A stretch of 64,000 nt of DNA, from the NCBI RefSeq assembly GCF_014211915.1, contig NZ_CP060040.1:372001-436000 (forward strand), written 5' to 3'. This DNA comes from Burkholderia cenocepacia. GTDB lineage: Bacteria; Pseudomonadota; Gammaproteobacteria; Burkholderiales; Burkholderiaceae. The position numbers and the translations under genes were made by a program. Of this stretch, positions 1 to 64,000 are shown piece after piece. The stretch's first letter is position 1, and every line of letters starts with the position of its first letter. Below the pieces are notes generated by a model that was given only the letters and a program-made list of their open reading frames with translations, was not told the DNA's origin and did not search any database.

Positions 1-1356
1 CGCGTGCTCGTCGCGGACAACGGGCCGCGCCAGCAGATCCTGATCTTCTCGAAAGGCGGCAACGGCTATGCGCCGTCGGGCACGCTCGGCGAGCGCGGCG
101 GCATTTTCGCGGGCCCGGTGCCGGGGCGGCCGGGCCCGCAGCGTTTCAACGGGCTGACCGGCGTCGGCGTCGACCGCGCGGGCAACATCTACGTATCGAT
201 GAACGGGATCGGGCCGCGCCACGACACGATCGGCGCGGGGCTCGGCGCGGTGCTGGAAAGCTACACGCCGGACGGCAAGCTGCGCTGGCAGGTGCAGGGG
301 CTGCTGTTCGTCGACGGCGCGTGGCTCGACCCCGCGCGGCCGAACAGCGTGTACACGGGCAACAAGCGCTTCGAGCTCGACCTGTCGAAGCCGCCGGGCC
401 AGGACTGGAAATACGTCGGCTTCCTGTCGAACCGCTTCAAGTATCCGGACGACCCGGTGTTCCACACGGATCAGTATCCGGGCATGCCGATCGCGCGGCG
501 CGTCGACGGGCGCACGTTCCTGTACCTGACCGACATGTACGCAGATCACCTCAAGATCTACCGGTTCGACGCGAAGCGCGACGGCGAGGTCGCGATTCCG
601 TCCGGCCTGATCGCAGGCCGTGCGCGGCCGGTCGACAAGGTGCCGAACAAGCCGCCGGGCGGCGACTGGCTGTGGCGCGACGCGAACGGCAACGGCCGGA
701 TCGATGCCGACGAGTCCGAGATCAACACGACGGGCAAGGCGAAGGCGGGCGGCTGGGGCTGGTGGGTCGACACGAAGGGCGACATCTGGCGCACGAGCGA
801 CGTGCGTGGCATCCACCGCTTCCAGTACGGCGGCGTCGACAAGGCCGGCAACCCGATCTATTCGTACGACAAGGTCACGACCTACCCGATGCCGCAGCCG
901 TTCACGCAGCTGCGCCGCGCGATCTACGAGCCGCAGACCGACACGCTGTACGTGACCGGCTACACGGCCGACGCGCCGCCGCAGCCGGGCATCAACAAGG
1001 AAGTGGGGCGCGTGCTGATCCGCTTCGACAAGTGGTCGACGGGCTCGCCGGTCGCGCGCTACCAGGTGGCGCTGCCGTGGAAGCTCGATGCGAAGCCGAT
1101 CTTCGACCTGATCGGGATCACGGTCGAGGGCCGCTACCTCTTCACGGTGGAGCCGGTCGGCAAGATCCACGTGTACGACAAGGAAACCGGCAAGGAAGTC
1201 GGCGTGATGAGCCCGGGCGCCGAGGTCGGCAAGGCGTCGGGCTGGGTCGACGTGCCGTTCGGCATCAGTGCGTTCCGGCGCGAGAACGGTGAGTACCTGG
1301 TGTTCGTCGAGGAAGACGCGCGCGGCAAGGTGCTCATGTACCGCTGGAAACCGTGA
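1..1356 (+). CDS. Beta-propeller-like protein of the exopolysaccharide cluster, 5' partial
   Basis: The reading frame is open at the left edge, so the true start lies outside the window; about 451 residues are visible. The protein has repeated glycine/aspartate-rich segments of the NHL or SMP-30 beta-propeller kind, for example VGVDRAGNIYVSMNG near the start and repeated aspartate-glycine turns. No membrane segment is visible in this part, and any signal peptide would lie in the missing N-terminus. It ends 46 bp before the flippase gene on the same strand, so it is probably in the exopolysaccharide operon. Its biochemical role is unknown; a carbohydrate-binding or processing role is only a guess from context. 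Confidence 0.6.
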   Translation, partial: RVLVADNGPRQQILIFSKGGNGYAPSGTLGERGGIFAGPVPGRPGPQRFNGLTGVGVDRAGNIYVSMNGIGPRHDTIGAGLGAVLESYTPDGKLRWQVQGLLFVDGAWLDPARPNSVYTGNKRFELDLSKPPGQDWKYVGFLSNRFKYPDDPVFHTDQYPGMPIARRVDGRTFLYLTDMYADHLKIYRFDAKRDGEVAIPSGLIAGRARPVDKVPNKPPGGDWLWRDANGNGRIDADESEINTTGKAKAGGWGWWVDTKGDIWRTSDVRGIHRFQYGGVDKAGNPIYSYDKVTTYPMPQPFTQLRRAIYEPQTDTLYVTGYTADAPPQPGINKEVGRVLIRFDKWSTGSPVARYQVALPWKLDAKPIFDLIGITVEGRYLFTVEPVGKIHVYDKETGKEVGVMSPGAEVGKASGWVDVPFGISAFRRENGEYLVFVEEDARGKVLMYRWKP

Positions 1357-1402
1357 CGGGCGGCGCGCCGTCGTCGGCGTCAACGTCACACAAGGCTAAA
1401 GC

Positions 1403-2869
1403 ATGGACAAAGGCATACTCAAGAACGTTTCGATCAACTTCATCGGGCTGATCCTGCCGACCTTCGTGTCGCTGGTGACCGTGCCCGCGTACATCCACGC
1501 GCTCGGCGTCGAACGCTACGGCGTCGTGAGCCTCGTGTGGACGCTGATCGGCTATTTCGGGATCCTCGATCTCGGGATGAGCATGGCCGCGCAGAACCAC
1601 ATCTCGAAGGCGCTCGCGAGCGGCAACGCCGACGAAAGCGCACGCGTGTTCTGGAGCGCGTTCTGGCTGAATCTCGGCACCGGCATCGCGGGCGGGCTGC
1701 TGATCTATTTCGGCGCGTTCGTCTACACCGCGTATTTCACGAAGGTATCGGCCGCGATGCAGCACGAGGTGTATCTCGCGCTGCCGTGGCTCGCGCTCGC
1801 GATTCCGCTCGCGAACGTGTCGTGGGTGTTCGCCGGCGCGATCAACGGCGCCGAACGGTTCGGCGTGTTCAACACGAACCAGACGATCGGCACGTTCCTG
1901 TTCCAGCTGCTGCCGCTCGCCGCCGCGTGGTGGATCGCGCCGAACCTGCAGACGGTGCTCGCCGCGGCCGTCGTCGCGCGGCTGATCGCGGCGGTGATGC
2001 TCGGGCAGGCCAGCATCAAGGTGCTCGGCATCCGCCGCATCGATCCGCCGCAGTGGGGCACCGCGAAAGGGCTGTTCAATTTCGGCGGCTGGATGCTGAT
2101 CGCGAGCACGACCAGCATGATCGCCGACACGCTCGACCGCGTGATGCTCGGCGCCGGCATGGGCGCGAAGTTCGTCACCTACTACACGGTGCCGCAGAAC
2201 CTCGTCACGCGCCTGAACATGCTGCCGAATGCGTTGGTGCGCACGCTGTTCCCGCGGCTGTCGGCGGTCGGCCGCGATCATGCGGATACCCTCGCGCGCC
2301 AGTCGCTCGAATTCCTGAACGGCGTATTCACGCCGGTCGGCATCGTCGCGATCTTCGCGCTCGCGCCGTTCCTCACGCTGTGGGTTGGCGCCGATCTCGC
2401 CGCGCATTCCGCGCCGGTCGGCCGCGTGCTGGTGATCAGCGTGTGGCTCGTCGGCCAGGCGAGCGTCACGCGCATCCTGATCCAGTCGCAGGTCAACCCG
2501 GCCCGCGCGGCATTCGCCGGGCTCGTCGAGATGCCGTTCTTCGTCGGCGGCCTGTGGTTCGGCATTCATCACTTCGGGCTGATCGGCGCGGCGGTGGTCG
2601 TCGCGGCGCGCGCGCTCGTCGACTACGGCGTGCTGCTGTACCTGTCGGCGATCCGGATGCGCGCGATCGTGCTCGACATGCTCGCCCATCTCGCCTTCCT
2701 GCTGGCGAGCCTGTTTCTGGCCCAAGCCTGGTCGGGGCTCGGCGAGTCGATCGGCATGTGCGCGGTCGTGCTGGTGCTGAACGTCGCGTGGTCGCTCACG
2801 ATGACGCCGGGATTGCGCGCACTCGTGCGCGACCTGTTTGTCCGTCTCAATGCGAGGAAAACCATATGA
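1403..2869 (+). CDS. bceQ: Wzx-type polysaccharide repeat-unit flippase
   Basis: This 488-residue protein consists almost entirely of hydrophobic helices, with the length and spacing of Wzx/RfbX flippases of the MATE-like polysaccharide transporter family. Such proteins move lipid-linked repeat units across the inner membrane before Wzy polymerisation. The ATG at 1403 opens directly into a membrane-compatible N-terminus (NVSINFIGLILPTFVSLVTV). The stop codon overlaps the start of the downstream glycosyltransferase gene in an ATGA, which indicates translational coupling. The order flippase, glycosyltransferase, acyltransferase, UDP-glucose pyrophosphorylase, acyltransferase matches my recollection of the bce-II cepacian cluster; the symbol rests on that synteny. 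Confidence 0.85.
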   Translation: MDKGILKNVSINFIGLILPTFVSLVTVPAYIHALGVERYGVVSLVWTLIGYFGILDLGMSMAAQNHISKALASGNADESARVFWSAFWLNLGTGIAGGLLIYFGAFVYTAYFTKVSAAMQHEVYLALPWLALAIPLANVSWVFAGAINGAERFGVFNTNQTIGTFLFQLLPLAAAWWIAPNLQTVLAAAVVARLIAAVMLGQASIKVLGIRRIDPPQWGTAKGLFNFGGWMLIASTTSMIADTLDRVMLGAGMGAKFVTYYTVPQNLVTRLNMLPNALVRTLFPRLSAVGRDHADTLARQSLEFLNGVFTPVGIVAIFALAPFLTLWVGADLAAHSAPVGRVLVISVWLVGQASVTRILIQSQVNPARAAFAGLVEMPFFVGGLWFGIHHFGLIGAAVVVAARALVDYGVLLYLSAIRMRAIVLDMLAHLAFLLASLFLAQAWSGLGESIGMCAVVLVLNVAWSLTMTPGLRALVRDLFVRLNARKTI

Positions 2870-5331
2870 ATCGCGATCTGGCGGAACACGCCGTCCTGAA
2901 TCTCGCCGCGGCCGATGCCGCCGTGGCCCACCCGGGCGACGCCGCGCTGCACCGCGCGGTGCCGGCCGAGCGCGCGGGCGCGCGGCAGCCGGCGCGTGCG
3001 CTGCGCGTGGCGATCGTCCACGACTGGCTCGTCACCTATGCGGGCGCCGAGCGCGTGCTCGAACAGATCGTCGCGTGCTTTCCCGACGCGGACCTGTTCA
3101 GCCTCGTCGATTTCCTCGACGACCGCGCATTCGTGCGCGGCAAGCCGGTGACGACGTCGTTCATCCAGAAGCTGCCGTTCGCCCGCACCAAGTACCGCAG
3201 CTACCTGCCGCTGATGCCGCTCGCGATCGAGCAGCTCGACGTATCCGAGTACGACCTCGTGATCTCGAGCAGCCACGCGGTCGCGAAGGGCGTGCTGACC
3301 GGGCCGGACCAGGTGCACATCAGCTATGTGCATTCGCCGATCCGCTATGCGTGGGACCTGCAGCACCAGTATCTGGAGCAGTCGAACCTCACGCACGGGC
3401 CGAAATCGCTGCTCGCGCGGATGATCCTGCACTACATCCGCAACTGGGACACGCGCACCGCGAACGCGGTGGACGGCTTCGTCGCGAATTCCGCGTTCAT
3501 CGCACGGCGCATCAAGAAGGTCTATCACCGCGACGCGGCGGTGATCTTTCCGCCGGTCGACGTCGACGCGTTCTCGCTGAACGCGGTGAAAGAGGATTTC
3601 TACCTGACCGCGTCGCGGATGGTGCCGTACAAGAAGATCGACCTGATCGTCGAGGCGTTTTCGCGCACGCCCGAGCGCAAGCTCGTCGTGATCGGCGACG
3701 GCCCCGAGATGCAGAAGATTCGCGCGAAGGCCGGCCCGAACGTCGAGATCATGGGCTACCAGCCGTTCGCGGTGCTGCACGACCGGATGCGGCGCGCGAA
3801 GGCGTTCGTGTTCGCGGCCGAGGAGGATTTCGGGATCTCGGTCGTCGAGGCGCAGGCGTGCGGCACGCCGGTCATCGCGTACGGCAAGGGCGGTGCGCTC
3901 GAAACCGTGCTCGACCCGCAATCGAACCTGAACCCGACCGGTCTCTTCTTCGACGAGCAGACGCCGCACGCGATCGTCGCGGCCGTCGACGATTTCGAGC
4001 GTGCGCCGCAGCGCTTCACGCCGGACGCGTGCCGCGCGAACGCGGAGCGCTTTTCCGCCGACACGTTCCGGCGGCGCTTTCTCGACTACGTGGAGCAGGC
4101 GTTGCCCGGTTCGACCGCGCAGCGCGGCACGGCCGCCCCGTTGCCGGCCGCGCGCGGCCCGGCGACGCTCGTGCTCGACCAGAGCGGCGTGCTCGGCGGC
4201 GCCGAGCTGTCGCTGCTCGAGATCATGAAACACATGCGCGCGAACGCCGACGTGCTGCTGTTCGCCGATGGTCCGTTCCGCGCGGCGCTCGACGAGATCG
4301 GTGCGCGCGTCGACGTGGTCGAGCAGGGTGCGCTCGCGGGCGTGCGCAAGCAGGGCGGCGTGTCGTTCGGCGCGGTGAAGCAGCTCGTGCGGCTGGTGCG
4401 CGACGTCGCCCGGCGCGCGCGCCGCGCCGAGGTAATCTACGCGAACACCCAACGCGCGATGGTGGTCGCCGCGCTCGCCGGGCGGCTCGCGCGCAAGCCG
4501 GTGGTCTGGCACCTGCGCGACATCGTCAGCACCGATCATTTCGGCGGCAAGCAGTTGAAGGCGATCAAGTATTGCGCGCGGCTCGGCGTCACGCGCGTGA
4601 TCGCGAACTCCGACGCTTCCGCGCAGGCGTTCCGCGCGCTGACGGGCTTCACGCCGCAGCACGTCGACGTCGTGTTCAACGGCATTTCGGCCGAACCGTT
4701 CGACGCGCTGGAAGGCGTGAGCCAGGCCGCGCTGCGCGCGCGCCTCGGGCTGCCCGCGGACGCATGGCTGGTCGGCTCGTTCAGCCGTCTCGCGCGCTGG
4801 AAGGGGCAGCACGTGCTGCTGGAGGCCGCCGCGCGGCACCCGGACATGCACGTGGTGCTGGTCGGCGCGCCGCTGTTCGGCGAGGACGACTATGCGGCGC
4901 AGCTGCACGAATACGTCGCGCAGCACGGGATGGACGAACGCGTGCATTTCCTCGGGTTCCAGCGCGACGTGGCCGCGTGCATGACGGCGGTCGACGTCGT
5001 CGCGCACACGTCGATCACGCCGGAGCCGTTCGGGCGCGTGATCGTCGAGGGGATGCTCGCGCGCCGGCCGGTCGTCGCGGCGCGGGCGGGCGGCGTCGTC
5101 GAGATCATCGAGGATGGCGACGACGGGCTGCTTTGCGAGCCGGGCAACGCGGCCGCGCTGGCCGATGCGCTGGCGGCGCTCAAGCGTGACCGCGCGCTGC
5201 GCGAGCGGCTCGTCGCGAGCGGGCGTGCGACCGCGGTGCGCCGGTTCGGGACCGAAACCTACGTGGAGCGGGTCGAGAAGATCCTCGCGGATACGGCGAA
5301 GGCCGCCAAGGCCGCGAACGCGAAGAAGTAG
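2866..5331 (+). CDS. bceR: Tandem two-domain GT4 glycosyltransferase
   Basis: The protein has 821 residues and starts at the ATG overlapping the flippase stop; a longer upstream extension of the frame would run inside the flippase gene. It holds two complete GT-B glycosyltransferase family 4 units. The first runs from about residue 46 to 405, with VAIVHDWLVTYAGAERV at its start and the sugar-nucleotide motif EEDFGISVVEAQACGTPV near residue 320. The second runs from about 430 to 815, with LDQSGVLGGAELSLLE at its start and PEPFGRVIVEGMLARRPV near residue 718. Most single GT4 enzymes have about 350-400 residues, so this is a fusion that probably adds two sugars in cepacian repeat-unit assembly. 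Symbol by synteny with bce-II. Confidence 0.88.
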   Translation: MNRDLAEHAVLNLAAADAAVAHPGDAALHRAVPAERAGARQPARALRVAIVHDWLVTYAGAERVLEQIVACFPDADLFSLVDFLDDRAFVRGKPVTTSFIQKLPFARTKYRSYLPLMPLAIEQLDVSEYDLVISSSHAVAKGVLTGPDQVHISYVHSPIRYAWDLQHQYLEQSNLTHGPKSLLARMILHYIRNWDTRTANAVDGFVANSAFIARRIKKVYHRDAAVIFPPVDVDAFSLNAVKEDFYLTASRMVPYKKIDLIVEAFSRTPERKLVVIGDGPEMQKIRAKAGPNVEIMGYQPFAVLHDRMRRAKAFVFAAEEDFGISVVEAQACGTPVIAYGKGGALETVLDPQSNLNPTGLFFDEQTPHAIVAAVDDFERAPQRFTPDACRANAERFSADTFRRRFLDYVEQALPGSTAQRGTAAPLPAARGPATLVLDQSGVLGGAELSLLEIMKHMRANADVLLFADGPFRAALDEIGARVDVVEQGALAGVRKQGGVSFGAVKQLVRLVRDVARRARRAEVIYANTQRAMVVAALAGRLARKPVVWHLRDIVSTDHFGGKQLKAIKYCARLGVTRVIANSDASAQAFRALTGFTPQHVDVVFNGISAEPFDALEGVSQAALRARLGLPADAWLVGSFSRLARWKGQHVLLEAAARHPDMHVVLVGAPLFGEDDYAAQLHEYVAQHGMDERVHFLGFQRDVAACMTAVDVVAHTSITPEPFGRVIVEGMLARRPVVAARAGGVVEIIEDGDDGLLCEPGNAAALADALAALKRDRALRERLVASGRATAVRRFGTETYVERVEKILADTAKAAKAANAKK

Positions 5332-5357
5332 CAGCCGGCGCGAGCCGGCGGGAAACG

Positions 5358-5399
5358 AGCCCCCATGCGGCGTTGCGCTGCGCGGGGGCTTCGCTTTTC
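5358..5399 (+). terminator. Hairpin after the glycosyltransferase gene
   Basis: AGCCCCC at 5358-5364 pairs perfectly with GGGGGCT at 5384-5390, with further G/C pairing possible inside, and TCGCTTTT follows. It lies 27 bp after the glycosyltransferase stop and is a plausible factor-independent terminator for the plus-strand operon. Confidence 0.6.
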
Positions 5400-5645
5400 G
5401 GCGGGCGAGGTGTCTGGCCCGGGCAAGCGGGCGGATTTGCGCCGCGAATCCGCGACGGGCGCGAGCGTAGCCGACCGTCATCTGAAACCAGGATCGGGGC
5501 CATCGGCAACGTGAAGCGGGCAGGCGACACCGTTGCAGTCGTGCCGCGGCAACCCCGCAGAGACGGCTTACGCGGGTCGTGGCGCGGTCGGAGAGCGGCA
5601 GGCTGCCGTTCCTTGTCGAACCGGCCCGCGACCGCGTGCCGGCCG

Positions 5646-5684
5646 TGAAAAAGCCCCCGCGCAGCGAGACGCCGCGCGAGGGCT
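5646..5684 (-). terminator. Rho-independent terminator of the acyltransferase gene
   Basis: On the minus strand an AAGCCC-start G/C-rich stem (from 5684) folds back on GGGGGCTT and is followed by a run of five T (5646-5650 on the plus strand reads as A). It sits 30 bp past the stop of the minus-strand acyltransferase gene. Together with the hairpin at 5358 it occupies the convergent 382-bp gap 5332-5713, where I see no other gene. Confidence 0.65.
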
Positions 5685-5713
5685 TCGAGACCGGACGGGC
5701 CGGCCGGCTTGTG

Positions 5714-6889
5714 TCAGACGGCCTGTTCGGGCGTCGAGGCGACGACGCGGGCGGCGCGGGTCGGCTTGAAGCTGGCCGACCACATCATCGCCGGTCGTTC
5801 GAACATCCGGTAGAACAGGTACGCGACCGGAATCGCGACGGCCATGAACGCGAACGACGGCCAGATCGACAGTTGCAGTTCGGAGTGGAACAGCACCGAG
5901 CCGAGGCAGACGAACAGCGGCAGGTGGACCAGGTACAGCGAGTAGCTGAAATCGCCGAACCAGCTCAGCACGCGCAGCGGTGGCGTCGGGCGCGGCGGGC
6001 GGGCGAGCGCGCGGTACAGGAAGCACGCGAAGCCGGCCGACCACAGCTGGAATGCGCCGTACTGGCCGACATGGAACGCGCCGCAGCCGGCGGCCAGCAG
6101 CACGGCGGCCACAACGTACCACGCGCGCGACGGCACGACGGCCGTGTCGCGTGACTGCTGCGCGCGCACGTCGGCGATCCATGCGCCGATCGTCCAGGAC
6201 AGCCAGTACGACGTGAAGAACTGCAGGTCGTGCCGTTCGAGCAGCCATGCCGACGCGACGTTGACGAGCGCGACCGCGGCCACGACGGCCGGCATGCCGA
6301 TGCGCCGGCGCAGCGCGAACAGCAGCGGATAGATCGCGTAGAACTGCACTTCGAGCGACAGCGTCCACAGCGCGCCGTTCGACCCGTACGTGTAGCCGGC
6401 GACGCCCTGCAGCGAGAACAGGTTCACGAGGAACGCGACTAGGCCGACGTCGCGAATCTTGTGGCTGACGGGCTCGATCTGCAGGCTGACCGCGTCGAGC
6501 GCGAGCGTGAACAGCAGCGCGGCCAGCAGCACCGGGTAGATGCGCGCGAAGCGGCGCACCCAGAAGTTCGGCGCGTCGAGCCGGTATGCGGGGTTCGCCG
6601 CGAGCTTGAGCGCCGCGTTGCGGTGGATGCAGTAGCCGCTGATCACGAAGAAGATCGGGACGCCGGCGGAGCCCCACGCGAACGGGAAGGTCAGGTAGCC
6701 GGCGATCACGCCCGGGCTGAGTGCATGACCGTAAGCATGATGGAAGCTCTGCATGCCGACCCAGACGACCTGGCGGCAGTGGAAATAGGCGACGAGCAGC
6801 GCCGCGAAGCCGCGCATCGCGTCGATCACGTGTTCCTTGTGATCGGCGACGGGCGGCGCGGCCAGAGACGATCCGCTGAAAGCTTGCAT
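5714..6889 (-). CDS. bceS: OafA/YrhL-type membrane acyltransferase
   Basis: This 391-residue integral membrane protein belongs to acyltransferase family 3. The N-terminal signature IDAMRGFAALLVAYFHC (about residues 22-38) carries the family histidine, and GVPIFFVISGYCIHRNAAL carries the conserved FFVISGY segment. Around ten hydrophobic helices follow. Such enzymes O-acetylate or otherwise acylate surface polysaccharides using acyl-CoA. It is transcribed against the flippase-glycosyltransferase operon but lies inside the same cluster. Cepacian is O-acetylated, which fits a polysaccharide acetyltransferase role; that assignment is inference from context. The ATG at 6889 leads straight into the family N-terminus. 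Confidence 0.85.
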   Translation of the reverse strand: MQAFSGSSLAAPPVADHKEHVIDAMRGFAALLVAYFHCRQVVWVGMQSFHHAYGHALSPGVIAGYLTFPFAWGSAGVPIFFVISGYCIHRNAALKLAANPAYRLDAPNFWVRRFARIYPVLLAALLFTLALDAVSLQIEPVSHKIRDVGLVAFLVNLFSLQGVAGYTYGSNGALWTLSLEVQFYAIYPLLFALRRRIGMPAVVAAVALVNVASAWLLERHDLQFFTSYWLSWTIGAWIADVRAQQSRDTAVVPSRAWYVVAAVLLAAGCGAFHVGQYGAFQLWSAGFACFLYRALARPPRPTPPLRVLSWFGDFSYSLYLVHLPLFVCLGSVLFHSELQLSIWPSFAFMAVAIPVAYLFYRMFERPAMMWSASFKPTRAARVVASTPEQAV

Positions 6890-7107
6890 GCGATTCGATT
6901 CCTTGCGACGGATGGACGGGAAGTTTCATCCAATCGTAATGCGCAAGAATTCGGTCAATGAATAAAAAAATCTCGCCCGGAAATATCGGTATTCCACATC
7001 ATGGATTTATCGCGACCCGAAAGCGGTTCGCCGAGGGGCGCGAATTATTTGCCGATTTTTTTCTGATAGTTTGAAAGCTCCAGTTGAGTGATGCAAGGAG
7101 CGGCAAG

Positions 7108-7251
7108 ATGGACATGCATTGGATCGCGAGCGCTGCAGTACTGCTGGTCATGGCCGTGCTGTCGGCGTACCGCGAGGCGCTGAAGAACGAACCGATCCGC
7201 CCGGGCCTCGAGCGGGGCGGCGTGCCCTATATCGAGGAATTCGAATCGTAA
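7108..7251 (+). CDS. 47-residue single-span membrane peptide
   Basis: A 48-codon frame begins with ATG at 7108, preceded by a good Shine-Dalgarno sequence (AAGGAG at 7095-7100, 7 nt spacing). It translates to a short N-terminus, a hydrophobic span (HWIASAAVLLVMAVLSAYRE), then a charged tail ending VPYIEEFES. Codon choice is G/C-rich at third positions while the DNA on both sides is AT-rich, which argues for real coding. It sits alone between the divergent acyltransferase gene and the UDP-glucose pyrophosphorylase gene. I do not recognise a family. A regulatory or assembly peptide of the polysaccharide machinery is possible but unproven. Confidence 0.6.
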   Translation: MDMHWIASAAVLLVMAVLSAYREALKNEPIRPGLERGGVPYIEEFES

Positions 7252-7481
7252 GAATTTGTATCTGGAAAATCGGTAATTTGTTTCTGCTTCGGCAATCGGT
7301 TCGGCAATATCGACCGGATTGAAGCGATTATATTTTTTCCGGAATAATTGGGCAATCAGTTCATATCGAAAATGAGCGGAGCGGAATTGGCAGTACCGTC
7401 GATTCTCGATATGCCGTTCGGAACACAATCGCGCCGGGTCGCGGGTCGACACGGCGCAGTCAACGCTATCAGGATGCGAAC

Positions 7482-8369
7482 ATGTTGAAAGTCACCAAGG
7501 CCGTGTTCCCCGTTGCCGGTCTCGGCACGCGGTTCCTCCCGGCAACGAAGGCGAGCCCGAAGGAAATGTTGCCCGTCGTCGACAAGCCGCTGATCCAGTA
7601 CGCGGTCGAGGAAGCGATCAACGCCGGTATCACCGAGATGATCTTCGTCACCGGGCGCAGCAAGCGCGCGATCGAGGATCATTTCGACAAGTCGTACGAG
7701 ATCGAGGCCGAGCTCGAGGCGCGCGGCAAGGAAAAGCTGCTCGAGCTCGTGCGCGGCATCAAGCCGAGCCACGTCAACTGCTTCTACGTGCGCCAGCCGG
7801 AAGCGCTCGGCCTCGGCCACGCGGTGCTGTGCGCGGAGAAGCTCGTGCACGGCGAGCCGTTCGCGGTGATCCTCGCCGACGACCTGCTGCACGGCGAACA
7901 GCCGGTGCTCAAGCAGCTCGTCGACGTGTTCGACCACTATCACAGCTCGGTGATCGGGGTCGAGACGATCCCGCGCGAGGACAGCCGCTCGTACGGCGTC
8001 GTCGAAGGCCGGGAGTGGGAAGAGGACATCATCAAGCTGTCGGGCATCATCGAGAAGCCGGCGCCGGAGGATGCGCCGTCGAACCTCGGCGTGGTCGGCC
8101 GCTACGTATTCATGCCGACGATCTTCGATCACCTGCGCAAGCTCAAGCCGGGCGCGGGCGGCGAACTGCAGCTCACGGATGCCGTCCAGTCGCTGCTCGC
8201 GAACGAACAGGTGCTCGCGTATCGCTACTACGGCACGCGTTTCGACTGCGGCAGCAAGCTCGGCTATCTGAAGGCCACCGTCGAGCTCGCGCTCCAGCAT
8301 CCGGAAGTGAGCCGCGAATTCGAGGCGTATCTGCGTACCTGCTTGCCCGCGCTGGCTGCCGTCGCTTAA
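7482..8369 (+). CDS. bceT: UTP-glucose-1-phosphate uridylyltransferase
   Basis: The 295-residue protein has the usual GalU length and the nucleotide-binding motif [18 protein letters not shown] at residues 13-30. Further family blocks are [31 protein letters not shown] and [13 protein letters not shown]. It makes UDP-glucose from UTP and glucose-1-phosphate in the cytoplasm, the precursor for UDP-glucuronate and UDP-galactose used in exopolysaccharide. Its place next to acyltransferases and glycosyltransferase genes points to the bce-II copy (bceT) rather than a housekeeping galU. A strong terminator follows the stop codon. Confidence 0.92.
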
Positions 8370-8413
8370 AGCGGCCGCGCGCTCCGTCGTTTCAGGTGGT
8401 GGTTGTTCCGTTG

Positions 8414-8445
8414 GCCCCGGCCGCTCGCGCGCCGGGGCTTTTTTG
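8414..8445 (+). terminator. Rho-independent terminator after the GalU-type gene
   Basis: GCCCCGGC at 8414-8421 pairs with GCCGGGGC at 8431-8438, followed by six T and then GTTTTT. It lies 45 bp after the stop codon. Confidence 0.85.
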
Positions 8446-8741
8446 TTTTTGCGGGCGCACGAGCAGGGTGCGCGACGTCTCGGTGTCGTGCCGCGAACGG
8501 GCGGCAGGCGGTGTCCCGCGCTGCGTGACGCGTACCGACGAGGCCGCGCGTCGCGCGTGAAACCGGTGCGGAAGCACGCGCCGCGTGACCGGAGCGGTGG
8601 AGGGGGTGCGCGGCATGCACGACACTCGCACGGGTGTCGCGCGATGACGCAGCGTCGGCTGCCATGCAGCCGGCCGTCGGGTGTCGCCGATATCGAAGCG
8701 TTCCCGTCCGGCTTGCGCCGTACGCCGCTTCCGCGTACCGC

Positions 8742-9860
8742 TCAGCGCGGCGACGCGCTCGGCTGCGTGGCGAAGTGCCGGGCCAGCAGCGCGGCGATCG
8801 GCTTCTTGAAGTCGAGCAGCCGCTTTTCGAGATAACGCCAGGACAGGTGCGCGAGCAGCACGGCGAGCGCGAATTGCAGCATTTCCGGCAGCGTGTCGCG
8901 GACCATCTCCGGCATCGGCACGTGCGCGAAGGATGCGGGCAGGGCGCCGAAGCGCGCCGGAATCAGGTTGTGGAACAGGTAGAAGCCGTAGCTGATCGTG
9001 CCGAGATAGGCGAGCGGCGCCCAGTCGAGCAGCGCGACGACGGGATGCTCGGGCGCGCTGACGATCCACAGCATCAGCGCGGCGAGCGACGCCGACAGGC
9101 CGAGATCCGCGAGCCCCGCGACCGCATCGGGCAGCGCCGTGAACGCCGGCAGCACGAGGAAGAACACGACGCCTGCCGCGCCGAGCCAGCCGGGCGGCAC
9201 GCGGCGCGCGGCCGTCGCGCCGCGATCGGCGAGCGCCATCGCGCCGACGCCGCCGAGCGCGATCAGCGCGAAATTCCACGGGGAAAACGCGTAGATCAGT
9301 ACCGGCGACGCGTCCGACAGGTAGAGCGCGAGATGCGCGATCGCGCACAGCGCGACGGCCGCGATGCCGAGCGCGACGTGTCGCGCGGCGGGCACCGTGA
9401 GCAGCGCGAGCGGTGCGATCAGATAGAACTGCTGTTCAACGGCGAGGCTCCAGAAGTGCGACGTGGAGCCGGGCCAGCCGTCCTTGACGACGCCGATCCA
9501 GTAATTCGACAGGAACGCCGCGTGCCATGCGAGCCCGAGATTGACGCCGCGCTGGTAGAACAGCGCGTGTGCGATCGCGAGCGCGGCGAGCAGCAGGTAA
9601 TACACGGGAAAGATCCGCAGCGCGCGCTTCGCGAGGAACAGCGCGAGTGCGTGACGGCGCGTCATGGTGCCGCGCTCGACCGCCTGGCGGTTGCGATGCA
9701 ACTCGCCGACGATCAGGAATCCGCTGATGAGGAAAAACGTCCACACGCCGAGCTTGCCGACGTCGACGGCAAGGACATGGCCCTTGTGGGACAGGAAAAC
9801 GAGGATGACGGCGAGGGCTCGCAGGCCGTCGAGTCCTTTGACGTATCTGACTTCGCGCAT
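8742..9860 (-). CDS. bceU: OafA/YrhL-type membrane acyltransferase
   Basis: This acyltransferase-3 family protein has 372 residues from the ATG at 9860; a longer frame would need a TTG at 9902. The N-terminal signature YVKGLDGLRALAVILVFLSH carries the family arginine and histidine, and VWTFFLISGFLIVGEL is the second conserved segment. About ten transmembrane helices follow. It is convergent with the GalU-type gene and closes the exopolysaccharide cluster as a second O-acyltransferase. Which sugar it modifies cannot be read from sequence. The symbol follows my recollection of the bce-II order. Confidence 0.82.
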   Translation of the reverse strand: MREVRYVKGLDGLRALAVILVFLSHKGHVLAVDVGKLGVWTFFLISGFLIVGELHRNRQAVERGTMTRRHALALFLAKRALRIFPVYYLLLAALAIAHALFYQRGVNLGLAWHAAFLSNYWIGVVKDGWPGSTSHFWSLAVEQQFYLIAPLALLTVPAARHVALGIAAVALCAIAHLALYLSDASPVLIYAFSPWNFALIALGGVGAMALADRGATAARRVPPGWLGAAGVVFFLVLPAFTALPDAVAGLADLGLSASLAALMLWIVSAPEHPVVALLDWAPLAYLGTISYGFYLFHNLIPARFGALPASFAHVPMPEMVRDTLPEMLQFALAVLLAHLSWRYLEKRLLDFKKPIAALLARHFATQPSASPR

Positions 9861-10127
9861 GGAGGCATCCGGGCATTGAGCGTGCCCAGTATAGGTGCGC
9901 AAATATCGAACGTAATTCGCGTTCGTGCTCGTTTGAGCTCATACGTGAAGGCGTTTTTGGATGCTCGAGCGTCGACGAAGTCGGTCGCGCGCAACAAAAC
10001 CTGCGGGAAACCCCGCGAAAACGCATAAAAGTACTGCACGAAGCGTCAAGGCGCTTGTAGAATCCGGCGTTGAAGCGCGCGCGTTGCACGCTTCGTGTAT
10101 CCAACGACCACACCTGGTAGGAGAAAC

Positions 10128-10577
10128 ATGGCGACTTCCGCAAAAAAGGTGGCCAAGAAGGCTGCCGCACCGGCGACCAAGAAAGTGGCTGCCAAAAAGG
10201 CTGCGCCCGCGAAGAAAGTAGTGGCCAAGAAGGCTGTCGCGAAGGCAGCACCGGCTGCTCCGACGCCGCTGAAGGACAAGTTCACGAAGGCATCGCTCGC
10301 AACGCACATCGCTGAGCGCGCAGCTGTCGAAGTGAAGGCGGTCAAGGCAGTGCTCGTCGCACTCGAGAACGTCGTGCTGGGCTCGGTCCACAAGAAGGGC
10401 GCAGGCGAGTTCACGCTGCCGGGTCTGCTGAAGATCACGGCACAAGTCGTGCCGGCGAAGAAGAAGCGCTTCGGCAAGGATCCGTTCACGGGCGAAGAGC
10501 GTTGGTTCCCGGCGAAGCCGGCCAGCGTGCGCGTGAAGGCACGTGCGCTGAAGAAGCTGAAGGACGCGGCGGCGTAA
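10128..10577 (+). CDS. HU-family DNA-binding protein with H1-like lysine/alanine tail
   Basis: The 149-residue protein starts at ATG 10128 behind TAGGAGA. Residues 1-45 are a repetitive lysine/alanine/proline-rich tail (AKKVAKKAAAPATKKVAAKK and similar), like eukaryotic histone H1 and the AlgP/Hc1 type. From about residue 50 a HU/IHF fold follows: FTKASLATHIAERAAVEVKAVKAVL, then GAGEFTLPGLLKITAQVVPAKKKRFGKDPFTGEE, where the RFGKDPFTGEE arm is characteristic. It is a nucleoid-associated protein expected to compact or bridge DNA. Single-gene unit with its own downstream terminator. The tail length often varies between strains through repeat slippage. Confidence 0.9.
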   Translation: MATSAKKVAKKAAAPATKKVAAKKAAPAKKVVAKKAVAKAAPAAPTPLKDKFTKASLATHIAERAAVEVKAVKAVLVALENVVLGSVHKKGAGEFTLPGLLKITAQVVPAKKKRFGKDPFTGEERWFPAKPASVRVKARALKKLKDAAA

Positions 10578-10628
10578 TGCCGTGCAACGACTGCCGAATG
10601 CATGTCGGCAGCCGTTGCGATGTCCCGA

Positions 10629-10662
10629 GATCCCCGTACGCGAAAGCGTGCGGGGATTTTTA
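10629..10662 (+). terminator. Rho-independent terminator after the HU-like gene
   Basis: ATCCCCGTACGC at 10630-10641 pairs with GCGTGCGGGGAT at 10646-10657 around a GAAA-type loop, with TTTTTATT following. A second hairpin lies just upstream (10589-10617, CTGCCGA/TCGGCAG). Confidence 0.85.
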
Positions 10663-10743
10663 TTGCGCCGCGCAAAGCGCGCGGCAGCGAACAGGCGGCG
10701 TCGCGATGACGGGTTGCCCGACGCGTGGCACGCGGCGGATCGT

Positions 10744-10896
10744 ATGTCGCGCATCTGCATCCCCATCGCCGAGCGGCGAGCTTCGTTCGCGCGACGCATG
10801 TCGGTGTCGCTGCGGCAGGGCGAAACGCTCGGCATCGTCGGCGAATCGGGATCGGGTAAGTCGACGCGCGCGATGGCGCTGCCCGGGTGTCGTTTC
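10744..10896 (+). pseudogene. Fossil of an oligopeptide-type ABC transporter ATPase
   Basis: The frame here reads SVSLRQGETLGIVGESGSGK, the Walker A region of Opp/Dpp/GsiA-type ABC ATPases, followed by STRAMALPG. Everything after the Walker A helix (Q-loop, LSGGQ signature, Walker B) is missing. It is about 50 codons long and runs in the same frame into the nucleotidyltransferase gene without a stop. It is therefore a gene fragment rather than a working ATPase. Confidence 0.7.
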
Positions 10897-10935
10897 TTCG
10901 CGCTCCGTCGGGCGCGCATCGCCAGGTTTGCCGTC

Positions 10936-11727
10936 GTGACCGACTTCATTCCGCACGACATCGCCGCACAGCTCGCCGCCGCGCGCGCCGCGATCGAACA
11001 GCATCTCGGTGCGACGCTGCAAGCGGTCCACCTGTTCGGATCGGCGCTCGACGGCGGCCTGAAACCGCGTAGCGACATCGATGTGCTGGTGACGGTCGCG
11101 GTGCGCCCGGACGAAGCAGTGCGACGCGCACTGCTGTCGGACCTGCTCGGCGCGTCGGCGCCGCCCGGGTGCAGCGGTGGCATGCGCGCGCTGGAGGTCA
11201 CCGTCGTCGCGCACGGCGACGTGGTGCCGTGGCGTCATCCGGCGCGACGCGAGCTGCAGTTCGGCGAATGGCTGCGCGGCGATCTGGAAGCCGGCATCGT
11301 CGAGCCGCCGCTGGTCGATCACGATCTGGCCATCCTGCTGACGAAGGCGCGACAGCACGGTGTCGCACTGGTCGGGCCGCCCGCGGACGTGTTGTTCGAG
11401 CCGGTGCCCGCGCGTGACTTCGTCGCCGCGCTGCGCGCGACCGTTGCGCAGTGGGAAGCCGAACCGGACTGGCGTGGCGACGCGTGCAACATCGTGCTCG
11501 CGCTCGCACGCATCTGGTACAGCGCCGCGACCGGCGCGATCGCGCCGAAGGACGTCGCCGCGACGTGGGTGCTGGAGCGCCTGCCGGACGCGCACCGGCC
11601 GATCGTAGCCGCTGCGCGAGCGGCCTATCTCGATGGCGAAGCGGGCGCGGCAATCCTGTCGGGCGAACCGCTGGCCGAATTCATCGGCTACGCGCGGCGG
11701 ACGGTCGAGTCGATGCTGTCGGCGTAG
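10936..11727 (+). CDS. AadA-type aminoglycoside nucleotidyltransferase
   Basis: The 263-residue protein from GTG 10936 matches the length of ANT(3'')(9) adenylyltransferases. The nucleotidyltransferase core motif is LFGSALDGGLKPRSDIDVLV, with glycine-serine and the two aspartates that bind Mg-ATP. A C-terminal helical domain follows, with the block EPDWRGDACNIVLALARIWY typical of AadA. Chromosomal relatives exist in Burkholderia and may act on streptomycin or spectinomycin; activity here is inferred. The upstream frame is open and carries an ABC-ATPase fossil, so a longer start would give a chimeric N-terminus; homologous sequence begins only at VTDFIPHDIA. A 13-bp tandem array begins right after the stop. 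Confidence 0.82.
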   Translation: MTDFIPHDIAAQLAAARAAIEQHLGATLQAVHLFGSALDGGLKPRSDIDVLVTVAVRPDEAVRRALLSDLLGASAPPGCSGGMRALEVTVVAHGDVVPWRHPARRELQFGEWLRGDLEAGIVEPPLVDHDLAILLTKARQHGVALVGPPADVLFEPVPARDFVAALRATVAQWEAEPDWRGDACNIVLALARIWYSAATGAIAPKDVAATWVLERLPDAHRPIVAAARAAYLDGEAGAAILSGEPLAEFIGYARRTVESMLSA

Positions 11728-11844
11728 CGACGGGCGCCAGCGACGTACGCAAACGACGTACGCAAACGACGTACGCAAACGACGTACGCAAACGACGGGC
11801 GCCAATGACGTACGCAAACGACGGGCGCCAATGACGTACGCCAC
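11728..11844. repeat. 13-bp tandem repeat array, nine units
   Basis: Nine contiguous 13-bp units follow the stop codon with no gap. Two unit types occur: CGACGTACGCAAA, of which four are consecutive, and the variant CGACGGGCGCCAA/G, with T replacing the first C in some copies. The GACGTACG core is nearly palindromic. No gene or clear terminator is visible between the array and the end of the VOC gene at 11967. Confidence 0.9.
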
Positions 11845-11966
11845 CGGGTTACCGCCGGCCCACGGATAGCAAACGCCTGCAAGCCCGCTACACGCGCAGC
11901 CCGTCGAGCCGAGCCCGTGCAGACGACCCGGCGCGGCGTCACGCGAGTACGGCCCGACGCGTTCCG

Positions 11967-12440
11967 TCAGCCCGCCGTGCCCGCGAAGGCTGCCTTCAGC
12001 GCGGCGTCGTCGAACTTGGTCATCTGCATCATCGCGGCGGCCACGCGTCCCGCCTTGACCGCGTCGCGGTCGGCCATCATCGGAATGAGCGCTTCCGGCA
12101 CGATCTGCCATGACACGCCATAACGATCCCGCAGCCAGCCGCAGCCGTCGGCCGTGCCGCCGTTGTCGAGCAGGGCGCTCCAGTAGCGGTCGAGTTCCGC
12201 CTGGTCCGCGCAGCTGACGAGCAGCGAGATCGCATGGTTGAACGCCTCCGTGCGCGGGTGGCTCATCGCAAAAAATGGCTGCCCGAACAGCTCGAATTCG
12301 ACCATCCGCGTGCCGTCGGTGCCGGGCACCGCCGTGACGCGCACGATGCGCGAATCCGGAAAGATGCCGGCATAGAAGGCCGCTGCTTCTTCGGCTTCCG
12401 TCGAATACCAGAGAAAAGGCGTGATCTTCTGAATCGTCAT
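11967..12440 (-). CDS. PhnB/VOC-family protein
   Basis: The 157-residue protein from ATG 12440 has an AGGAGA ribosome site just upstream. It begins IQKITPFLWYSTEAEEAAAF and continues with YAGIFPDSRI, the start of the PhnB-like (3-demethylubiquinone-9 3-methyltransferase-like) branch of the vicinal oxygen chelate superfamily. Later blocks are EFELFGQPFFAMS, DRYWSALLDNGG and GVSWQIVPEAL. The family contains metal-binding dioxygenase, glyoxalase and antibiotic-binding folds, but most PhnB-like members have no proven reaction. It stands alone between the tandem array and the porin gene. Confidence 0.85.
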   Translation of the reverse strand: MTIQKITPFLWYSTEAEEAAAFYAGIFPDSRIVRVTAVPGTDGTRMVEFELFGQPFFAMSHPRTEAFNHAISLLVSCADQAELDRYWSALLDNGGTADGCGWLRDRYGVSWQIVPEALIPMMADRDAVKAGRVAAAMMQMTKFDDAALKAAFAGTAG

Positions 12441-12740
12441 GACGAGTCTCCTGTCTGTATGGGTCCGGGGCAAACCATGTGCCGCCATCGATACGACGGA
12501 CGACGCCTGCCGAAATCGACACGCGGCGCAAACAAATCCCGCTGTGGTTGAGCCGGCGATGCCGGCTGTGCGGATGGTAGTCGCTCAACAGCGAAACGGC
12601 GACCTCTGCGGACATCGAAAACGGTGTTGCGGGTGCATTGCAGTCGCCAGGCGCCGCTGCCGGCCCACCAGCCTGTATCGGGGCCCCGGCTTGAGCGCGG
12701 CGGCCCTGCAGGCGATGCCGGCCGCCACCGGGCGCGGACG
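12441..12740. other. Gap without recognised gene
   Basis: The 5' region of the VOC gene on the minus strand lies here, with an AGGAGA ribosome site at about 12446-12451. Open frames in it have unfavourable codon use, and I see no conserved protein or RNA. Confidence 0.5.
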
Positions 12741-12779
12741 AAAAAAAAGCCAGCCGCGGCCGAAACCGGGGCTGGCTTT
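12741..12779 (-). terminator. Rho-independent terminator of the porin gene
   Basis: On the minus strand AAAGCCAGCC pairs with GGCTGGCTTT, and eight A on the plus strand (12741-12748) give the T-run. It lies about 50 bp beyond the porin stop codon. Confidence 0.9.
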
Positions 12780-12831
12780 CCAGGTCGGCGGCAAGGCGTC
12801 GGAGACGCCATGCATGCCGGATACTTCGTTT

Positions 12832-13989
12832 TTAGAACTTGTGACGCAGGCCGAGTGCGACGATTTCCTGCGAGCTCTTGCCGGCGATGCCGTACGAGCC
12901 GACCGACGCTTGCGCATCGGTACCGTCGGCGTTCTTGCCGCTTGCGTGCTGGTACGCGCCAACCAGGTAGATGTCCGTACGCTTCGACAGCGAGTAGTCC
13001 GCGCCGAGCGAAACCTGGTGGTACTTGGCGTCCGTCTGGCCGCTACCCTTCGTGTAGATGTAGCCGACGCCCAGCAGCAGCGGTGCCGATGCCTGGTACG
13101 TGACGAATGCGCGACCCGTGTTGTACTTCTGGTTCGTGCCGAAGGCCGAGTTCGCATCCGCCTTGTACTGGGCGTTGCTGTAGCCGAGGCCGAACGTCAC
13201 CGGGCCGAATGCATACTGGCCAGCGACTTGCGCGATGCCGATCGACGATGCCGACGTGTACGCGTTGTTGATGAAGTTGCCCGAGCCGTCGAAGATCGCG
13301 TCCGACGTGCCGGCCCAGCCGGTGCGCTGGCCAACTGCGCTCAGCGGAGCCGAGTTGTTCGCGTGGAAGTAGCCGGCAGCCAGGCCGAGCGGGCCGTTGT
13401 TGTACGCTGCCGCTGCCGCCCACGTCTGACCCTTGCCGGTCGAGCCGGCGACGCCGCCGAGTGCGTACATCGCTTCGACCTGGAGGCCTGCCCAGACCGG
13501 CGACGTGTACTTGATCGCGTTGCTGACGCGCAGGCTGTTGTCGTTGTTGTCGACGTCGCCCGGCGTGGCGAACACGCTGCCGAAGTAGTTGTCAGCCGTG
13601 ACTGCCTGGACCAGGTCGACCAGCGGGTCGTACTGGCGACCCAGCGTCAGCGTACCGTACTGGTCGCTTTGCAGACCGACGAAGGCTTGACGACCGAACA
13701 TGCGGCCACCCTGGCCCAGTGCGCCCGATGCCGAGTTGAAGCCGTTTTCCAACTGGAAGATCGCCTTCAGGCCGCCACCGAGGTCTTCCGAACCCTTCAG
13801 GCCGAAGCGGCTGCCTTGCAGGTTGCCGCTACCCATCGACCACGAATTGTTACCTTGACCATCGTTGCCGTGAACATAGGTGATCGACGTGTCGATCACG
13901 CCGTACAGCGTGACGCTCGACTGAGCTTGAGCAGCGCCGGCCGCGCCCAGCAGGGCGAGCGAGAGGGTCGAGAGAGCAAGTTTCTTCAT
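12832..13989 (-). CDS. General porin of the Burkholderia OpcP/Omp38 type
   Basis: The 385-residue precursor has a signal peptide (MKKLALSTLSLALLGAAGAA, cleavage after AQA about residue 22) and then QSSVTLYGVIDTSITYV, the typical N-terminus of betaproteobacterial trimeric porins. GSRFGLKGSEDLGGGLKAIF and FGRQAFVGLQSDQYGTLTLG are family blocks. The chain alternates aromatic-bounded beta strands and ends in phenylalanine, as required for outer-membrane insertion. It forms a diffusion channel for small hydrophilic solutes. It has its own terminator and a 416-bp AT-rich upstream region, so expression is probably strong and separately regulated. Confidence 0.93.
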   Translation of the reverse strand: MKKLALSTLSLALLGAAGAAQAQSSVTLYGVIDTSITYVHGNDGQGNNSWSMGSGNLQGSRFGLKGSEDLGGGLKAIFQLENGFNSASGALGQGGRMFGRQAFVGLQSDQYGTLTLGRQYDPLVDLVQAVTADNYFGSVFATPGDVDNNDNSLRVSNAIKYTSPVWAGLQVEAMYALGGVAGSTGKGQTWAAAAAYNNGPLGLAAGYFHANNSAPLSAVGQRTGWAGTSDAIFDGSGNFINNAYTSASSIGIAQVAGQYAFGPVTFGLGYSNAQYKADANSAFGTNQKYNTGRAFVTYQASAPLLLGVGYIYTKGSGQTDAKYHQVSLGADYSLSKRTDIYLVGAYQHASGKNADGTDAQASVGSYGIAGKSSQEIVALGLRHKF

Positions 13990-14405
13990 CGTTGAGTTTC
14001 TCCACGCAAGTGATTCATCGTTATTTGTTGCGGATTGGAGAATAGCTCAGTGCCATACACGCAAGAAAGCTTAAAAAATAAAGTGCCTCGAAAAGGTAAC
14101 AGCAGGAAAAAGTCCATATATATCAAGCACATCAGAGACTGTTCCTGTTTATGAAATAGTTGACAATTGCTGCGCTGCGATTGTTTCAATAGCTGACGTG
14201 CATGGCGGCACAACCCCTGTTTCGGCTCGTTTCAGCAAGGAAACGAGGGTATGCAAACGTTTGCGGTTGCAGGTGTGTGTGCGTCGAGGTGTAAGGAAAG
14301 CATCGACGCCGCGCGAATGCGCGGCGAACACCGGGGTTGCGAGGGTGCGGGAGGATGTGCCTGGGCGCGCGAGATCGATGTGCGGCCTGTTCACGGACGG
14401 CGCAA
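13990..14405 (-). promoter_or_regulatory. AT-rich upstream region of the porin gene
   Basis: This stretch is far more AT-rich than its surroundings, mainly between 14030 and 14190. It lies upstream of the porin on the minus strand and contains candidate promoter hexamers such as TTGTCA (minus strand, around 14160). I see no protein-coding frame with good codon use. The exact promoter and any OmpR-type sites cannot be fixed by eye. Confidence 0.45.
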
Positions 14406-15350
14406 TCAGTCGTCGCGCGGGCGATCGTCGGCCTGACCGGGTCGAGCGGCTGGAGCGGGCGCGGCCGGCGCCGCATGCTCGGCCGGCCGATGCGCATTGC
14501 CGCGGGCCGCCGCGAACTCCGCGCCGAGCAGCAGCACGATCGCGGAGAAGTACAGCCACATCAGCAGGACCGCGAACGATCCGGCTGCGCCGAACGCACT
14601 CGCGGTGCCCGCATGCGCGAGATACAGCGCGAACAGCTTCTTGCCACCGGAGAACAGGATCGCGGACACGATGCCGCCGATCGCGGCGTCGCGCCACGCG
14701 ACGCGCGCATCGGGCAGGAATTTCATCAACGACGCGAACGCGGCGGCGAGCACCGCGATGCCGACGAAGAACTGCACGAGGTTCGTGACGACCACGTACG
14801 GCGAATCGCCCAGCAGCCAGGTGCCGATGAAGGTGATCGCGGTGTCGAGCACGAGCGACACGATCAGCAGGAACGCGACGCCGAGCACGAGGCCGAACGA
14901 GATCAGCCGGACCCGCACCAGCCCGAGCATGCTCGACCAGCGGCTTTCGGTGGCCGGCCAGATCACGCTGAGCGCGGCGCTGAGCGACGCGAACGTGGCC
15001 GACGCGCCGATCGCGAGCGCGGCGAACGAGATCAGCGTGGCGAGGCCGCCGCGTTCGCCCGCGCGGTGCGCGTTCTGCACGATCGTCTGGATGGAGGCCG
15101 CCGCGTCGTCGCCGATCAGTTGGTGCGCCTGTTCGAACACCTGGCCGCGCGCGGCGTCGTCGCCGTAGAACCAGCCGGCCACCGCGATCACCATCACGAG
15201 GGTCGGCGCGAGCGAGAACGCGGAGAAAAACGCGATGCCCGCAGCCATCGCGGAGCAGCGGTCGGACGAGAAGCGCTTGAACGCGGTGAGGGCCCAGTTG
15301 GCCTGCTGCTGGGCGAGGCGGGTGGCTTCGGAAGTGATCTGTCGTTTCAT
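14406..15350 (-). CDS. YihY/BrkB-family inner membrane protein
   Basis: The 314-residue protein has the BrkB/YihY opening DRCSAMAAGIAFFSAFSLAP near residues 30-49 and about six transmembrane helices. Conserved blocks are DAAIGGIVSAILFSGGKKLF and YGAAGS-like FGAAGSFAVLLMWLYFSAIV. The last 35 residues are a proline/alanine-rich cytoplasmic tail. Once misnamed ribonuclease BN, the family has no settled function; proposals include transport or envelope stress roles. It is divergent from the formate dehydrogenase operon across 142 bp. Confidence 0.9.
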   Translation of the reverse strand: MKRQITSEATRLAQQQANWALTAFKRFSSDRCSAMAAGIAFFSAFSLAPTLVMVIAVAGWFYGDDAARGQVFEQAHQLIGDDAAASIQTIVQNAHRAGERGGLATLISFAALAIGASATFASLSAALSVIWPATESRWSSMLGLVRVRLISFGLVLGVAFLLIVSLVLDTAITFIGTWLLGDSPYVVVTNLVQFFVGIAVLAAAFASLMKFLPDARVAWRDAAIGGIVSAILFSGGKKLFALYLAHAGTASAFGAAGSFAVLLMWLYFSAIVLLLGAEFAAARGNAHRPAEHAAPAAPAPAARPGQADDRPRDD

Positions 15351-15492
15351 GACGGTTCGGTTGCGCGCGGAACGCGGATCATCTCAGTTAATCGGACAAA
15401 TCGGTATTGATCCGAGGATTCGATCATAGTTGCCTGAACTGTCTATAATTCCTTTCAGTCGTACCCCACCCCACAATAACGCCGAGACCGCC

Positions 15493-18400
15493 ATGCTACA
15501 AATGTCCCGGCGCCAGTTCCTGAAGGTGACGGCCACGTCGCTTGCCGGATCGAGTCTTGCCCTGATGGGCTTTTCTCCGTCCGAAGCGCTGGCCGAAGTC
15601 CGACAGTACAAACTGGCGCGCACCGTCGAAACGCGCAACACCTGTCCTTACTGTTCAGTGGGTTGCGGCATCCTGATGTACAGCCTCGGAGACGGCGCGA
15701 AGAATGCGCAGCCGAGCATCATCCATATCGAAGGCGATCCCGACCACCCGGTCAATCGCGGCACGCTGTGCCCGAAGGGCGCGAGCCTGATCGATTTCAT
15801 CCACAGCCCGAACCGCCTGACGCACCCCGAGTATCGTGCGCCCGGCTCGGACAAGTGGGAACCCATCTCGTGGAACGACGCGCTCGACCGCATCGCGAAG
15901 CTGATGAAGGCCGACCGCGACGCGAACTTCGTCGAGACGGCCGAAGACGGCGCGAAGGTCAACCGCTGGCTCACGACCGGCATGCTGGCCGCGTCGGCGG
16001 GCAGTAACGAGGTCGGCTACCTGACGCACAAGACCATCCGCAGTCTCGGGATGCTCGCATTCGACAATCAGGCGCGTGTCTGACATGGCCCGACGGTGGC
16101 AGGTCTTGCCCCGACGTTTGGCCGTGGAGCGATGACGAACCATTGGGTCGACATCAAGAACGCGGACGTGATTCTCGTGATGGGCGGCAATGCAGCCGAG
16201 GCCCATCCGTGCGGTTTCAAGTGGGTAACGGAGGCGAAGGCGCACCGCAAGGCGCGGCTGATCGTCGTCGACCCGCGCTTCACGCGTACGGCCTCGGTGG
16301 CCGATTACTACGCGCCGATCCGCACCGGCACCGACATCGTCTTCCTGGGCGGCGTCATCAACTATCTGCTGACGAACGACAAGATCCAGCATGAGTACGT
16401 GAAGAACTACACGGACTTCTCGTTCATCGTGCGCGAGGATTTCGCGTTCAACGACGGCATCTATTCCGGCTACGACGCCGAGAAGCACGCGTACCCGGAC
16501 AAATCGAGCTGGGACTACGAGCGCGGCGACGACGGCTTCGCGAAGGTCGATCCGACACTGCAGCATCCGCGTTGTGTATACAACCTGCTGAAGCAGCACT
16601 ACGCGCGCTATACGGCGGAGATGGTCCAGCAGGTCTGCGGCACGCCGAAGGAGAAATTCCTGAAGGTGTGCGAGATGCTCGCGACCACGGCCGTGCCCGG
16701 CCGCGCCGGCACGGTGCTGTACGCGCTCGGCTGGACCCACCACTCGATCGGCGCGCAGATCATCCGCACCGGCGCGATGGTGCAGTTGCTGCTCGGCAAC
16801 ATCGGCATCGCCGGCGGCGGGATGAACGCGCTGCGCGGCCACTCGAACATCCAGGGGCTGACCGACCTCGGGCTGATGTCGAACCTGCTGCCGGGCTACA
16901 TGACGCTGCCGATGCAGGCCGAGCAGGATTTCGACGCGTACATCAAGAAGCGCGTGCAGGAACCGCTGCGGCCGAACCAGCTCAGTTACTGGAAGAACTA
17001 CAAGGCGTTCCACGTCAGCTTCATGAAGTCGTGGTGGGGCGACGCGGCCACCGCCGAGAACAACTGGGCGTACGACTACCTGCCGAAGCTGGACAAGCAG
17101 TACGACCTGCTGCAGGCGATCGAGCTGATGAATGCCGGCAAGATGAACGGCTACATCTGCCAGGGCTTCAACCCGCTCGCGGCGGCGCCGTCGAAGGTGA
17201 AGACGGCGGCGGGCCTCGCGAAGCTGAAATGGCTCGTGATCATGGATCCGCTCGCGACCGAGACGTCCGAGTTCTGGAAGCACCACGGCGACTACAACGA
17301 CGTCGATGCCTCGAAGATCCAGACCGAGGTGTTCCGTCTGCCGACCACCTGCTTCGCGGAGGAAAACGGCTCGCTAGTGAGTTCGAGCCGCGTGCTGCAG
17401 TGGCACTGGAAGGGCGCGGAGCCGCCGGGCGAAGCGAGGAGCGACCTCGAGATCATGTCGGGGCTGTTCCTGCGCATGCGCAAGCTGTACCAGAAGGACG
17501 GCGGCAAGTATCCGGACCCGATCGTGAACCTGACCTGGCCGTACGCGAACCCGGAGAGCCCGACGCCCGAGGAACTGGCGATGGAGTTCAACGGGAAGGC
17601 GCTCGCCGATCTGCCCGATCCGAAGGACCCGGCGAAGACGCTCGTGAAGAAGGGCGAGCAGCTCGCCGCGTTCGCGCAACTGAAGGACGACGGCACGACC
17701 GCGAGCGGCTGCTGGATCTTCTGCGGCGCGTGGACCCAGGCCGGCAACCAGATGGGGCGGCGCGACAACTCCGACCCGACCGGCATCGGCCAGACGCTGA
17801 ACTGGGCGTGGGCGTGGCCGGCGAACCGGCGCATCCTGTACAACCGCGCGTCGTGCGACGTCGCGGGCAAGCCGTTCGACCCGACCCGCAAGCTGATCGG
17901 CTGGAACGGCAGCGCGTGGAAGGGCGCCGACGTGCCGGACTTCAAGGCGGACGAACCGCCCGAAAACGGGATGGGGCCGTTCATCATGAATCCGGAAGGC
18001 GTCGCGCGCTTCTTCGCCCGCGCGGGGATGAACGAAGGTCCGTTCCCCGAGCACTACGAGCCGTTCGAGACGCCGCTCGGCGCGAACCCGCTGCATCCGA
18101 ACAACTCGCTGGCGCTGAACAACCCGGCCGCCCGCGTGTTTCCGGACGACCGTGCGTCGTTCGGCAAGGTGGCGGACTTCCCGCACGTGGCGACCACGTA
18201 CCGGCTGACCGAGCACTTCCACTACTGGACCAAGCATGCGCGGCTGAACGCGATCATCCAGCCCGAGCAATTCGTCGAGATCGGCGAAGACCTCGCGAAG
18301 GAAGTCGGCGTCGCGCATGGCGAGCGCGTGAAGGTGTCGTCCAAGCGCGGCTACATCATCGCGGTCGCCCTCGTCACGAAGCGGATCAAGCCGCTGACGA

Positions 18401-18564
18401 TCGACGGCAAGAAGGTCCAGACGGTCGGCGTCCCGCTGCACTGGGGCTTCAAGGGTCTGACGAAGCCCGGCTATCTCGCCAATACCCTGACTCCGTCCGT
18501 GGGTGACGGCAACTCCTATACACCGGAATTCAAGTCGTTCCTGGTGAAGGTCGAAAAGGCGTAA
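15493..18564 (+). CDS. fdnG: Selenocysteine-containing formate dehydrogenase-N/O alpha subunit
   Basis: This is a single 1023-residue selenoprotein read through a TGA at 16081-16083 as selenocysteine (about residue 197). The flanks [25 protein letters not shown] are those of FdnG/FdoG. The N-terminus carries a twin-arginine signal ([20 protein letters not shown]), so the protein is exported folded. A [4Fe-4S] motif CPYCSVGCG sits near residue 53, followed by molybdopterin-binding domains. It oxidises formate to CO2 at a bis-MGD metal centre. ATG 15493 was chosen as the start; ATG 15502 is an alternative. fdnH and fdnI follow in the operon. Automatic calling would split the gene at the TGA into 15430-16083 and 16096-18564. 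Confidence 0.95.
16084..16125 (+). promoter_or_regulatory. Bacterial SECIS hairpin in fdnG
   Basis: Directly downstream of the UGA, GGCA (16098-16101) and TGCC (16107-16110) close a GGTCT loop, and CGG/CCG extends the stem after a bulged base. A GGUCU-type apical loop about 18 nt after UGA is the SelB recognition feature of bacterial SECIS elements. It lies within the coding sequence. Confidence 0.8.
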
Positions 18565-18574
18565 GGGGGAAGAG

Positions 18575-19489
18575 ATGGCATTGCAATCGCTGGATATCAA
18601 GCGGGTCTCGGCCACCACGACGCCACCGCCCACGGTGCGCGAACCGGTGACCGGGAGCGTCGCGAAGCTGATCGACGTATCGAAGTGCATCGGCTGCAAG
18701 GCATGCCAGACGGCATGCATGGAGTGGAACGACCTGCGCGACGAAGTCGGCACCAACGTCGGCGTGTACGACAACCCGGCCGACCTGAGCGAGCATTCGT
18801 GGACGGTCATGCGGTTCTCCGAATACGAGAACCCGGCGGGCGACCTCGAGTGGCTGATCCGCAAGGACGGCTGCATGCACTGCGAGGACCCGGGCTGCCT
18901 GAAGGCGTGCCCGTCGCCGGGCGCGATCGTGCAGTACAACAACGGGATCGTCGATTTCCACGAGGAGAACTGCATCGGTTGCGGCTACTGCGTGACCGGT
19001 TGCCCGTTCAACGTGCCGCGGATCTCGAAGAAGGATCATCGCGCGTACAAGTGCACGCTCTGTTCCGACCGCGTCGCGGTCGGGCAGGAACCGGCCTGCG
19101 TGAAGACCTGCCCGACGGGCGCGATCGTGTTCGGCACCAAGGAGGACATGAAGCAGCACGCGGCCGAGCGGATCGAGGACCTGAAGGAGCGCGGCTTCGA
19201 GCATGCGGGGCTGTACGACCCGCAGGGCGTCGGCGGCACGCACGTGATGTACGTGCTGCACCACGCGGACAAACCGTCGCTGTACCACGGGCTGCCCGAC
19301 AACCCGTCGATCAGCCCGATGGTGAAGCTGTGGAAGGGCATCGCGAAACCGCTCGCGGTCGCCGGCCTCGCGCTGACCGCGCTGGCCGGGTTCTTCCACT
19401 ACACGCGGGTCGGTCCGAACGAGGTCACCGACGAGGAAGAAGCCGCTGCCCGCGACGAGGCACGACGCATCAAGGAGGACGCGAAATGA
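18575..19489 (+). CDS. fdnH: Formate dehydrogenase iron-sulfur beta subunit
   Basis: The 304-residue protein is a four-cluster ferredoxin-type electron carrier. Cysteine motifs occur in order: [11 protein letters not shown] (about residue 35), [30 protein letters not shown] and CTLCSDR with [12 protein letters not shown]-terminal hydrophobic anchor ([20 protein letters not shown], about 255-275) fixes it to the membrane, as in FdnH. It passes electrons from the molybdenum subunit to the cytochrome b. A GGGGGAAGAG ribosome site precedes ATG 18575, 10 bp after fdnG, and its stop overlaps the fdnI start in ATGA. Confidence 0.95.
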
Positions 19490-20112
19490 GCCACGACGAC
19501 CCCAACCTGATCGTCCGCTACACGCCGAACGAGCGCACGAACCACTGGATCACCGCGATCACGTTCGTGCTGCTCGCGTTGTCCGGGCTCGCGCTGTTCC
19601 ATCCGTCGATGTTCTGGCTGACCGCGCTGTTCGGCGGCGGCCAGTGGACGCGGATCCTGCATCCGTTCGTCGGCCTCGTGATGTTCGTGTCGTTCGCGAT
19701 TCTCGTGGTGCGCTTCTGGCACCACAATGCGCTCGACGCGGACGATCGCCAATGGCTGAAGCAGATCGGCGACGTGCTGACCAACCAGGAAGACAAGCTG
19801 CCGCCGGTCGGGCGCTATAACGCCGGACAGAAGCTGCTATTCTTCACGCTGGTGGCGTGCCTGCTGCTGCTCCTGCTGTCGGGAATCGTGATCTGGCGGC
19901 GCTACTTCTCGTTCTACTTCCCGATCGGGGTGATCCGCGCGGCCGCTGTCGTGCATGCCGTGGCGGCCTTCGTGCTGATCGCGAGCATCATCGTGCACAT
20001 TTACGCGGCGTTGTGGGTGAAGGGTTCGATCGGTGCGATGGTGCGCGGCACCGTCACGCTGGGCTGGGCCCGCAAGCATCACCCGAAGTGGTTCCGTGAA
20101 AGCGTGAAATAA
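19486..20112 (+). CDS. fdnI: Formate dehydrogenase cytochrome b556 gamma subunit
   Basis: The 208-residue protein has four transmembrane helices and the FdnI/FdoI family opening [20 protein letters not shown]. Histidines in the helices (NHW at about 20, [24 protein letters not shown]) are those expected to hold two b haems. It anchors the complex in the inner membrane and passes electrons to quinone. The ATG overlaps the fdnH stop, so the two are translationally coupled. Confidence 0.93.
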
Positions 20113-20180
20113 CGCAGCGGAGCGGGGCGGTACGCCGATTGCGGCGTGCTGCTCCGCCCCCACCGCAGGAATCGCCCGAA

Positions 20181-20200
20181 AGCGCCGATTCGTCGGCGCT
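20181..20200 (+). terminator. Perfect 8-bp hairpin after fdnI
   Basis: AGCGCCGA and TCGGCGCT flank a TTCG tetraloop. The stem is G/C-rich but no T-run follows (TAGTTGG), so it may be an attenuator, RNA-stabilising element or weak terminator instead. It sits 68 bp after the fdnI stop and just upstream of the nested palindrome. Confidence 0.5.
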
Positions 20201-20205
20201 TAGTT

Positions 20206-20489
20206 GGGGGCTGTTTGCGCATGGAACGCGCATGCGAATGCCCGAAATCGCCCGCAGGGCAAGGAGTGAGGAGCGCCGTTTGGCCGAGCCAAACAAGTGA
20301 CGAGCGACGCCGCCATGTGGGCGATTTCGGGCATTCCCCTAAAATGGATAATTAGACACGGGTTGCCACGAGAAGGGCCGCTCGCCACGTTGCGCTCCTT
20401 GCGAATACGTCAGTATTCGCTGCGTCGCGCGCCTCGCGAGCGGCCCTTCTCGTGGCAACGCATGCGCGTTCCATGCGCAAACAGCCCCC
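20206..20489. repeat. Nested perfect inverted-repeat element (three-way-junction fold)
   Basis: Five perfect inverted repeats are nested within 284 bp. The outer arms 20206-20236 and 20459-20489 are 31 bp and match without mismatch. Inside, 20236-20253 pairs with 20319-20336 (18 bp) and 20362-20385 pairs with 20436-20459 (24 bp). Each inner stem encloses its own small hairpin: GTTTGGC/GCCAAAC (20278-20284, 20288-20294) and GCGAATAC/GTATTCGC (20401-20408, 20413-20420). The helices abut at shared bases 20236 and 20459. The fdhE ribosome site begins 2 bp beyond the right arm. I do not recognise the element. Confidence 0.95.
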
Positions 20490-20504
20490 TTGGAAGATAT
20501 TTTC

Positions 20505-21440
20505 GTGACACAACGCATTCTGGAGCCGACCGAGATCTCGGCACTCGATCATTCGGCCATTCCGCGCTTTCGCCTGCCGGAGCGCGCGACCGCGTTCGCG
20601 GCGCGCGCCGCGCGGCTGCGCAAGCTGGCCGACCTGAACCCGATCAGCGGCTACCTGCGGCTGATGGCCACCGTCGCCGACGCGCAGCACGCGACGCTGC
20701 AGGCGCTGGAGCTGCCGCTGCCGTCGAAGGAAGCGATCGCACGTGCGCAGGAACATTCGATGCCGCTCGTGCCGGCGCTCGACGGCGAACGCAATGCGCG
20801 CTGGCGCGCCGTGCTGTACGAACTGCTCGACCGCGTCGAAAGCGCCGGGCTCGTCAACCCGCAGCTCGCGAAGCTGCTCGACCGGTTGCGCCTGATGGCG
20901 CCGGCCGAGCTCGACGCGCAGGCTGATGCGATCCTCGCGCTGCGCTTCGCCGAGGTCGACCCGGCCACCGCGCCGTTCCTGATGGCCGCGCTGCAGGTCG
21001 CATGGACCGACCTCGCGAGCCGCGTGACGCCCACCGATGTCCCATATCTCGACCAGCCGGGGCTGTGCCCGGTGTGCGGCACGCACCCGGTCGCGAGCGT
21101 CGTGCGGGTCGGCGGCCAGTATCAGGGCTACCGTTTCCTGCAGTGCGGGCTGTGCACGACCGAGTGGCACATGGTGCGCACCAAGTGCTCGCACTGCGAT
21201 TCGACGAAGGGCATCGCGTATCACGGGATCGAAGGCGGCAGCGAAGCCGTCAAGGCCGAATCGTGCGACGAGTGCAAGACCTATCGCAAGATCGGCTATC
21301 AGGAGAAGGACTACGAGTTCGAGCCGCTGGCGGACGATCTCGCGAGTCTCACGCTCGACCTGCTGATGAACGAGGCCGGCTACCAGCGCAGTTCGCCGAA
21401 CCCGCTGCTGTGGCCGGACGTGTCGCGGGAAGCGGACTGA
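20505..21440 (+). CDS. fdhE: Formate dehydrogenase accessory protein FdhE
   Basis: From GTG 20505, with GGAAGA 7-8 nt upstream, the protein has 311 residues, the FdhE length. The C-terminal half carries four CxxC pairs typical of the family: CPVCGTHP (about residue 188), CGLCTTEW, CSHCDSTK and CDECKTY. These bind iron in a rubredoxin-like way. FdhE is needed for activation of exported selenium-molybdenum formate dehydrogenases. A TTG at 20490 in the same frame is less likely because it would overlap the ribosome site. selA starts 72 bp after the stop. Confidence 0.92.
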   Translation: MTQRILEPTEISALDHSAIPRFRLPERATAFAARAARLRKLADLNPISGYLRLMATVADAQHATLQALELPLPSKEAIARAQEHSMPLVPALDGERNARWRAVLYELLDRVESAGLVNPQLAKLLDRLRLMAPAELDAQADAILALRFAEVDPATAPFLMAALQVAWTDLASRVTPTDVPYLDQPGLCPVCGTHPVASVVRVGGQYQGYRFLQCGLCTTEWHMVRTKCSHCDSTKGIAYHGIEGGSEAVKAESCDECKTYRKIGYQEKDYEFEPLADDLASLTLDLLMNEAGYQRSSPNPLLWPDVSREAD

Positions 21441-21512
21441 CGGCACGGGGCCGGGGCGGCGCGAGCGCCGTCCCCGGCGGACTGCGAAGCATGAGACTGG
21501 AGCCACAACGAC

Positions 21513-22952
21513 GTGACCGAACCGGGTGTGAATGAACTGAATGCCGTGCTGGCGCGTGTGCCGTCGGTCGAGCGCGTGCTGTCGTCGGCGCCGCTGCAGC
21601 CGCTCGTCGCCGACTATGGCCGCACGCGCGTGCTGAACGCCGTGCGCGCCGAACTGGAACGCTGGCGCACGGCCGCGCAGCGCGATCCCGCGGCGGCCGA
21701 GCCGCTCGACGAGCCGCGCATTGCCGCCGCCGTCGCGCGTACCCTGGCCGCGCAGAATGCGGGCGCCGTGCGCACCGTGTTCAATCTGACCGGCACCGTG
21801 CTGCACACGAATCTCGGGCGCGCGCTGTTGCCCGACGACGCGGTGCGCGCGGTGGTCGACGTGCTCACGCGGCCCGTCAACCTCGAGTTCGATCTCGCTA
21901 CCGGCCGTCGCGGCGATCGCGACGACCTGATCGACGCTCTGCTGTGCGAACTGACGGGCGCGGAAGCCGCGACCGTCGTCAACAACAATGCGGCGGCCGT
22001 GCTGCTGACGCTGTCGGCGCTCGCGACGAAGCGGGAAGTCGTCGTGTCGCGCGGCGAGCTGGTCGAGATCGGCGGGGCATTCCGCATTCCCGACATCATG
22101 AGCCGTGCCGGCGCGAAGCTGCGCGAGGTCGGCACGACCAACCGCACGCATCTGCGCGACTACGCGGATGCGATCGGTCCGCGCACGGCGCTGCTGATGA
22201 AGGTGCACTGCAGCAACTACGCGATCAGCGGCTTCACGAAGGAGGCGACGCTTGCCGAACTCGCGCCGCTCGCGCGCGAGCACGGCGTGCCGGTGGCCGT
22301 CGATCTCGGCAGCGGCACGCTGGCCGATCTCACGCAATGGGGCTTGCCGCACGAGACGACCGTGCAGGAAACCGTCGCCGCCGGCGCAAACGTTGTCACG
22401 TTCAGCGGCGACAAGCTGCTCGGCGGCCCGCAAGCCGGCCTGATCGTCGGCGATCGTGCACTCATCGCGAAGATCAAGAAGCATCCGCTCAAGCGCGCGC
22501 TGCGCGTCGGCAAGCTGACGCTCGCGGCGCTCGAACCGGTGCTGCGCCTGTACCAGTCGCCCGAATTCCTGCGCGAGCGCCTCACGACACTGCGCTTGCT
22601 GACGCGCCCGCAGCGCGAGATCGCCGAAGCGGCCGAACGGGTGCGTCCTGCGTTGCAGGCTGCGTTCGGCAGCGGTTTCGACGTGACGGTCGAGCCGATG
22701 TTCAGCCAGATCGGCAGCGGCGCGCTGCCGGTCGACCAGTTGCCGAGCGCCGGGCTCGTGGTGCGCTCGGCGGACGGCAAGCGCAGCGGCCGCGCGCTCG
22801 CACAGCTCGAGAAACGGCTGCGCGAATGGCCGCGCCCGGTGATCGGCCGCGTGGCCGACAACGCGCTGCGGCTCGACCTGCGCTGCCTCGAAGTAGCGGA
22901 CGAAGCGGCGTTCGTCGCGCAATGCGTGCCGCTCGCGGGGCCCGCTGCATGA
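21513..22952 (+). CDS. selA: L-seryl-tRNA(Sec) selenium transferase
   Basis: The 479-residue PLP enzyme converts seryl-tRNA(Sec) to selenocysteyl-tRNA(Sec) with selenophosphate. Characteristic blocks are [31 protein letters not shown] [18 protein letters not shown], and [16 protein letters not shown], whose Lys at about residue 301 is the PLP lysine. GTG 21513 is taken as the start. The stop codon overlaps the selB ATG in ATGA, so the two are coupled. Its substrate tRNA is encoded 2 kb downstream. Confidence 0.95.
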
Positions 22953-24874
22953 TCGTCGGGACCGCGGGGCACATCGACCACGGCAAGACCACGCTCGTGC
23001 GTGCGCTGACGGGCGTCGACACCGATCACCTGAAGGAAGAGAAGGCGCGCGGCATTTCGATCGAACTCGGCTACGCGTATACGCCGCTCGGCAACGGCGA
23101 CGTGCTCGGCCTGATCGACGTGCCGGGCCACGAGAAGCTGATTCATACGATGGCCGCCGGCGCGTGCGGCATCGACTTCGCACTGCTCGTGATCGCCGCC
23201 GACGACGGCGTGATGCCGCAGACGCGCGAGCATCTCGCGATCCTGCAACTGCTCGGCGTCACGCATGGCGCCGTCGCGCTGACGAAATGCGATCGCGTCG
23301 ATGCCGCGCGCGTTGCCGAGGTGCGCGACGAGATCGCCGTCTGGCTGCACGACTCGACGCTGGCCGGCGTGCCGATCTTCGAAACGCGTGCAACGGCGGC
23401 CGACGATTCCGGCGTCGCCGCGTTGAAGCAGCACCTGGCCGACGCGGCGATCGCGTGGCGCACGCGTCGCGACGACGGGTTGTTCCGGCTCGCGGTCGAT
23501 CGCGTGTTTACGCTCGCCGGGCAGGGCACCGTCGTGACGGGTACCGCGTTCGCGGGCCGCGTCGCGACCGGCGACACGCTCGCGATCGTGCGCACGGGCG
23601 GCGCGGCCCGCGTGCGCAGCATCCATGCGCAGAACCGGCCGGTCGAGGCCGGCCGCGCGGGCGAGCGTTGCGCGCTGAACCTGGCCGGCGTCGACAAGGC
23701 AGACATCGAGCGAGGCGACACCGTCGCCGATGCGCGGCTCGTCGCGACGTCGCCGCGCCTGGACGTCGAGCTGACGTTGCTCGCGGACGCCGGGCTGACG
23801 CTGACGCACTGGGCGCCGCTGCACGTGCATCTCGGCACGCTGCATCGCGTGGCCCACGTCGCGCTGCTGGACGGCGACACGCTCGCCGCCGGCCAGCGGA
23901 TGCGCGTGCAACTGGTATTCGACGAGCCGGTATTCGCGCTGCCGGGCGACCGCTTCATCGTCCGCAATCCGCAGGCGACGCGCACCGTCGGCGGCGGCCG
24001 GGTGCTCGATCCGTTCGGGCCGGCCCGCAAGCGCCGTACGCCGGCGCGCCGCGCGTGGCTCGATGCGCTCGCGGCGTGGCTCGACGAAGGGCGCCTCGAT
24101 GCGCTGCTCGCGCAGGCGCCGCTCGGCATGGCGCGCGCGACGCTCACGCATCTGACGGGATTCGCGCCCGATGCGCTGGCGTTGCCGGACGATGCGCTGG
24201 CGATCGGGCAACGCGATGCCGCGGCGAACGAAGGCGCGGTGATTTCGCATGCGCACTGGCGGGCCTTGCAGACGCGGGCGGTCGACACGCTGCGCGCGTA
24301 CCACGAACGCATGCCCGACGAGCAGGGGCTCGACGCCGCACGCCTGCGACGGATGGCTGCGCCGCTCGTCGGCGATACGCTGTGGCGCGCGCTCGTCGAT
24401 GCGCTGGTGACGGGCGGCGAAGTCGCGCGCAGCGGGCCGTGGCTGCATCTGCCGTCGCATTCGGTGAGCCTCGAGCCGCGCGAGGAAGCGTTGGCGCGGC
24501 AACTGCTGCCGCTGATCCACGCGGGGCGCTTCGATCCGCCGTGGGTGCGCGACCTGGCCCGCGACACGGGTGCGGCCGAGGATGCGGTGCGCACGCTGCT
24601 GCGCAAGCTCGCGCGGCGCGGCGACGTGCACCAGGTCGTGCGCGACCTGTTCTATCACGCGGACATCGCGCGCGAACTGGCGGAGCTGGTCGCGCATCTC
24701 GCGCCGTCGCGCGGCGGCGGGCTCGATGCCGCGACGTTCCGCGACGCGACGGGGCTCGGTCGCAAGCGCGCGATCCAGATTCTCGAGTTCTTCGATCGGG
24801 TTGGGTATACTCGCTTCCACCGCGATCTTCACTACCTGCGGCCTGACAGCGGTTGGGCGGGTATTCAGGCGTAG
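22949..24874 (+). CDS. selB: Selenocysteine-specific elongation factor
   Basis: The 641-residue GTPase starts [15 protein letters not shown], with the P-loop at residues 7-15. The G3 motif [15 protein letters not shown] and G4 TKCD follow. After the EF-Tu-like domains, the C-terminal third is a chain of winged helices, the SelB part that binds the SECIS hairpin in selenoprotein mRNA. It delivers Sec-tRNA(Sec) to UGA codons such as that in fdnG upstream. The ATG overlaps selA, and the selenocysteine tRNA gene begins 32 bp after the stop. Confidence 0.95.
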
Positions 24875-24906
24875 GCGCTCGTTGTGCTTCGGTTTCTTTT
24901 TCCCGC

Positions 24907-25001
24907 GGAAGGCATTCGTATCCGGTGGTACGGCTGGACTTCAAATCCAGTTGGGGTGTCAGACACTCCCGGGTCAGTTCGACTCTGGCTGCCTTCCGCC
25001 A
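24907..25001 (+). tRNA. selC: tRNA-Sec (anticodon TCA)
   Basis: The 95-nt sequence starts GGAAGGCA and ends TGCCTTCCGCCA, giving the long 8-bp acceptor stem of tRNA(Sec), discriminator G and an encoded CCA. The anticodon arm CTGGACTTCAAATCCAG reads TCA, matching UGA. A long extra arm (TTGGGGTGTCAGACACTCCC) and the T-arm GGGTCAGTTCGACTCTGGC complete the fold. It completes selA and selB in a single locus with its selenoprotein. Confidence 0.97.
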
Positions 25002-25137
25002 TTTTCTGGTTTCCTCGGCATTCCGACGATTTCAGCAAACGCCCCGCAGGTTGCTGACAGGCCCCGGCAGCGCATTCTATTGCCCGTCGTATCGTCAGGC
25101 CGAAACAAGATCTCGGCGGAGGCAGGTGGCGCGCATG

Positions 25138-26193
25138 CTATCGCCGGCCGGCATCGCGCAGTAGCCCGAGGCGCACGAGGCTTTCGGCCGTGGCGACGAT
25201 GGCGTCCTCGCGCGGGCGGGGCGACCAGCCGAGCAAGCTGATGGCCTTCTGGCTGGTGGCGTTCAGATTGCGGCCGAGCAGCGGCAGCGATCCGCGCAGC
25301 GCGGGATCCCTGAGTGCGCCGATGCGTACCAGCCAGTCGGGCAGCACCCGGGTCGACACATGGCGCGCAGCGTCCCCCATGCGCGCCTTGAGCACTTGCG
25401 CGACTTCGGCGAGCCACATGCTTTCGCCTGCAATGGCAAGGAAGCGCTCACCGCTCGCGGCTTCGTGAGTCATGGCTCGCACATGCAGGTCGGCGACATC
25501 GCGCACGTCGACGAAGCCGGAATTGATTCGCGGATTGCCGGGCTGGCCGTCCAGCATGCCCCTGATCAGGCGGATGGAATGCGAATAGTCGTCGCCGAGC
25601 ACGGGCCCGAGAACCGTCACCGGGTTGATCGCGGACAGTTGCATGCCGCGTCCTTCTCGCGCGACGAAGTCCCAGGCCGCGCGCTCCGACAAGGTCTTCG
25701 ACTTCTGATAAGGCCAGACATCGGCGGCCGCCAGGTTGCTCCAGTCGGTCTCGTCGAAGGGGCGGCGCATTGGCCCATGCCCGGCGCAGATCGCGCCGAA
25801 AGCGGAGGTCAGCACGACGCGCTTGACGCCGGCGTCCCGCGCCGCACGCAGCACACGCAGCGTGCCTGCCACGGCGGGCTTGACCCAGTCGTCTTCGCTC
25901 GTCTGCGTGCCGGTGGGCGTGGCCGACGCGCCATGCACGACGTAGGTGCAGCCGGCAGTGGCCTGTTGCCAGCCGTCGTCGGCGAGGAGATCCGCCTCGA
26001 CGAATGACAGACGGCCTCCGGGTTCCGCGCCGCCTCTTTCGAGCTGGGTGCGCACCTGCGTCTCGCGTGCGAGCGAGCGAACGGTGGTGCGTACCTGATA
26101 GCCTCGATTCAGCAGCGCCAGGATGCAGTGTTGTGCAATGAAGCCGGTGCCGCCTGTTACGAGAACCGATACGTCGTTGGTGTTGCCGTTCAT
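25138..26193 (-). CDS. NAD(P)-dependent epimerase/dihydroflavonol-reductase-like protein
   Basis: The 351-residue protein opens with a Rossmann signature, VSVLVTGGTGFIAQHC, and has the extended-SDR active-site block VWPYQKSKTLSERAAW (Tyr and Lys spaced YxxxK). RVVLTSAFGAICAGHG carries the expected serine. This is the dihydroflavonol-4-reductase/aldehyde-reductase branch of atypical extended SDRs; the substrate is unknown. It was probably once directly divergent from an AraC-type regulator, because a decayed copy of that regulator's promoter and 5' end lies just upstream (26220-26389). Confidence 0.88.
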   Translation of the reverse strand: MNGNTNDVSVLVTGGTGFIAQHCILALLNRGYQVRTTVRSLARETQVRTQLERGGAEPGGRLSFVEADLLADDGWQQATAGCTYVVHGASATPTGTQTSEDDWVKPAVAGTLRVLRAARDAGVKRVVLTSAFGAICAGHGPMRRPFDETDWSNLAAADVWPYQKSKTLSERAAWDFVAREGRGMQLSAINPVTVLGPVLGDDYSHSIRLIRGMLDGQPGNPRINSGFVDVRDVADLHVRAMTHEAASGERFLAIAGESMWLAEVAQVLKARMGDAARHVSTRVLPDWLVRIGALRDPALRGSLPLLGRNLNATSQKAISLLGWSPRPREDAIVATAESLVRLGLLRDAGRR

Positions 26194-26219
26194 GTCGTTG
26201 ATTGTCCGGACGAAGAACC

Positions 26220-26389
26220 GGAAGGTTAAGGCCCGGCCTGCGGCTTGTTAATGCTCCATAGTGCGATTTACTTGCGCGACAGTACGATGATGGTTCGTCC
26301 TCGCAAGCGATCCTTGCGTTCCGCCCGTCGACGCGATGGCGTTGCGCTCGGGCGCCGGAAAGTCGACGGTGAAACCGGGCAACGGCGAC
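26220..26389 (+). pseudogene. Truncated copy of the AraC-type regulator's promoter and 5' end
   Basis: Positions 26220-26292 match 31536-31608 almost base for base, including AAGGCCCGGCCTGCGGCTTG, the upstream region and ATGATG start. Positions 26293-26389 then match 31830-31926. The intervening 221 bases are deleted, which is not a multiple of three. Several point changes occur. The copy cannot encode a regulator. It sits between the epimerase gene and the end of the tannase gene, with the intact regulator 5.3 kb away on the other side of the tannase block. Confidence 0.9.
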
Positions 26390-26410
26390 GACGGGAAAAA
26401 CCGCCCCGCG

Positions 26411-28066
26411 CTACGAGCTGGTGCACTGGAAGCTCGCCGCTGCGTTTACATCGCCGCCGATATATTTTGGCCACAGCGGATAGCGGCACAATGGGCGCGT
26501 CCTCCCGAGCGTGGCTGCGTTAAGGTCGCTCATCGTCAGCGTTTCAGGCGCCTTGCCGCTTTCTACCCATTCATCGAGTGCGGAGAGTGAATCGATGGCG
26601 GGATGAAACGGTCCGGTGCCATGGCCGACCCCCGGCATCAGGTAAAACCGCGCGAAGCCGTCGACCGTTCCTTGTCCGAAACGCTGCACCAGACCGGTGT
26701 AATAGTCGGTGCTCGAGTCGGTGCTCACGATTTCGTCGGCAAGGCCGTGCGTCATGATGAGCTTGCCGCCTTTCGCGACATAGGCGCTCAGGTCGGTGCT
26801 CGTTGCATCGGTGAGTGCGGAGAGCGCCTGGACGCGCGACGCATACGTACCGGGATTGACCGGATCGAACATCAACGAATCGAATGTGGGTACGCGCGTG
26901 ACGAAGTACTTGACCCATTGATCGCCTGTCACCCACTGGTTCGCATCTTTCTTTCCTGCAGGATTGGCGGGTACTTTCGATTCGCCGAGATCGCGCGTCG
27001 TGTAGGGCCCCGCGAACACCGAACCCGCGAGGATGTTGTAGCCAGCGTATCGCGTCACGCCGTTCGCAAGCGGATAAGGCAATTGCAACGGCGCGGCGAT
27101 GGTCTGAACGGTCGCGATCTGCGCATCCGACAGACAGGTGTCGCCCGAATCCACGCCGCTCGGACAGCGCACGGACGCCAGCACCGTCGCCGATTGCGCG
27201 TTGCACGCCGCCACGTTGGACACGATGCCGTCGGCGACGCCGTCGAGCGCATCGCACGCGCTCATGACGGCATTTTGCAGCAGCACCGTCTTGGCGACAT
27301 CGAGCCAGCCTGCGCCGTTGTTCAAGTAGAGTGCGCGGCCCAGCACGACGTTGCTCAAACGCAGCCCAGTATAGTTGAGCGCCGGGCGATTCACGACGAT
27401 ACCGTCATAGTCTGCGGGCCAGCGTTGCGCTTCGCTCAACCCGTCCCGACCGCCTGTCGAACTGCCGAAGAAATAGGTTTTGCTCGGCGCGCTCGCGTAG
27501 CGCTTTCCGATGAGCGCCATCGCGACGTCGTGCGTCTTCTTCAGACTCAGGCCGCCGTAGTTCGCAAGCGATTCGTCACTCATGGCGAACTTGCCGTCAG
27601 TGATGCTGGAGCTCTGATGCCCGGAATCGTCGCCGAACGTCGCGTAGCCGTGGGCAAGCGGCGTTGGCGTACCCGTTGGCGCCATGTCGAGTGCGTCGAC
27701 GCCGGTAATCAGCGTACCGTCGAAGCCGCCGCCGCCATAATGCAGCGCCTTGCGGTTCCAGTTGGTCGGCAGATTGACCTGAAACCGGATCGACGGCGCC
27801 GCGGGATCGACGGGAGCGATGGCACCATTCACCTGGCAATATTCCCCGGCGGCTTCCACCAGCGTCGCGTTCGTGACCGTCGCACCGCCGGTCGGCTCTG
27901 CAATGGAAGAGGCCGGAATCGCCAGGCCGTTCAATGCCGCGCATTGCGTCGCGGCCGAGGGCGGTGGCGGCGAGCTTGCCGAAGCGCCGCCACCCGACTC
28001 GGTGCCGCCGCACGCGCTGATGCAAAGGCTAAGGGCGAGTGCCCACCACAACGGTCTGTTGTCCAT
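26411..28066 (-). CDS. Tannase/feruloyl-esterase family lipoprotein
   Basis: The 551-residue protein begins with a lipoprotein signal (LALSLCISAC, lipidated Cys about residue 19) followed by a serine/proline linker, so it is expected on the cell envelope. The nucleophile elbow is FGSSTGGRDGLSEAQRWP (Ser about 200), the tannase/feruloyl esterase variant of GxSxG. Asp in LIMTHGLADEIVS and His in LMPGVGHGTGPF complete the triad. The family hydrolyses gallate or hydroxycinnamate esters. It is the last gene of the minus-strand operon MFS-hydrolase-esterase. Substrate is not fixed by sequence. Confidence 0.88.
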   Translation of the reverse strand: MDNRPLWWALALSLCISACGGTESGGGASASSPPPPSAATQCAALNGLAIPASSIAEPTGGATVTNATLVEAAGEYCQVNGAIAPVDPAAPSIRFQVNLPTNWNRKALHYGGGGFDGTLITGVDALDMAPTGTPTPLAHGYATFGDDSGHQSSSITDGKFAMSDESLANYGGLSLKKTHDVAMALIGKRYASAPSKTYFFGSSTGGRDGLSEAQRWPADYDGIVVNRPALNYTGLRLSNVVLGRALYLNNGAGWLDVAKTVLLQNAVMSACDALDGVADGIVSNVAACNAQSATVLASVRCPSGVDSGDTCLSDAQIATVQTIAAPLQLPYPLANGVTRYAGYNILAGSVFAGPYTTRDLGESKVPANPAGKKDANQWVTGDQWVKYFVTRVPTFDSLMFDPVNPGTYASRVQALSALTDATSTDLSAYVAKGGKLIMTHGLADEIVSTDSSTDYYTGLVQRFGQGTVDGFARFYLMPGVGHGTGPFHPAIDSLSALDEWVESGKAPETLTMSDLNAATLGRTRPLCRYPLWPKYIGGDVNAAASFQCTSS

Positions 28067-28090
28067 CGTCGTCTCCAGATGAATGGATTG

Positions 28091-29131
28091 CTATTCGAGA
28101 GCCCCGCCTTCCTGCTCGGCGCGAGATTCGGCGAGCCGAACGGAGGGGCCAAACAATGCGCACACGCCGGCCTGCGATACAAACATCGCGTCGCCGCTGT
28201 GCCCCGCGCGTTGAACTTCATGCAGCTCATGCCGCAACTCCGGATGCCGGGCGCGCAGATAGGCGAAGTACGCGCGGCCGCGAGCGAGGCGGTGCGGGCC
28301 TTGCATCATCGCCTCGCATGAGCGGTCGAGAGCCGGGTGCGCCGGATCGTCGTCGTGCGTACCGAGCAGATAGGTGACGTCGTGATCGACGTAACGACGT
28401 TCGAGCGATTGCGCGTCGAGTCCGTCCGCATAGCGGGGAAGTCGTGACGTGCCGTATTTCCATTCATTGAATCCGGCACATGCGGTTTGATCGATGTCTT
28501 CGCCATGCGGACGCCAAGCGTCGAAGTACACATAGGACGAAGGATTCGCGATGACGTAACGTACCTTCACACCGCGTGCGAGACAACATGCCGTCGCGTT
28601 GCTGAGTATCGCGTGCCGATGCGCGACCTGCGCCCCACCGGAATGCCCTGCGATCACGATTTCGCGCAGCCTCGGGTAGCGGCCGCCCTGCATGCCTCGG
28701 ACGTAATGTTCGATGAGCCCATCCAGCACATCGAACGAGCTGAGCGGTGCTGGACCGATTGCGTCGAGTCCGCCCATCCACGAGGTCCATTCCCAATGCA
28801 GACAGTCGTCCGCCAACGGGTGATACCCGACGTCGGCCGTCGCGAGAAATTGCGGCACGGCGAGCATCACGTTTGCTGCATCGGCCGTCGACGCGTCGAG
28901 CGCGCGCTGCGTCGATCGAAGGTATGCGTCGGCGTCGCGCAATCGGCCGTGCAGCATGACGACGACCTGCGTCGCGGTGGCCGGCGCGGCGCTGCCGCCG
29001 GTGAACAGTGGCACTTTCGCTTCGCCGCGCGACGTCGAAACGGTCAACCGCTCACTGGCGACGACTTTGACGGGTACTTCGTTACGTGGGCGCACCTCAT
29101 GGTTCCGTGGAAGGCACATCGCGACGCTCAC
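28091..29131 (-). CDS. Alpha/beta-hydrolase-like protein
   Basis: The 346-residue protein has the strand-turn block VVVMLHGRLRDADAYL near residues 57-72 and a serine elbow REIVIAGHSGGAQVAHRHA (Ser about 168), typical of alpha/beta hydrolases. A late GHSGDAM segment could supply the histidine. No signal peptide is evident. The GTG start at 29131 overlaps the MFS stop, suggesting translational coupling; ATG 29119 is an alternative. It lies between a transporter and a tannase, so processing of an ester imported by that operon is likely, but the reaction is unknown. Confidence 0.75.
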   Translation of the reverse strand: MSVAMCLPRNHEVRPRNEVPVKVVASERLTVSTSRGEAKVPLFTGGSAAPATATQVVVMLHGRLRDADAYLRSTQRALDASTADAANVMLAVPQFLATADVGYHPLADDCLHWEWTSWMGGLDAIGPAPLSSFDVLDGLIEHYVRGMQGGRYPRLREIVIAGHSGGAQVAHRHAILSNATACCLARGVKVRYVIANPSSYVYFDAWRPHGEDIDQTACAGFNEWKYGTSRLPRYADGLDAQSLERRYVDHDVTYLLGTHDDDPAHPALDRSCEAMMQGPHRLARGRAYFAYLRARHPELRHELHEVQRAGHSGDAMFVSQAGVCALFGPSVRLAESRAEQEGGALE

Positions 29132-30477
29132 GCCGTGTCACCCGGCCACAGGTCCGGCTCGTGGCGCAAGCGTCGCCCGGATGCCGTGAACCCGACCAGC
29201 AGCAACGAGACGATGCCGGCGAACACCAGATACCACGCCGGCACGATGCGCGAACCGGTGACGTCGATCAAGGTCGAGACGGTGAGCGGCGCGAGTCCGC
29301 CAAACAGCGTGACGGCCACGTTGTACGACAGCGCCACGCCCGTCGAACGCGTGGCCGTCGGAAACAACTGCGTCAGCATGCCGGGGTGTGCGCCCGACAT
29401 GACGCTGAGCACGACCGTCGCGATGATCTGCGCGCTGAACACGCGCTCGGGCGAAGGCGCTGCGAGCACCCACGCGAAAAGCGGATAGGCAGCACATACC
29501 CAGACGATCGTCACCGGAAAGAACAGCCGATATGCGCCGAGGCGGTCGGCGAGCATCCCTGCCAACGGATAGCCGACGATGCCGATCAATCCGGAAATCG
29601 CCGTGCCGAACAGTGCATTCTTGAGCGGCAGATGCAACTGGTGTTCGACATAGAGCGGCATATAGGAATGCCACAGATAATTGGTTGCCGCTCCAACGAT
29701 GATGACGCCCATCGCGCAGAGCGCCGCATCGCCACGCTCGCGAATGAATGTCCGCAGCGACTGGCGTGGCGCATGTCCAAGCCGTTCCCGCAACTGTACG
29801 AATTCAGGCGACTCGCCGACCTTGTGCCGGATGTAGAAGCCCACCGGCCCGACCAGCGCGCCGAGCAGAAACGGCACGCGCCAACCCCACGTCACGAGCG
29901 ACTGGTGCGACAGATGCGTGGTGAGCAAGAACGAACATAGCGACGACAGTAGCAGCGCGACGGCCTGTGACGTCATCTGAAAACTGCCGAAGAACATCTT
30001 GCGTCCTGGCGGCGCGTATTCCGTCAGCATCGCGGCCGCTGTCGCGAACTCGCCGCCCACGGAGAGCCCTTGCAGGATACGTGCGAGGATCACCACGAGC
30101 GGCGCGGCCATGCCGATCGCCGCGTAGCTGGGCGTCAGGCCCATCATCAGCGTGCTGGCTGCCATCAGCAGAATCAGCAGCGACAACGTCTTGCGTCGCC
30201 CGTAGCGATCCGCGCATGCGCCTATCACGATGCCACCCAGCGGCCTGACCACGAAGCCGACGGCAAACGTCGCAAGCGTCAGCGTGATGGACACAAATCC
30301 GTTGCCGACAGGAAAAAACACCTGCGCGATGATTTTCGCGAAGTAGCCGTAGATGAGAAAGTCGAACCACTCGAGGCCATTGCCGATGACCGATGCGAGC
30401 ACCGCGCGGCGAGTTTGCGAACGGCTGAGCGCCGTGGCGGCCGACGCGGGCACGTCCGCTTGCAAGATGGATTGCAT
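29128..30477 (-). CDS. MFS transporter, metabolite:H+ symporter type
   Basis: From ATG 30477, with AAGGAG upstream, the protein has 449 residues and 12 predicted helices. The N-terminal block VIGNGLEWFDFLIYGYFAKI and the loop GACADRYGRRKTLSLLILLM are typical of the MHS family (ShiA, KgtP, CitA), which imports organic acids with protons. It is the first gene of a three-gene operon with a hydrolase and a tannase and is divergent from a LysR regulator. Import of an aromatic acid or ester is the likely role. Confidence 0.88.
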   Translation of the reverse strand: MQSILQADVPASAATALSRSQTRRAVLASVIGNGLEWFDFLIYGYFAKIIAQVFFPVGNGFVSITLTLATFAVGFVVRPLGGIVIGACADRYGRRKTLSLLILLMAASTLMMGLTPSYAAIGMAAPLVVILARILQGLSVGGEFATAAAMLTEYAPPGRKMFFGSFQMTSQAVALLLSSLCSFLLTTHLSHQSLVTWGWRVPFLLGALVGPVGFYIRHKVGESPEFVQLRERLGHAPRQSLRTFIRERGDAALCAMGVIIVGAATNYLWHSYMPLYVEHQLHLPLKNALFGTAISGLIGIVGYPLAGMLADRLGAYRLFFPVTIVWVCAAYPLFAWVLAAPSPERVFSAQIIATVVLSVMSGAHPGMLTQLFPTATRSTGVALSYNVAVTLFGGLAPLTVSTLIDVTGSRIVPAWYLVFAGIVSLLLVGFTASGRRLRHEPDLWPGDTA

Positions 30478-30590
30478 GTGTCTCCTTTGTTTCTCTTCCA
30501 GCTTTTGAGACAAGCGTACGTGTCGATGTCCTGAATGTAAAATACATATGGGACACGGTTGCCATATCCAACGCATATACCAGACAAACG
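30478..30590. promoter_or_regulatory. Divergent MFS/LysR control region
   Basis: This 113-bp gap holds two dyads: ATGTA-AAA-TACAT (30535-30547) and ATATGG-N10-CCATAT (30546-30567). They overlap and are AT-rich, as expected for a LysR operator between divergent genes. Promoter hexamers are not clear enough to place. Confidence 0.5.
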
Positions 30591-31499
30591 ATGGAACTCA
30601 GACAGCTGCGCTATTTCCTCGCCGTCGCCGACGAAGGCCAGTTCACTCGGGCCGCCGCGCGACTGCATATCCAGCAGCCGCCGTTGTCGCAGCAGATTCA
30701 GGAACTCGAACATGAGCTGGGCTTCGCGCTTTTCGTGCGGCAGCCCCGTGGCGTCGTGTTGACCGCGCCCGGCGAGATATTCGCCGCACGCGCGCGTACG
30801 GTACTGCTCGAACTGAACAACGCCGTCGTCCATGCGCGCCGAGTGGCGCAAGGCCGGATCGGCACGGTGCGCGTTGCGCTCACGAGTTCGGCTGCGTTCC
30901 ACCCGCTTACGCCTACCGCCATTCGCAATTTTCGGGACATGTACCCCGGGATTTCGATAGAGATGAGCGAGGTGAATGCGGCGGAGATCATCGAAATGAT
31001 GTTGAACGGTCGCGCGGATGCAGCCATTCTCCGCAAACCGGTCGAAACGTCAGCTGATTTACGCTTCGAACTGCTCGCCGAAGAACGCATGTTGCTGGTG
31101 CTGCCGGTGGGGCACCGGCTGATCGGCGGTCGTTCCGTGTCGCTCAAACAGCTGGCGAACGAGTCGTTCATCTTCGTGCGTCGGCCCGGTGCGCCCGGCA
31201 TGTACGCGGACTTCATTCGGGCATGTCAGGCCAAGGGCTTCGAGCCGCACGTCGTGGAAGAGGTGCCGCGCATGGTGACGGCAATCAATCTCGTGGCGGC
31301 GGGCGGCGGCGTATCGCTCGTGCCCGCGTCGATGCAACGTTATCATCAGGAAAGCGTGCGCTACTGCCGTGTGGCCGGCGATCATGCGTTTCGAGCACCG
31401 TTGCATCTCGTCACCCGGCACGATTTGCAAAACCCTGCCGCGTCGCACTTCCGTGAAGCGTTGTTGATGTTTGTCCAGCATCATCCATATCGCGAATGA
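30591..31499 (+). CDS. LysR-family regulator of the tannase operon
   Basis: The 302-residue protein has the LysR N-terminal winged helix (MELRQLRYFLAVADEGQFTR, then AAARLHIQQPPLSQQIQELE) and an effector-binding domain with the block RIGTVRVALTSSAAFHPLTP. This resembles the BenM/CatM branch that senses aromatic acids. It is divergent from the MFS-hydrolase-tannase operon across 113 bp containing overlapping dyads, so it probably controls that operon. Confidence 0.9.
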   Translation: MELRQLRYFLAVADEGQFTRAAARLHIQQPPLSQQIQELEHELGFALFVRQPRGVVLTAPGEIFAARARTVLLELNNAVVHARRVAQGRIGTVRVALTSSAAFHPLTPTAIRNFRDMYPGISIEMSEVNAAEIIEMMLNGRADAAILRKPVETSADLRFELLAEERMLLVLPVGHRLIGGRSVSLKQLANESFIFVRRPGAPGMYADFIRACQAKGFEPHVVEEVPRMVTAINLVAAGGGVSLVPASMQRYHQESVRYCRVAGDHAFRAPLHLVTRHDLQNPAASHFREALLMFVQHHPYRE

Positions 31500-31602
31500 G
31501 CCAGAGAAGGGCAAGCACCTGACGGATTGCTCACCGGAAGATCAAGGCCCGGCCTGCGGCTTGTTAATGCTCTATAGTGCGATTTACTTGCGCGACAGTA
31601 CG

Positions 31603-32613
31603 ATGATGAGTGACGACCCCTTCTCCGACATCCTGAGGCTCACGAACGCCGAATCGCTGGCGACGGGAGGCTTCTCTGCCGGCGGCGCCTGGGCCGTGCG
31701 ATTTCCGGCACCCGACAAGATCAAGTTCTTTGCGGTGGTGAAGGGCACGTGCTGGGTCTCCATCGACGGAGAAGAAACGCCTATCCGCTTTGGAAGCGGT
31801 GACGTCGGATTGTTGACGGCGAAACGCTCGTTCGTCCTCGCAAGTGATCCTTGCGTGCCACCCGTCGACGCGATGGCGTTGTTCTCGGGCGCCGGAAGGT
31901 CGACGGTGAAACTCGGCAACGGCGATGAATTCGCGCAGATCGGCGGGCACGTATTGCTCGATCCGGTCACCGGCAGCTTGCTGTCGGACGTTCTGCCGCC
32001 ATGGATTCACGTACCGGCCGCATCGCCGCAGGCGGTGAAGGTCCGCTGGCTTCTCGAGCAACTCGTGGAAGAGCGTGCGGCCGATCTGCCCGGCGCGCAA
32101 CTCGTATCGGCCCAGCTTTCCCAGCTGCTCTTCATTCAGATATTGCGCGCCCATTTGAAAACGTCCGCGTCCTTGACGGGATGGCTGCGCGCGTTCGGCA
32201 ACCCGCGCATCGCACCCGCACTGCGGTTGATGCACGGCGACCCCGCACGTTCATGGCATCTGGATGAGCTTGCCGCCGCGTGTGCGATGTCACGGACTAC
32301 GTTCGCTTCTCACTTCAGGGCGAGCGCCGGTGTCGCGCCGCTGACCTATCTGGGAGAGTGGCGCATGCGTCTTGCGGAGCGCCGTTTGCGCGACGAGGAC
32401 ATCCCGGTGGCCCTGCTTGCGCAGTCGCTCGGTTACTCGTCCGAAAGCGCATTCAGTCACGCGTTCAAGCGCATGTCCGGGCATTCACCGACCGCATATC
32501 GCCATGTCGTACGGACGGCTGCTGAAGGCGCGGACAGCGGGCGCGGCGGCGTTCGCGCGGCCGTGGAGGCTACCGGTGCGACTCCGCAGCCGTTTCCGTT
32601 GGAACCTCGGTGA
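31603..32613 (+). CDS. AraC-family regulator with cupin-like sensor
   Basis: The 336-residue protein starts at tandem ATGs (31603, 31606). Residues 1-190 form the AraC N-terminal cupin type found in regulators of SDR or oxidoreductase genes (SVSIDGEE-like CWVSIDGEETPIRFGSGDVG and FVLASDP). Residues 230-325 carry two HTH motifs, WHLDELAAACAMSRTTFASHF and IPVALLAQSLGYSSESAFSHA, followed by the typical MSGHSPTAYR. Its upstream region and 5' codons recur in decayed form next to the epimerase gene at 25138-26193, the probable original partner. Confidence 0.9.
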   Translation: MMSDDPFSDILRLTNAESLATGGFSAGGAWAVRFPAPDKIKFFAVVKGTCWVSIDGEETPIRFGSGDVGLLTAKRSFVLASDPCVPPVDAMALFSGAGRSTVKLGNGDEFAQIGGHVLLDPVTGSLLSDVLPPWIHVPAASPQAVKVRWLLEQLVEERAADLPGAQLVSAQLSQLLFIQILRAHLKTSASLTGWLRAFGNPRIAPALRLMHGDPARSWHLDELAAACAMSRTTFASHFRASAGVAPLTYLGEWRMRLAERRLRDEDIPVALLAQSLGYSSESAFSHAFKRMSGHSPTAYRHVVRTAAEGADSGRGGVRAAVEATGATPQPFPLEPR

Positions 32614-32658
32614 AATGCTCGAGCGACTCGACGTTCCCATACAAGACATTCCACACAT

Positions 32659-33669
32659 ATGAAAAAAGGCGCGAACGCGACGATCCGGGACGTGGCAACG
32701 GCAGCCGAGGTGTCTGTCGCGACCGTATCGAAATATGTCAACGGGACCAAGCGCTTCTCGCCGGAAGTGGAGTTCCGCCTGAAGCAGACCATCGAGAAAC
32801 TGGGCTACCAGACGAGCCCGCTTGCGCGCTCGATGATTACGGGGCGCACGCGAACGATCGGCCTCGTCATTCTCGATATCAGCAATCCACACTTCGCGAG
32901 CGTCGTGAAAGGGGCCAATCGAACGGCGCTCGCGCACGACTACACGCTGCTGCTCGTCGATACGGAAGAGGATGCGGCGCGTGAACGTTCGCTGATCGAG
33001 GCCCTTGCGCAACGCGTCGACGGATTGATCATCAGTTCACGCCTCTCGGAGAGCGAAGCCGGATGGATGCTGGACTTGAAGAAGCCGGTCGTGATGTTGC
33101 GGCACCTCGATGAACTGTCGATCCCGACCGTCGGGATCGACAACCGTCTGGCGACCTACATGCTTGCCCGGCATCTTCTCGACCTCGGACATCGAAAAAT
33201 CGCGTATCTGGGATTCGGCCAGGCATCGATCGATGCCGAACGCGTCCGCGGCGCAAGCGAGTGCCTGGCGGAGGAGGGGCTCGCGCTCGACGTGTTCGAT
33301 GCACATGCGCCCACTTCTGTCGCGGGCGAGGAAGCTTGCTCCAGGATTCTGTTGGGACCGCGGCGCCCACACGCGGTGATCTGTTACAACGACCTGATCG
33401 CGCTGGGATTCATGAAATGCGCGAAGACCCTGGGATTTCACGTGCCGCGCGACATCGCGATCACGGGCATCGACAACGCACCGTACGGGCAATATTCGGA
33501 GCCGGCATTGACGACGGTCGACACCCAGAGCGAAAAGATGGGCGAACTCGCCACGCTGAAGGTGTTCGAGGCGCTCGCCGGCCGTCATGATGGTGAACGC
33601 GTTCTGCTCGAACCTCGCCTCGTGGTCCGGGAATCGGCGGCGAATCGCACGGGGCCAGGGCCGCGGTGA
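32659..33669 (+). CDS. LacI-family transcriptional regulator
   Basis: The 336-residue protein has the LacI headpiece (ATIRDVATAAEVSVATVSKY) and a ribose-binding-like effector domain. IGLVILDISNPHFASVVKGA opens the sensor domain, and AITGIDNAPYGQYSEPALTT lies near the C-terminus. Such repressors usually respond to a sugar and control a neighbouring catabolic gene. The next gene on the same strand encodes a GH3 glycosidase, and an AAACGTTT-centred dyad typical of LacI-family operators lies in the gap between them. Confidence 0.92.
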   Translation: MKKGANATIRDVATAAEVSVATVSKYVNGTKRFSPEVEFRLKQTIEKLGYQTSPLARSMITGRTRTIGLVILDISNPHFASVVKGANRTALAHDYTLLLVDTEEDAARERSLIEALAQRVDGLIISSRLSESEAGWMLDLKKPVVMLRHLDELSIPTVGIDNRLATYMLARHLLDLGHRKIAYLGFGQASIDAERVRGASECLAEEGLALDVFDAHAPTSVAGEEACSRILLGPRRPHAVICYNDLIALGFMKCAKTLGFHVPRDIAITGIDNAPYGQYSEPALTTVDTQSEKMGELATLKVFEALAGRHDGERVLLEPRLVVRESAANRTGPGPR

Positions 33670-34213
33670 CGTCGTGGCGGTAGATAGGTTGGCCCATCGC
33701 GAGAACACCCGATCCCTTCGAAAGCGGCGCCTGCCTGCTTGCCTTCCGAGGCCCTGCTTCGCAACACGCATGTCACATCGGCGCTCGGTCGCGGCCAGTC
33801 GGCGGGATAAACGGTTACCTTCGCTCCCCGTTTCGATTGGCTCCGCGCGACTGCTGTTCAAAAAATAGGCGTTAATACCGACTGGTAAAACAGCGGTCGT
33901 CGCCCTAATCTCGGATAAACGTTTTCCCAATTTGACTTTGATGTAACGATCGACATGCTGAATTGCGTGTTCGGCGGTGGAGACACGTCCGAAGGCCTGT
34001 GACCTCGGGGCGGCGGATGCGCACGCTTCTGCCGGGGAAAGGGCGGTCGTTTCGGTTCTGCGATGCAGGCCCGACATCCGCGTGGGTTCAGTCGGATGCA
34101 TCCATTCGTTGGCGCGCATCGACAGGCGTTGATGCGATGCACTGAATCAGTAGTGCGAAGGACAAGAAAAGCAAGGCCTTGGCAAATCGTCCGCGTGGAT
34201 AGAGGAGCGAGAC
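33670..34213 (+). promoter_or_regulatory. Gap upstream of the GH3 gene with LacI-type dyad
   Basis: This 544-bp gap has no convincing gene. It contains GGATAAACGTTTTCC at 33913-33927, with the AAACGTTT core centred on CpG as in LacI/GalR operators, and a related GATAAACGGTTACC at about 33807. A TTGACT hexamer at 33932 is a candidate -35 element. The end of the gap leads to AGAGGAGCGAGAC just before the ATG at 34214. Confidence 0.5.
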
Positions 34214-36639
34214 ATGAGGAATGTGGTCACGAGATCAGGCGTCTGTCTGGCGGCAGGGCTCACCTTGATGCTGAGCGGGTGCGGGGCGGCGACACCAACT
34301 CGACGGCGTCGTCGCCCACCCCGTCCGGCAATGCGTCGCCATGGATGGATACGTCGTTGAAGCCTGAGCAGCGCGCCGCCTTGCTCGTGGCGGCAATGGC
34401 ATTGCCCGACAAGGAGGCGCAACTGGTGGGCGGCCCCGGCGTGATCGCCGAGCTCCCGCAATGCTTCGGTGCACGTCACATTCCCGGGCTGCCGAAATAC
34501 CACATCCCCACGCTGCGCATCACGAATGGCCCGGTCGGGATCGGCCAGAACGATTGCGTTCCCGCCGGCTCGGCGTCGAGCGGTGCGGCGGCGTTGACGA
34601 GTGCCGCGTCGGCGAAAGCCACTGCGTTGCCGTCCGCGATCGCGGTGGCGGCATCGTTCGACCACGCGGTGGCGACGCAATTCGGCGACGTGATCGGCAA
34701 GGAAGGTGCGAACCTCGCGCTTCATGTGTTCGAAGCGCCGGGCATGAACCTGGCCCGGTTGCCCGTCGGCGGTCGCAATTTCGAATACATGGGCGAGGAC
34801 CCGTATCTGACCGGCACGCTGGGCGTCGCTGAAATTCAGGCGGTTCAGTCGCACGGGATGATCGCGATGGCGAAGCATCTCGTCGCGAACGAGCAGGAAA
34901 CGAACCGGATGACCATCTCGGAAAACGTCGACGACCGGACGTTGCATGAACTGTACATGCTGCCGTTCGAGATGGCGGTCAAGGACGGGCAGGTGGGTGC
35001 CGTCATGTGCTCGTACAACTCGGTCAACGGTTTCTCGATGTGCGAGAACAAGCACATCCTGACCGACGTGCTGCGCGGGCAATGGGGTTTCAGCGGTTAC
35101 GTGCAGTCGGATTTCTTCGCCGCGCACAGCACGGCGGGAACGATGCTCGCCGGGCTGGACAACGAAATGCCGGGTGTGATCATTCCGGGCGTGACGACCT
35201 GGTGGACGCCGGACAAGCTGAACGCCGCGCTCGCGTCCGGCGCGATCGAGACATCGGACATCGATACGGCGCTGGCGCGCCGATACACGCAGATGTTCAA
35301 GGCCGGCATCTTCGACCGTCCGCTGGTGCAAACGCCGATCGATACCGTCGCGAACGGCGCCGTCGCGAAAGCCATCGGCGAGCAGTCCGCGGTACTGCTG
35401 CAGAACGACGGCACGCTGCCGTTGAGCAAGGCGGTGCAGAACGTCGTGATCGTCGGGAAGGCTTCGCAGGTGTTCGCGCAACAAGCGGTGGCCGGCGGCA
35501 GCAGCGTCGGCAACCCGATGGGGTCCGGCGGCGGGAGTTCGGACGTGGTCGCGCTCTATACCGTCTCGCCGCTGCAAGGAATGCGCGACGTGCTCGCCAA
35601 CCTCGGCAATTCGACGACGAAGGTTCACCTCGTGCTCGTCGACGATGCAAACGCGAACGCCACCATCGACGGCACCGGCTCGACGTTCGCGGCGGCCCGG
35701 TCGTTGATCGGCAGCGCCGATGCGGTGGTGGTGATGGCCGGATCGATTTCCGAAGAGGGCGCGGATCAGACGACGTTCGTCGATGCGACCGGCCTGAATC
35801 TCGACGCCGGCAAGTACCTGAACACGCTCGACTGGTACGGGCCGAAGGCCAGTGCGCTGACGACGACCGGTACCGTCAGGAGCAGCAATACGCTGGCCAT
35901 GATCCAGAGCGTGGTGGCCGCGAACCCGAAGACCGTGCTCGTGCTCAAGGACAACGCGGTCGAGGCGCTCGATCCGACGCTGCTCGAGGGCGGTGCGTCC
36001 GCGCCAGCCGCGATCCTCGAAGCATGGTTCCCGGGGCAGGAGGACGGGCACATCGTCGCGGACCTGCTGTTCGGCGTGACGAATCCGTCGGGCAAATTGC
36101 CGGTGACGTTCCCGCAGGTCGGCCAGGGGTTCATGGATTCGATCAGTACCGCGCAGTATCCGGGCGTCGCGGTGAACGGGGTGCCGACCGTGACCTACAC
36201 CGAAGGGCTCAACATGGGCTATCGCTGGTACGACGCGATGGGCAAGCAGCCCGCGTTCGAGTTCGGGTTCGGGCTTTCGTATACGACATTCGCGATCCGG
36301 AACGCAGCCGTTTCGCCGGGCAGCAACGGCACGTACAACGTCACTGCATCGGTCGCCAATACGGGCAAGGTTGCAGGGGCGGAAGTCGTGCAGGTCTACG
36401 TCGGCTTGTCGGCGTCGTCCGGCGAACCGCCGAAGCGCCTGGTCGGGTTCCAGAAGGTGTTCCTGAATCCGGGGGCGTCGCAGACGGTGACCGTCAACAT
36501 CGATCCGAAGGCGACCAACCATCCGTTGAGCACCTGGGACAAGGATGCGCAGCAGTGGTCGCCGGCAAGCGGCGCGACGACGATCTATGTCGGCAATTCG
36601 TCGAGAAATGTCGGCTCGGCAGGGATCATCACGCAGTAA
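34214..36639 (+). pseudogene. GH3 beta-glucosidase with frameshift in its lipoprotein signal
   Basis: From ATG 34214 (AGAGGAGCGAG upstream) the frame gives a lipoprotein signal, RSGVCLAAGLTLMLSGCG, then derails and stops near 34360. The mature enzyme continues in the +1 frame from GGDTNSTASSPTPSGNASPW. One extra G in the GGGG at 34283-34286 would join them. The rest, about 780 residues, is a full glycoside hydrolase family 3 enzyme: MNLARLPVGGRNFEYMGEDP, the nucleophile block GFSGYVQSDFFAAHS, the second GH3 domain and a C-terminal fibronectin-like domain. An internal start (ATG 34345) would give a cytoplasmic form. Confidence 0.85.
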
Positions 36640-36832
36640 CGCCGCTGCGAATCCCGATTGGGCGGTCTGGCCGGTTCACCGAGCGGTGAACGGCGACGGC
36701 CGCTGCCCGATCGTCATCGGAATTCCGCTGCTTCAGGACGAATGCCATGAGAAAAAACAGCATGGAGCGGAGGTGAGCGGGCGCCGCGGCGGGTGCCGGC
36801 CACGGGTTTGAACCGACGGCGCTGCCACCCGG

Positions 36833-37752
36833 TCACATCGGCTCATGCGTCACGGGCGCCGCCCGGGATACCAGGTGATCGACCATGCGTTGCGCGGCAG
36901 GCGGCAGGAATTCGAAATGCTTGAAGCAGACGATGAACTGCCGCTCCGCCCACGGATCGACGAGCGGAATCGTCTTGACGCCAAACACCGCCTGATAGGT
37001 CGTGGCCACTTCGACCGGTACGACGCTGATACCGAGACCCGCCGCGACGACCCGGAACGCCGCGTCGAAATTCGACACGATGACGCGGTACGACAGCCCC
37101 TTTCCCGCGCGGGCGGCCGCGCGCCGTAACATCGTGTGCACGGCCGTGGACGGCGGCAGCCCCACGTGCTCGTATGCGAGCGTCTGATCGAAATTCAATT
37201 GTGCGTGCCGCGCCAGCGGATGGTCGGGGGGACGGCCAGCGCGAGCCGGTCGCGTCGATATGGCCGGTACTGCAGCCCCTGCAGATCGACGTTGTCCCAG
37301 CACACCCCGACACTCGCACCTCCTTCGCGCAATTGACGCACGAGCTCGTTCGACAGGCGCTCTTCCACGTCGACGCGGATATTGGCGTTCGCCGCTTCGC
37401 TCATGAATGCCGCGATATCGTCGAGCAGTGCTTCGGCGATCGCCGAGGCCGACGCGCAAATGCTCACGCGCCCCTGGAGTCCGCCGCCGAATGCGGCGAT
37501 GTCGCTGCCGATTCGTTCGAGTGTGAACAACACGGTGCGCGCGTGTTCGAGCAGCGCCATGCCGGCACTCGTCGGCGCGACCCCGCGTCGCGAACGCGCC
37601 AGCAGGGGTGCGCCGAGATCCGCCTCCAGCTGCGCGATGCGCTTGCTGATGGCGGATGGCTCGATATGAGCCTCCTCTGCCGCGCGGGCAATGTTGCGGT
37701 GATCGCATACCGAAACGAACAGCCGCAACGTCTTCAGATCGATGTCCCGCAC
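36833..37752 (-). pseudogene. LysR-family regulator split by a frameshift
   Basis: The N-terminal part, from ATG 37752, has a complete LysR helix-turn-helix (IDLKTLRLFVSVCDHRNIAR, then AAEEAHIEPSAISKRIAQLE) and reads to VPPTIRWRGTHN, then stops. The C-terminal half of the effector domain continues in another frame (DHPLARHAQLNFDQTLAYEH to VTHEPM). The switch is at a run of six C on the minus strand (37226-37231); one more C would restore VPPDHPLARH. It is divergent from the HMG-CoA lyase cluster and was probably its regulator. Real mutation or sequencing error cannot be told apart here. Confidence 0.88.
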
Positions 37753-37882
37753 GATGGGTCTCCGGTGACATTCCGGTTCGGAACGACGAAGGTTCCGAAT
37801 CGTCTCTTTACTGAGATATTGGCAGGTCTAAAGTTATCACAGCGTCGGCGTTTCCATGACCGGCGAAAACACGGAGACACCC

Positions 37883-38833
37883 ATGCCATTGTTCCCGCCG
37901 GACGTCGTCATCCGGGAAGTCGGGCTGCGCGACGGTCTGCAGAGCATTCGGCGCATCGTGCCGACGCACGACAAGCTCGAATGGATTCGCGACGCATACG
38001 CGGCCGGCCAACGCGAAATCGAAGTCGGCTCGTTCGTGCCCGCCCGATTGCTGCCGCAACTCGCCGACACGGCCGAACTCGTGGCGTTCGCGAAGACGTT
38101 GCCGGGCCTGTCCGTATCGGTGCTCGTGCCGAACGTGAGGGGCGCGCAGGCCGCGCTGGACGCCGAAGCCGATCTGCTGCTGGTGCCGCTGTCGGCGAGC
38201 CGTGCACATAGCCTCGCGAACCTTCGCAAGACACCGGATGAAGTCGTCTCGGAAGTCGCACGGATTCGCGCCGAGCGTGACGCGTCGGGCGCCAAGACGC
38301 TGATCGAAGGCGGTATCGGCACCGCGTTCGGCTGCACGCTGCAAGGTCGGGTGGCGCCCGACGACGTGCTCCACTACATGCAGGCGCTGCTGGACGCCGG
38401 GGCGGATTACGTCAGTATTGCCGACACCGTGGGCTACGCGGGCCCGCGCGCGGTGGCCGACCTGTTCGGCAAGGCGCGCCGGCGGGTGGGCGAGCGCCTG
38501 TGGTGCGGCCATTTCCACGATACGCGCGGCCTCGCGCTCGCCAACGTGTACGCGGCGCTCGAGACGGGCGTCGCCCGCTTCGACACGTCGCTCGCCGGGA
38601 TCGGCGGCTGCCCGCATGCACCGGGCGCGAGCGGCAACGCGGCGACGGAGGATCTGGCCTTCATGCTCGCCGACATGGGCATTGCGACAGGCATCGATCT
38701 GCCCGCGCTGCTCGCGCTTCGCGCGAAGGTCGCGCACTGGCTCGACGGCGAAACCCTGCACGGCGCCCTCTGGCGTGCCGGCTTGCCGAACACGTATTCA
38801 CGCGACGCCAACGGCGTCGCGCTTTCCCTCTGA
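37883..38833 (+). CDS. HMG-CoA lyase family protein
   Basis: From ATG 37883, with CGGAGA upstream, the protein has 316 residues; an upstream in-frame ATG at 37856 lacks a ribosome site. It has the DRE-TIM metallolyase opening REVGLRDGLQ (residues 11-20), the metal motif WCGHFHDTRGL and the HMG-CoA lyase loop AGIGGCPHAPGASGN with its cysteine. It would cleave a 3-hydroxy-3-methylacyl-CoA to acetyl-CoA plus a keto acid. Nearby CoA-transferase and transporter genes suggest an exogenous 3-hydroxy-3-methyl acid rather than leucine degradation. Confidence 0.9.
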   Translation: MPLFPPDVVIREVGLRDGLQSIRRIVPTHDKLEWIRDAYAAGQREIEVGSFVPARLLPQLADTAELVAFAKTLPGLSVSVLVPNVRGAQAALDAEADLLLVPLSASRAHSLANLRKTPDEVVSEVARIRAERDASGAKTLIEGGIGTAFGCTLQGRVAPDDVLHYMQALLDAGADYVSIADTVGYAGPRAVADLFGKARRRVGERLWCGHFHDTRGLALANVYAALETGVARFDTSLAGIGGCPHAPGASGNAATEDLAFMLADMGIATGIDLPALLALRAKVAHWLDGETLHGALWRAGLPNTYSRDANGVALSL

Positions 38834-38844
38834 GGTTTCGCATC

Positions 38845-39996
38845 ATGTCAGTCAATGCAAGGCTTCCGCTCGATGGCGTGCGCGTCGTCGAATTCACGCA
38901 CATGATCATGGGACCCACGTGCGGGATGATCCTCGCCGACCTCGGCGCCGAAGTGATCAAGGTCGAGCCGCCCGGCGGCGACAAGACGCGTACGCTGCCG
39001 GGCCTCGGCATCGGCTTTTTCCGGTCGTTCAACCGCAACAAGAAAAGCGTCGTCATCGACATCACCACGTCGCAAGGCCGTGAAACCGCGGCCGAGCTGA
39101 TCGGCACGTGCGACGTGATGGTGGAGAATTTCCGGCCCGGCCTGATGAAGTCTCTCGGGCTGGACCATGAGACGTTGTCGGAACGCTATCCGCGTCTGAT
39201 CAGCGTATCCCACAAGGGCTTTCTGCCCGGCCCGTACGAAAAACGTCTCGCGCTCGACGAAGTCGTGCAGATGATGGGCGGCCTTTCCTACATGACGGGC
39301 CCGGTGGGGCGGCCGTTGCGTGCGGGAACGTCCGTCAACGACATCATGGGCGGCATGTTCGGCGCGATCGGTGTCCTCGCGGCCCTGCGCGAGCGCGAAG
39401 TCACCGGGCGCGGCCAGGAAGTCCAGAGCGCGCTGTTCGAAAACTGCGTCTTCCTGTCGGCGCAGCACATGCAGCAATACGCGATGACGGGCGAGCCGCC
39501 GCCGCCGATGCCCGCGCGGGTGTCGGCGTGGAGCGTCTACGACGTGTTCACGCTGGCCGATGGCGAGCAGCTGTTCATCGGCGCCGTGAGCGACAAGCAG
39601 TTCGTCACGTTGTGCGACGTGCTCGGGCGCCCGGACCTCGCGGCCGACCCGCGCTTCGCGAACAATGCGATGCGGGTCGTGGTACGGCCCGAACTGCTCG
39701 CATGCCTCGGTGCGGTGCTCAAAGACCGCCGTGCCGATGAGCTGGCGCCGAAGCTGGAAGCGGCCGGCATCCCGTATGCACCGATCGTGCGACCGGAACA
39801 GTTGCTCGACGACCCGCACCTCAAGGCAAGCGGGGGCCTTGCCCCGATGCAGGCCGACGACGGCAGCATGACCGACGTGGTGTTGCTGCCGATCACGATC
39901 GGCGGCCGGCGTCCCGGTGTGCGCCACGCGCTCGCGCGGATCGGCGAACACACGCAGGAAGTGCTTTCACGGCTCAGGGGCAAGGTGGTTGCATGA
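38845..39996 (+). CDS. CaiB/BaiF family III CoA-transferase
   Basis: The 383-residue protein starts LPLDGVRVVEFTHMIMGPTC, the family III opening, with EVIKVEPPGGDKTRTLPG following. LAADPRFANNAMRV is another typical block. It moves CoA between carboxylic acids. The 11-bp spacing after the lyase gene and the ATGA overlap with the next gene show a tight operon, so it probably makes the CoA ester cleaved by the lyase. The acid itself is not identifiable from sequence. Confidence 0.9.
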   Translation: MSVNARLPLDGVRVVEFTHMIMGPTCGMILADLGAEVIKVEPPGGDKTRTLPGLGIGFFRSFNRNKKSVVIDITTSQGRETAAELIGTCDVMVENFRPGLMKSLGLDHETLSERYPRLISVSHKGFLPGPYEKRLALDEVVQMMGGLSYMTGPVGRPLRAGTSVNDIMGGMFGAIGVLAALREREVTGRGQEVQSALFENCVFLSAQHMQQYAMTGEPPPPMPARVSAWSVYDVFTLADGEQLFIGAVSDKQFVTLCDVLGRPDLAADPRFANNAMRVVVRPELLACLGAVLKDRRADELAPKLEAAGIPYAPIVRPEQLLDDPHLKASGGLAPMQADDGSMTDVVLLPITIGGRRPGVRHALARIGEHTQEVLSRLRGKVVA

Positions 39997-40529
39997 GGAT
40001 GTTCGAACTGGATGGCGAGCGGCCGCGCGTGGCGGCGTCCGCGTGGGTTGCGCCGCACGCGGTGGTGATCGGTCGCACGACGGTCGGCGAGCATGCGAGC
40101 GTCTGGTTCAACGCCGTGGTACGTGCGGATAACGCCGCGATTTCGATCGGGGAGGGCAGTAACGTGCAGGACGGGGCGGTGCTGCATACCGACCCGGGTT
40201 ATCCGCTCGACATCGGCGCGCATGTCAGCATCGGGCATCAGGCGATGCTGCATGGATGCACGATCGGGGCCGGGTCGCTCATCGGTATTCAGGCGATCGT
40301 GATGAACGGCGCCGTCATCGGTAGGCAGTGTCTCGTCGGAGCAGGGGCGGTCGTGACGGAGGGCAAGGTGTTTCCCGACCGGTCGCTGATTCTCGGCTCC
40401 CCCGCCAAGGTCGTGCGTGAGCTGAGCGAGGAGCAGATAGCCGCCGTCGCGAAGAATGCCACGGACTATGCCGATCGCGCCGCGCGTTATCGGCGCGAGC
40501 TGGAGATCGGCGCCCTCTGGCAACTGTAG
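39993..40529 (+). CDS. Gamma-carbonic-anhydrase-like (PaaY/CaiE type) protein
   Basis: The 178-residue protein is a left-handed beta-helix of hexapeptide repeats (VVIGRTTVGEHASVWFNAVV, then VRADNAAISIGEGSNVQDGAV). The three metal-binding histidines lie in VLHTDPG and SIGHQAMLHGC. This clade includes PaaY and CaiE, found in operons with CoA-ester metabolism, where PaaY is a thioesterase that removes stalled CoA intermediates. The ATG overlaps the CoA-transferase stop, consistent with a housekeeping role for that pathway. Confidence 0.87.
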   Translation: MRMFELDGERPRVAASAWVAPHAVVIGRTTVGEHASVWFNAVVRADNAAISIGEGSNVQDGAVLHTDPGYPLDIGAHVSIGHQAMLHGCTIGAGSLIGIQAIVMNGAVIGRQCLVGAGAVVTEGKVFPDRSLILGSPAKVVRELSEEQIAAVAKNATDYADRAARYRRELEIGALWQL

Positions 40530-40635
40530 TGCGGTGCGGGGCGCGATGCCGGCTGGCGCATGCCGTCGGCCGCGGCCCGCGAATCGGCCGACTGAGCGAG
40601 GCCGAACAAAACGATCATATGGAGACAGAATAGCC

Positions 40636-42075
40636 ATGCAGCAGACCGTTACCGCGGGCGGGCCCCCGCTCGCCGCATCCAGCGTGCACGTCGGCATTCA
40701 GCCTGGCGCGGCCGTTTCCGCACGGATGGACCGTTTGCCCGTTACGCGACATCTCTGGATGCTCGTATTGCTCATCTCGCTCGGCGGTTTTTTCGAGATC
40801 TACGATCTGATCTTCACCGGTTACATCGCGCCTGGCATGGCCAGAAGCGGGCTGCTCGCGACGACCACGCATGCGTTCTTCGGATTCACCGGCATCGCGG
40901 GGTTCATCGCGGCGACCTTCGCCGGCTTGTTCGTCGGAACGTTCTGTTTCGGCTGGCTGCCGGATCGTTTCGGGCGCCGATCGGTGTTCACGATTTCGCT
41001 GCTGTGGTATTCGGTCGGCTCGGCGATCATGGCGTTCCAGACGACGCCCGAAGCGGTCGTTTTCTGGCGCTTCGTCACGGGCATCGGTGTCGGTGTCGAG
41101 ATCGTCACGATCGACAGCTATGTGACCGAGATCGTGCCGCAACACATGCGTGGACGTGCGATGGCGTTCAACCAGATGGTGATGTTCGCGGCGGCCCCGG
41201 TGGCCGCGATTCTGTCGTACTGGCTCGTGCCGACGACGGTCTTCGGCATCGACGGCTGGCGCGTCGTGGTGCTGGCCGGTTCCGTCGGCGCGGTGCTGGT
41301 GTGGTTCATCCGCCGCTCGGTGCCCGAAAGCCCGCGCTGGCTGGCATCGCATGGCCGTCCGGAGCAGGCCGACGCCATCGTGAGCAGGATCGAGGGGATC
41401 GTCTCGCGGCAGGCGAGGGCGCCGCTGTCGCCGCCGCTGCCGATCGTCGACCAGCCGCTGCATCGTCGCGCTTCGTTCGCGGAGCTGTTGCACCCCCCGT
41501 ATCGGTCGCGATTCGTCATGCTGGTCGTGTTCAATCTGTGCCAGGCGATCGGATACTACGGCTTCGCCAACTGGGTGCCGACATTGCTGATCGGTCAGGG
41601 CATCACGGTGACGAAGAGTTTGCTGTATTCGTTCGTCATTGCGTTCGCGCTGCCGGTGGGACCGATGCTCGCGATACTGTATGCCGATCGGGTTCAGCGC
41701 AAATGGTTGATCGTCGGCGGTGCGGTCATGGTCATCGTATGCGGCATCGCCTTTGCCTTCGCGCGCTCCGCCGCGTTGCTGATCGCGCTCGGCGTACTGA
41801 TCAGCCTGGCGGGCCAGACCATCTCCGTGTGCTACCACACCTACCAGGCCGAACTCTTTCCGACCGCGATCCGCTGCCGCGCGAACGGGCTCGTGTATTC
41901 GGCGAGCCGGGTCGGCGCAATGATGTCCGGCTTCATCATTGCCGCGCTACTGCGGGATTTCGGCGTGGTCGGCGTGTTTGCCGGCATCACCGCATGCATG
42001 CTGGTTGTCGTGTTGTCGATCGGGATTTTCGGGCCGAACACGAACGGCAAGCGTCTCGAGGAGCTATGCCGCTGA
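40636..42075 (+). CDS. MFS transporter of the HMG-CoA lyase operon
   Basis: From ATG 40636, with GGAGA upstream, the protein has 479 residues and 12 helices after a 35-residue cytoplasmic N-terminus. The loop GWLPDRFGRRSVFTISLLWY is the MFS A-motif, and VPESPRWLASHGRPEQADAI is typical of the sugar/aromatic-acid/sialate-porter group. Position at the end of the cluster points to uptake of the acid handled by the CoA-transferase and lyase; this is inferred. Confidence 0.88.
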   Translation: MQQTVTAGGPPLAASSVHVGIQPGAAVSARMDRLPVTRHLWMLVLLISLGGFFEIYDLIFTGYIAPGMARSGLLATTTHAFFGFTGIAGFIAATFAGLFVGTFCFGWLPDRFGRRSVFTISLLWYSVGSAIMAFQTTPEAVVFWRFVTGIGVGVEIVTIDSYVTEIVPQHMRGRAMAFNQMVMFAAAPVAAILSYWLVPTTVFGIDGWRVVVLAGSVGAVLVWFIRRSVPESPRWLASHGRPEQADAIVSRIEGIVSRQARAPLSPPLPIVDQPLHRRASFAELLHPPYRSRFVMLVVFNLCQAIGYYGFANWVPTLLIGQGITVTKSLLYSFVIAFALPVGPMLAILYADRVQRKWLIVGGAVMVIVCGIAFAFARSAALLIALGVLISLAGQTISVCYHTYQAELFPTAIRCRANGLVYSASRVGAMMSGFIIAALLRDFGVVGVFAGITACMLVVVLSIGIFGPNTNGKRLEELCR

Positions 42076-42190
42076 GGCGATGCGCATGGTGTAAAACGGG
42101 CGTGATCCGGCGTGCACGCCCACGTATGTCTGCTCGCCCGGGTTCATTGCCATCACGCATCGGAGCCGGCGGCCGCTTCACTGGAACGTA

Positions 42191-42466
42191 ATGAACTGCG
42201 CGGACGACCACACCTTGCTGTCGTTGCGCTGCCGGCCGAAGAAATACACGGCCGTCAATCCGTGCGTGATTCGCCTGTACCTTTCAGGCAATCACGGCGA
42301 ACGCCGGATCGGCGTGTTCGGCAGGCTCGTCTTTCCCGCAATTGGCGCGGTGTCCGATATCTGGCTGCTCGTGAGCGTCGAGAAGGCGGCGCTCGTGCTC
42401 GGGCTCGTGTATCTGTGCTGGATTACGCGGCTGTTTCGCCAGGCACCCCCGGAAGTGGCGATTTGA
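42191..42466 (+). pseudogene. C-terminal remnant of an APC-family amino acid permease
   Basis: The 91-codon frame contains two hydrophobic segments (IGVFGRLVFPAIGAVSDIWL, then KAALVLGLVYLCWITRLF) and ends in FRQAPPEVAI. This resembles the last helices and tail of APC-superfamily permeases. The first 30 residues do not look like a proper N-terminus, and no permease frame precedes them. It is most simply the end of a lost permease gene. Confidence 0.5.
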
Positions 42467-42507
42467 ACGAGGCGGGCAGCGCGCAGCGCATCAGCCGACA
42501 GGCCCGG

Positions 42508-42861
42508 TCATTCTGCCGACTCGGGTGATGACGAGAAGCACGCGCGTTGCTCGGCCCATTTCAGCATGGCGTCCAGTGCGGGGCACAACGCCTGTCCCCA
42601 ATCCGTGAGCCGGTACTCCACCTTTGGCGGCACCTGCGCATACAGCTTGCGCGACACGATTCCGTCGGCTTCCAGTTGCCTCAGTTGCTGCGCCAGCATC
42701 TTCTGGGAAATGCCTGGAATCAATCGTTCGAAATCCGAATATCGCTGCACTTTTCCGTCGAAGAGATGGAACAGGATGATCAATTTCCAGCGACCTTCAA
42801 GCAGCTGAATCACCTGTTCTACCCCAAGCGCAGCCGTCGCTGGCGTGTATTCCTTTCCCAT
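42508..42861 (-). CDS. HxlR-family transcriptional regulator
   Basis: The 117-residue winged-helix protein has the HxlR block LLEGRWKLIILFHLFDGKVQ, then RYSDFERLIPGISQKMLAQQ and LRQLEADGIVSRK. HxlR proteins often respond to quinones, aldehydes or oxidants. It is divergent from an NTF2-like/SDR gene pair across about 90 bp, which it probably controls. The gap contains an AT-rich segment (ACTTACTTTTTAGTGCG) that may hold the operator. Confidence 0.92.
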   Translation of the reverse strand: MGKEYTPATAALGVEQVIQLLEGRWKLIILFHLFDGKVQRYSDFERLIPGISQKMLAQQLRQLEADGIVSRKLYAQVPPKVEYRLTDWGQALCPALDAMLKWAEQRACFSSSPESAE

Positions 42862-42953
42862 GGCTCAGTCACTTACTTTTTAGTGCGTTCTTGTGGAATG
42901 GTTAGTCTATGACGAGAATGTCCGTCATGAAAGCCCATAGCGAGAACGCAGAC

Positions 42954-43280
42954 ATGACGCTGTTACTGCCAGACCCGATTCACGCCTATTTCGAATTCAG
43001 CAACGGCGCGGATACGCGTCGGGCCGCGCACTGCTTCACGCCGGATGCGGTCGTCGTCGACGAGGGCCGGACGCACCGGGGGCACGACGCGATCGAGTCG
43101 TGGAAACGCACGTCGCGCGGGCAATTCGAGTTTGCGGTCGAGCCTGTCACCGTCTCCCGGGATGGCGATCGCGTGACGGTCAGAGCCAGGGTCGACGGCA
43201 ACTTCCCGGGAAGCCCGGTGCAACTCGATCACGTGTTTGATCTGGCCGGCGACCAGATCCGGTCGCTGGAGATCCACTGA
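42954..43280 (+). CDS. NTF2/SnoaL-like small protein
   Basis: From ATG 42954 the protein has 108 residues with the NTF2-like cone fold pattern: [37 protein letters not shown], then [17 protein letters not shown]. In-frame ATGs at 42909, 42918 and 42927 give longer N-termini that do not fit the family. The stop overlaps the start of the SDR gene. Such proteins act as small enzymes or binding partners; no reaction can be assigned. Confidence 0.8.
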
Positions 43281-44059
43281 TGGCCATGACGCTGGAATTG
43301 CAGGGCAAGCGCGTCCTGGTGACGGGCGGGACGATGGGTGTCGGAAAGGCCGTCGTCGGCTTGTTCCGCGAACTCGGCGCGAAGGTACTCACCACCGCGC
43401 GCACGCCACCGGCCGATACGCCCGCCGACATCTTCGTCGCGGCGGACCTGGCAACCGTCGAGGGCTGCGAAGCAGTGGCCGAGGCAGTGACGACCAACTT
43501 TGGCGGCGTCGACGTGATCGTCCACGTCGTGGGCGGTTCGCGATCACCTGCCGGAGGTTTCGCTGCATTGAGCGAAGATGCTTGGCATGACGAACTGAAC
43601 CTGAATCTCCTGCCCGCGGTTCGACTGGACCGCGCATTGTTGCCGGGCATGCTGGCACACCGCGCAGGGGTCGTCATTCACGTCACGTCGATCCAGCGCG
43701 CGCTTCCGTTGCCGGAATCGACCACCGCCTATGCGGCAGCGAAAGCGGCGCTTTCCACCTATAGCAAGAGCCTGTCGAAAGAAGTCTCGCCCAAGGGCAT
43801 TCGCGTGATCCGTGTTGCGCCCGGGTGGATCGAAACCGAAGCGGCCGTCGCTTTCGCGGAACGGCTCGCCGCCCAGGCGGGAACCGACTATGAAGGCGGC
43901 AAGCAGATCATCATGGATTCGCTTGGCGGCATTCCGTTGAGACGGCCGTCGACGCCCGGTGAAGTGGCGAATCTCATCGCCTTCCTGGCGTCCCCGCGTG
44001 CCGCGTCGATCACCGGCGTCGAGTATGTGATCGATGGCGGCACGATTCCGACTGCGTGA
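43280..44059 (+). CDS. Classical short-chain dehydrogenase/reductase
   Basis: The 259-residue protein has [20 protein letters not shown] (a TGxxxGxG cofactor site), the catalytic block [20 protein letters not shown] with Ser and Tyr, then AKAALS, and a C-terminal [16 protein letters not shown]. It is coupled to the NTF2-like gene (TGATG overlap) and probably controlled by the divergent HxlR regulator. The substrate is unknown. Confidence 0.9.
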
Positions 44060-44419
44060 GCATGCGAGTGGCCATCGCCAACGCCGGATGACAGCGAATG
44101 ATCGACAAGTGACCCGTCACGCGATGCGAGCGGGCTGACGGCGACCCGCCGATGCAGGCGTATCACGACCACGAATGAGGCGTCCCGGCACGCGGCGCAT
44201 TGGGCCTGGTGGTCGACAATCGCGTTCAGGTCGACGATTCGCCCCACGTGTCCGGCGCAGAAACGGTGGTGCGGCACGTTACGACTCCGATCGCCGGAAC
44301 TTGATCGGGAAAAGCACCAGAAGCTTGCGGATTTTGTTCCGGTTATAGTGGAATGACTGAAGGTAGACGCGGCGCTTTTTGCCGATACCGTTCAGGTCAT
44401 GACTGTAGACGGGTGCTGT
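44060..44419. other. Gap without recognised gene
   Basis: This stretch holds short open segments, one reading LVVDNRVQVDDSPHVSGAET (about 44200-44260), which looks like old coding sequence but matches no family I know. The last 70 bp are more AT-rich and probably carry the promoter of the small membrane protein gene. Confidence 0.4.
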
Positions 44420-44632
44420 ATGAAAAACAAAATCGACAAGACCGCCGGACCGATCTGGGGCGTGGCAGCAGGATTGCTTCTTGCTGGGGCAGGATTGAGT
44501 CTGGGTATTTTCCCCGCGGCGTTGCGCAGCGCGGGCAGCGCAAACGACTTCATGGCGTCGGGCGCCGCGATGCTGGGCATTTTCCTCGTCGTCTATTCGA
44601 CGCACGAACTGCGAAGAAAACGCTCGCACTGA
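44420..44632 (+). CDS. Small two-helix membrane protein
   Basis: From ATG 44420 the protein has 70 residues with two hydrophobic segments (IWGVAAGLLLAGAGLSLGIF and FMASGAAMLGIFLVVYST) and a basic C-terminus (HELRRKRSH). An upstream in-frame ATG (44399) adds only seven residues. Codon use is typical of the window. The family and role are unknown; it faces the Nudix gene tail to tail. Confidence 0.65.
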   Translation: MKNKIDKTAGPIWGVAAGLLLAGAGLSLGIFPAALRSAGSANDFMASGAAMLGIFLVVYSTHELRRKRSH

Positions 44633-44693
44633 GCGTTCGCGCGCCACTGATTCGCGACGATCGACGCGAGCCGACAGACGGCTCGGGCGTGCG

Positions 44694-45119
44694 CTACGTC
44701 TTGCGGATTTCGTGGTCGTAGACGAGTTCGACGATTCGCTTCGTCGGAATACTCGCGCGCAGGCGGTCGACACCGTCGATCGGAAACCACTTGCATTTCG
44801 CGATCTCGTTGCTCGCTTGCGGCGTCTGGTCCGGCCCGACTTCCGCGAAGAACACGTGGTGGATCTTTGCGAGCCCGGTGAACTGCATCGAGTACACCAG
44901 ATCCTGGTCGGTCATGCCCGTTTCTTCGCACAATTCGCGATGCGCGGCTTCGAGCGGGGTTTCCCCACGCTTGATCGTGCCGCCGGGAAGGGCCCAGCGC
45001 GACGCCGCACGCGTGACGAGCAACACGCGCTCATCGCGATAGCAGACGACGGTCGCGCGTTCCTTGATCGGGACGGCACTCGTTTCGGGGGCGTGGTCGG
45101 GCGTGAGGATCAGGGGCAT
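44694..45119 (-). CDS. Nudix hydrolase
   Basis: The 141-residue protein carries a complete Nudix box, GGTIKRGETPLEAAHRELCE followed by ETGM, which fits GX5EX7REUXEEXGU. The N-terminal strand reads ATVVCYRDERVLLVTRAASR. Nudix enzymes cleave nucleoside diphosphates linked to another moiety; the exact substrate cannot be told. It lies downstream of the purine permease on the same strand, separated by a hairpin. Confidence 0.93.
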   Translation of the reverse strand: MPLILTPDHAPETSAVPIKERATVVCYRDERVLLVTRAASRWALPGGTIKRGETPLEAAHRELCEETGMTDQDLVYSMQFTGLAKIHHVFFAEVGPDQTPQASNEIAKCKWFPIDGVDRLRASIPTKRIVELVYDHEIRKT

Positions 45120-45222
45120 GCCGTGATTCTAACCAGCCCAAATCGATCGGCCAAGGCGGCCTGACCGGGTTTGACGATCAGGGCCTGCCTGAGCGCTCCC
45201 GCGATGGCGAGGGCCATGCCGC

Positions 45223-45248
45223 GCCGGCACCCGGAGGCCGGTGCCGGC
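45223..45248 (-). terminator. Hairpin after the NCS2 permease gene
   Basis: GCCGGCACC (45223-45231) and GGTGCCGGC (45240-45248) form a perfect 9-bp stem about 60 bp past the permease stop. There is no T-run, so termination is only possible. Confidence 0.4.
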
Positions 45249-45306
45249 CGGCGCGACGCACGGTGCGGCCCATCCCGCGCACCGCGCCGTCGCGCGGTTC
45301 CTTCGA

Positions 45307-46695
45307 TTACTTCTTTTCCGGCAGGAACCAGTTCATCACGAGCGCACAGATGCCGCCCGTCGCCACGCCCGATTCCAGCACGTTCTTCAGTGCATGGGGC
45401 AGGCTGTTCAGGATGTCCGGCACCTGCGACACGCCGAGGCCGAGCGCCAGCGACACCGCGATGATCAGCAGCGCGCGACGGTCGAGATGGACGCCCGCGA
45501 GAATGTTGATGCCCGACGCGGCCACCGCACCGAACATCACCATCGCCGCACCGCCGAGCACGGGCTCCGGCACGGCCTGCAGCACGCCGGCGACGACCGG
45601 GAACAGGCCGAGCACCACCAGCATGCCCGCGATCCAGATACCGACGTGACGGCTCGCGACGCCGGTAATCTGGATCACGCCGTTGTTCTGCGCGAATACC
45701 GAGCTCGGGAACGTGTTGAACACGCCGGCCAGCAGCGAGTTCGCCCCGTTGACGAGCACGCCGCCCTTGATGCGCTGCATCCACACCGGCCCCTCGACCG
45801 GCTCGTTCGAGATCTTGCTGGTGGCCGTCACGTCGCCGATCGCTTCGAGCGACGTGACGAGGTAGATGATCAGCATCGGCACGAACAGCGCCCACGAGAA
45901 GCCGATGCCGAAGTGCAGCGGCGTCGGCACCTGGAACAGCGCGGCCTGGTGCATGCCGGTGAAATCGAGGCGGCCGAGGAACGCGGCCGCGAGGTAGCCG
46001 ATCGCGAGCGCGATGACGAGTGCGGTGCTGCGCACCCAGACGACCGGCACGCGGTTCAGCAGGATGATCGTGCCGAGCACGAGGCCCGACAGTGTCAGGT
46101 TCTCCGCGCTCGCGAACGTGCCCTTGGCCATCGCGCCGTAGCCGCCGCCCATGCTGATGAGGCCGACCTTGATCAGCGTGAGGCCGATCAGCAGCACGAC
46201 GATGCCGGTGACGAGCGGGGTGATCAGGCGCTTCACGAACGGCAGGATGCGCGACACGCCCATCTCCACGAACGACCCGGCGATCACGACGCCGAAGATC
46301 GCGGCCATCACGGTCTCGACCGGCGTGCCTTGCTTGACCATCAGGCTGCCGCCGGCGATCAGCGGGCCGACGAAGTTGAAGCTGGTGCCCTGGACGATCA
46401 GCAGGCCGGCGCCCAGCGGGCCGAAGCGCTTGCACTGCACGAAGGTGGCGATGCCGGAAATCACCAGCGACATCGACACGATCAGGGTCGTATCGCGGCT
46501 GGACACGCCGAGCGCCTGGCAGATCAACAGGCCGGGCGTGACGATCGGCACGATGATCGCGAGCAGGTGCTGGAGGGCGGCGACGAACGCGACCATCGGC
46601 GCCGGCCGGTCGTTCGGGCCGTAGACGAGGTCGCGGGCCGCTTCTGCGGCGTCGGTGCCATGGGAGGCGGAGGGGGCGGAGGAGGCGGGTTGCAT
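45307..46695 (-). CDS. NCS2-family xanthine/uric-acid permease
   Basis: From ATG 46695 the protein has 462 residues and about 14 hydrophobic helices. The N-terminal block VAFVAALQHLLAIIVPIVTP and the later TSLEAIGDVTATSKIS and NTFPSSVFAQNNGVIQITGV are characteristic of the NAT/NCS2 family close to UacT/XanP. It takes up xanthine or urate with protons or sodium. A TTG start at 46713 would add six residues. It stands alone on its strand. Confidence 0.92.
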   Translation of the reverse strand: MQPASSAPSASHGTDAAEAARDLVYGPNDRPAPMVAFVAALQHLLAIIVPIVTPGLLICQALGVSSRDTTLIVSMSLVISGIATFVQCKRFGPLGAGLLIVQGTSFNFVGPLIAGGSLMVKQGTPVETVMAAIFGVVIAGSFVEMGVSRILPFVKRLITPLVTGIVVLLIGLTLIKVGLISMGGGYGAMAKGTFASAENLTLSGLVLGTIILLNRVPVVWVRSTALVIALAIGYLAAAFLGRLDFTGMHQAALFQVPTPLHFGIGFSWALFVPMLIIYLVTSLEAIGDVTATSKISNEPVEGPVWMQRIKGGVLVNGANSLLAGVFNTFPSSVFAQNNGVIQITGVASRHVGIWIAGMLVVLGLFPVVAGVLQAVPEPVLGGAAMVMFGAVAASGINILAGVHLDRRALLIIAVSLALGLGVSQVPDILNSLPHALKNVLESGVATGGICALVMNWFLPEKK

Positions 46696-46879
46696 GGCGA
46701 GCGGGCCGGACAAGATGGAAAGTGCGGCATTTTAGCCGAAGGGGCTGCCGGCGCGGCCCGGCCGGGCCGCGATAGGGGGATTCGGCGGCGCGTGGAAAAG
46801 GCGCCCGATCGGCCCCGGCGATCAGCGGGTCGGCTGCGTGGCGATCCCTGCTGGGCAATCGTTTCATCAGTTGCTCCGA

Positions 46880-48010
46880 GAAACCCCGCCATTGATGGCG
46901 GGAAGGAAGGGCGTGCAGTTGACAGGCAGCTTCTTCCACGGGTTAGGATCGCCGGCATGATCCTTGTCTACCGCTACCGCGTGAAATCGCTCAACGGACT
47001 GCTTAACAAGTAGAGCCGTGCGGTGAACTTTTGCAACGACACGCAGAAGCACGCGCTCAAGTGGAACAAGAAGTGGCCGACGGGATTCGATCTGAACGTG
47101 CTGACGACCGGCAGCAGCAAGGCGCTCGGCATCCACTCCGGCACGGTCAACGCAACGTGCGAGCAATACGCGAAGTCGCGCAGCCAGCGTCGACGCCCTT
47201 ACCTGCGCTATCGCGGCAGGAAATCGCTGGGCTGGGTGCCGCTGAAGGGGCGTGACCTGAAGCGCGAGGGTGACGCGTTCCGTTTCGCCGGCAACACCTT
47301 CCGCGTGTTCAACAGCCGATCGCTTCCCGAAGGCAAGATCAAGGACGGCACCAACTTTGCGCAGGATGCGCGTGGTAATTGGTTCCTCAACATCGTGATC
47401 GAGATGCCCGATGTTCAGGCTCGTCCGATCCGTTCCGGCGTCGGCATCGATCTCGGCCTGAAAGACTTCGCCACACTTTCGACCGGCGAGAAGTTGCCCA
47501 ATGACCGGTTCGGCCGACGAGCGGCGGAAAAGCTGGCGAAAGCGCACCGTGCGCACAAGCACAAGCGGCATATCGCGAAGTTGCACGCCAAAGTGGCAAA
47601 TGTCCGTGCCGATTTTCAGCACAAGCTCGCGCTCGATCTGGTGCGGCGCTTCGATTACATCGCGGTCGGCAACGTGTCGGCCGCAAAACTCGCCAGAACC
47701 AGGATGGCGAAGAGCGTCTACGACGCATCCTGGTCGTCCTTCCGAAACAAGCTCCGCTACAAAGCGATCGCGCACGGGGCCACGTTCGAGGAAGTCGACG
47801 AAAGGAGTTCCACCCGGTCCTGTTCGGCGTGCGGGTCGAAAGACAGCACGACGCGGCCGAAAGGTATCGCAGGACTGCGAGTAAGAGAATGGGCCTGCAG
47901 TGACTGTGGTGTCGAGCATGATCGAGATATCAACGCTGCGCTGAACATTCTCCGATGCGGACGTGCATCGCCAGGTGTGGGAATCCTCTCCCTTTAGGGA
48001 GAGGAGGACG
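46880..48010 (+). mobile_element. IS605/IS1341-type TnpB element, degenerate
   Basis: The element has a left-end hairpin (CCCGCC 46885-46890 / GGCGGG 46897-46902) and, at the 3' end of tnpB, a perfect 9-bp hairpin (47984-47992 / 47997-48005, TTTA loop). No tnpA is present, so it belongs to the stand-alone tnpB group. The ends are inferred from these hairpins; exact cleavage sites are not proven. The 3' part of tnpB and the right hairpin are where an omega-RNA would be encoded. Confidence 0.7.
46957..47997 (+). pseudogene. tnpB: TnpB RNA-guided nuclease with nonsense codon
   Basis: Translation from ATG 46957 gives MILVYRYRVKSLNGLLNK and then TAG (47011-47013), where relatives have Gln. The frame resumes SRAVNFCNDTQKHALKW and is open to 47997 (about 340 codons). 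Four residues that I expect between VNF and CND also seem to be missing. RuvC-I (GIDLGLKDFATLS), the zinc ribbon (CSACGSKD, CSDCG) and RuvC-III (EHDRDINAALNILR) are intact. The RuvC-II position reads IAVGNVSAAKL, without the usual glutamate. A GTG at 47023 could start a protein lacking the first 22 residues. TnpB nicks DNA guided by an RNA from the element's right end. Confidence 0.85.
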
Positions 48011-48082
48011 TCAAGAATGGCGAAATCCTGCACATCGACGGCGGCGGCCGGCTGGTTTGAGCGGCGGGATGTCGGCCGGCGG

Positions 48083-49060
48083 TCAGCCAGCGGCAGGCGT
48101 CCCCTTGCCGCGCGCCGCGGTGCGTGGCGGCCGGGAATCCGGATACGCGCGCTGGCACACGGCGATGACCGTATCGCGCAGGCGGCGATGCACGGGGTCG
48201 CCGTGCATGCGCGGATGCCACAGCGCGGACACGAGGATCGCCGGCAGACGGACCGGGATCTCGAAACTGCGCAGCCCGAGGGCTTCGGTGAGCCCCTGCG
48301 AGCACGCGTTGCCGAGGCTCGAGCGCGGCACCAGCGCGATCAGGTCGGTGCTGGCCGCGACACGCATCGCGTCCGGGTAGCCTGGCACGACGACGTGCAC
48401 GACGGGGCCGTCGCCCGCGTTGACGGTCGAATCGTCGGCCAGCCCGCCGAAATCGCCGAGCTGGACCGCCATGACGTGGCGGCAGGCTGCATAGCGCGCG
48501 GGCGTGATCCGGGCCGACGCGAACAGCGGATGGCCGGCGCGCGCTACCGCGACGTGCCAGTCGTGAAAGAGCATGCGCGTGTGCAGCTCGGGTGCGTCGT
48601 CGCCGCGCTTGCCGATTTCGAGGTCGACCGTGCCGTCGCGCAGCGCTTGCGGGTCGCGGTCGAGCTTCGGGACGAAGCGGATACGCACGCGCGGCGCGAC
48701 GTCGCCGAGTGCGGCCACCACCGGGCCGGACAGCATTTCCATGAACGACGCGGCCGCCCGGATCGTGAACGTGGCCGTGAGCGTCGCGAGGTCGACGTCG
48801 GCTGTCGCCGGCCGGAGCACGGCGCGCGCGTCGCTCGCGACGGCATGCACGCGGTCGCGCAACGCGGCTGCGTGCGGCGTTGGCACGAGCTTGCGCCCGG
48901 CGCGCACGAGCAACTGGTCGCCGGTGGCGGTGCGCAGCCGCGTGAGCGTGCGGCTCATCGCGGACGTGCTCAGGCCCAGCCGGCGCGCGGCGCCGGTCAC
49001 GCTGGCTTCCGACAGCAGCACATCGAGCGCGGTGACGAGGTTCAGGTCGATGTCTTCCAT
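48083..49060 (-). CDS. LysR-family regulator
   Basis: From ATG 49060 the protein has 325 residues. MEDIDLNLVTALDVLLSEAS and VTGAARRLGLSTSAMSRTLT form the LysR headpiece of the NodD/LinR-like group, followed by an effector domain. The frame is open further upstream to 49285 but that extension has no homologous content. It is divergent from an SDR gene over 134 bp and probably controls it and the downstream operon. Confidence 0.9.
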   Translation of the reverse strand: MEDIDLNLVTALDVLLSEASVTGAARRLGLSTSAMSRTLTRLRTATGDQLLVRAGRKLVPTPHAAALRDRVHAVASDARAVLRPATADVDLATLTATFTIRAAASFMEMLSGPVVAALGDVAPRVRIRFVPKLDRDPQALRDGTVDLEIGKRGDDAPELHTRMLFHDWHVAVARAGHPLFASARITPARYAACRHVMAVQLGDFGGLADDSTVNAGDGPVVHVVVPGYPDAMRVAASTDLIALVPRSSLGNACSQGLTEALGLRSFEIPVRLPAILVSALWHPRMHGDPVHRRLRDTVIAVCQRAYPDSRPPRTAARGKGTPAAG

Positions 49061-49194
49061 GTGGACAGGATACGCCACTGTGCGGTTTGACATGGCGTTC
49101 GGTGCAACGATGGATTGCATCCGGTGCGTCTGGCGCCTGTCGTGGTGCCCGCCTATAGTGGTCGCATGACGAAACACGGCAAAGGCGAGAAACC

Positions 49195-49914
49195 ATGCAA
49201 TCGACTGAATCGAATCGACGAAACGCCCCCGCGATCCTCCTCGTCGCGGCGTCGCGCGGCCTCGGGCTGGCGATGGCGGAGGCATTCCTGAACAAGGGCT
49301 GGCACGTGACGGGCACGGTGCGCGAAGGATCGGGACGCACGAAGCTGCACGACCTGGCCGACCGGTTCGATGGCCGGCTCGAGATCGGCACGCTCGACAT
49401 CTGCGAGCCCGCGCAACTGGCCGCGCTTCGCGCGCGCCTGTCGGGCCGGCGCTTCGACGTGCTGTTCGTGAATGCCGGCACGACCAACGATCCGAATGAA
49501 ACGATCGGCGAAGTGACGACCGACGAATTCGTGCGCGTGATGATCACGAATGCGCTGGCGCCGATGCGCGCGATCGAGACGCTGCAGGATCTCGTGACCG
49601 ACGACGGGCTGATCGGCGCCATGTCGTCGGGGCAGGGCAGCGTCGCGAACAACGTGACCGGAATGCGCGAGGTGTATCGCGGCAGCAAGGCGGCGCTGAA
49701 CCAGTTCATGCGCAGCTTCGCGGCACGTCAGGCCGATACGCGCCGCGCGCTGGCGCTGATGGCGCCCGGCTGGGTCCGCACCGAACTCGGCGGACCCGAT
49801 GCACGCCTGACCATCGAGGAGAGCGTGCCGAGCCTCGTCGACGTGTTGCTCGCGAAGCGGGCGCGGCCCGGGCTCGAATACCTCGACTATCTGGGACGCA
49901 CGGTGCCCTGGTAA
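49195..49914 (+). CDS. Short-chain dehydrogenase/reductase
   Basis: The 239-residue protein has APAILLVAASRGLGLAMAEA at the cofactor site, a degenerate TGxxxGxG. The NNAG-equivalent is VLFVNAGTTND and the active-site Tyr-Lys lies in REVYRGSKAALNQFMRS. It ends RTVPW. The divergent LysR gene is the likely regulator. An ABM-fold protein and iron alcohol dehydrogenase follow on the same strand, which suggests a small redox pathway; the substrate is unknown. Confidence 0.88.
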   Translation: MQSTESNRRNAPAILLVAASRGLGLAMAEAFLNKGWHVTGTVREGSGRTKLHDLADRFDGRLEIGTLDICEPAQLAALRARLSGRRFDVLFVNAGTTNDPNETIGEVTTDEFVRVMITNALAPMRAIETLQDLVTDDGLIGAMSSGQGSVANNVTGMREVYRGSKAALNQFMRSFAARQADTRRALALMAPGWVRTELGGPDARLTIEESVPSLVDVLLAKRARPGLEYLDYLGRTVPW

Positions 49915-50158
49915 GCAGCGTGGTGGCGCAAGCGCACGGGCGGCCGGCCGGGCTCCTGTTCGCCGTGAGCGTGCCGTGAGGGATTGGGTTCGATGTTTTC
50001 GCGGCCGGTCGCGGCACTGCGAAGGCCGTGCCGATTCAATACAATGCGACGACGCGTCAGTGATACGGTGCCGCCTCATCGCGTTTGAATCCATCCGGTT
50101 CATCGCGGCTGGGGTGCGCTCCCGTCATGACGGGCTTGTGTCGAACCTGGAGCGCAGC

Positions 50159-50494
50159 ATGAACGAACCCTACCTGCAGGTCATCGCGCATTACTTCGCG
50201 AAGCCCGGCAACGGCGACCGCGTGATCGAACTGCTTGCGGAACTTGCGCCGGCCACGCGGGCCGAGCCGAAGAATCTCGACTACGCGTATTTCCGGTCGC
50301 CGGAGCACCCCGACCACATCGTGATTCTCGAACGCTATCGCGATGCCGACGGCCTCGACGCGCATCGGGAAACGCCGCATTTCCAGCGGATCGGAATCGG
50401 GGCGATCATGCCGTTGCTCGATCGCCGCGACGTGTCCCGCTACATGGTGCAGCCGGACACTGGCACGGCGACGCCACCGGGAGGCACCCGATGA
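50159..50494 (+). CDS. Antibiotic-biosynthesis-monooxygenase-fold protein
   Basis: From ATG 50159, with CTGGAG upstream, the protein has 111 residues. LQVIAHYFAKPGNGDRVIEL and LDYAYFRSPEHPDHIVILER are the ABM (YgiN-like) ferredoxin fold, followed by the HRETPHFQRI segment. Such small proteins may act as quinol monooxygenases or binding proteins. The stop overlaps the iron alcohol dehydrogenase ATG, so they are co-translated. Confidence 0.83.
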   Translation: MNEPYLQVIAHYFAKPGNGDRVIELLAELAPATRAEPKNLDYAYFRSPEHPDHIVILERYRDADGLDAHRETPHFQRIGIGAIMPLLDRRDVSRYMVQPDTGTATPPGGTR

Positions 50495-51648
50495 ACCCGT
50501 TTCAATTCCGTACCGTTCCGACCCAGATCGTCGAATTCGGCGCCGCGCGCCGGCTCGGCGCGCTGTTGCGCGAACGCTTTCCGGCGCTCGTGCGGCTGTG
50601 CGTCGTCACCGATGCGTTCCTGCATCGCAGCGGCGTGCTCGCGCCCGCGCTGGAGAGCCTCGCCGCGCACGGCTGGCAGGTCACCGTGATCGACGACGTG
50701 ATCGCCGATCCGCCCGAGCACGTGGTGCTCGAAGCCACCGCGCGGGCCGTCGCGGCCGATGCCGAGATCGTGCTCGGGCTCGGCGGCGGCTCGTCGATGG
50801 ACGTCGCGAAGCTGATCGCGGTGCTCGCGCCGGGGCAGCAGGCGCTGGCCGACATGTACGGCGTCGACAAGGTCGCGAGCGCGCGGCTGCCGCTCGTGCA
50901 GATGCCGACCACGGCCGGCACGGGCTCCGAGGTCACGGCCGTGTCGATCGTCACGGTCGGCGAGGCGCGCAAGATGGGGGTCGTGTCGCCGCATCTGTTC
51001 GCCGACGTCGCGATCCTCGACGCGGAACTCACGCTCGGCCTGCCGCGCGCGGCGACGGCCGCCACCGGCATCGACGCGATGGTGCATGCGATCGAGGCGT
51101 ACACATCCGCGCGGCTGAAGAATCCGGTGTCCGACATGCTGGCCACGCACGCGCTGACGCTGCTGTCGCGCAACCTGCTGCCCGCCTGCGACGACGGGCA
51201 GAACCGGCACGCGCGCGAAGCGATGCTGGTCGGCGCGATGTTCGCGGGGCAGGCGTTCGCGAATGCGCCGGTCGCGGCCGTGCACGCGCTGGCCTATCCG
51301 GTCGGCGGGATCTTCCACGTGCCGCACGGGCTGTCGAATGCGCTGGTGCTGCCGCACGTGCTGCGCTTCAATGCGCCGGCCGCCGCGCCGCTGTATGCGG
51401 AACTGGCAGCCATCGTCGCGCCGTCGGCCACGGGTAGCGACGAAGCGAAAACGCATGCGCTGATCGCGGAGATCGACCGGCTGATCGTCGCGACGGGCAT
51501 TCCGCGCACGTTGCGCGAGGTCGGTATCGGCGAGGCCGACCTGCCGAGGATGGCGTCGGACGCGATGCTGCAGACACGCCTGCTCGTGAACAATCCGCGC
51601 GAGGTGACCGAGGCCGACGCGCTGGAGATTTACCGGCAGGCCTGGTGA
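50491..51648 (+). CDS. Iron-containing alcohol dehydrogenase
   Basis: The 385-residue protein has the GGGSSMDVAK nucleotide-binding motif (about residues 98-107) and the TTAGTGSEVT block. Metal ligands lie in TGIDAMVHAIEAY and in AVHALAYPVGGIFHVPHGLS, the type III ADH signature. It oxidises or reduces an alcohol/aldehyde with NAD(P). Its ATG overlaps the ABM-fold gene. Confidence 0.92.
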   Translation: MNPFQFRTVPTQIVEFGAARRLGALLRERFPALVRLCVVTDAFLHRSGVLAPALESLAAHGWQVTVIDDVIADPPEHVVLEATARAVAADAEIVLGLGGGSSMDVAKLIAVLAPGQQALADMYGVDKVASARLPLVQMPTTAGTGSEVTAVSIVTVGEARKMGVVSPHLFADVAILDAELTLGLPRAATAATGIDAMVHAIEAYTSARLKNPVSDMLATHALTLLSRNLLPACDDGQNRHAREAMLVGAMFAGQAFANAPVAAVHALAYPVGGIFHVPHGLSNALVLPHVLRFNAPAAAPLYAELAAIVAPSATGSDEAKTHALIAEIDRLIVATGIPRTLREVGIGEADLPRMASDAMLQTRLLVNNPREVTEADALEIYRQAW

Positions 51649-51684
51649 CGCGGCGGGCGGGCGTGGCGCGTCGCCCGGCACGAT

Positions 51685-52848
51685 TCAAGATGCGCGCACG
51701 GCCTGCCGAGCGGGCCGTGCCGCGACCCACGCGCATGCCAGCGCGACGGCCACCAGCACGCAGCCGGCCGACGGTGTAACGAGCAGCGCATCGCGCCCGA
51801 CGAGCACGCCGCCGAGCGCCGATCCGAGCGCGACGCCCGCATGCATCGCCGATACGTTGAGGCCGACGCTCGCATCGGCCAGCGTCGGCCCGGTGTGAAT
51901 CAGATAGTTCTGCACGATCGGCGAGATCGACCAGCTGATGCCGCCCCACAGCATCATCGCGGGCACGAACACGAGCGGCGACGCACCGGCCGCCGGCAGC
52001 GCGGCCATCGCGACGAGAAACACGGCAGGGCATGCGCACAGCGCGCGCGCTGCGCCGAGCCGATCCGAGCAGAACCCGCCGAGCCACGCACCGGTCACGC
52101 CGGCCATCCCGAACGCGACGTACAAGCCTTCGAGCGCCGCCGCGCCGGGCGACAGCACGGCCTGCAGATACGGCGTGAGATACGCGAACAGCGTGAAATG
52201 GCCGCCGATCATTGCGATCGACACACATTGCGCGGCGAGCAATCGCGGTTGCGACAGCACGGCGCGATACGACGGCATGCCGGGCGCGCCGGCCGCGGCC
52301 GGTGTCATGCGCGGCAGCCCACGCGCGAGCCAGATCCCGAGCGGCAGCGCGGCCACCGCGATCGACACGAACACCGCGCGCCAGCCGGCCCATTCGGCGA
52401 TGCGCATCCCGATCGGCACGCCGAGCACGAGCGATGCGCTGATCCCCATGAAGACGATGCCGATCGCACGGCCGCGTTGCGACACCGGCGCGAGTTCCGC
52501 CGCGAACCGCGTCGCGACGAGGATCAGCGTCGCGCAGCTCGCGGCCATCAGCACGCGCGCAGCGAACAGGCTCGCATAGCCGGGGCTTGCGGCGGCGCAC
52601 AGGTTGGCGGCCGCGAACGCGCCGAGCGCCGCGAGCAGCGCGGTGCGCCGTTCGACCCGTGCGACGAACGAGGCCGCCACCAGCGCGGCGAGCGCGAACA
52701 CGGCGGAGAAGATCGTGGTGAGATGTCCGGCAGCGGCGATCGAGACGTGAAGGCCGGCGGAGATCGCCGGCAGGATGCCGACGCAGATGTTTTCGGCAAC
52801 GCCGGCCAGGAACACGGCGGCGGCCAGCAGATACACGCGAACGTCCAA
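51685..52848 (-). CDS. MFS exporter of the DHA1/AraJ type
   Basis: The 387-residue protein has 12 helices. It begins with TTG 52848 preceded by GGAGG at 7-8 nt, which makes this start credible. Blocks such as FLAGVAENICVGILPAISAG and SQRGRAIGIVFMGISASLVL fit the arabinose-efflux/drug-efflux MFS group. It is convergent with the iron alcohol dehydrogenase gene. The exported compound is unknown. Confidence 0.85.
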   Translation of the reverse strand: MDVRVYLLAAAVFLAGVAENICVGILPAISAGLHVSIAAAGHLTTIFSAVFALAALVAASFVARVERRTALLAALGAFAAANLCAAASPGYASLFAARVLMAASCATLILVATRFAAELAPVSQRGRAIGIVFMGISASLVLGVPIGMRIAEWAGWRAVFVSIAVAALPLGIWLARGLPRMTPAAAGAPGMPSYRAVLSQPRLLAAQCVSIAMIGGHFTLFAYLTPYLQAVLSPGAAALEGLYVAFGMAGVTGAWLGGFCSDRLGAARALCACPAVFLVAMAALPAAGASPLVFVPAMMLWGGISWSISPIVQNYLIHTGPTLADASVGLNVSAMHAGVALGSALGGVLVGRDALLVTPSAGCVLVAVALACAWVAARPARQAVRAS

Positions 52849-53071
52849 CGCAAACCCCTCCTGTACGCGCGATGCGACGGCGCCGGGCAGGGGCGCGGCC
52901 GCATCGGATCGAATCGACGGATGGGTTTCGACGCGAGGCTTCGGTTATCCCGGAAAGGAGGACGGTACCGCACGGTCGGAACGCGCGCAAGTGCCGGCGT
53001 GCGGTCGTGGCGGCGTCGGGCGGCGGACGCGGAGAACAGGACGGGGGGCGGCACGCCGCCGCCCACCGCGC

Positions 53072-55252
53072 TTACATGCGCGCCGCGTCGGCGCCGGCCG
53101 CGACCACGTAGGCCGACGCCTGCTTCGTGCCGTCCGGCTTCGTTTGCAGGTACACGCCCTGGATTTCCGGCTCGAAGCCCGGCAGTGCGTTGATCCCGGC
53201 TTCGAGCGCGCGGAAGTAGTCGAGCGCCGGGCCGCCCCACGCTTCGCCGGGCACCACGCAGAAGATGCCGGGCGGATAGGGCAGCGCGCCTTCGGTCGCG
53301 ATCCGGCCTTCGATGCGCTCGAGCGTGACGAGCTCGACGTTGTTGCGGATCAGCTCGGCATTCGCGGCCTGCGGCAGCATCGCCTGCTTGGGGAACTGCG
53401 CACGCCGGAACATCTGTTTCTGCAGGTGCTTCATGTCGTGGCTGCGGTAGAAGTCGTGCATGCGCTGGCACAGCTGCCGCAGGCGCATCGTGCCGTACAG
53501 CTCCGGATATGCTTCGCACAGCGACGGAATCGCTTCGCGCAGCGGTGTGTCCTGGTCGAGATGGCGCTCGAACTGCGCGAGGTGCGCAACCAGATGCTGC
53601 AGCTTGCCGAAGCTCTCCGACGGCGTGAGCAGGAACAGGATCGTGTACAGGTCGGCCTTCTCCGGCACGACGCCGTGCTCGCGCAGGTAGCGCGCGAGGA
53701 TCGGCGCCGGTGCGCCGAACGCCGCGTATTCGTGCGTGTCGCGATCGATGCCGGGCGTGGTCAGCAGCAGCTTGCACGGATCGACGAAATACTGGTCGTC
53801 CGCATAGCCTTCGAAGCCGTGCCACGTGTCGGCCGGGTGGAAGCGGAAGAAGCGCAGGTCGTCGACGATCTGCTCGGTCGGATAGTCGGCCCACGGGCGG
53901 CCGTCGATCTCTTGCGGGACGAACGGACGGATCTGCCGGCAGGTTTTCAGCAGCAGCTTGCGCGCATCGACGCCGTGTGCGACGCAGTCGCGCCACAGGC
54001 GCCTGCCGGCCGGGCCCGCATGCATCTGCGCGTTGACGTCGAGCGCCGCGAACATCGGGTAGAACGGGCTCGTCGACGCGTGGATCATGTACGCGTTGTT
54101 GAAGCGCCGGTGATCGCAGAAACGCTTCTGGCCTTCGATGTGGCGATCCTTCTTGTGGATCTGCGACGTCTGTGAGAAGCCGGCCTGTTGCTTGTGCACC
54201 GACTGCGTGACGAAGATGCCGGGATCGTCCGGGCCGAGCGTGAGCATCAGCGGCGAGCAGTCCTGCATCATCGGAATGAACTGCTCGTAGCCGACCCACG
54301 CCGAATCGAACAGGATGTAGTCGCACAGATGCCCGATCCGGTCGACGATTTCGCGTGCGTTGTAGATCGTGCCGTCGTAGGTGCCGAGCTGGATCACCGC
54401 GAGCCGGAACGGGCGCGGCAGGTCGGCGCGCTCGGGCGCGACGTCGCGGATCGCGTCGCGAATGCGCGCTTCGCCGAGCGCCGCGCTGTCGACGCCGCCG
54501 ATGAGACCCCACGCATTGCGCGCGGTCTCGAGGTAGACGGGTCGCGCGCCGGACAGCACGAGCGCGCCGAGGTGCACGGACTTGTGGTTGTTGCGGTCGA
54601 ACAGCACGAGATCGTCGGGCGCGAGCAGCGCGCTCGTGACGACCTTGTTCGACGTCGACGTGCCGTTCAGTACGAACCAGGTCTTGTCCGCGTTGTAGAT
54701 CCTTGCGGCGTTGCGCTGCGCTTCCAGCGCGGGCCCTTCATGGATCAGCAGGTCGCCGAGCCGGACGTCCGCGTTGCAGAGGTCCGCGCGAAACAGCGTC
54801 TCGCCGAAGAAGTCGAAGAACATCCGGCCGAGCGGATGGTTCGAGAAGAACTGGCCGCCCTGGTGGCCCGGGCAGTCGAATTCGACATAGCCGCGCTGCA
54901 CGTAGTCGCGCATGACCTTGAAGAACGGCGGCAGCAGGTTCTCGCTGTAGATGTCGGCGGCGGCGGAGATCTGCCGTCCGTAGTAATGGCGGCCGCCGTG
55001 CCGGAGCTGGATCACGCCGCTCGCGCGCGGCAGGACCGACGGCGGCACTTCCTGGTCGGGCTCGACCGCGACGAAGAACGGAATCGCGAAACCGGTTCGC
55101 TCGACGGTTTTCAGTATCTTTTCCGCGGCATCGATGCCGACGACGATGGCCGCGATATTCGTGAAATCGGTCTGAAATACGTCGACCTGTTCATGCGTGG
55201 TGAGAAAGGCGCCGATCAGCGCCGGCTCGACTGCGATTTTCAACAGGCTCAC
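53072..55252 (-). CDS. Biodegradative-type ornithine decarboxylase
   Basis: From GTG 55252, with CGGAGAG 5 nt upstream, the protein has 726 residues; an upstream ATG (55291) adds 13. It has the N-terminal wing domain, a PLP fold-type I core with SVHKQQAGFSQTSQIHKKDR (Lys about 354, cf. Lys355 of E. coli SpeC/SpeF) and the C-terminal domain. EFDCPGHQGGQFFSNHPLGR is another ornithine-decarboxylase block. It turns ornithine into putrescine, consuming a proton. It is divergent from an AdiA-like arginine decarboxylase and antiporter, pointing to acid-stress or polyamine use. Confidence 0.9.
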   Translation of the reverse strand: MSLLKIAVEPALIGAFLTTHEQVDVFQTDFTNIAAIVVGIDAAEKILKTVERTGFAIPFFVAVEPDQEVPPSVLPRASGVIQLRHGGRHYYGRQISAAADIYSENLLPPFFKVMRDYVQRGYVEFDCPGHQGGQFFSNHPLGRMFFDFFGETLFRADLCNADVRLGDLLIHEGPALEAQRNAARIYNADKTWFVLNGTSTSNKVVTSALLAPDDLVLFDRNNHKSVHLGALVLSGARPVYLETARNAWGLIGGVDSAALGEARIRDAIRDVAPERADLPRPFRLAVIQLGTYDGTIYNAREIVDRIGHLCDYILFDSAWVGYEQFIPMMQDCSPLMLTLGPDDPGIFVTQSVHKQQAGFSQTSQIHKKDRHIEGQKRFCDHRRFNNAYMIHASTSPFYPMFAALDVNAQMHAGPAGRRLWRDCVAHGVDARKLLLKTCRQIRPFVPQEIDGRPWADYPTEQIVDDLRFFRFHPADTWHGFEGYADDQYFVDPCKLLLTTPGIDRDTHEYAAFGAPAPILARYLREHGVVPEKADLYTILFLLTPSESFGKLQHLVAHLAQFERHLDQDTPLREAIPSLCEAYPELYGTMRLRQLCQRMHDFYRSHDMKHLQKQMFRRAQFPKQAMLPQAANAELIRNNVELVTLERIEGRIATEGALPYPPGIFCVVPGEAWGGPALDYFRALEAGINALPGFEPEIQGVYLQTKPDGTKQASAYVVAAGADAARM

Positions 55253-55760
55253 GCGAACTCTCCGGTAAATGACCTGAAACGGGAGCCGCATTCGCGCCGG
55301 GACGCAATCGTGAATCGATACGCGCTACAGCCGATTGAAAACGGTCCCGCGAATGCTGAATGCCGATTGCGCATTGCACCAGAAAGCCTTGCGCGGCGCG
55401 GCACGAGCGCGATGGGGCAAGGCCCGGCGCAGCCGATCGTAGCAACAAATGCACGCGGATTCAATCGATCGGAATCAGCAATTCCATGGCGGCATGAGCA
55501 TGATCAAGTCATCGGGAATTGGCGTGCTGCAGCGCACATAAAAATGATCCAATGATGAAAATCCGATTCGAAAGGGCCGATTGTTTCACCGAATCGTCGG
55601 CTTCTCATCGAAAGGCATCCATGGCATAGTCGGCTCCGAACTGGATGGCGAATCAAGCCGGAATTGCGCGCGTCTCATGCCGCTGCCCGTGACTGCTTCC
55701 CGCGTGCTCGTGAGACGAACGATACCAATCGAAGAGCAACGCAACAGCGAGGGCAACATC
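55253..55760. promoter_or_regulatory. Divergent decarboxylase control region
   Basis: The 508-bp gap between the two decarboxylase genes is more AT-rich than its flanks, especially 55480-55580. Frames upstream of the adiA-like start at 55761 continue but lack homologous content. No promoter, leader peptide or operator can be fixed with confidence. Confidence 0.4.
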
Positions 55761-58061
55761 ATGAATACTTCCGTCGGCGGCATTCGCCGTCTCGGCATGC
55801 GTGCGCTACTGGTCGACGACGAGATCGCGCAGGAAACCGCGACCGGGCGCGCGGTCCGCACGCTGAGCGCGGAGCTCGCGCAACGCGGTGTCGACGTGCT
55901 GACGGCCACGTCCGCCGACGATGCCATCGTGCTGATCCGCTCCGATCCGTCGATCCAGTGCGTGCTGCTCGACTGGGATCTCGGCGTGGACGGCCACGGG
56001 CCGTCCGAGGCGGTGGTCGACGCGATCCGGCATCGCAACGGCAGCGTGCCGATCTTCCTGCTGGCCGACCGCAGCGTCGCGTCGACGGTACCGGCCGCGG
56101 TGATGGGCAAGGTCGACGATTTCGTGTGGCTGCTCGAGGATACGGCCGACTTCATCGGCGGGCGCATTCACGCGGCGATCGAGCGCTATCGCTCGACCGT
56201 GCTGCCGCCGATGTTCGGCGCGCTTGCGAAGTTCTCGCGCGTCTACGAATACTCGTGGCATACGCCGGGCCACACCGGCGGCACCGGCTTCCTGAAATCG
56301 CCGGTCGGCCGCGCGTTCTTCGAATACTTCGGCGAATCGCTGTTCCGCTCGGACCTGTCGATCTCGGTGGGCGAACTCGGCTCGCTGCTCGACCACTCGG
56401 GCCCGATCGGCGAAAGCGAACGCTACGCGGCGCGCGTGTTCGGCGCGCATCGCACGTATCACGTGACGAACGGCTCGTCGACGTCGAACCGCATCATCCT
56501 GATGGCGAGCGTGAGCCGCGATCAGATCGCGCTGTGCGACCGCAACTGCCACAAGTCGGCCGAGCACGCGATGACGATGTCGGGCGCGATTCCGACCTAC
56601 CTCGTACCGACGCGCAACCGCTACGGGATCATCGGGCCGATCGCGCCGGAGCGCCTCACGCAGGTGGCGATTCGCGAGGCGATCGCATCGAACCCGCTCG
56701 CGGCCGGGCTGGCCGATCGCCAGCCGAAGCACGCGATCGTCACGAATTCGACGTACGACGGGCTTTGCTACAACGTGACGCGCGTCGAGGAACTGCTCGG
56801 CGCGAGCGTCGACCGGCTGCACTTCGACGAAGCGTGGTACGGCTACGCGCGTTTCAATCCGATCTACCGCGACCGCCATGCGATGCACGGCGACCCGCGC
56901 GATCACCACAAGGATCGGCCGACGGTGTTCGCGACGCAGTCGACGCACAAGCTGCTGACCGCGCTATCGCAGGCGTCGTACATTCACGTGCGCGACGGCC
57001 GCAGCCCGATTCCGCATGGCCAGTTCAACGAAACGTTCATGATGCACGCGTCGACGTCGCCGAACTACGCGATCATCGCGTCGAACGACGTCGCGGCCGC
57101 GATGATGGACGGCCCCGGCGGCGCCGCGCTGACGCACGAGTCGATCGAGGAGGCCGTCGCGTTCCGGCAGATGATCGCGCGGATGAACGGCGAATTCGGC
57201 GCGAAGGGCGACTGGTTCTTCGAATGCTGGCAGCCCGACACCGTGCTCGAGGCGCGCACGGGCCGCACGCTGCCGTTCCACGAAGCGCCGCCCGAGCTGC
57301 TCGCGAGCGACCCGGCGTGCTGGGTGCTGCGCCCCGGCGCGCAATGGCACGGCTTCGGCAATCTCGAGGACGGCTATTGCATGCTCGACCCGATCAAGGT
57401 GTCGATCGTCACGCCGGGTGTCGCGCCGGCCGGCGGCCTGATGCCGGTCGGCATCCCGGCGAGCGTCGTCACCGCGTATCTCGATGCGCGCGGGATCGTC
57501 GTCGAGAAGACGACCGATTTCACGATCCTGTTCCTGTTCTCGATCGGTATCACGAAGGGCAAGTGGGGCTCGCTCGTCAGCGCGCTGTGCGATTTCAAGC
57601 GCGACTACGACGCGAACCTGCCGCTCGACATGGCGATTCCGTCGCTCGCGAAGGAGCATGGCGCGCGCTATGCGGGCATGGGGCTGAAGGATCTGGCCGA
57701 CACGATGTTCGCGGCGATGGAGCAGCTCGGCACGACGCGCCTGATGTCGGAGGCGTTCTCGATCCTGCCGAAGCCGGAAATGAGCCCGGTGCGCGCATAC
57801 GAGCACCTCGTGCAGGGTCGCGTCGAGCAGGTCACGCTCGACGAGCTGGCCGGGCGCACGGTGGCCACCGGCGTCGTGCCGTATCCGCCGGGTATTCCGC
57901 TGTTGATGCCGGGCGAGAACGCGGGGCCGGCCGGCGGCCCGGTGCTCGGCTACCTGAAGGCGCTCGAGGCGTACGACCGGCGTTTCCCCGGGTTCGCGCA
58001 CGACACGCACGGCGTGGAGGTCGAGGACGGCACGTACCGCGTGTACTGCCTGACCGCCTGA
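55761..58061 (+). CDS. adiA: AdiA-type arginine decarboxylase
   Basis: From ATG 55761 (GAGGG upstream) the protein has 766 residues, close to AdiA (about 755). The N-terminal wing domain has MRALLVDDEIAQETATGRAV. AdiA-like blocks include LLDHSGPIGESERYAARVFG, RLHFDEAWYGYARFNPIY and QSTHKLLTALSQASYIHV, with PLP-Lys about residue 397. It decarboxylates arginine to agmatine and uses a proton. An APC-family antiporter gene follows on the same strand. Lysine or ornithine specificity is not excluded, but AdiA fits best. Confidence 0.85.
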   Translation: MNTSVGGIRRLGMRALLVDDEIAQETATGRAVRTLSAELAQRGVDVLTATSADDAIVLIRSDPSIQCVLLDWDLGVDGHGPSEAVVDAIRHRNGSVPIFLLADRSVASTVPAAVMGKVDDFVWLLEDTADFIGGRIHAAIERYRSTVLPPMFGALAKFSRVYEYSWHTPGHTGGTGFLKSPVGRAFFEYFGESLFRSDLSISVGELGSLLDHSGPIGESERYAARVFGAHRTYHVTNGSSTSNRIILMASVSRDQIALCDRNCHKSAEHAMTMSGAIPTYLVPTRNRYGIIGPIAPERLTQVAIREAIASNPLAAGLADRQPKHAIVTNSTYDGLCYNVTRVEELLGASVDRLHFDEAWYGYARFNPIYRDRHAMHGDPRDHHKDRPTVFATQSTHKLLTALSQASYIHVRDGRSPIPHGQFNETFMMHASTSPNYAIIASNDVAAAMMDGPGGAALTHESIEEAVAFRQMIARMNGEFGAKGDWFFECWQPDTVLEARTGRTLPFHEAPPELLASDPACWVLRPGAQWHGFGNLEDGYCMLDPIKVSIVTPGVAPAGGLMPVGIPASVVTAYLDARGIVVEKTTDFTILFLFSIGITKGKWGSLVSALCDFKRDYDANLPLDMAIPSLAKEHGARYAGMGLKDLADTMFAAMEQLGTTRLMSEAFSILPKPEMSPVRAYEHLVQGRVEQVTLDELAGRTVATGVVPYPPGIPLLMPGENAGPAGGPVLGYLKALEAYDRRFPGFAHDTHGVEVEDGTYRVYCLTA

Positions 58062-58126
58062 CACCCGACCGGGCGAACGAACGAGCGACCGGCCGCGCGG
58101 CGGCCTCACATCGAAGGATCGACACC

Positions 58127-59512
58127 ATGGAACACGCAGCGCACCTATCGGACGCGGCCCCGGCGGCCGCGCAGAAGCACCGGATGAACGTCTGGCAGCT
58201 CACCGTCCTCACCGCGGTCAACATGATGGGCTCCGGCATCATCCTGCTGCCGTCGAAGCTCGCGCAGGTCGGCACGATCTCGCTGCTGTCGTGGATCGTC
58301 ACGGCCGGCGGCTCGCTCGCGCTGGCCTATGCGTTCGCGCGCTGCGGGATGCTGAGCCGCAAGCCGGGCGGGATGGGCGGCTACGCGGAGTACGCGTTCG
58401 GCAAGGCCGGCAACTACATGGCGAACTATACGTACGGGCTGTCGCTCGTGATCGCCAACGTCGCGATCGGCGTCACGGCGGTCGGCTACGGCACCGTACT
58501 GTTCGACGCGACGCTGTCGCCGCTGCAAACGGGCCTGTGGACGATCTTCCTGCTCGTGCTGACGACAGTCGCGAATTTTGGCGGCTCGCGCATCACCGGC
58601 CGGATCGGCGCGGTGACGGTGTGGGGCGTGATCATTCCGGTCGTCGTCGTGTCGCTGATCGGCTGGTTCTGGTTCAGCGGCGCGACCTGGGGCGCCGCGT
58701 GGAATCCGAACCACATGCCGTTCGGGCCCGCCGTCGGCAGCTCGATCGCGGTGACGCTGTGGGCGTTCCTCGGGCTCGAATCGGCGTGCGCGAACTCGGA
58801 CGCCGTCGAGAATCCGGAGCGCAACGTGCCGATCGCCGTGCTCGGCGGCACGATCGCGTCGGCGATCTTCTACATCGTGTCGACCAACGTAATTGCCGGG
58901 ATCGTGCCCAACGCGATTCTCGCGAAGTCGAACGCGCCGTTCGGCATCGCGTTCGCGACGATGTTCACGCCGACCGTCGGCACGATCGTCACCGCGCTGA
59001 TGGTGATCGCGTGCATCGGCTCGCTGCTCGGCTGGCAGTTCACGGTCGCGCAGGTGTTCAAGAGCTCGGCGGACGTCGGCTACTTCCTGCCGGTGTTCGC
59101 CCGCGCGACGCGCACCGGCACGCCGATCGTCGGCATGGTGATCCTGCTGGTCGCGCAGGTCGCGCTGGCGCTGATGACGATCAGCCCCGAGCTGAGCAGC
59201 CAGTTCCAGAAGATCGTCGATCTCGCGGTCGTCACGAACCTGGTGCCTTACGTGATGTCGATGGCCGCACTGATCACGATCCAGAAGGTCGCGAAGGTGC
59301 CGCCGGGCAAGGCGCTCGTGACGAACGTGATCGCGATGGTCGCGACCGCATACAGCTTCTACGCGCTGTTCAGCTCGGGCGAGCAGGCGCTGATGCTCGG
59401 CGGCCTGTGCGTGTTCCTTGGCTGGACGCTGTTCGGCTTCGTCAGCGCGCGCTTCTACCAGATGGAAGTCGACGCGCACGTGAAGGAGCCGGGGAAGTCG
59501 CTGCAGGCGTGA
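58127..59512 (+). CDS. PotE-type amino acid/polyamine antiporter
   Basis: From ATG 58127 the protein has 461 residues and 12 helices. MNVWQLTVLTAVNMMGSGII and LLPSKLAQVGTISLLSWIVT are typical of PotE/CadB of the basic amino acid antiporter family. It would exchange external amino acid for the polyamine product. Its operon partner here is AdiA-like, so arginine/agmatine is possible, though the sequence resembles PotE (ornithine/putrescine); which pair it exchanges is uncertain. Confidence 0.87.
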   Translation: MEHAAHLSDAAPAAAQKHRMNVWQLTVLTAVNMMGSGIILLPSKLAQVGTISLLSWIVTAGGSLALAYAFARCGMLSRKPGGMGGYAEYAFGKAGNYMANYTYGLSLVIANVAIGVTAVGYGTVLFDATLSPLQTGLWTIFLLVLTTVANFGGSRITGRIGAVTVWGVIIPVVVVSLIGWFWFSGATWGAAWNPNHMPFGPAVGSSIAVTLWAFLGLESACANSDAVENPERNVPIAVLGGTIASAIFYIVSTNVIAGIVPNAILAKSNAPFGIAFATMFTPTVGTIVTALMVIACIGSLLGWQFTVAQVFKSSADVGYFLPVFARATRTGTPIVGMVILLVAQVALALMTISPELSSQFQKIVDLAVVTNLVPYVMSMAALITIQKVAKVPPGKALVTNVIAMVATAYSFYALFSSGEQALMLGGLCVFLGWTLFGFVSARFYQMEVDAHVKEPGKSLQA

Positions 59513-59515
59513 CGG

Positions 59516-60424
59516 CTAGCACTGACCTTGCGTCAGCAGCGGCGGGAGTTCGCTTTTCAGCAGATCGACGACGGCACGCACGCGCGGCGGCAGCGGCCGT
59601 TGCGCGTGCACCAGCACGTTGAGCGCGAAGTCGGGGACGTCGTAGTGCGGCAGCAGGCGCACGAGCCGGCCATGCGCGAGCGCATCGGCGCAAGCCGGAT
59701 GCTGGACCACGCCGATGCCGCCGCCCGCCGCGATCGTGTCGAACATCGGGCGCCAGTGGCTCGCGGTCATGACGGTGCGGATGCGCGCGTATTCGACCGC
59801 ACCGCCGTCGCGCCGCAGCGGCACCTGTTCGTTCGCGAACACGCCTTTCACGCGGATGAACGGATGGTTCGCGAGATCGGCCTTCGTGTCGATCGGGCCG
59901 TGCCGCTCGAGATACGACGGCGCGGCCACGAGCACGCGGCCGACCGCGCCGAGCGCGTACGCGATGAAGCCGCCATCGCCGAGCTGGCCGACCCGGATCG
60001 AAATGTCGACGCCCTCGGTGACCGGATCGACGATATCGTCGTTCAGCACGAGGTCGATGTGCAGCTTCGGATACGCGGTGCGGATCTGCATCAGCACGCC
60101 CGGCAGCACGACCTCGCCGAAACATTGCGGCGCCGCGAGCCGGATCGTGCCGTCGAGCGCATGCGCCGTCTTCGACACCGACGCAACGGCCAGCTCGGCC
60201 GCTTCGAGCAGCGCCTTGCTGCGTTCGTAGAAAATCCGGCCTTCCTCCGTGCACGCGAGGGTGCGTGCACTGCGCATCAGCAGCCGCGTGCCGAGATGCT
60301 TTTCGAGCTTCTCGATGCGCTCGCTGACGGCCGGTTGGCCCATGTCGAGATCCCGCGCCGCGCCGGACATCGTGCCGCGCTCCACGACTCTCACGTAGAT
60401 GCGCATCGTCGCCAACAAGTCCAT
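59516..60424 (-). CDS. LysR-family regulator
   Basis: The 302-residue protein has the headpiece MDLLATMRIYVRVVERGTMS followed by GAARDLDMGQPAVSERIEKL, and an effector domain with the DTI/AAGGGIGVVQHPACADALAH block of the CrgA/AaeR group. It ends 3 bp from the antiporter stop, tail to tail. Its target is not evident. Confidence 0.9.
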   Translation of the reverse strand: MDLLATMRIYVRVVERGTMSGAARDLDMGQPAVSERIEKLEKHLGTRLLMRSARTLACTEEGRIFYERSKALLEAAELAVASVSKTAHALDGTIRLAAPQCFGEVVLPGVLMQIRTAYPKLHIDLVLNDDIVDPVTEGVDISIRVGQLGDGGFIAYALGAVGRVLVAAPSYLERHGPIDTKADLANHPFIRVKGVFANEQVPLRRDGGAVEYARIRTVMTASHWRPMFDTIAAGGGIGVVQHPACADALAHGRLVRLLPHYDVPDFALNVLVHAQRPLPPRVRAVVDLLKSELPPLLTQGQC

Positions 60425-60621
60425 GAAGTCGCGCCTCGTGTCTTCCGGTTCGATTTTTACCGATCGACGGATGGTACCAAAGCGGTGGAGGGATGATGGT
60501 GTGCGTTGGGCCGATACTGACTATCGGCCGGTGCGTTCATGGCGCCGCCGAGGCCGCGTGCGTTCATTCGCACGGTGAGCGAAAATCGGCCTTCTTCCGC
60601 GCGACCGACAGGAGCCCCGAC

Positions 60622-61206
60622 ATGACGCAACGCAATGAAGCCCGACGCACGCACTGCGTCGCCTGGCAGATCGTGCAGACGTGGCAGGCGGCCGAATGGT
60701 GCCGGCTCGACGCGTCGCAAACGGGCATCGCGCTGTCGGGAGCGGTCGCGGGTGCGATCGATGGCACGCCGTTTCGCATCGATTACGCGATCGCATGCGG
60801 GACCGACTGGTTCACGCGCTCGGCGCGCGTGACGCATTGGACCGGCACGGCGCCGCCACGGCAATGGGACATCGCATGCGATGCGGGGCAGTGGACGATC
60901 GACGGCGTCGATGCGCCGATGCTCGCGGGCGCGACCGACATCGATCTTGGCTTCAGTCCATCGACCAATACGCTGCCGATCCGGCGGCTGGCGCTCGCCG
61001 TCGGCGAATCGGCGGAGATTCGCACCGCGTGGCTGCGTTTTCCCGACTTCGACATCGTGCGCGGCGAGCAGCGCTATACGCGCACGGCGCCGCACGTGTA
61101 TCGCTACGAGAGCGGCACGTATGCGGCCGACATCGAAATCGACGACGCGGGCCTCGTCACGGACTACGACGAATGGCGGCGCGTCGGCGCGGCGTCTGCG
61201 TCGTGA
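60622..61206 (+). CDS. Putative glycolipid-binding-fold protein (PF06475 type)
   Basis: From ATG 60622, with AGGAG upstream, the protein has 194 residues. It is rich in beta strands with TQRNEARRTHCVAWQIVQ, VYRYESGTYAADIEIDDAGL and VTDYDEWRRV. This is the pattern I associate with the DUF1089/glycolipid-binding family (PF06475). No signal or membrane segment is seen. The function is unproven. It is convergent with the sulfonate-binding protein gene, with 4 bp between them. Confidence 0.7.
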   Translation: MTQRNEARRTHCVAWQIVQTWQAAEWCRLDASQTGIALSGAVAGAIDGTPFRIDYAIACGTDWFTRSARVTHWTGTAPPRQWDIACDAGQWTIDGVDAPMLAGATDIDLGFSPSTNTLPIRRLALAVGESAEIRTAWLRFPDFDIVRGEQRYTRTAPHVYRYESGTYAADIEIDDAGLVTDYDEWRRVGAASAS

Positions 61207-61210
61207 CGGA

Positions 61211-62203
61211 TCAGCGCGCGCTGGCGACCGACAGCTTGCCCGGAATCAGCTTCAGCGTGGTGAACGCGTCGGCGATGCTCTGCTGGTACGCGACCGTCGC
61301 GTCGGTGATCGGCTGCACGCCGTAGCCGGCGCGCTTGAGCGCGATTTCGAGCGTAGGCGCGTCGAGGCCGACGAGCGGCGACAGTTGCGCGGCCACCTCG
61401 GGCACGTGATCGCGCGCCCAGCGATCGACCGCGTCGACTTCGTCGAGCAGCGCGCGCAGCACCTGCGGGTGGGCGGCCGCGTACTTGCGGGCGGCGAGGT
61501 AGTACTGCGTGTTGCGCACGAGCCCTTCGCCATTCGCGACCACGCGCGCGCCGAGCTGCCGTTCGGCGGCGGCCAGATACGGATCCCAGATCACCCACGC
61601 ATCGACGCTGCGCTGCACGAACGCGGCGCGCGCGTCGGCCGGGGTCAGGTAGATCGGCTGGATGTCGGCATACGTGAGGCCCGCATGCTCGAGCGCCTTC
61701 ACCAGCAGGTAATGGACGTTCGAGCCCTTGTTGAACGCGACCTTCTTGCCGCGCAGTTGCGCGAGAGTGCGGATCGGCGAATCGGGTAGCACGACGATCG
61801 CCTCGCCCTGCGGCGCGGGCGGCTCGTTGCCGATGTAGACGAAATCGACGCCGGCGGCCTGCGCGAAGATCGGCGGGGTTTCGCCGACCGTGCCGACGTC
61901 GATCGCGCCGGCGTTCAACCCTTCGAGCAGTTGCGGGCCGGCCGGGAATTCGAGCCATTGCACGGTGACGCCCTGGCTCGCCAGACGCTTCTCGAGCGTG
62001 CCGCGCGCCTTGAGCACGACGAAGTTGCCGTATTTCTGGAAGCCGATGCGCAGCCGCGTGCCGCTGTCGTCGGCCCGGGCCGGTGCGGCCGCGAGCGGCC
62101 CGAGCGCGAGCCCGGCCAGCCCGGCGGCCGCGCCGTGCAGCCACTGGCGGCGGCGCGGGTTCGCCGGGGTCGTTTCAAGGTCTGCGTGCGGTGTGTCGTT
62201 CAT
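61211..62203 (-). CDS. SsuA-type aliphatic sulfonate binding protein
   Basis: The 330-residue precursor has a Tat-like signal (RRRQWLHGAAAGLAGLALGP). The mature part carries SsuA blocks: RIGFQKYGNFVVLKARGTLE and VNKGSNVHYLLVKALEHAGL-like KKVAFNKGSNVHYLLVKALE. It is a periplasmic substrate-binding protein for sulfonates or a related organosulfur compound. No permease or ATPase gene of the transporter is next to it in this window. Confidence 0.88.
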   Translation of the reverse strand: MNDTPHADLETTPANPRRRQWLHGAAAGLAGLALGPLAAAPARADDSGTRLRIGFQKYGNFVVLKARGTLEKRLASQGVTVQWLEFPAGPQLLEGLNAGAIDVGTVGETPPIFAQAAGVDFVYIGNEPPAPQGEAIVVLPDSPIRTLAQLRGKKVAFNKGSNVHYLLVKALEHAGLTYADIQPIYLTPADARAAFVQRSVDAWVIWDPYLAAAERQLGARVVANGEGLVRNTQYYLAARKYAAAHPQVLRALLDEVDAVDRWARDHVPEVAAQLSPLVGLDAPTLEIALKRAGYGVQPITDATVAYQQSIADAFTTLKLIPGKLSVASAR

Positions 62204-62413
62204 CGAGGCGTCCTGCTGGCGGGTTCACGGGGCGCGCGCGAAGGTGGCGCGGGCGCAGGGCCGGGCCGGATGCGGGCGACGCACGCAACGGGCCGGCCCG
62301 CGCCGGAGTCGAGACGATACGGGCCGGCGGGACGACGGCCAACCAATGAATCCGCATATGCAAATCAGCGGCCGGACGATACGTGAATGGCGACGCGGCA
62401 GGGCGCCCCGCGC

Positions 62414-62821
62414 TCACGCGGTGACGAGCAGGCTTTCCTCGATCGAATCGACGCGGTCCGGATAGAACGCGAGGTGCCCGCGAATCGATTCGACGGCCGG
62501 ATTCGGATGCTCGTATGTCCATACCGCGTTGGTCGAGCGTTCGCCGCCGGCCGGAATCGAGTAGTACGCGCAATCGCCCTTGTACGGGCAGTAGGTCGCG
62601 TGATCGGTGCGTTCGAGCAGCGACATGTCGGCGTCCTCGCGCGGAATGTACAGCACGGCCGGGTAGCTGGCCTCGCGCAGCACCAGCGCGTGGCGCGTAT
62701 CGGCGACGACCTTGCCGGCGACCTTCACGACCACCCGCGACGAATGCGGTTCGATCAGGATCGGATGATCGGGGCCCGGCGACTTCACGGGACGAGAGGG
62801 CGTATCGGGGTTGATCGACAT
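62414..62821 (-). CDS. DUF427 family protein
   Basis: The 135-residue protein has the DUF427 pattern: RVVVKVAGKVVADTRHALVL, then REASYPAVLYIPREDADM and YCPYKGDCAYYSIPAGGE. It has no signal peptide. The family is widespread and has no firmly assigned role. Confidence 0.88.
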   Translation of the reverse strand: MSINPDTPSRPVKSPGPDHPILIEPHSSRVVVKVAGKVVADTRHALVLREASYPAVLYIPREDADMSLLERTDHATYCPYKGDCAYYSIPAGGERSTNAVWTYEHPNPAVESIRGHLAFYPDRVDSIEESLLVTA

Positions 62822-63188
62822 TCGTGGTCCTCCAGAAAGAGCGGCGCGCTCGGACGCGCCGTGCCGGCACCTGCGCGCCAGGCGGATTCCCGCGCGCCGG
62901 TGCCGGCGTGGGCCAACCGATACGATGCACCCATTTCACGGAGCCTGCAGGGGGACGGAAGGGCGCCCGCGGCCGTGCGCGAATGGCGCGGTCTCATGAC
63001 GGGGGGCGGGCGTCGCGGCGGGGTGCGCGAGCCTGTCCGCGGCGCTCGCATGGACATTCTCATGCAGCGGCAGCGGGATGCAGCCATGACGATAAGCAAC
63101 GCGGAATTAATTGGTAAGCGATCGGCGGGCGGCGCGCGAAGATCGACGGTCGTCATTCGCATGGCACCTCTTTCTTTCCTCCGTCACC
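62822..63188. other. Gap without recognised gene
   Basis: The 367-bp divergent gap has mixed composition and some AT-rich sequence near 63100 (GGAATTAATTGG), a possible promoter for the binding-protein gene. No protein or RNA is recognisable. Confidence 0.4.
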
Positions 63189-64000
63189 ATGAAGAATCCT
63201 TTCGTTTCGTCAGCCGCGCGCCGGTCGCGCGGCGTATCGCCCGCCGGCGCCGCGCTTCGCTGCATCGCCGCGTCGTTGCTGCTGGCCGGCGCCGCGACGC
63301 ACGCGCTCGCGGCGCCCACGGGCAAGACGCTCGTGTACTGCACCGAAGGCAGCCCGGCCGGCTTCGATCCCGGCCAGCACACGACGAGCACCGATTTCGA
63401 TGCGAGCACGTACCCGGTCTACAACGGGCTCGTGCAGTTCAAGCGCGGCACGCTCGACCTCGAACCGGCGCTCGCGACGAGCTGGGACGTGTCGCCCGAC
63501 CAGCGCACGATCACGTTCCACCTGCGGCGCGGCGTGAAATTCCAGACGACCGCATGGTTCAAGCCGACGCGGCCGTTCCAGGCCGACGACGTCGTGTTCA
63601 CGTTCCGCCGGATGCTCGACCCGGACGATCCGTTCCGCAAGGCCTATCCGGTCAGCTTCCCGTATTTCAGCGATCTCGGCTTCGACCACAACATCGAACG
63701 CATCGAGAAGGTCGACGACTATACGGTGCGCTTCGTGCTGAAGTCGCCCGACGTCGTGTTCGTGCGCAATCTCGCGATGGCGTTCGCGTCGGTGCTGTCG
63801 GCCGAATATGCGGGGCAGCTCGCCACGCGCCATCGCGAGTCGGACATCAACCAGTTTCCGGTCGGCACGGGGCCGTTCGTGTTGCGTACGTACCAGAAGG
63901 ATGCGCTGATCCGCTACGACGCGAATCCCGACTACTGGAACCCGGACGACGTGAAGCTCTCGCGCCTCGTGTTCGCGATCACGCCCGATCCGGCCGCGCG
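63189..64000 (+). CDS. DppA-type peptide binding protein, 3' partial
   Basis: From ATG 63189 the frame stays open to the window end (270 codons). A signal peptide (RCIAASLLLAGAATHALA, cleavage about residue 42) is followed by KTLVYCTEGSPAGFDPGQHT, the dipeptide/oligopeptide-binding DppA opening. Further blocks are TYPVYNGLVQFKRGTLDLEP and NPDYWNPDDVKLSRLVF. It is the periplasmic subunit of an ABC importer of peptides. The C-terminal half and the rest of the operon lie outside the window. Confidence 0.92.
   Translation, partial: MKNPFVSSAARRSRGVSPAGAALRCIAASLLLAGAATHALAAPTGKTLVYCTEGSPAGFDPGQHTTSTDFDASTYPVYNGLVQFKRGTLDLEPALATSWDVSPDQRTITFHLRRGVKFQTTAWFKPTRPFQADDVVFTFRRMLDPDDPFRKAYPVSFPYFSDLGFDHNIERIEKVDDYTVRFVLKSPDVVFVRNLAMAFASVLSAEYAGQLATRHRESDINQFPVGTGPFVLRTYQKDALIRYDANPDYWNPDDVKLSRLVFAITPDPAA

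Follow-up and report, generated by a model that had tools for sequence, protein, structure and literature searches.

The 284-bp palindrome lying between fdnI and fdhE in Burkholderia cenocepacia is very likely a non-autonomous DNA transposon (MITE) of Burkholderiaceae, with IS5-type ends and with arms that appear to be kept matched by copying and selection. This reading was drawn from sequence comparisons over the window, that is, the whole stretch of 64,000 nucleotides analysed, and over collections of other genomes. Between the two kinds of mobile unit that the initial annotation had proposed, MITE-like and REP-like, the former is favored because dispersed copies, empty sites, duplication of TA at the clean sites and an IS with matching ends have all been found. 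Like other MITEs, the element has terminal inverted repeats and contains no transposase gene, 284 bp being too short for one.

Architecture of the palindrome

The recomputed pairing agrees exactly with the three stems of 31, 18 and 24 bp and the two hairpin tips of 7 and 8 bp described initially, whose positions are listed in Table 1. Base 20236 belongs to two stems, as does base 20459, so that at the junction only one use of each can form. The initial remark that no mismatches occur holds for the stems and tips of the copy in the window, but not for the interiors of hairpins A and B, nor for other copies. When positions 20190-20510 were folded as single-stranded DNA, a free energy of -129 kcal/mol was obtained (z = -16.4), and none of 100 shuffles was as good. 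Perfect 17-bp inverted seeds spanning no more than 320 bp occur in the 64-kb window only inside the 284-bp element, and none occurred in 20 shuffles of the window in two-base blocks. A scan of 20080-20560 found no promoter and one terminator-like site, on the minus strand, against 0.6 expected. The G+C content of the element is 61% on average, compared with 66% for the host window.

Table 1. Features of the palindrome and its borders, with positions in the window.
Feature	Position	Strand	Description
Terminator-like hairpin (20181-20200) and start of the T-run holding the insertion	20181..20205	+	Sequence; eight of eight empty sites read
Left terminal inverted repeat, 5' arm of outer stem (31 bp)	20206..20236	+	31 perfect pairs with 20459-20489; aligned to 97 other copies, whose usual end is AGGGTCTGTTTACAT; GGGGGCTGTTTGCGCAT in the window's copy
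Hairpin A (17-18 bp stem)	20237..20335	+	Stem A, 18 perfect pairs, 20236-20253 with 20319-20336; tandem G.A-type steps inside on the + strand; 7-bp tip, 20278-20284 with 20288-20294, GTTTGGC-CGA-GCCAAAC
Linker between hairpins A and B	20336..20361	+	Sequence and length variable across copies
Hairpin B (24-bp stem)	20362..20459	+	Stem B, 24 perfect pairs, 20362-20385 with 20436-20459; 8-bp tip, 20401-20408 with 20413-20420, GCGAATAC-GTCA-GTATTCGC
Right terminal inverted repeat, 3' arm of outer stem (31 bp)	20459..20489	+	Perfect pairing with left arm
TT, ribosome site GGAAG (20492-20496) and GTG start (20505) of fdhE	20490..20507	+	Sequence; gene name from the initial annotation

Copies of the element

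The initial annotation had proposed that copies be counted across Burkholderia genomes, and the count describes a dispersed repeat: matches were found in 59 of the 65 genomes of the genus, the host's own included (E up to 0.001, partial matches counted), and in 75 of 299 genomes, from 9 of 25 genera, in a sample of the family that includes the genus members. The host's own genome carries four full copies, one that lacks hairpin B, and fragments. Among genomes taken one per GTDB species, at least 120 stretches match a 25-base motif from hairpin A, and all 80 among the matches listed belong to Burkholderia, Paraburkholderia or Caballeronia. The seven records of the plasmid collection that match the element also belong to these three genera, and no match to the element was found in the phage records.

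Among 101 loci examined, 98 were aligned after removal of L005, which lacks hairpin B, L053, whose extraction was misaligned, and L110, which coincides in place with L047, and an identity cut of 95.5% left 55 non-redundant copies, 275-291 bp in length. The 98 copies represent 66 sites, of which 16 are occupied in at least two genomes, as grouped by a loose cut on flank similarity. Within genomes, 120 pairs of copies have a median identity of 93.4% and a maximum of 99.7%, and the copies L044 and L071, which lie at two sites of one genome and are 99.7% identical, point to recent movement. As for the fold itself, the recent origin suggested initially does not agree with its presence in copies from several genera. 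Distant copies (L234, L239, L240, L241 and L243) have other stem sequences with the same architecture, and one-hairpin forms exist with A (L235, L237) or with B (L236, L238). For example, the copy without hairpin B in the host's own genome (L005, positions 1501-1691; C2:2010257-2010447) has lost it at its foot relative to L091, which occupies the same site, and has kept the outer stem and hairpin A; such a loss would be expected if the hairpin forms on single-stranded DNA in replication.

We also found an IS110-family transposon inside hairpin A of two different copies, L231 (G010:C1:361600-363500) and L232 (G010:C2:3506100-3508000), at the same place near CAAGGAG. DEDD_Tnp_IS110 and Transposase_20 were found in the transposon of L232. 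Hairpin A looks like a specific target of that IS110 type.

Empty sites and target duplication

Empty sites, another check that had been suggested initially, were sought with the joined flanks and could be read at 18 of the 31 loci tried, fdnI-fdhE among them: four of the five in the host's own genome, and 14 of 26 additional ones. For the other 12 of the 26 additional loci, and for L004, there was no spanning empty site among the stretches compared. Exact duplication of TA is found at two of the 18. At L070, the filled site reads AACC-TA[element]TA-GGGTT and the empty site reads AACCTAGGGTT in two genomes, and at L090 the filled site reads GGGC-TA[...]TA-GCG and the empty site GGGCTAGCG. Two more of the 18 are near-exact, namely L089, where CTCTA is followed by two substitutions beside the TA, and L041, with one extra base. 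At the remaining 14, the bases of the relatives are not one clean TA and are ambiguous or altered; some relatives do have a TA at L024, at L098 and at the fdhE site, and bases are missing in the comparison at L002 and again at the fdhE site. At the clean sites, the filled and empty alleles together show insertion at TA with duplication of the TA. In 61 of the 98 copies, AGGG...CCCT is bordered directly by T on the left and A on the right, which fits a YTAR target.

An IS5-family candidate mobiliser

When the pattern TAGGGNCTGTTYNC was looked for in 12 genomes, genome G021 was found to have ends in two pairs, separated by 828 bp and 830 bp. The 828-bp IS between the ends codes for a 263-aa IS5-family transposase, which scores 287.4 bits with NF033580, against a curated cut-off of 110, and is also over the cut-offs of DUF4096 and DDE_Tnp_1. 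The ends of the IS are TAGGGTCTGTTTACATTC and TAGGGTCTGTTCACATTC, both at TA, while the consensus end of the MITE is TAGGGTCTGTTTACATATGG, from which the copy in the window deviates with GGGGGCTGTTTGCGCATGG. The stretch common to the consensus of the element and one end of the IS, TAGGGTCTGTTTACAT, comprises only 16 bases, TA included; the consensus ends match those of an autonomous element, and the window's copy departs from them.

Five long copies of the IS were compared at their ends, and only the copy of G021 is clean at both sides; in three others the ends have partly changed, and in L249 to a greater degree. Of the 65 genus genomes, 24 contain matches to the IS, many of which are fragments, and the host's own genome has none. 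In the plasmid collection, 74 records match the IS, 10 of them over at least 80% of its length; the best matches are on plasmids of Burkholderia, Paraburkholderia and Pandoraea, several being annotated as 'IS5 family transposase'.

DUF4096 elements in general were rejected as partners: where terminal repeats were seen, the ends are mostly of GAG type (13 of 30 loci) and do not match. The DUF4096 group with TAGGGTCTGTT ends, however, does match the ends of the element. Beside the end-like stretch in L045, no transposase was recognised by eye among its ORFs. As a separate observation, genome G015 has 62 DUF4096 (IS5-type) matches and no match to the MITE.

The element is probably mobilised by an IS5-type transposase. 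This enzyme would recognise the GGGTCTGTTTACAT ends and insert the element at TA, preferably at CTAG- or TTAA-like sites.

Concerted change of the arms

Compensatory changes, which the initial annotation had proposed to look for, are seen. Of the 4721 cells that the three stems and both tips comprise in the 55 copies, 98.2% are paired, compared with 92.0% in shuffles, and for the outer stem the value is 97.9%. Two-sided change is seen at 37 pairs and in 250 cells, compared with 16.1 and 43.1 in shuffles, respectively, where related copies may exceed shuffles even without structure. None of 500 shuffles reached any of the five covariation measures, a count that is not a probability, the structure being taken from one of the 55 sequences and the copies being related; slid controls gave 13-26 cells.

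At the 16 sites filled in several genomes, a minimal-step count gives 25 two-sided Watson-Crick changes and 43 one-sided ones, whereas about 4.6 and 144 would be expected at the loop rate with independence. Many of the 25 are of transversion types, for which the single-step intermediate is not a wobble pair. For example, L027 and L059 are identical at all 115 loop positions and differ at 1 of 25 in the linker, and their outer stems already differ by one two-sided and one one-sided change. G-U accounts for 7 of 1705 outer-stem cells, and the column pair 12:284 is AU in 29 copies, GC in 19, CG in 6 and AC in 1. In the aligned copies, then, the three-stem fold is shown to be kept while the stem sequence changes, often in both arms together.

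Because the arms change in concert and G-U is rare in the outer stem, the data fit a process in which one arm is copied from the other, with selection in addition, better than stepwise compensation in RNA. Strong selection, or conversion by other copies, could likewise produce two-sided change, and the 16-site count does not separate these. The initial proposal of maintenance at the DNA level, rather than RNA covariation, is thus borne out by the outer stem, with its joint change and few G-U cells, but less so by hairpin A, where G-U and G.A favor one strand. If arm copying operates, the arms would fold on single-stranded DNA at replication forks, one arm would be recopied from the other by template switching with removal of mismatches, and some selection for the fold would act on top.

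An unusual block, TATTCATGTATGG / CCATACATGAATA, is present on both arms of the outer stem in L025 and L034, which are the same site in two genomes. It is as if a stretch of the stem had been replaced on both sides together.

A further reading, speculative and quite unlikely, is that the three-stem shape, and not the sequence, is the inherited unit, the arms being mutual templates in replication or transposition and the G.A hairpin a signal in single-stranded DNA or RNA. Such a hairpin-copying cycle would be reminiscent of hairpin-ended genomes, and the stems might drift to unrelated sequence while the architecture persists.

Alternative explanations

Hairpin A has a strand preference. On the + strand, its stem contains 43 G-U cells versus 2 A-C cells, and as + RNA the more stable form is found for hairpin A in 50 of the 55 copies, for the whole element in 47 and for hairpin B in 37. 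The interior of hairpin A is not an open loop, since three two-by-two steps alternate with G-C pairs: GA/GA at columns 63-64/97-98 in 46 copies (AA/GC in 6 and GC/GC in 3, so that one step is G-C/C-G there), GA/GA at columns 66-67/94-95 in 51, and at columns 59-60/101-102 GA/GA in 26 and AA/GA in 28. Tandem G.A steps, built of sheared G.A pairs, are stable on one strand only. In addition, the orientation with A first is the commoner between co-directional genes (21 versus 7, p = 0.013), in a count that is built on heuristic gene calls unstable between runs, leaves out L095 (stretch past the contig end) and miscalls L001, whose left gene is fdnI on the + strand (22 versus 7 after correction of L001 by hand). 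The one-strand preference of hairpin A is not expected from copying alone, and a role of the hairpin as RNA or single-stranded DNA is possible. One alternative is that selection on RNA is the main cause of the fold's persistence, the element being cotranscribed with its neighbouring genes and hairpin A (+) acting as a structured RNA, for example in processing, stability or termination. We consider this rather unlikely, as 39 of the 43 G-U cells are confined to two pairs and the outer stem is biased the other way, with 25 A-C cells (16 at one pair) versus 7 G-U cells and with the - strand more stable in 19 of the 55 copies versus the + strand in 6. Moreover, Rfam yielded nothing over the element at the gathering score; a threshold relaxed to E up to 10 gave nine matches, all far below their gathering scores and none credible over the element.

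The element ends 2 bp before the ribosome site of fdhE, as was noted initially, and lies behind a terminator-like hairpin. It could therefore have been selected at this site to control fdhE locally, or to insulate fdnGHI from fdhE-selAB. This is improbable, because at least 37 of the 65 genus genomes have matches spanning the joined flanks and no element, 8 genomes are seen filled, and the aligned copies are spread over many different sites. In all eight of the empty fdnI-fdhE sites that were read, the 3' arm of the hairpin and then a T-run, or TTATTT (3 of 8), directly precede the ribosome site, and in the matching pairs L018/L115, L001/L135 and L022/L136 the filled site has two T fewer than the empty one. 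An effect of the element on fdhE is possible. The filled genomes also bear on the suspicion that the palindrome is an assembly artefact: inverted reads are able to produce perfect palindromes, but the same element at the same site in eight genomes, 87-100% identical to the window's copy and with compensated differences, refutes this, and an artefact is practically inconceivable. Finally, the element is palindromic, dispersed and mostly intergenic, as would be a REP/REPIN-type element moved by a RAYT (IS200/IS605-like tyrosine transposase). However, the palindromic unit of REP/REPIN is 20-40 bp as described in PMC3733652, whereas the present unit is 284 bp with 31-bp terminal inverted repeats; with the TA duplication and the ends of a DDE-transposase IS5 element, this makes the REP-like alternative highly improbable. 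A MITE of IS5 type is thus the reading that we retain.

At 12 of 63 sites (L029, L030, L032, L073 and L089 among them), the reading frame next to the element is closed by a TAG whose T comes from the flank and whose AG comes from the element. At L089, the empty site leaves this frame open, so a gene, porin-like by eye, has been truncated by the insertion. At L029, the empty site carries a TGA stop at the place of the TAG. In addition, the window contains a SECIS_3 selenocysteine insertion element (16078-16136) and a selenocysteine tRNA gene (24907-24997), fitting a selenoprotein formate dehydrogenase cluster.

Implications and comparison with known systems

A MITE of IS5 type is a known kind of element. 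As for the family, the three-stem architecture and the concerted change of the arms, no earlier description was found as far as titles, abstract starts and passages of the open-access literature tell: none appears in the titles and abstract starts of the papers listed, a word search finds no 'Burkholderia' in PMC10969869, PMC3733652 and PMC2229807, and a word search of PMC4603805 and PMC6321483 finds no passage on a repeat of such kind. The element explains a repeat found next to many Burkholderia genes, and provides a natural system, with a candidate transposase, for measuring concerted change of inverted-repeat arms at many sites shared by related genomes. It also calls for caution: strong covariation of an 'RNA-like' kind may originate in DNA, since here a covariation test was passed although wobble intermediates are few in the outer stem.

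The IS5-family IS of Burkholderia (NF033580 group) has in common with the element the 16-base consensus end including TA and the TA/CTAG target, but it is 828 bp long and codes for a transposase, the ends alone are common, and several of its copies have altered ends. Parvovirus terminal hairpins, in which one stem closes two smaller palindromes, resemble the element in shape only. Among bacterial MITEs, Correia/NEMIS, ERIC and RUP are described as about 100-200 bp, A+T-rich and with long stem-loops (PMC2229807; MITE list in PMC3733652), and RUP is thought to be moved by IS630-Spn1, from similar ends and TA sites (PMC2229807). The present element is like them in its terminal inverted repeats, its TA ends (in most of them), its non-coding sequence and its stable folding, while these descriptions set it apart by its length of about 284 bp, its three stems, its G+C content and its partner of IS5 rather than IS630 type. 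The CIR elements of Caulobacter and Brucella also have two long hairpin arms and a linker (PMC2229807); as described there, they consist of the two arms and a linker with an exposed GANTC, whereas here an outer stem of terminal inverted repeats closes both arms. Long perfect arms that change together, as in the present element, are described for the mitochondria of Nematomorpha, where template switching was proposed as a possible mechanism, and copying of one arm from the other was proposed for quasi-palindromes as well as for these palindromes (PMC6649704). The Nematomorpha repeats, however, lie in mitochondrial coding genes and are not mobile.
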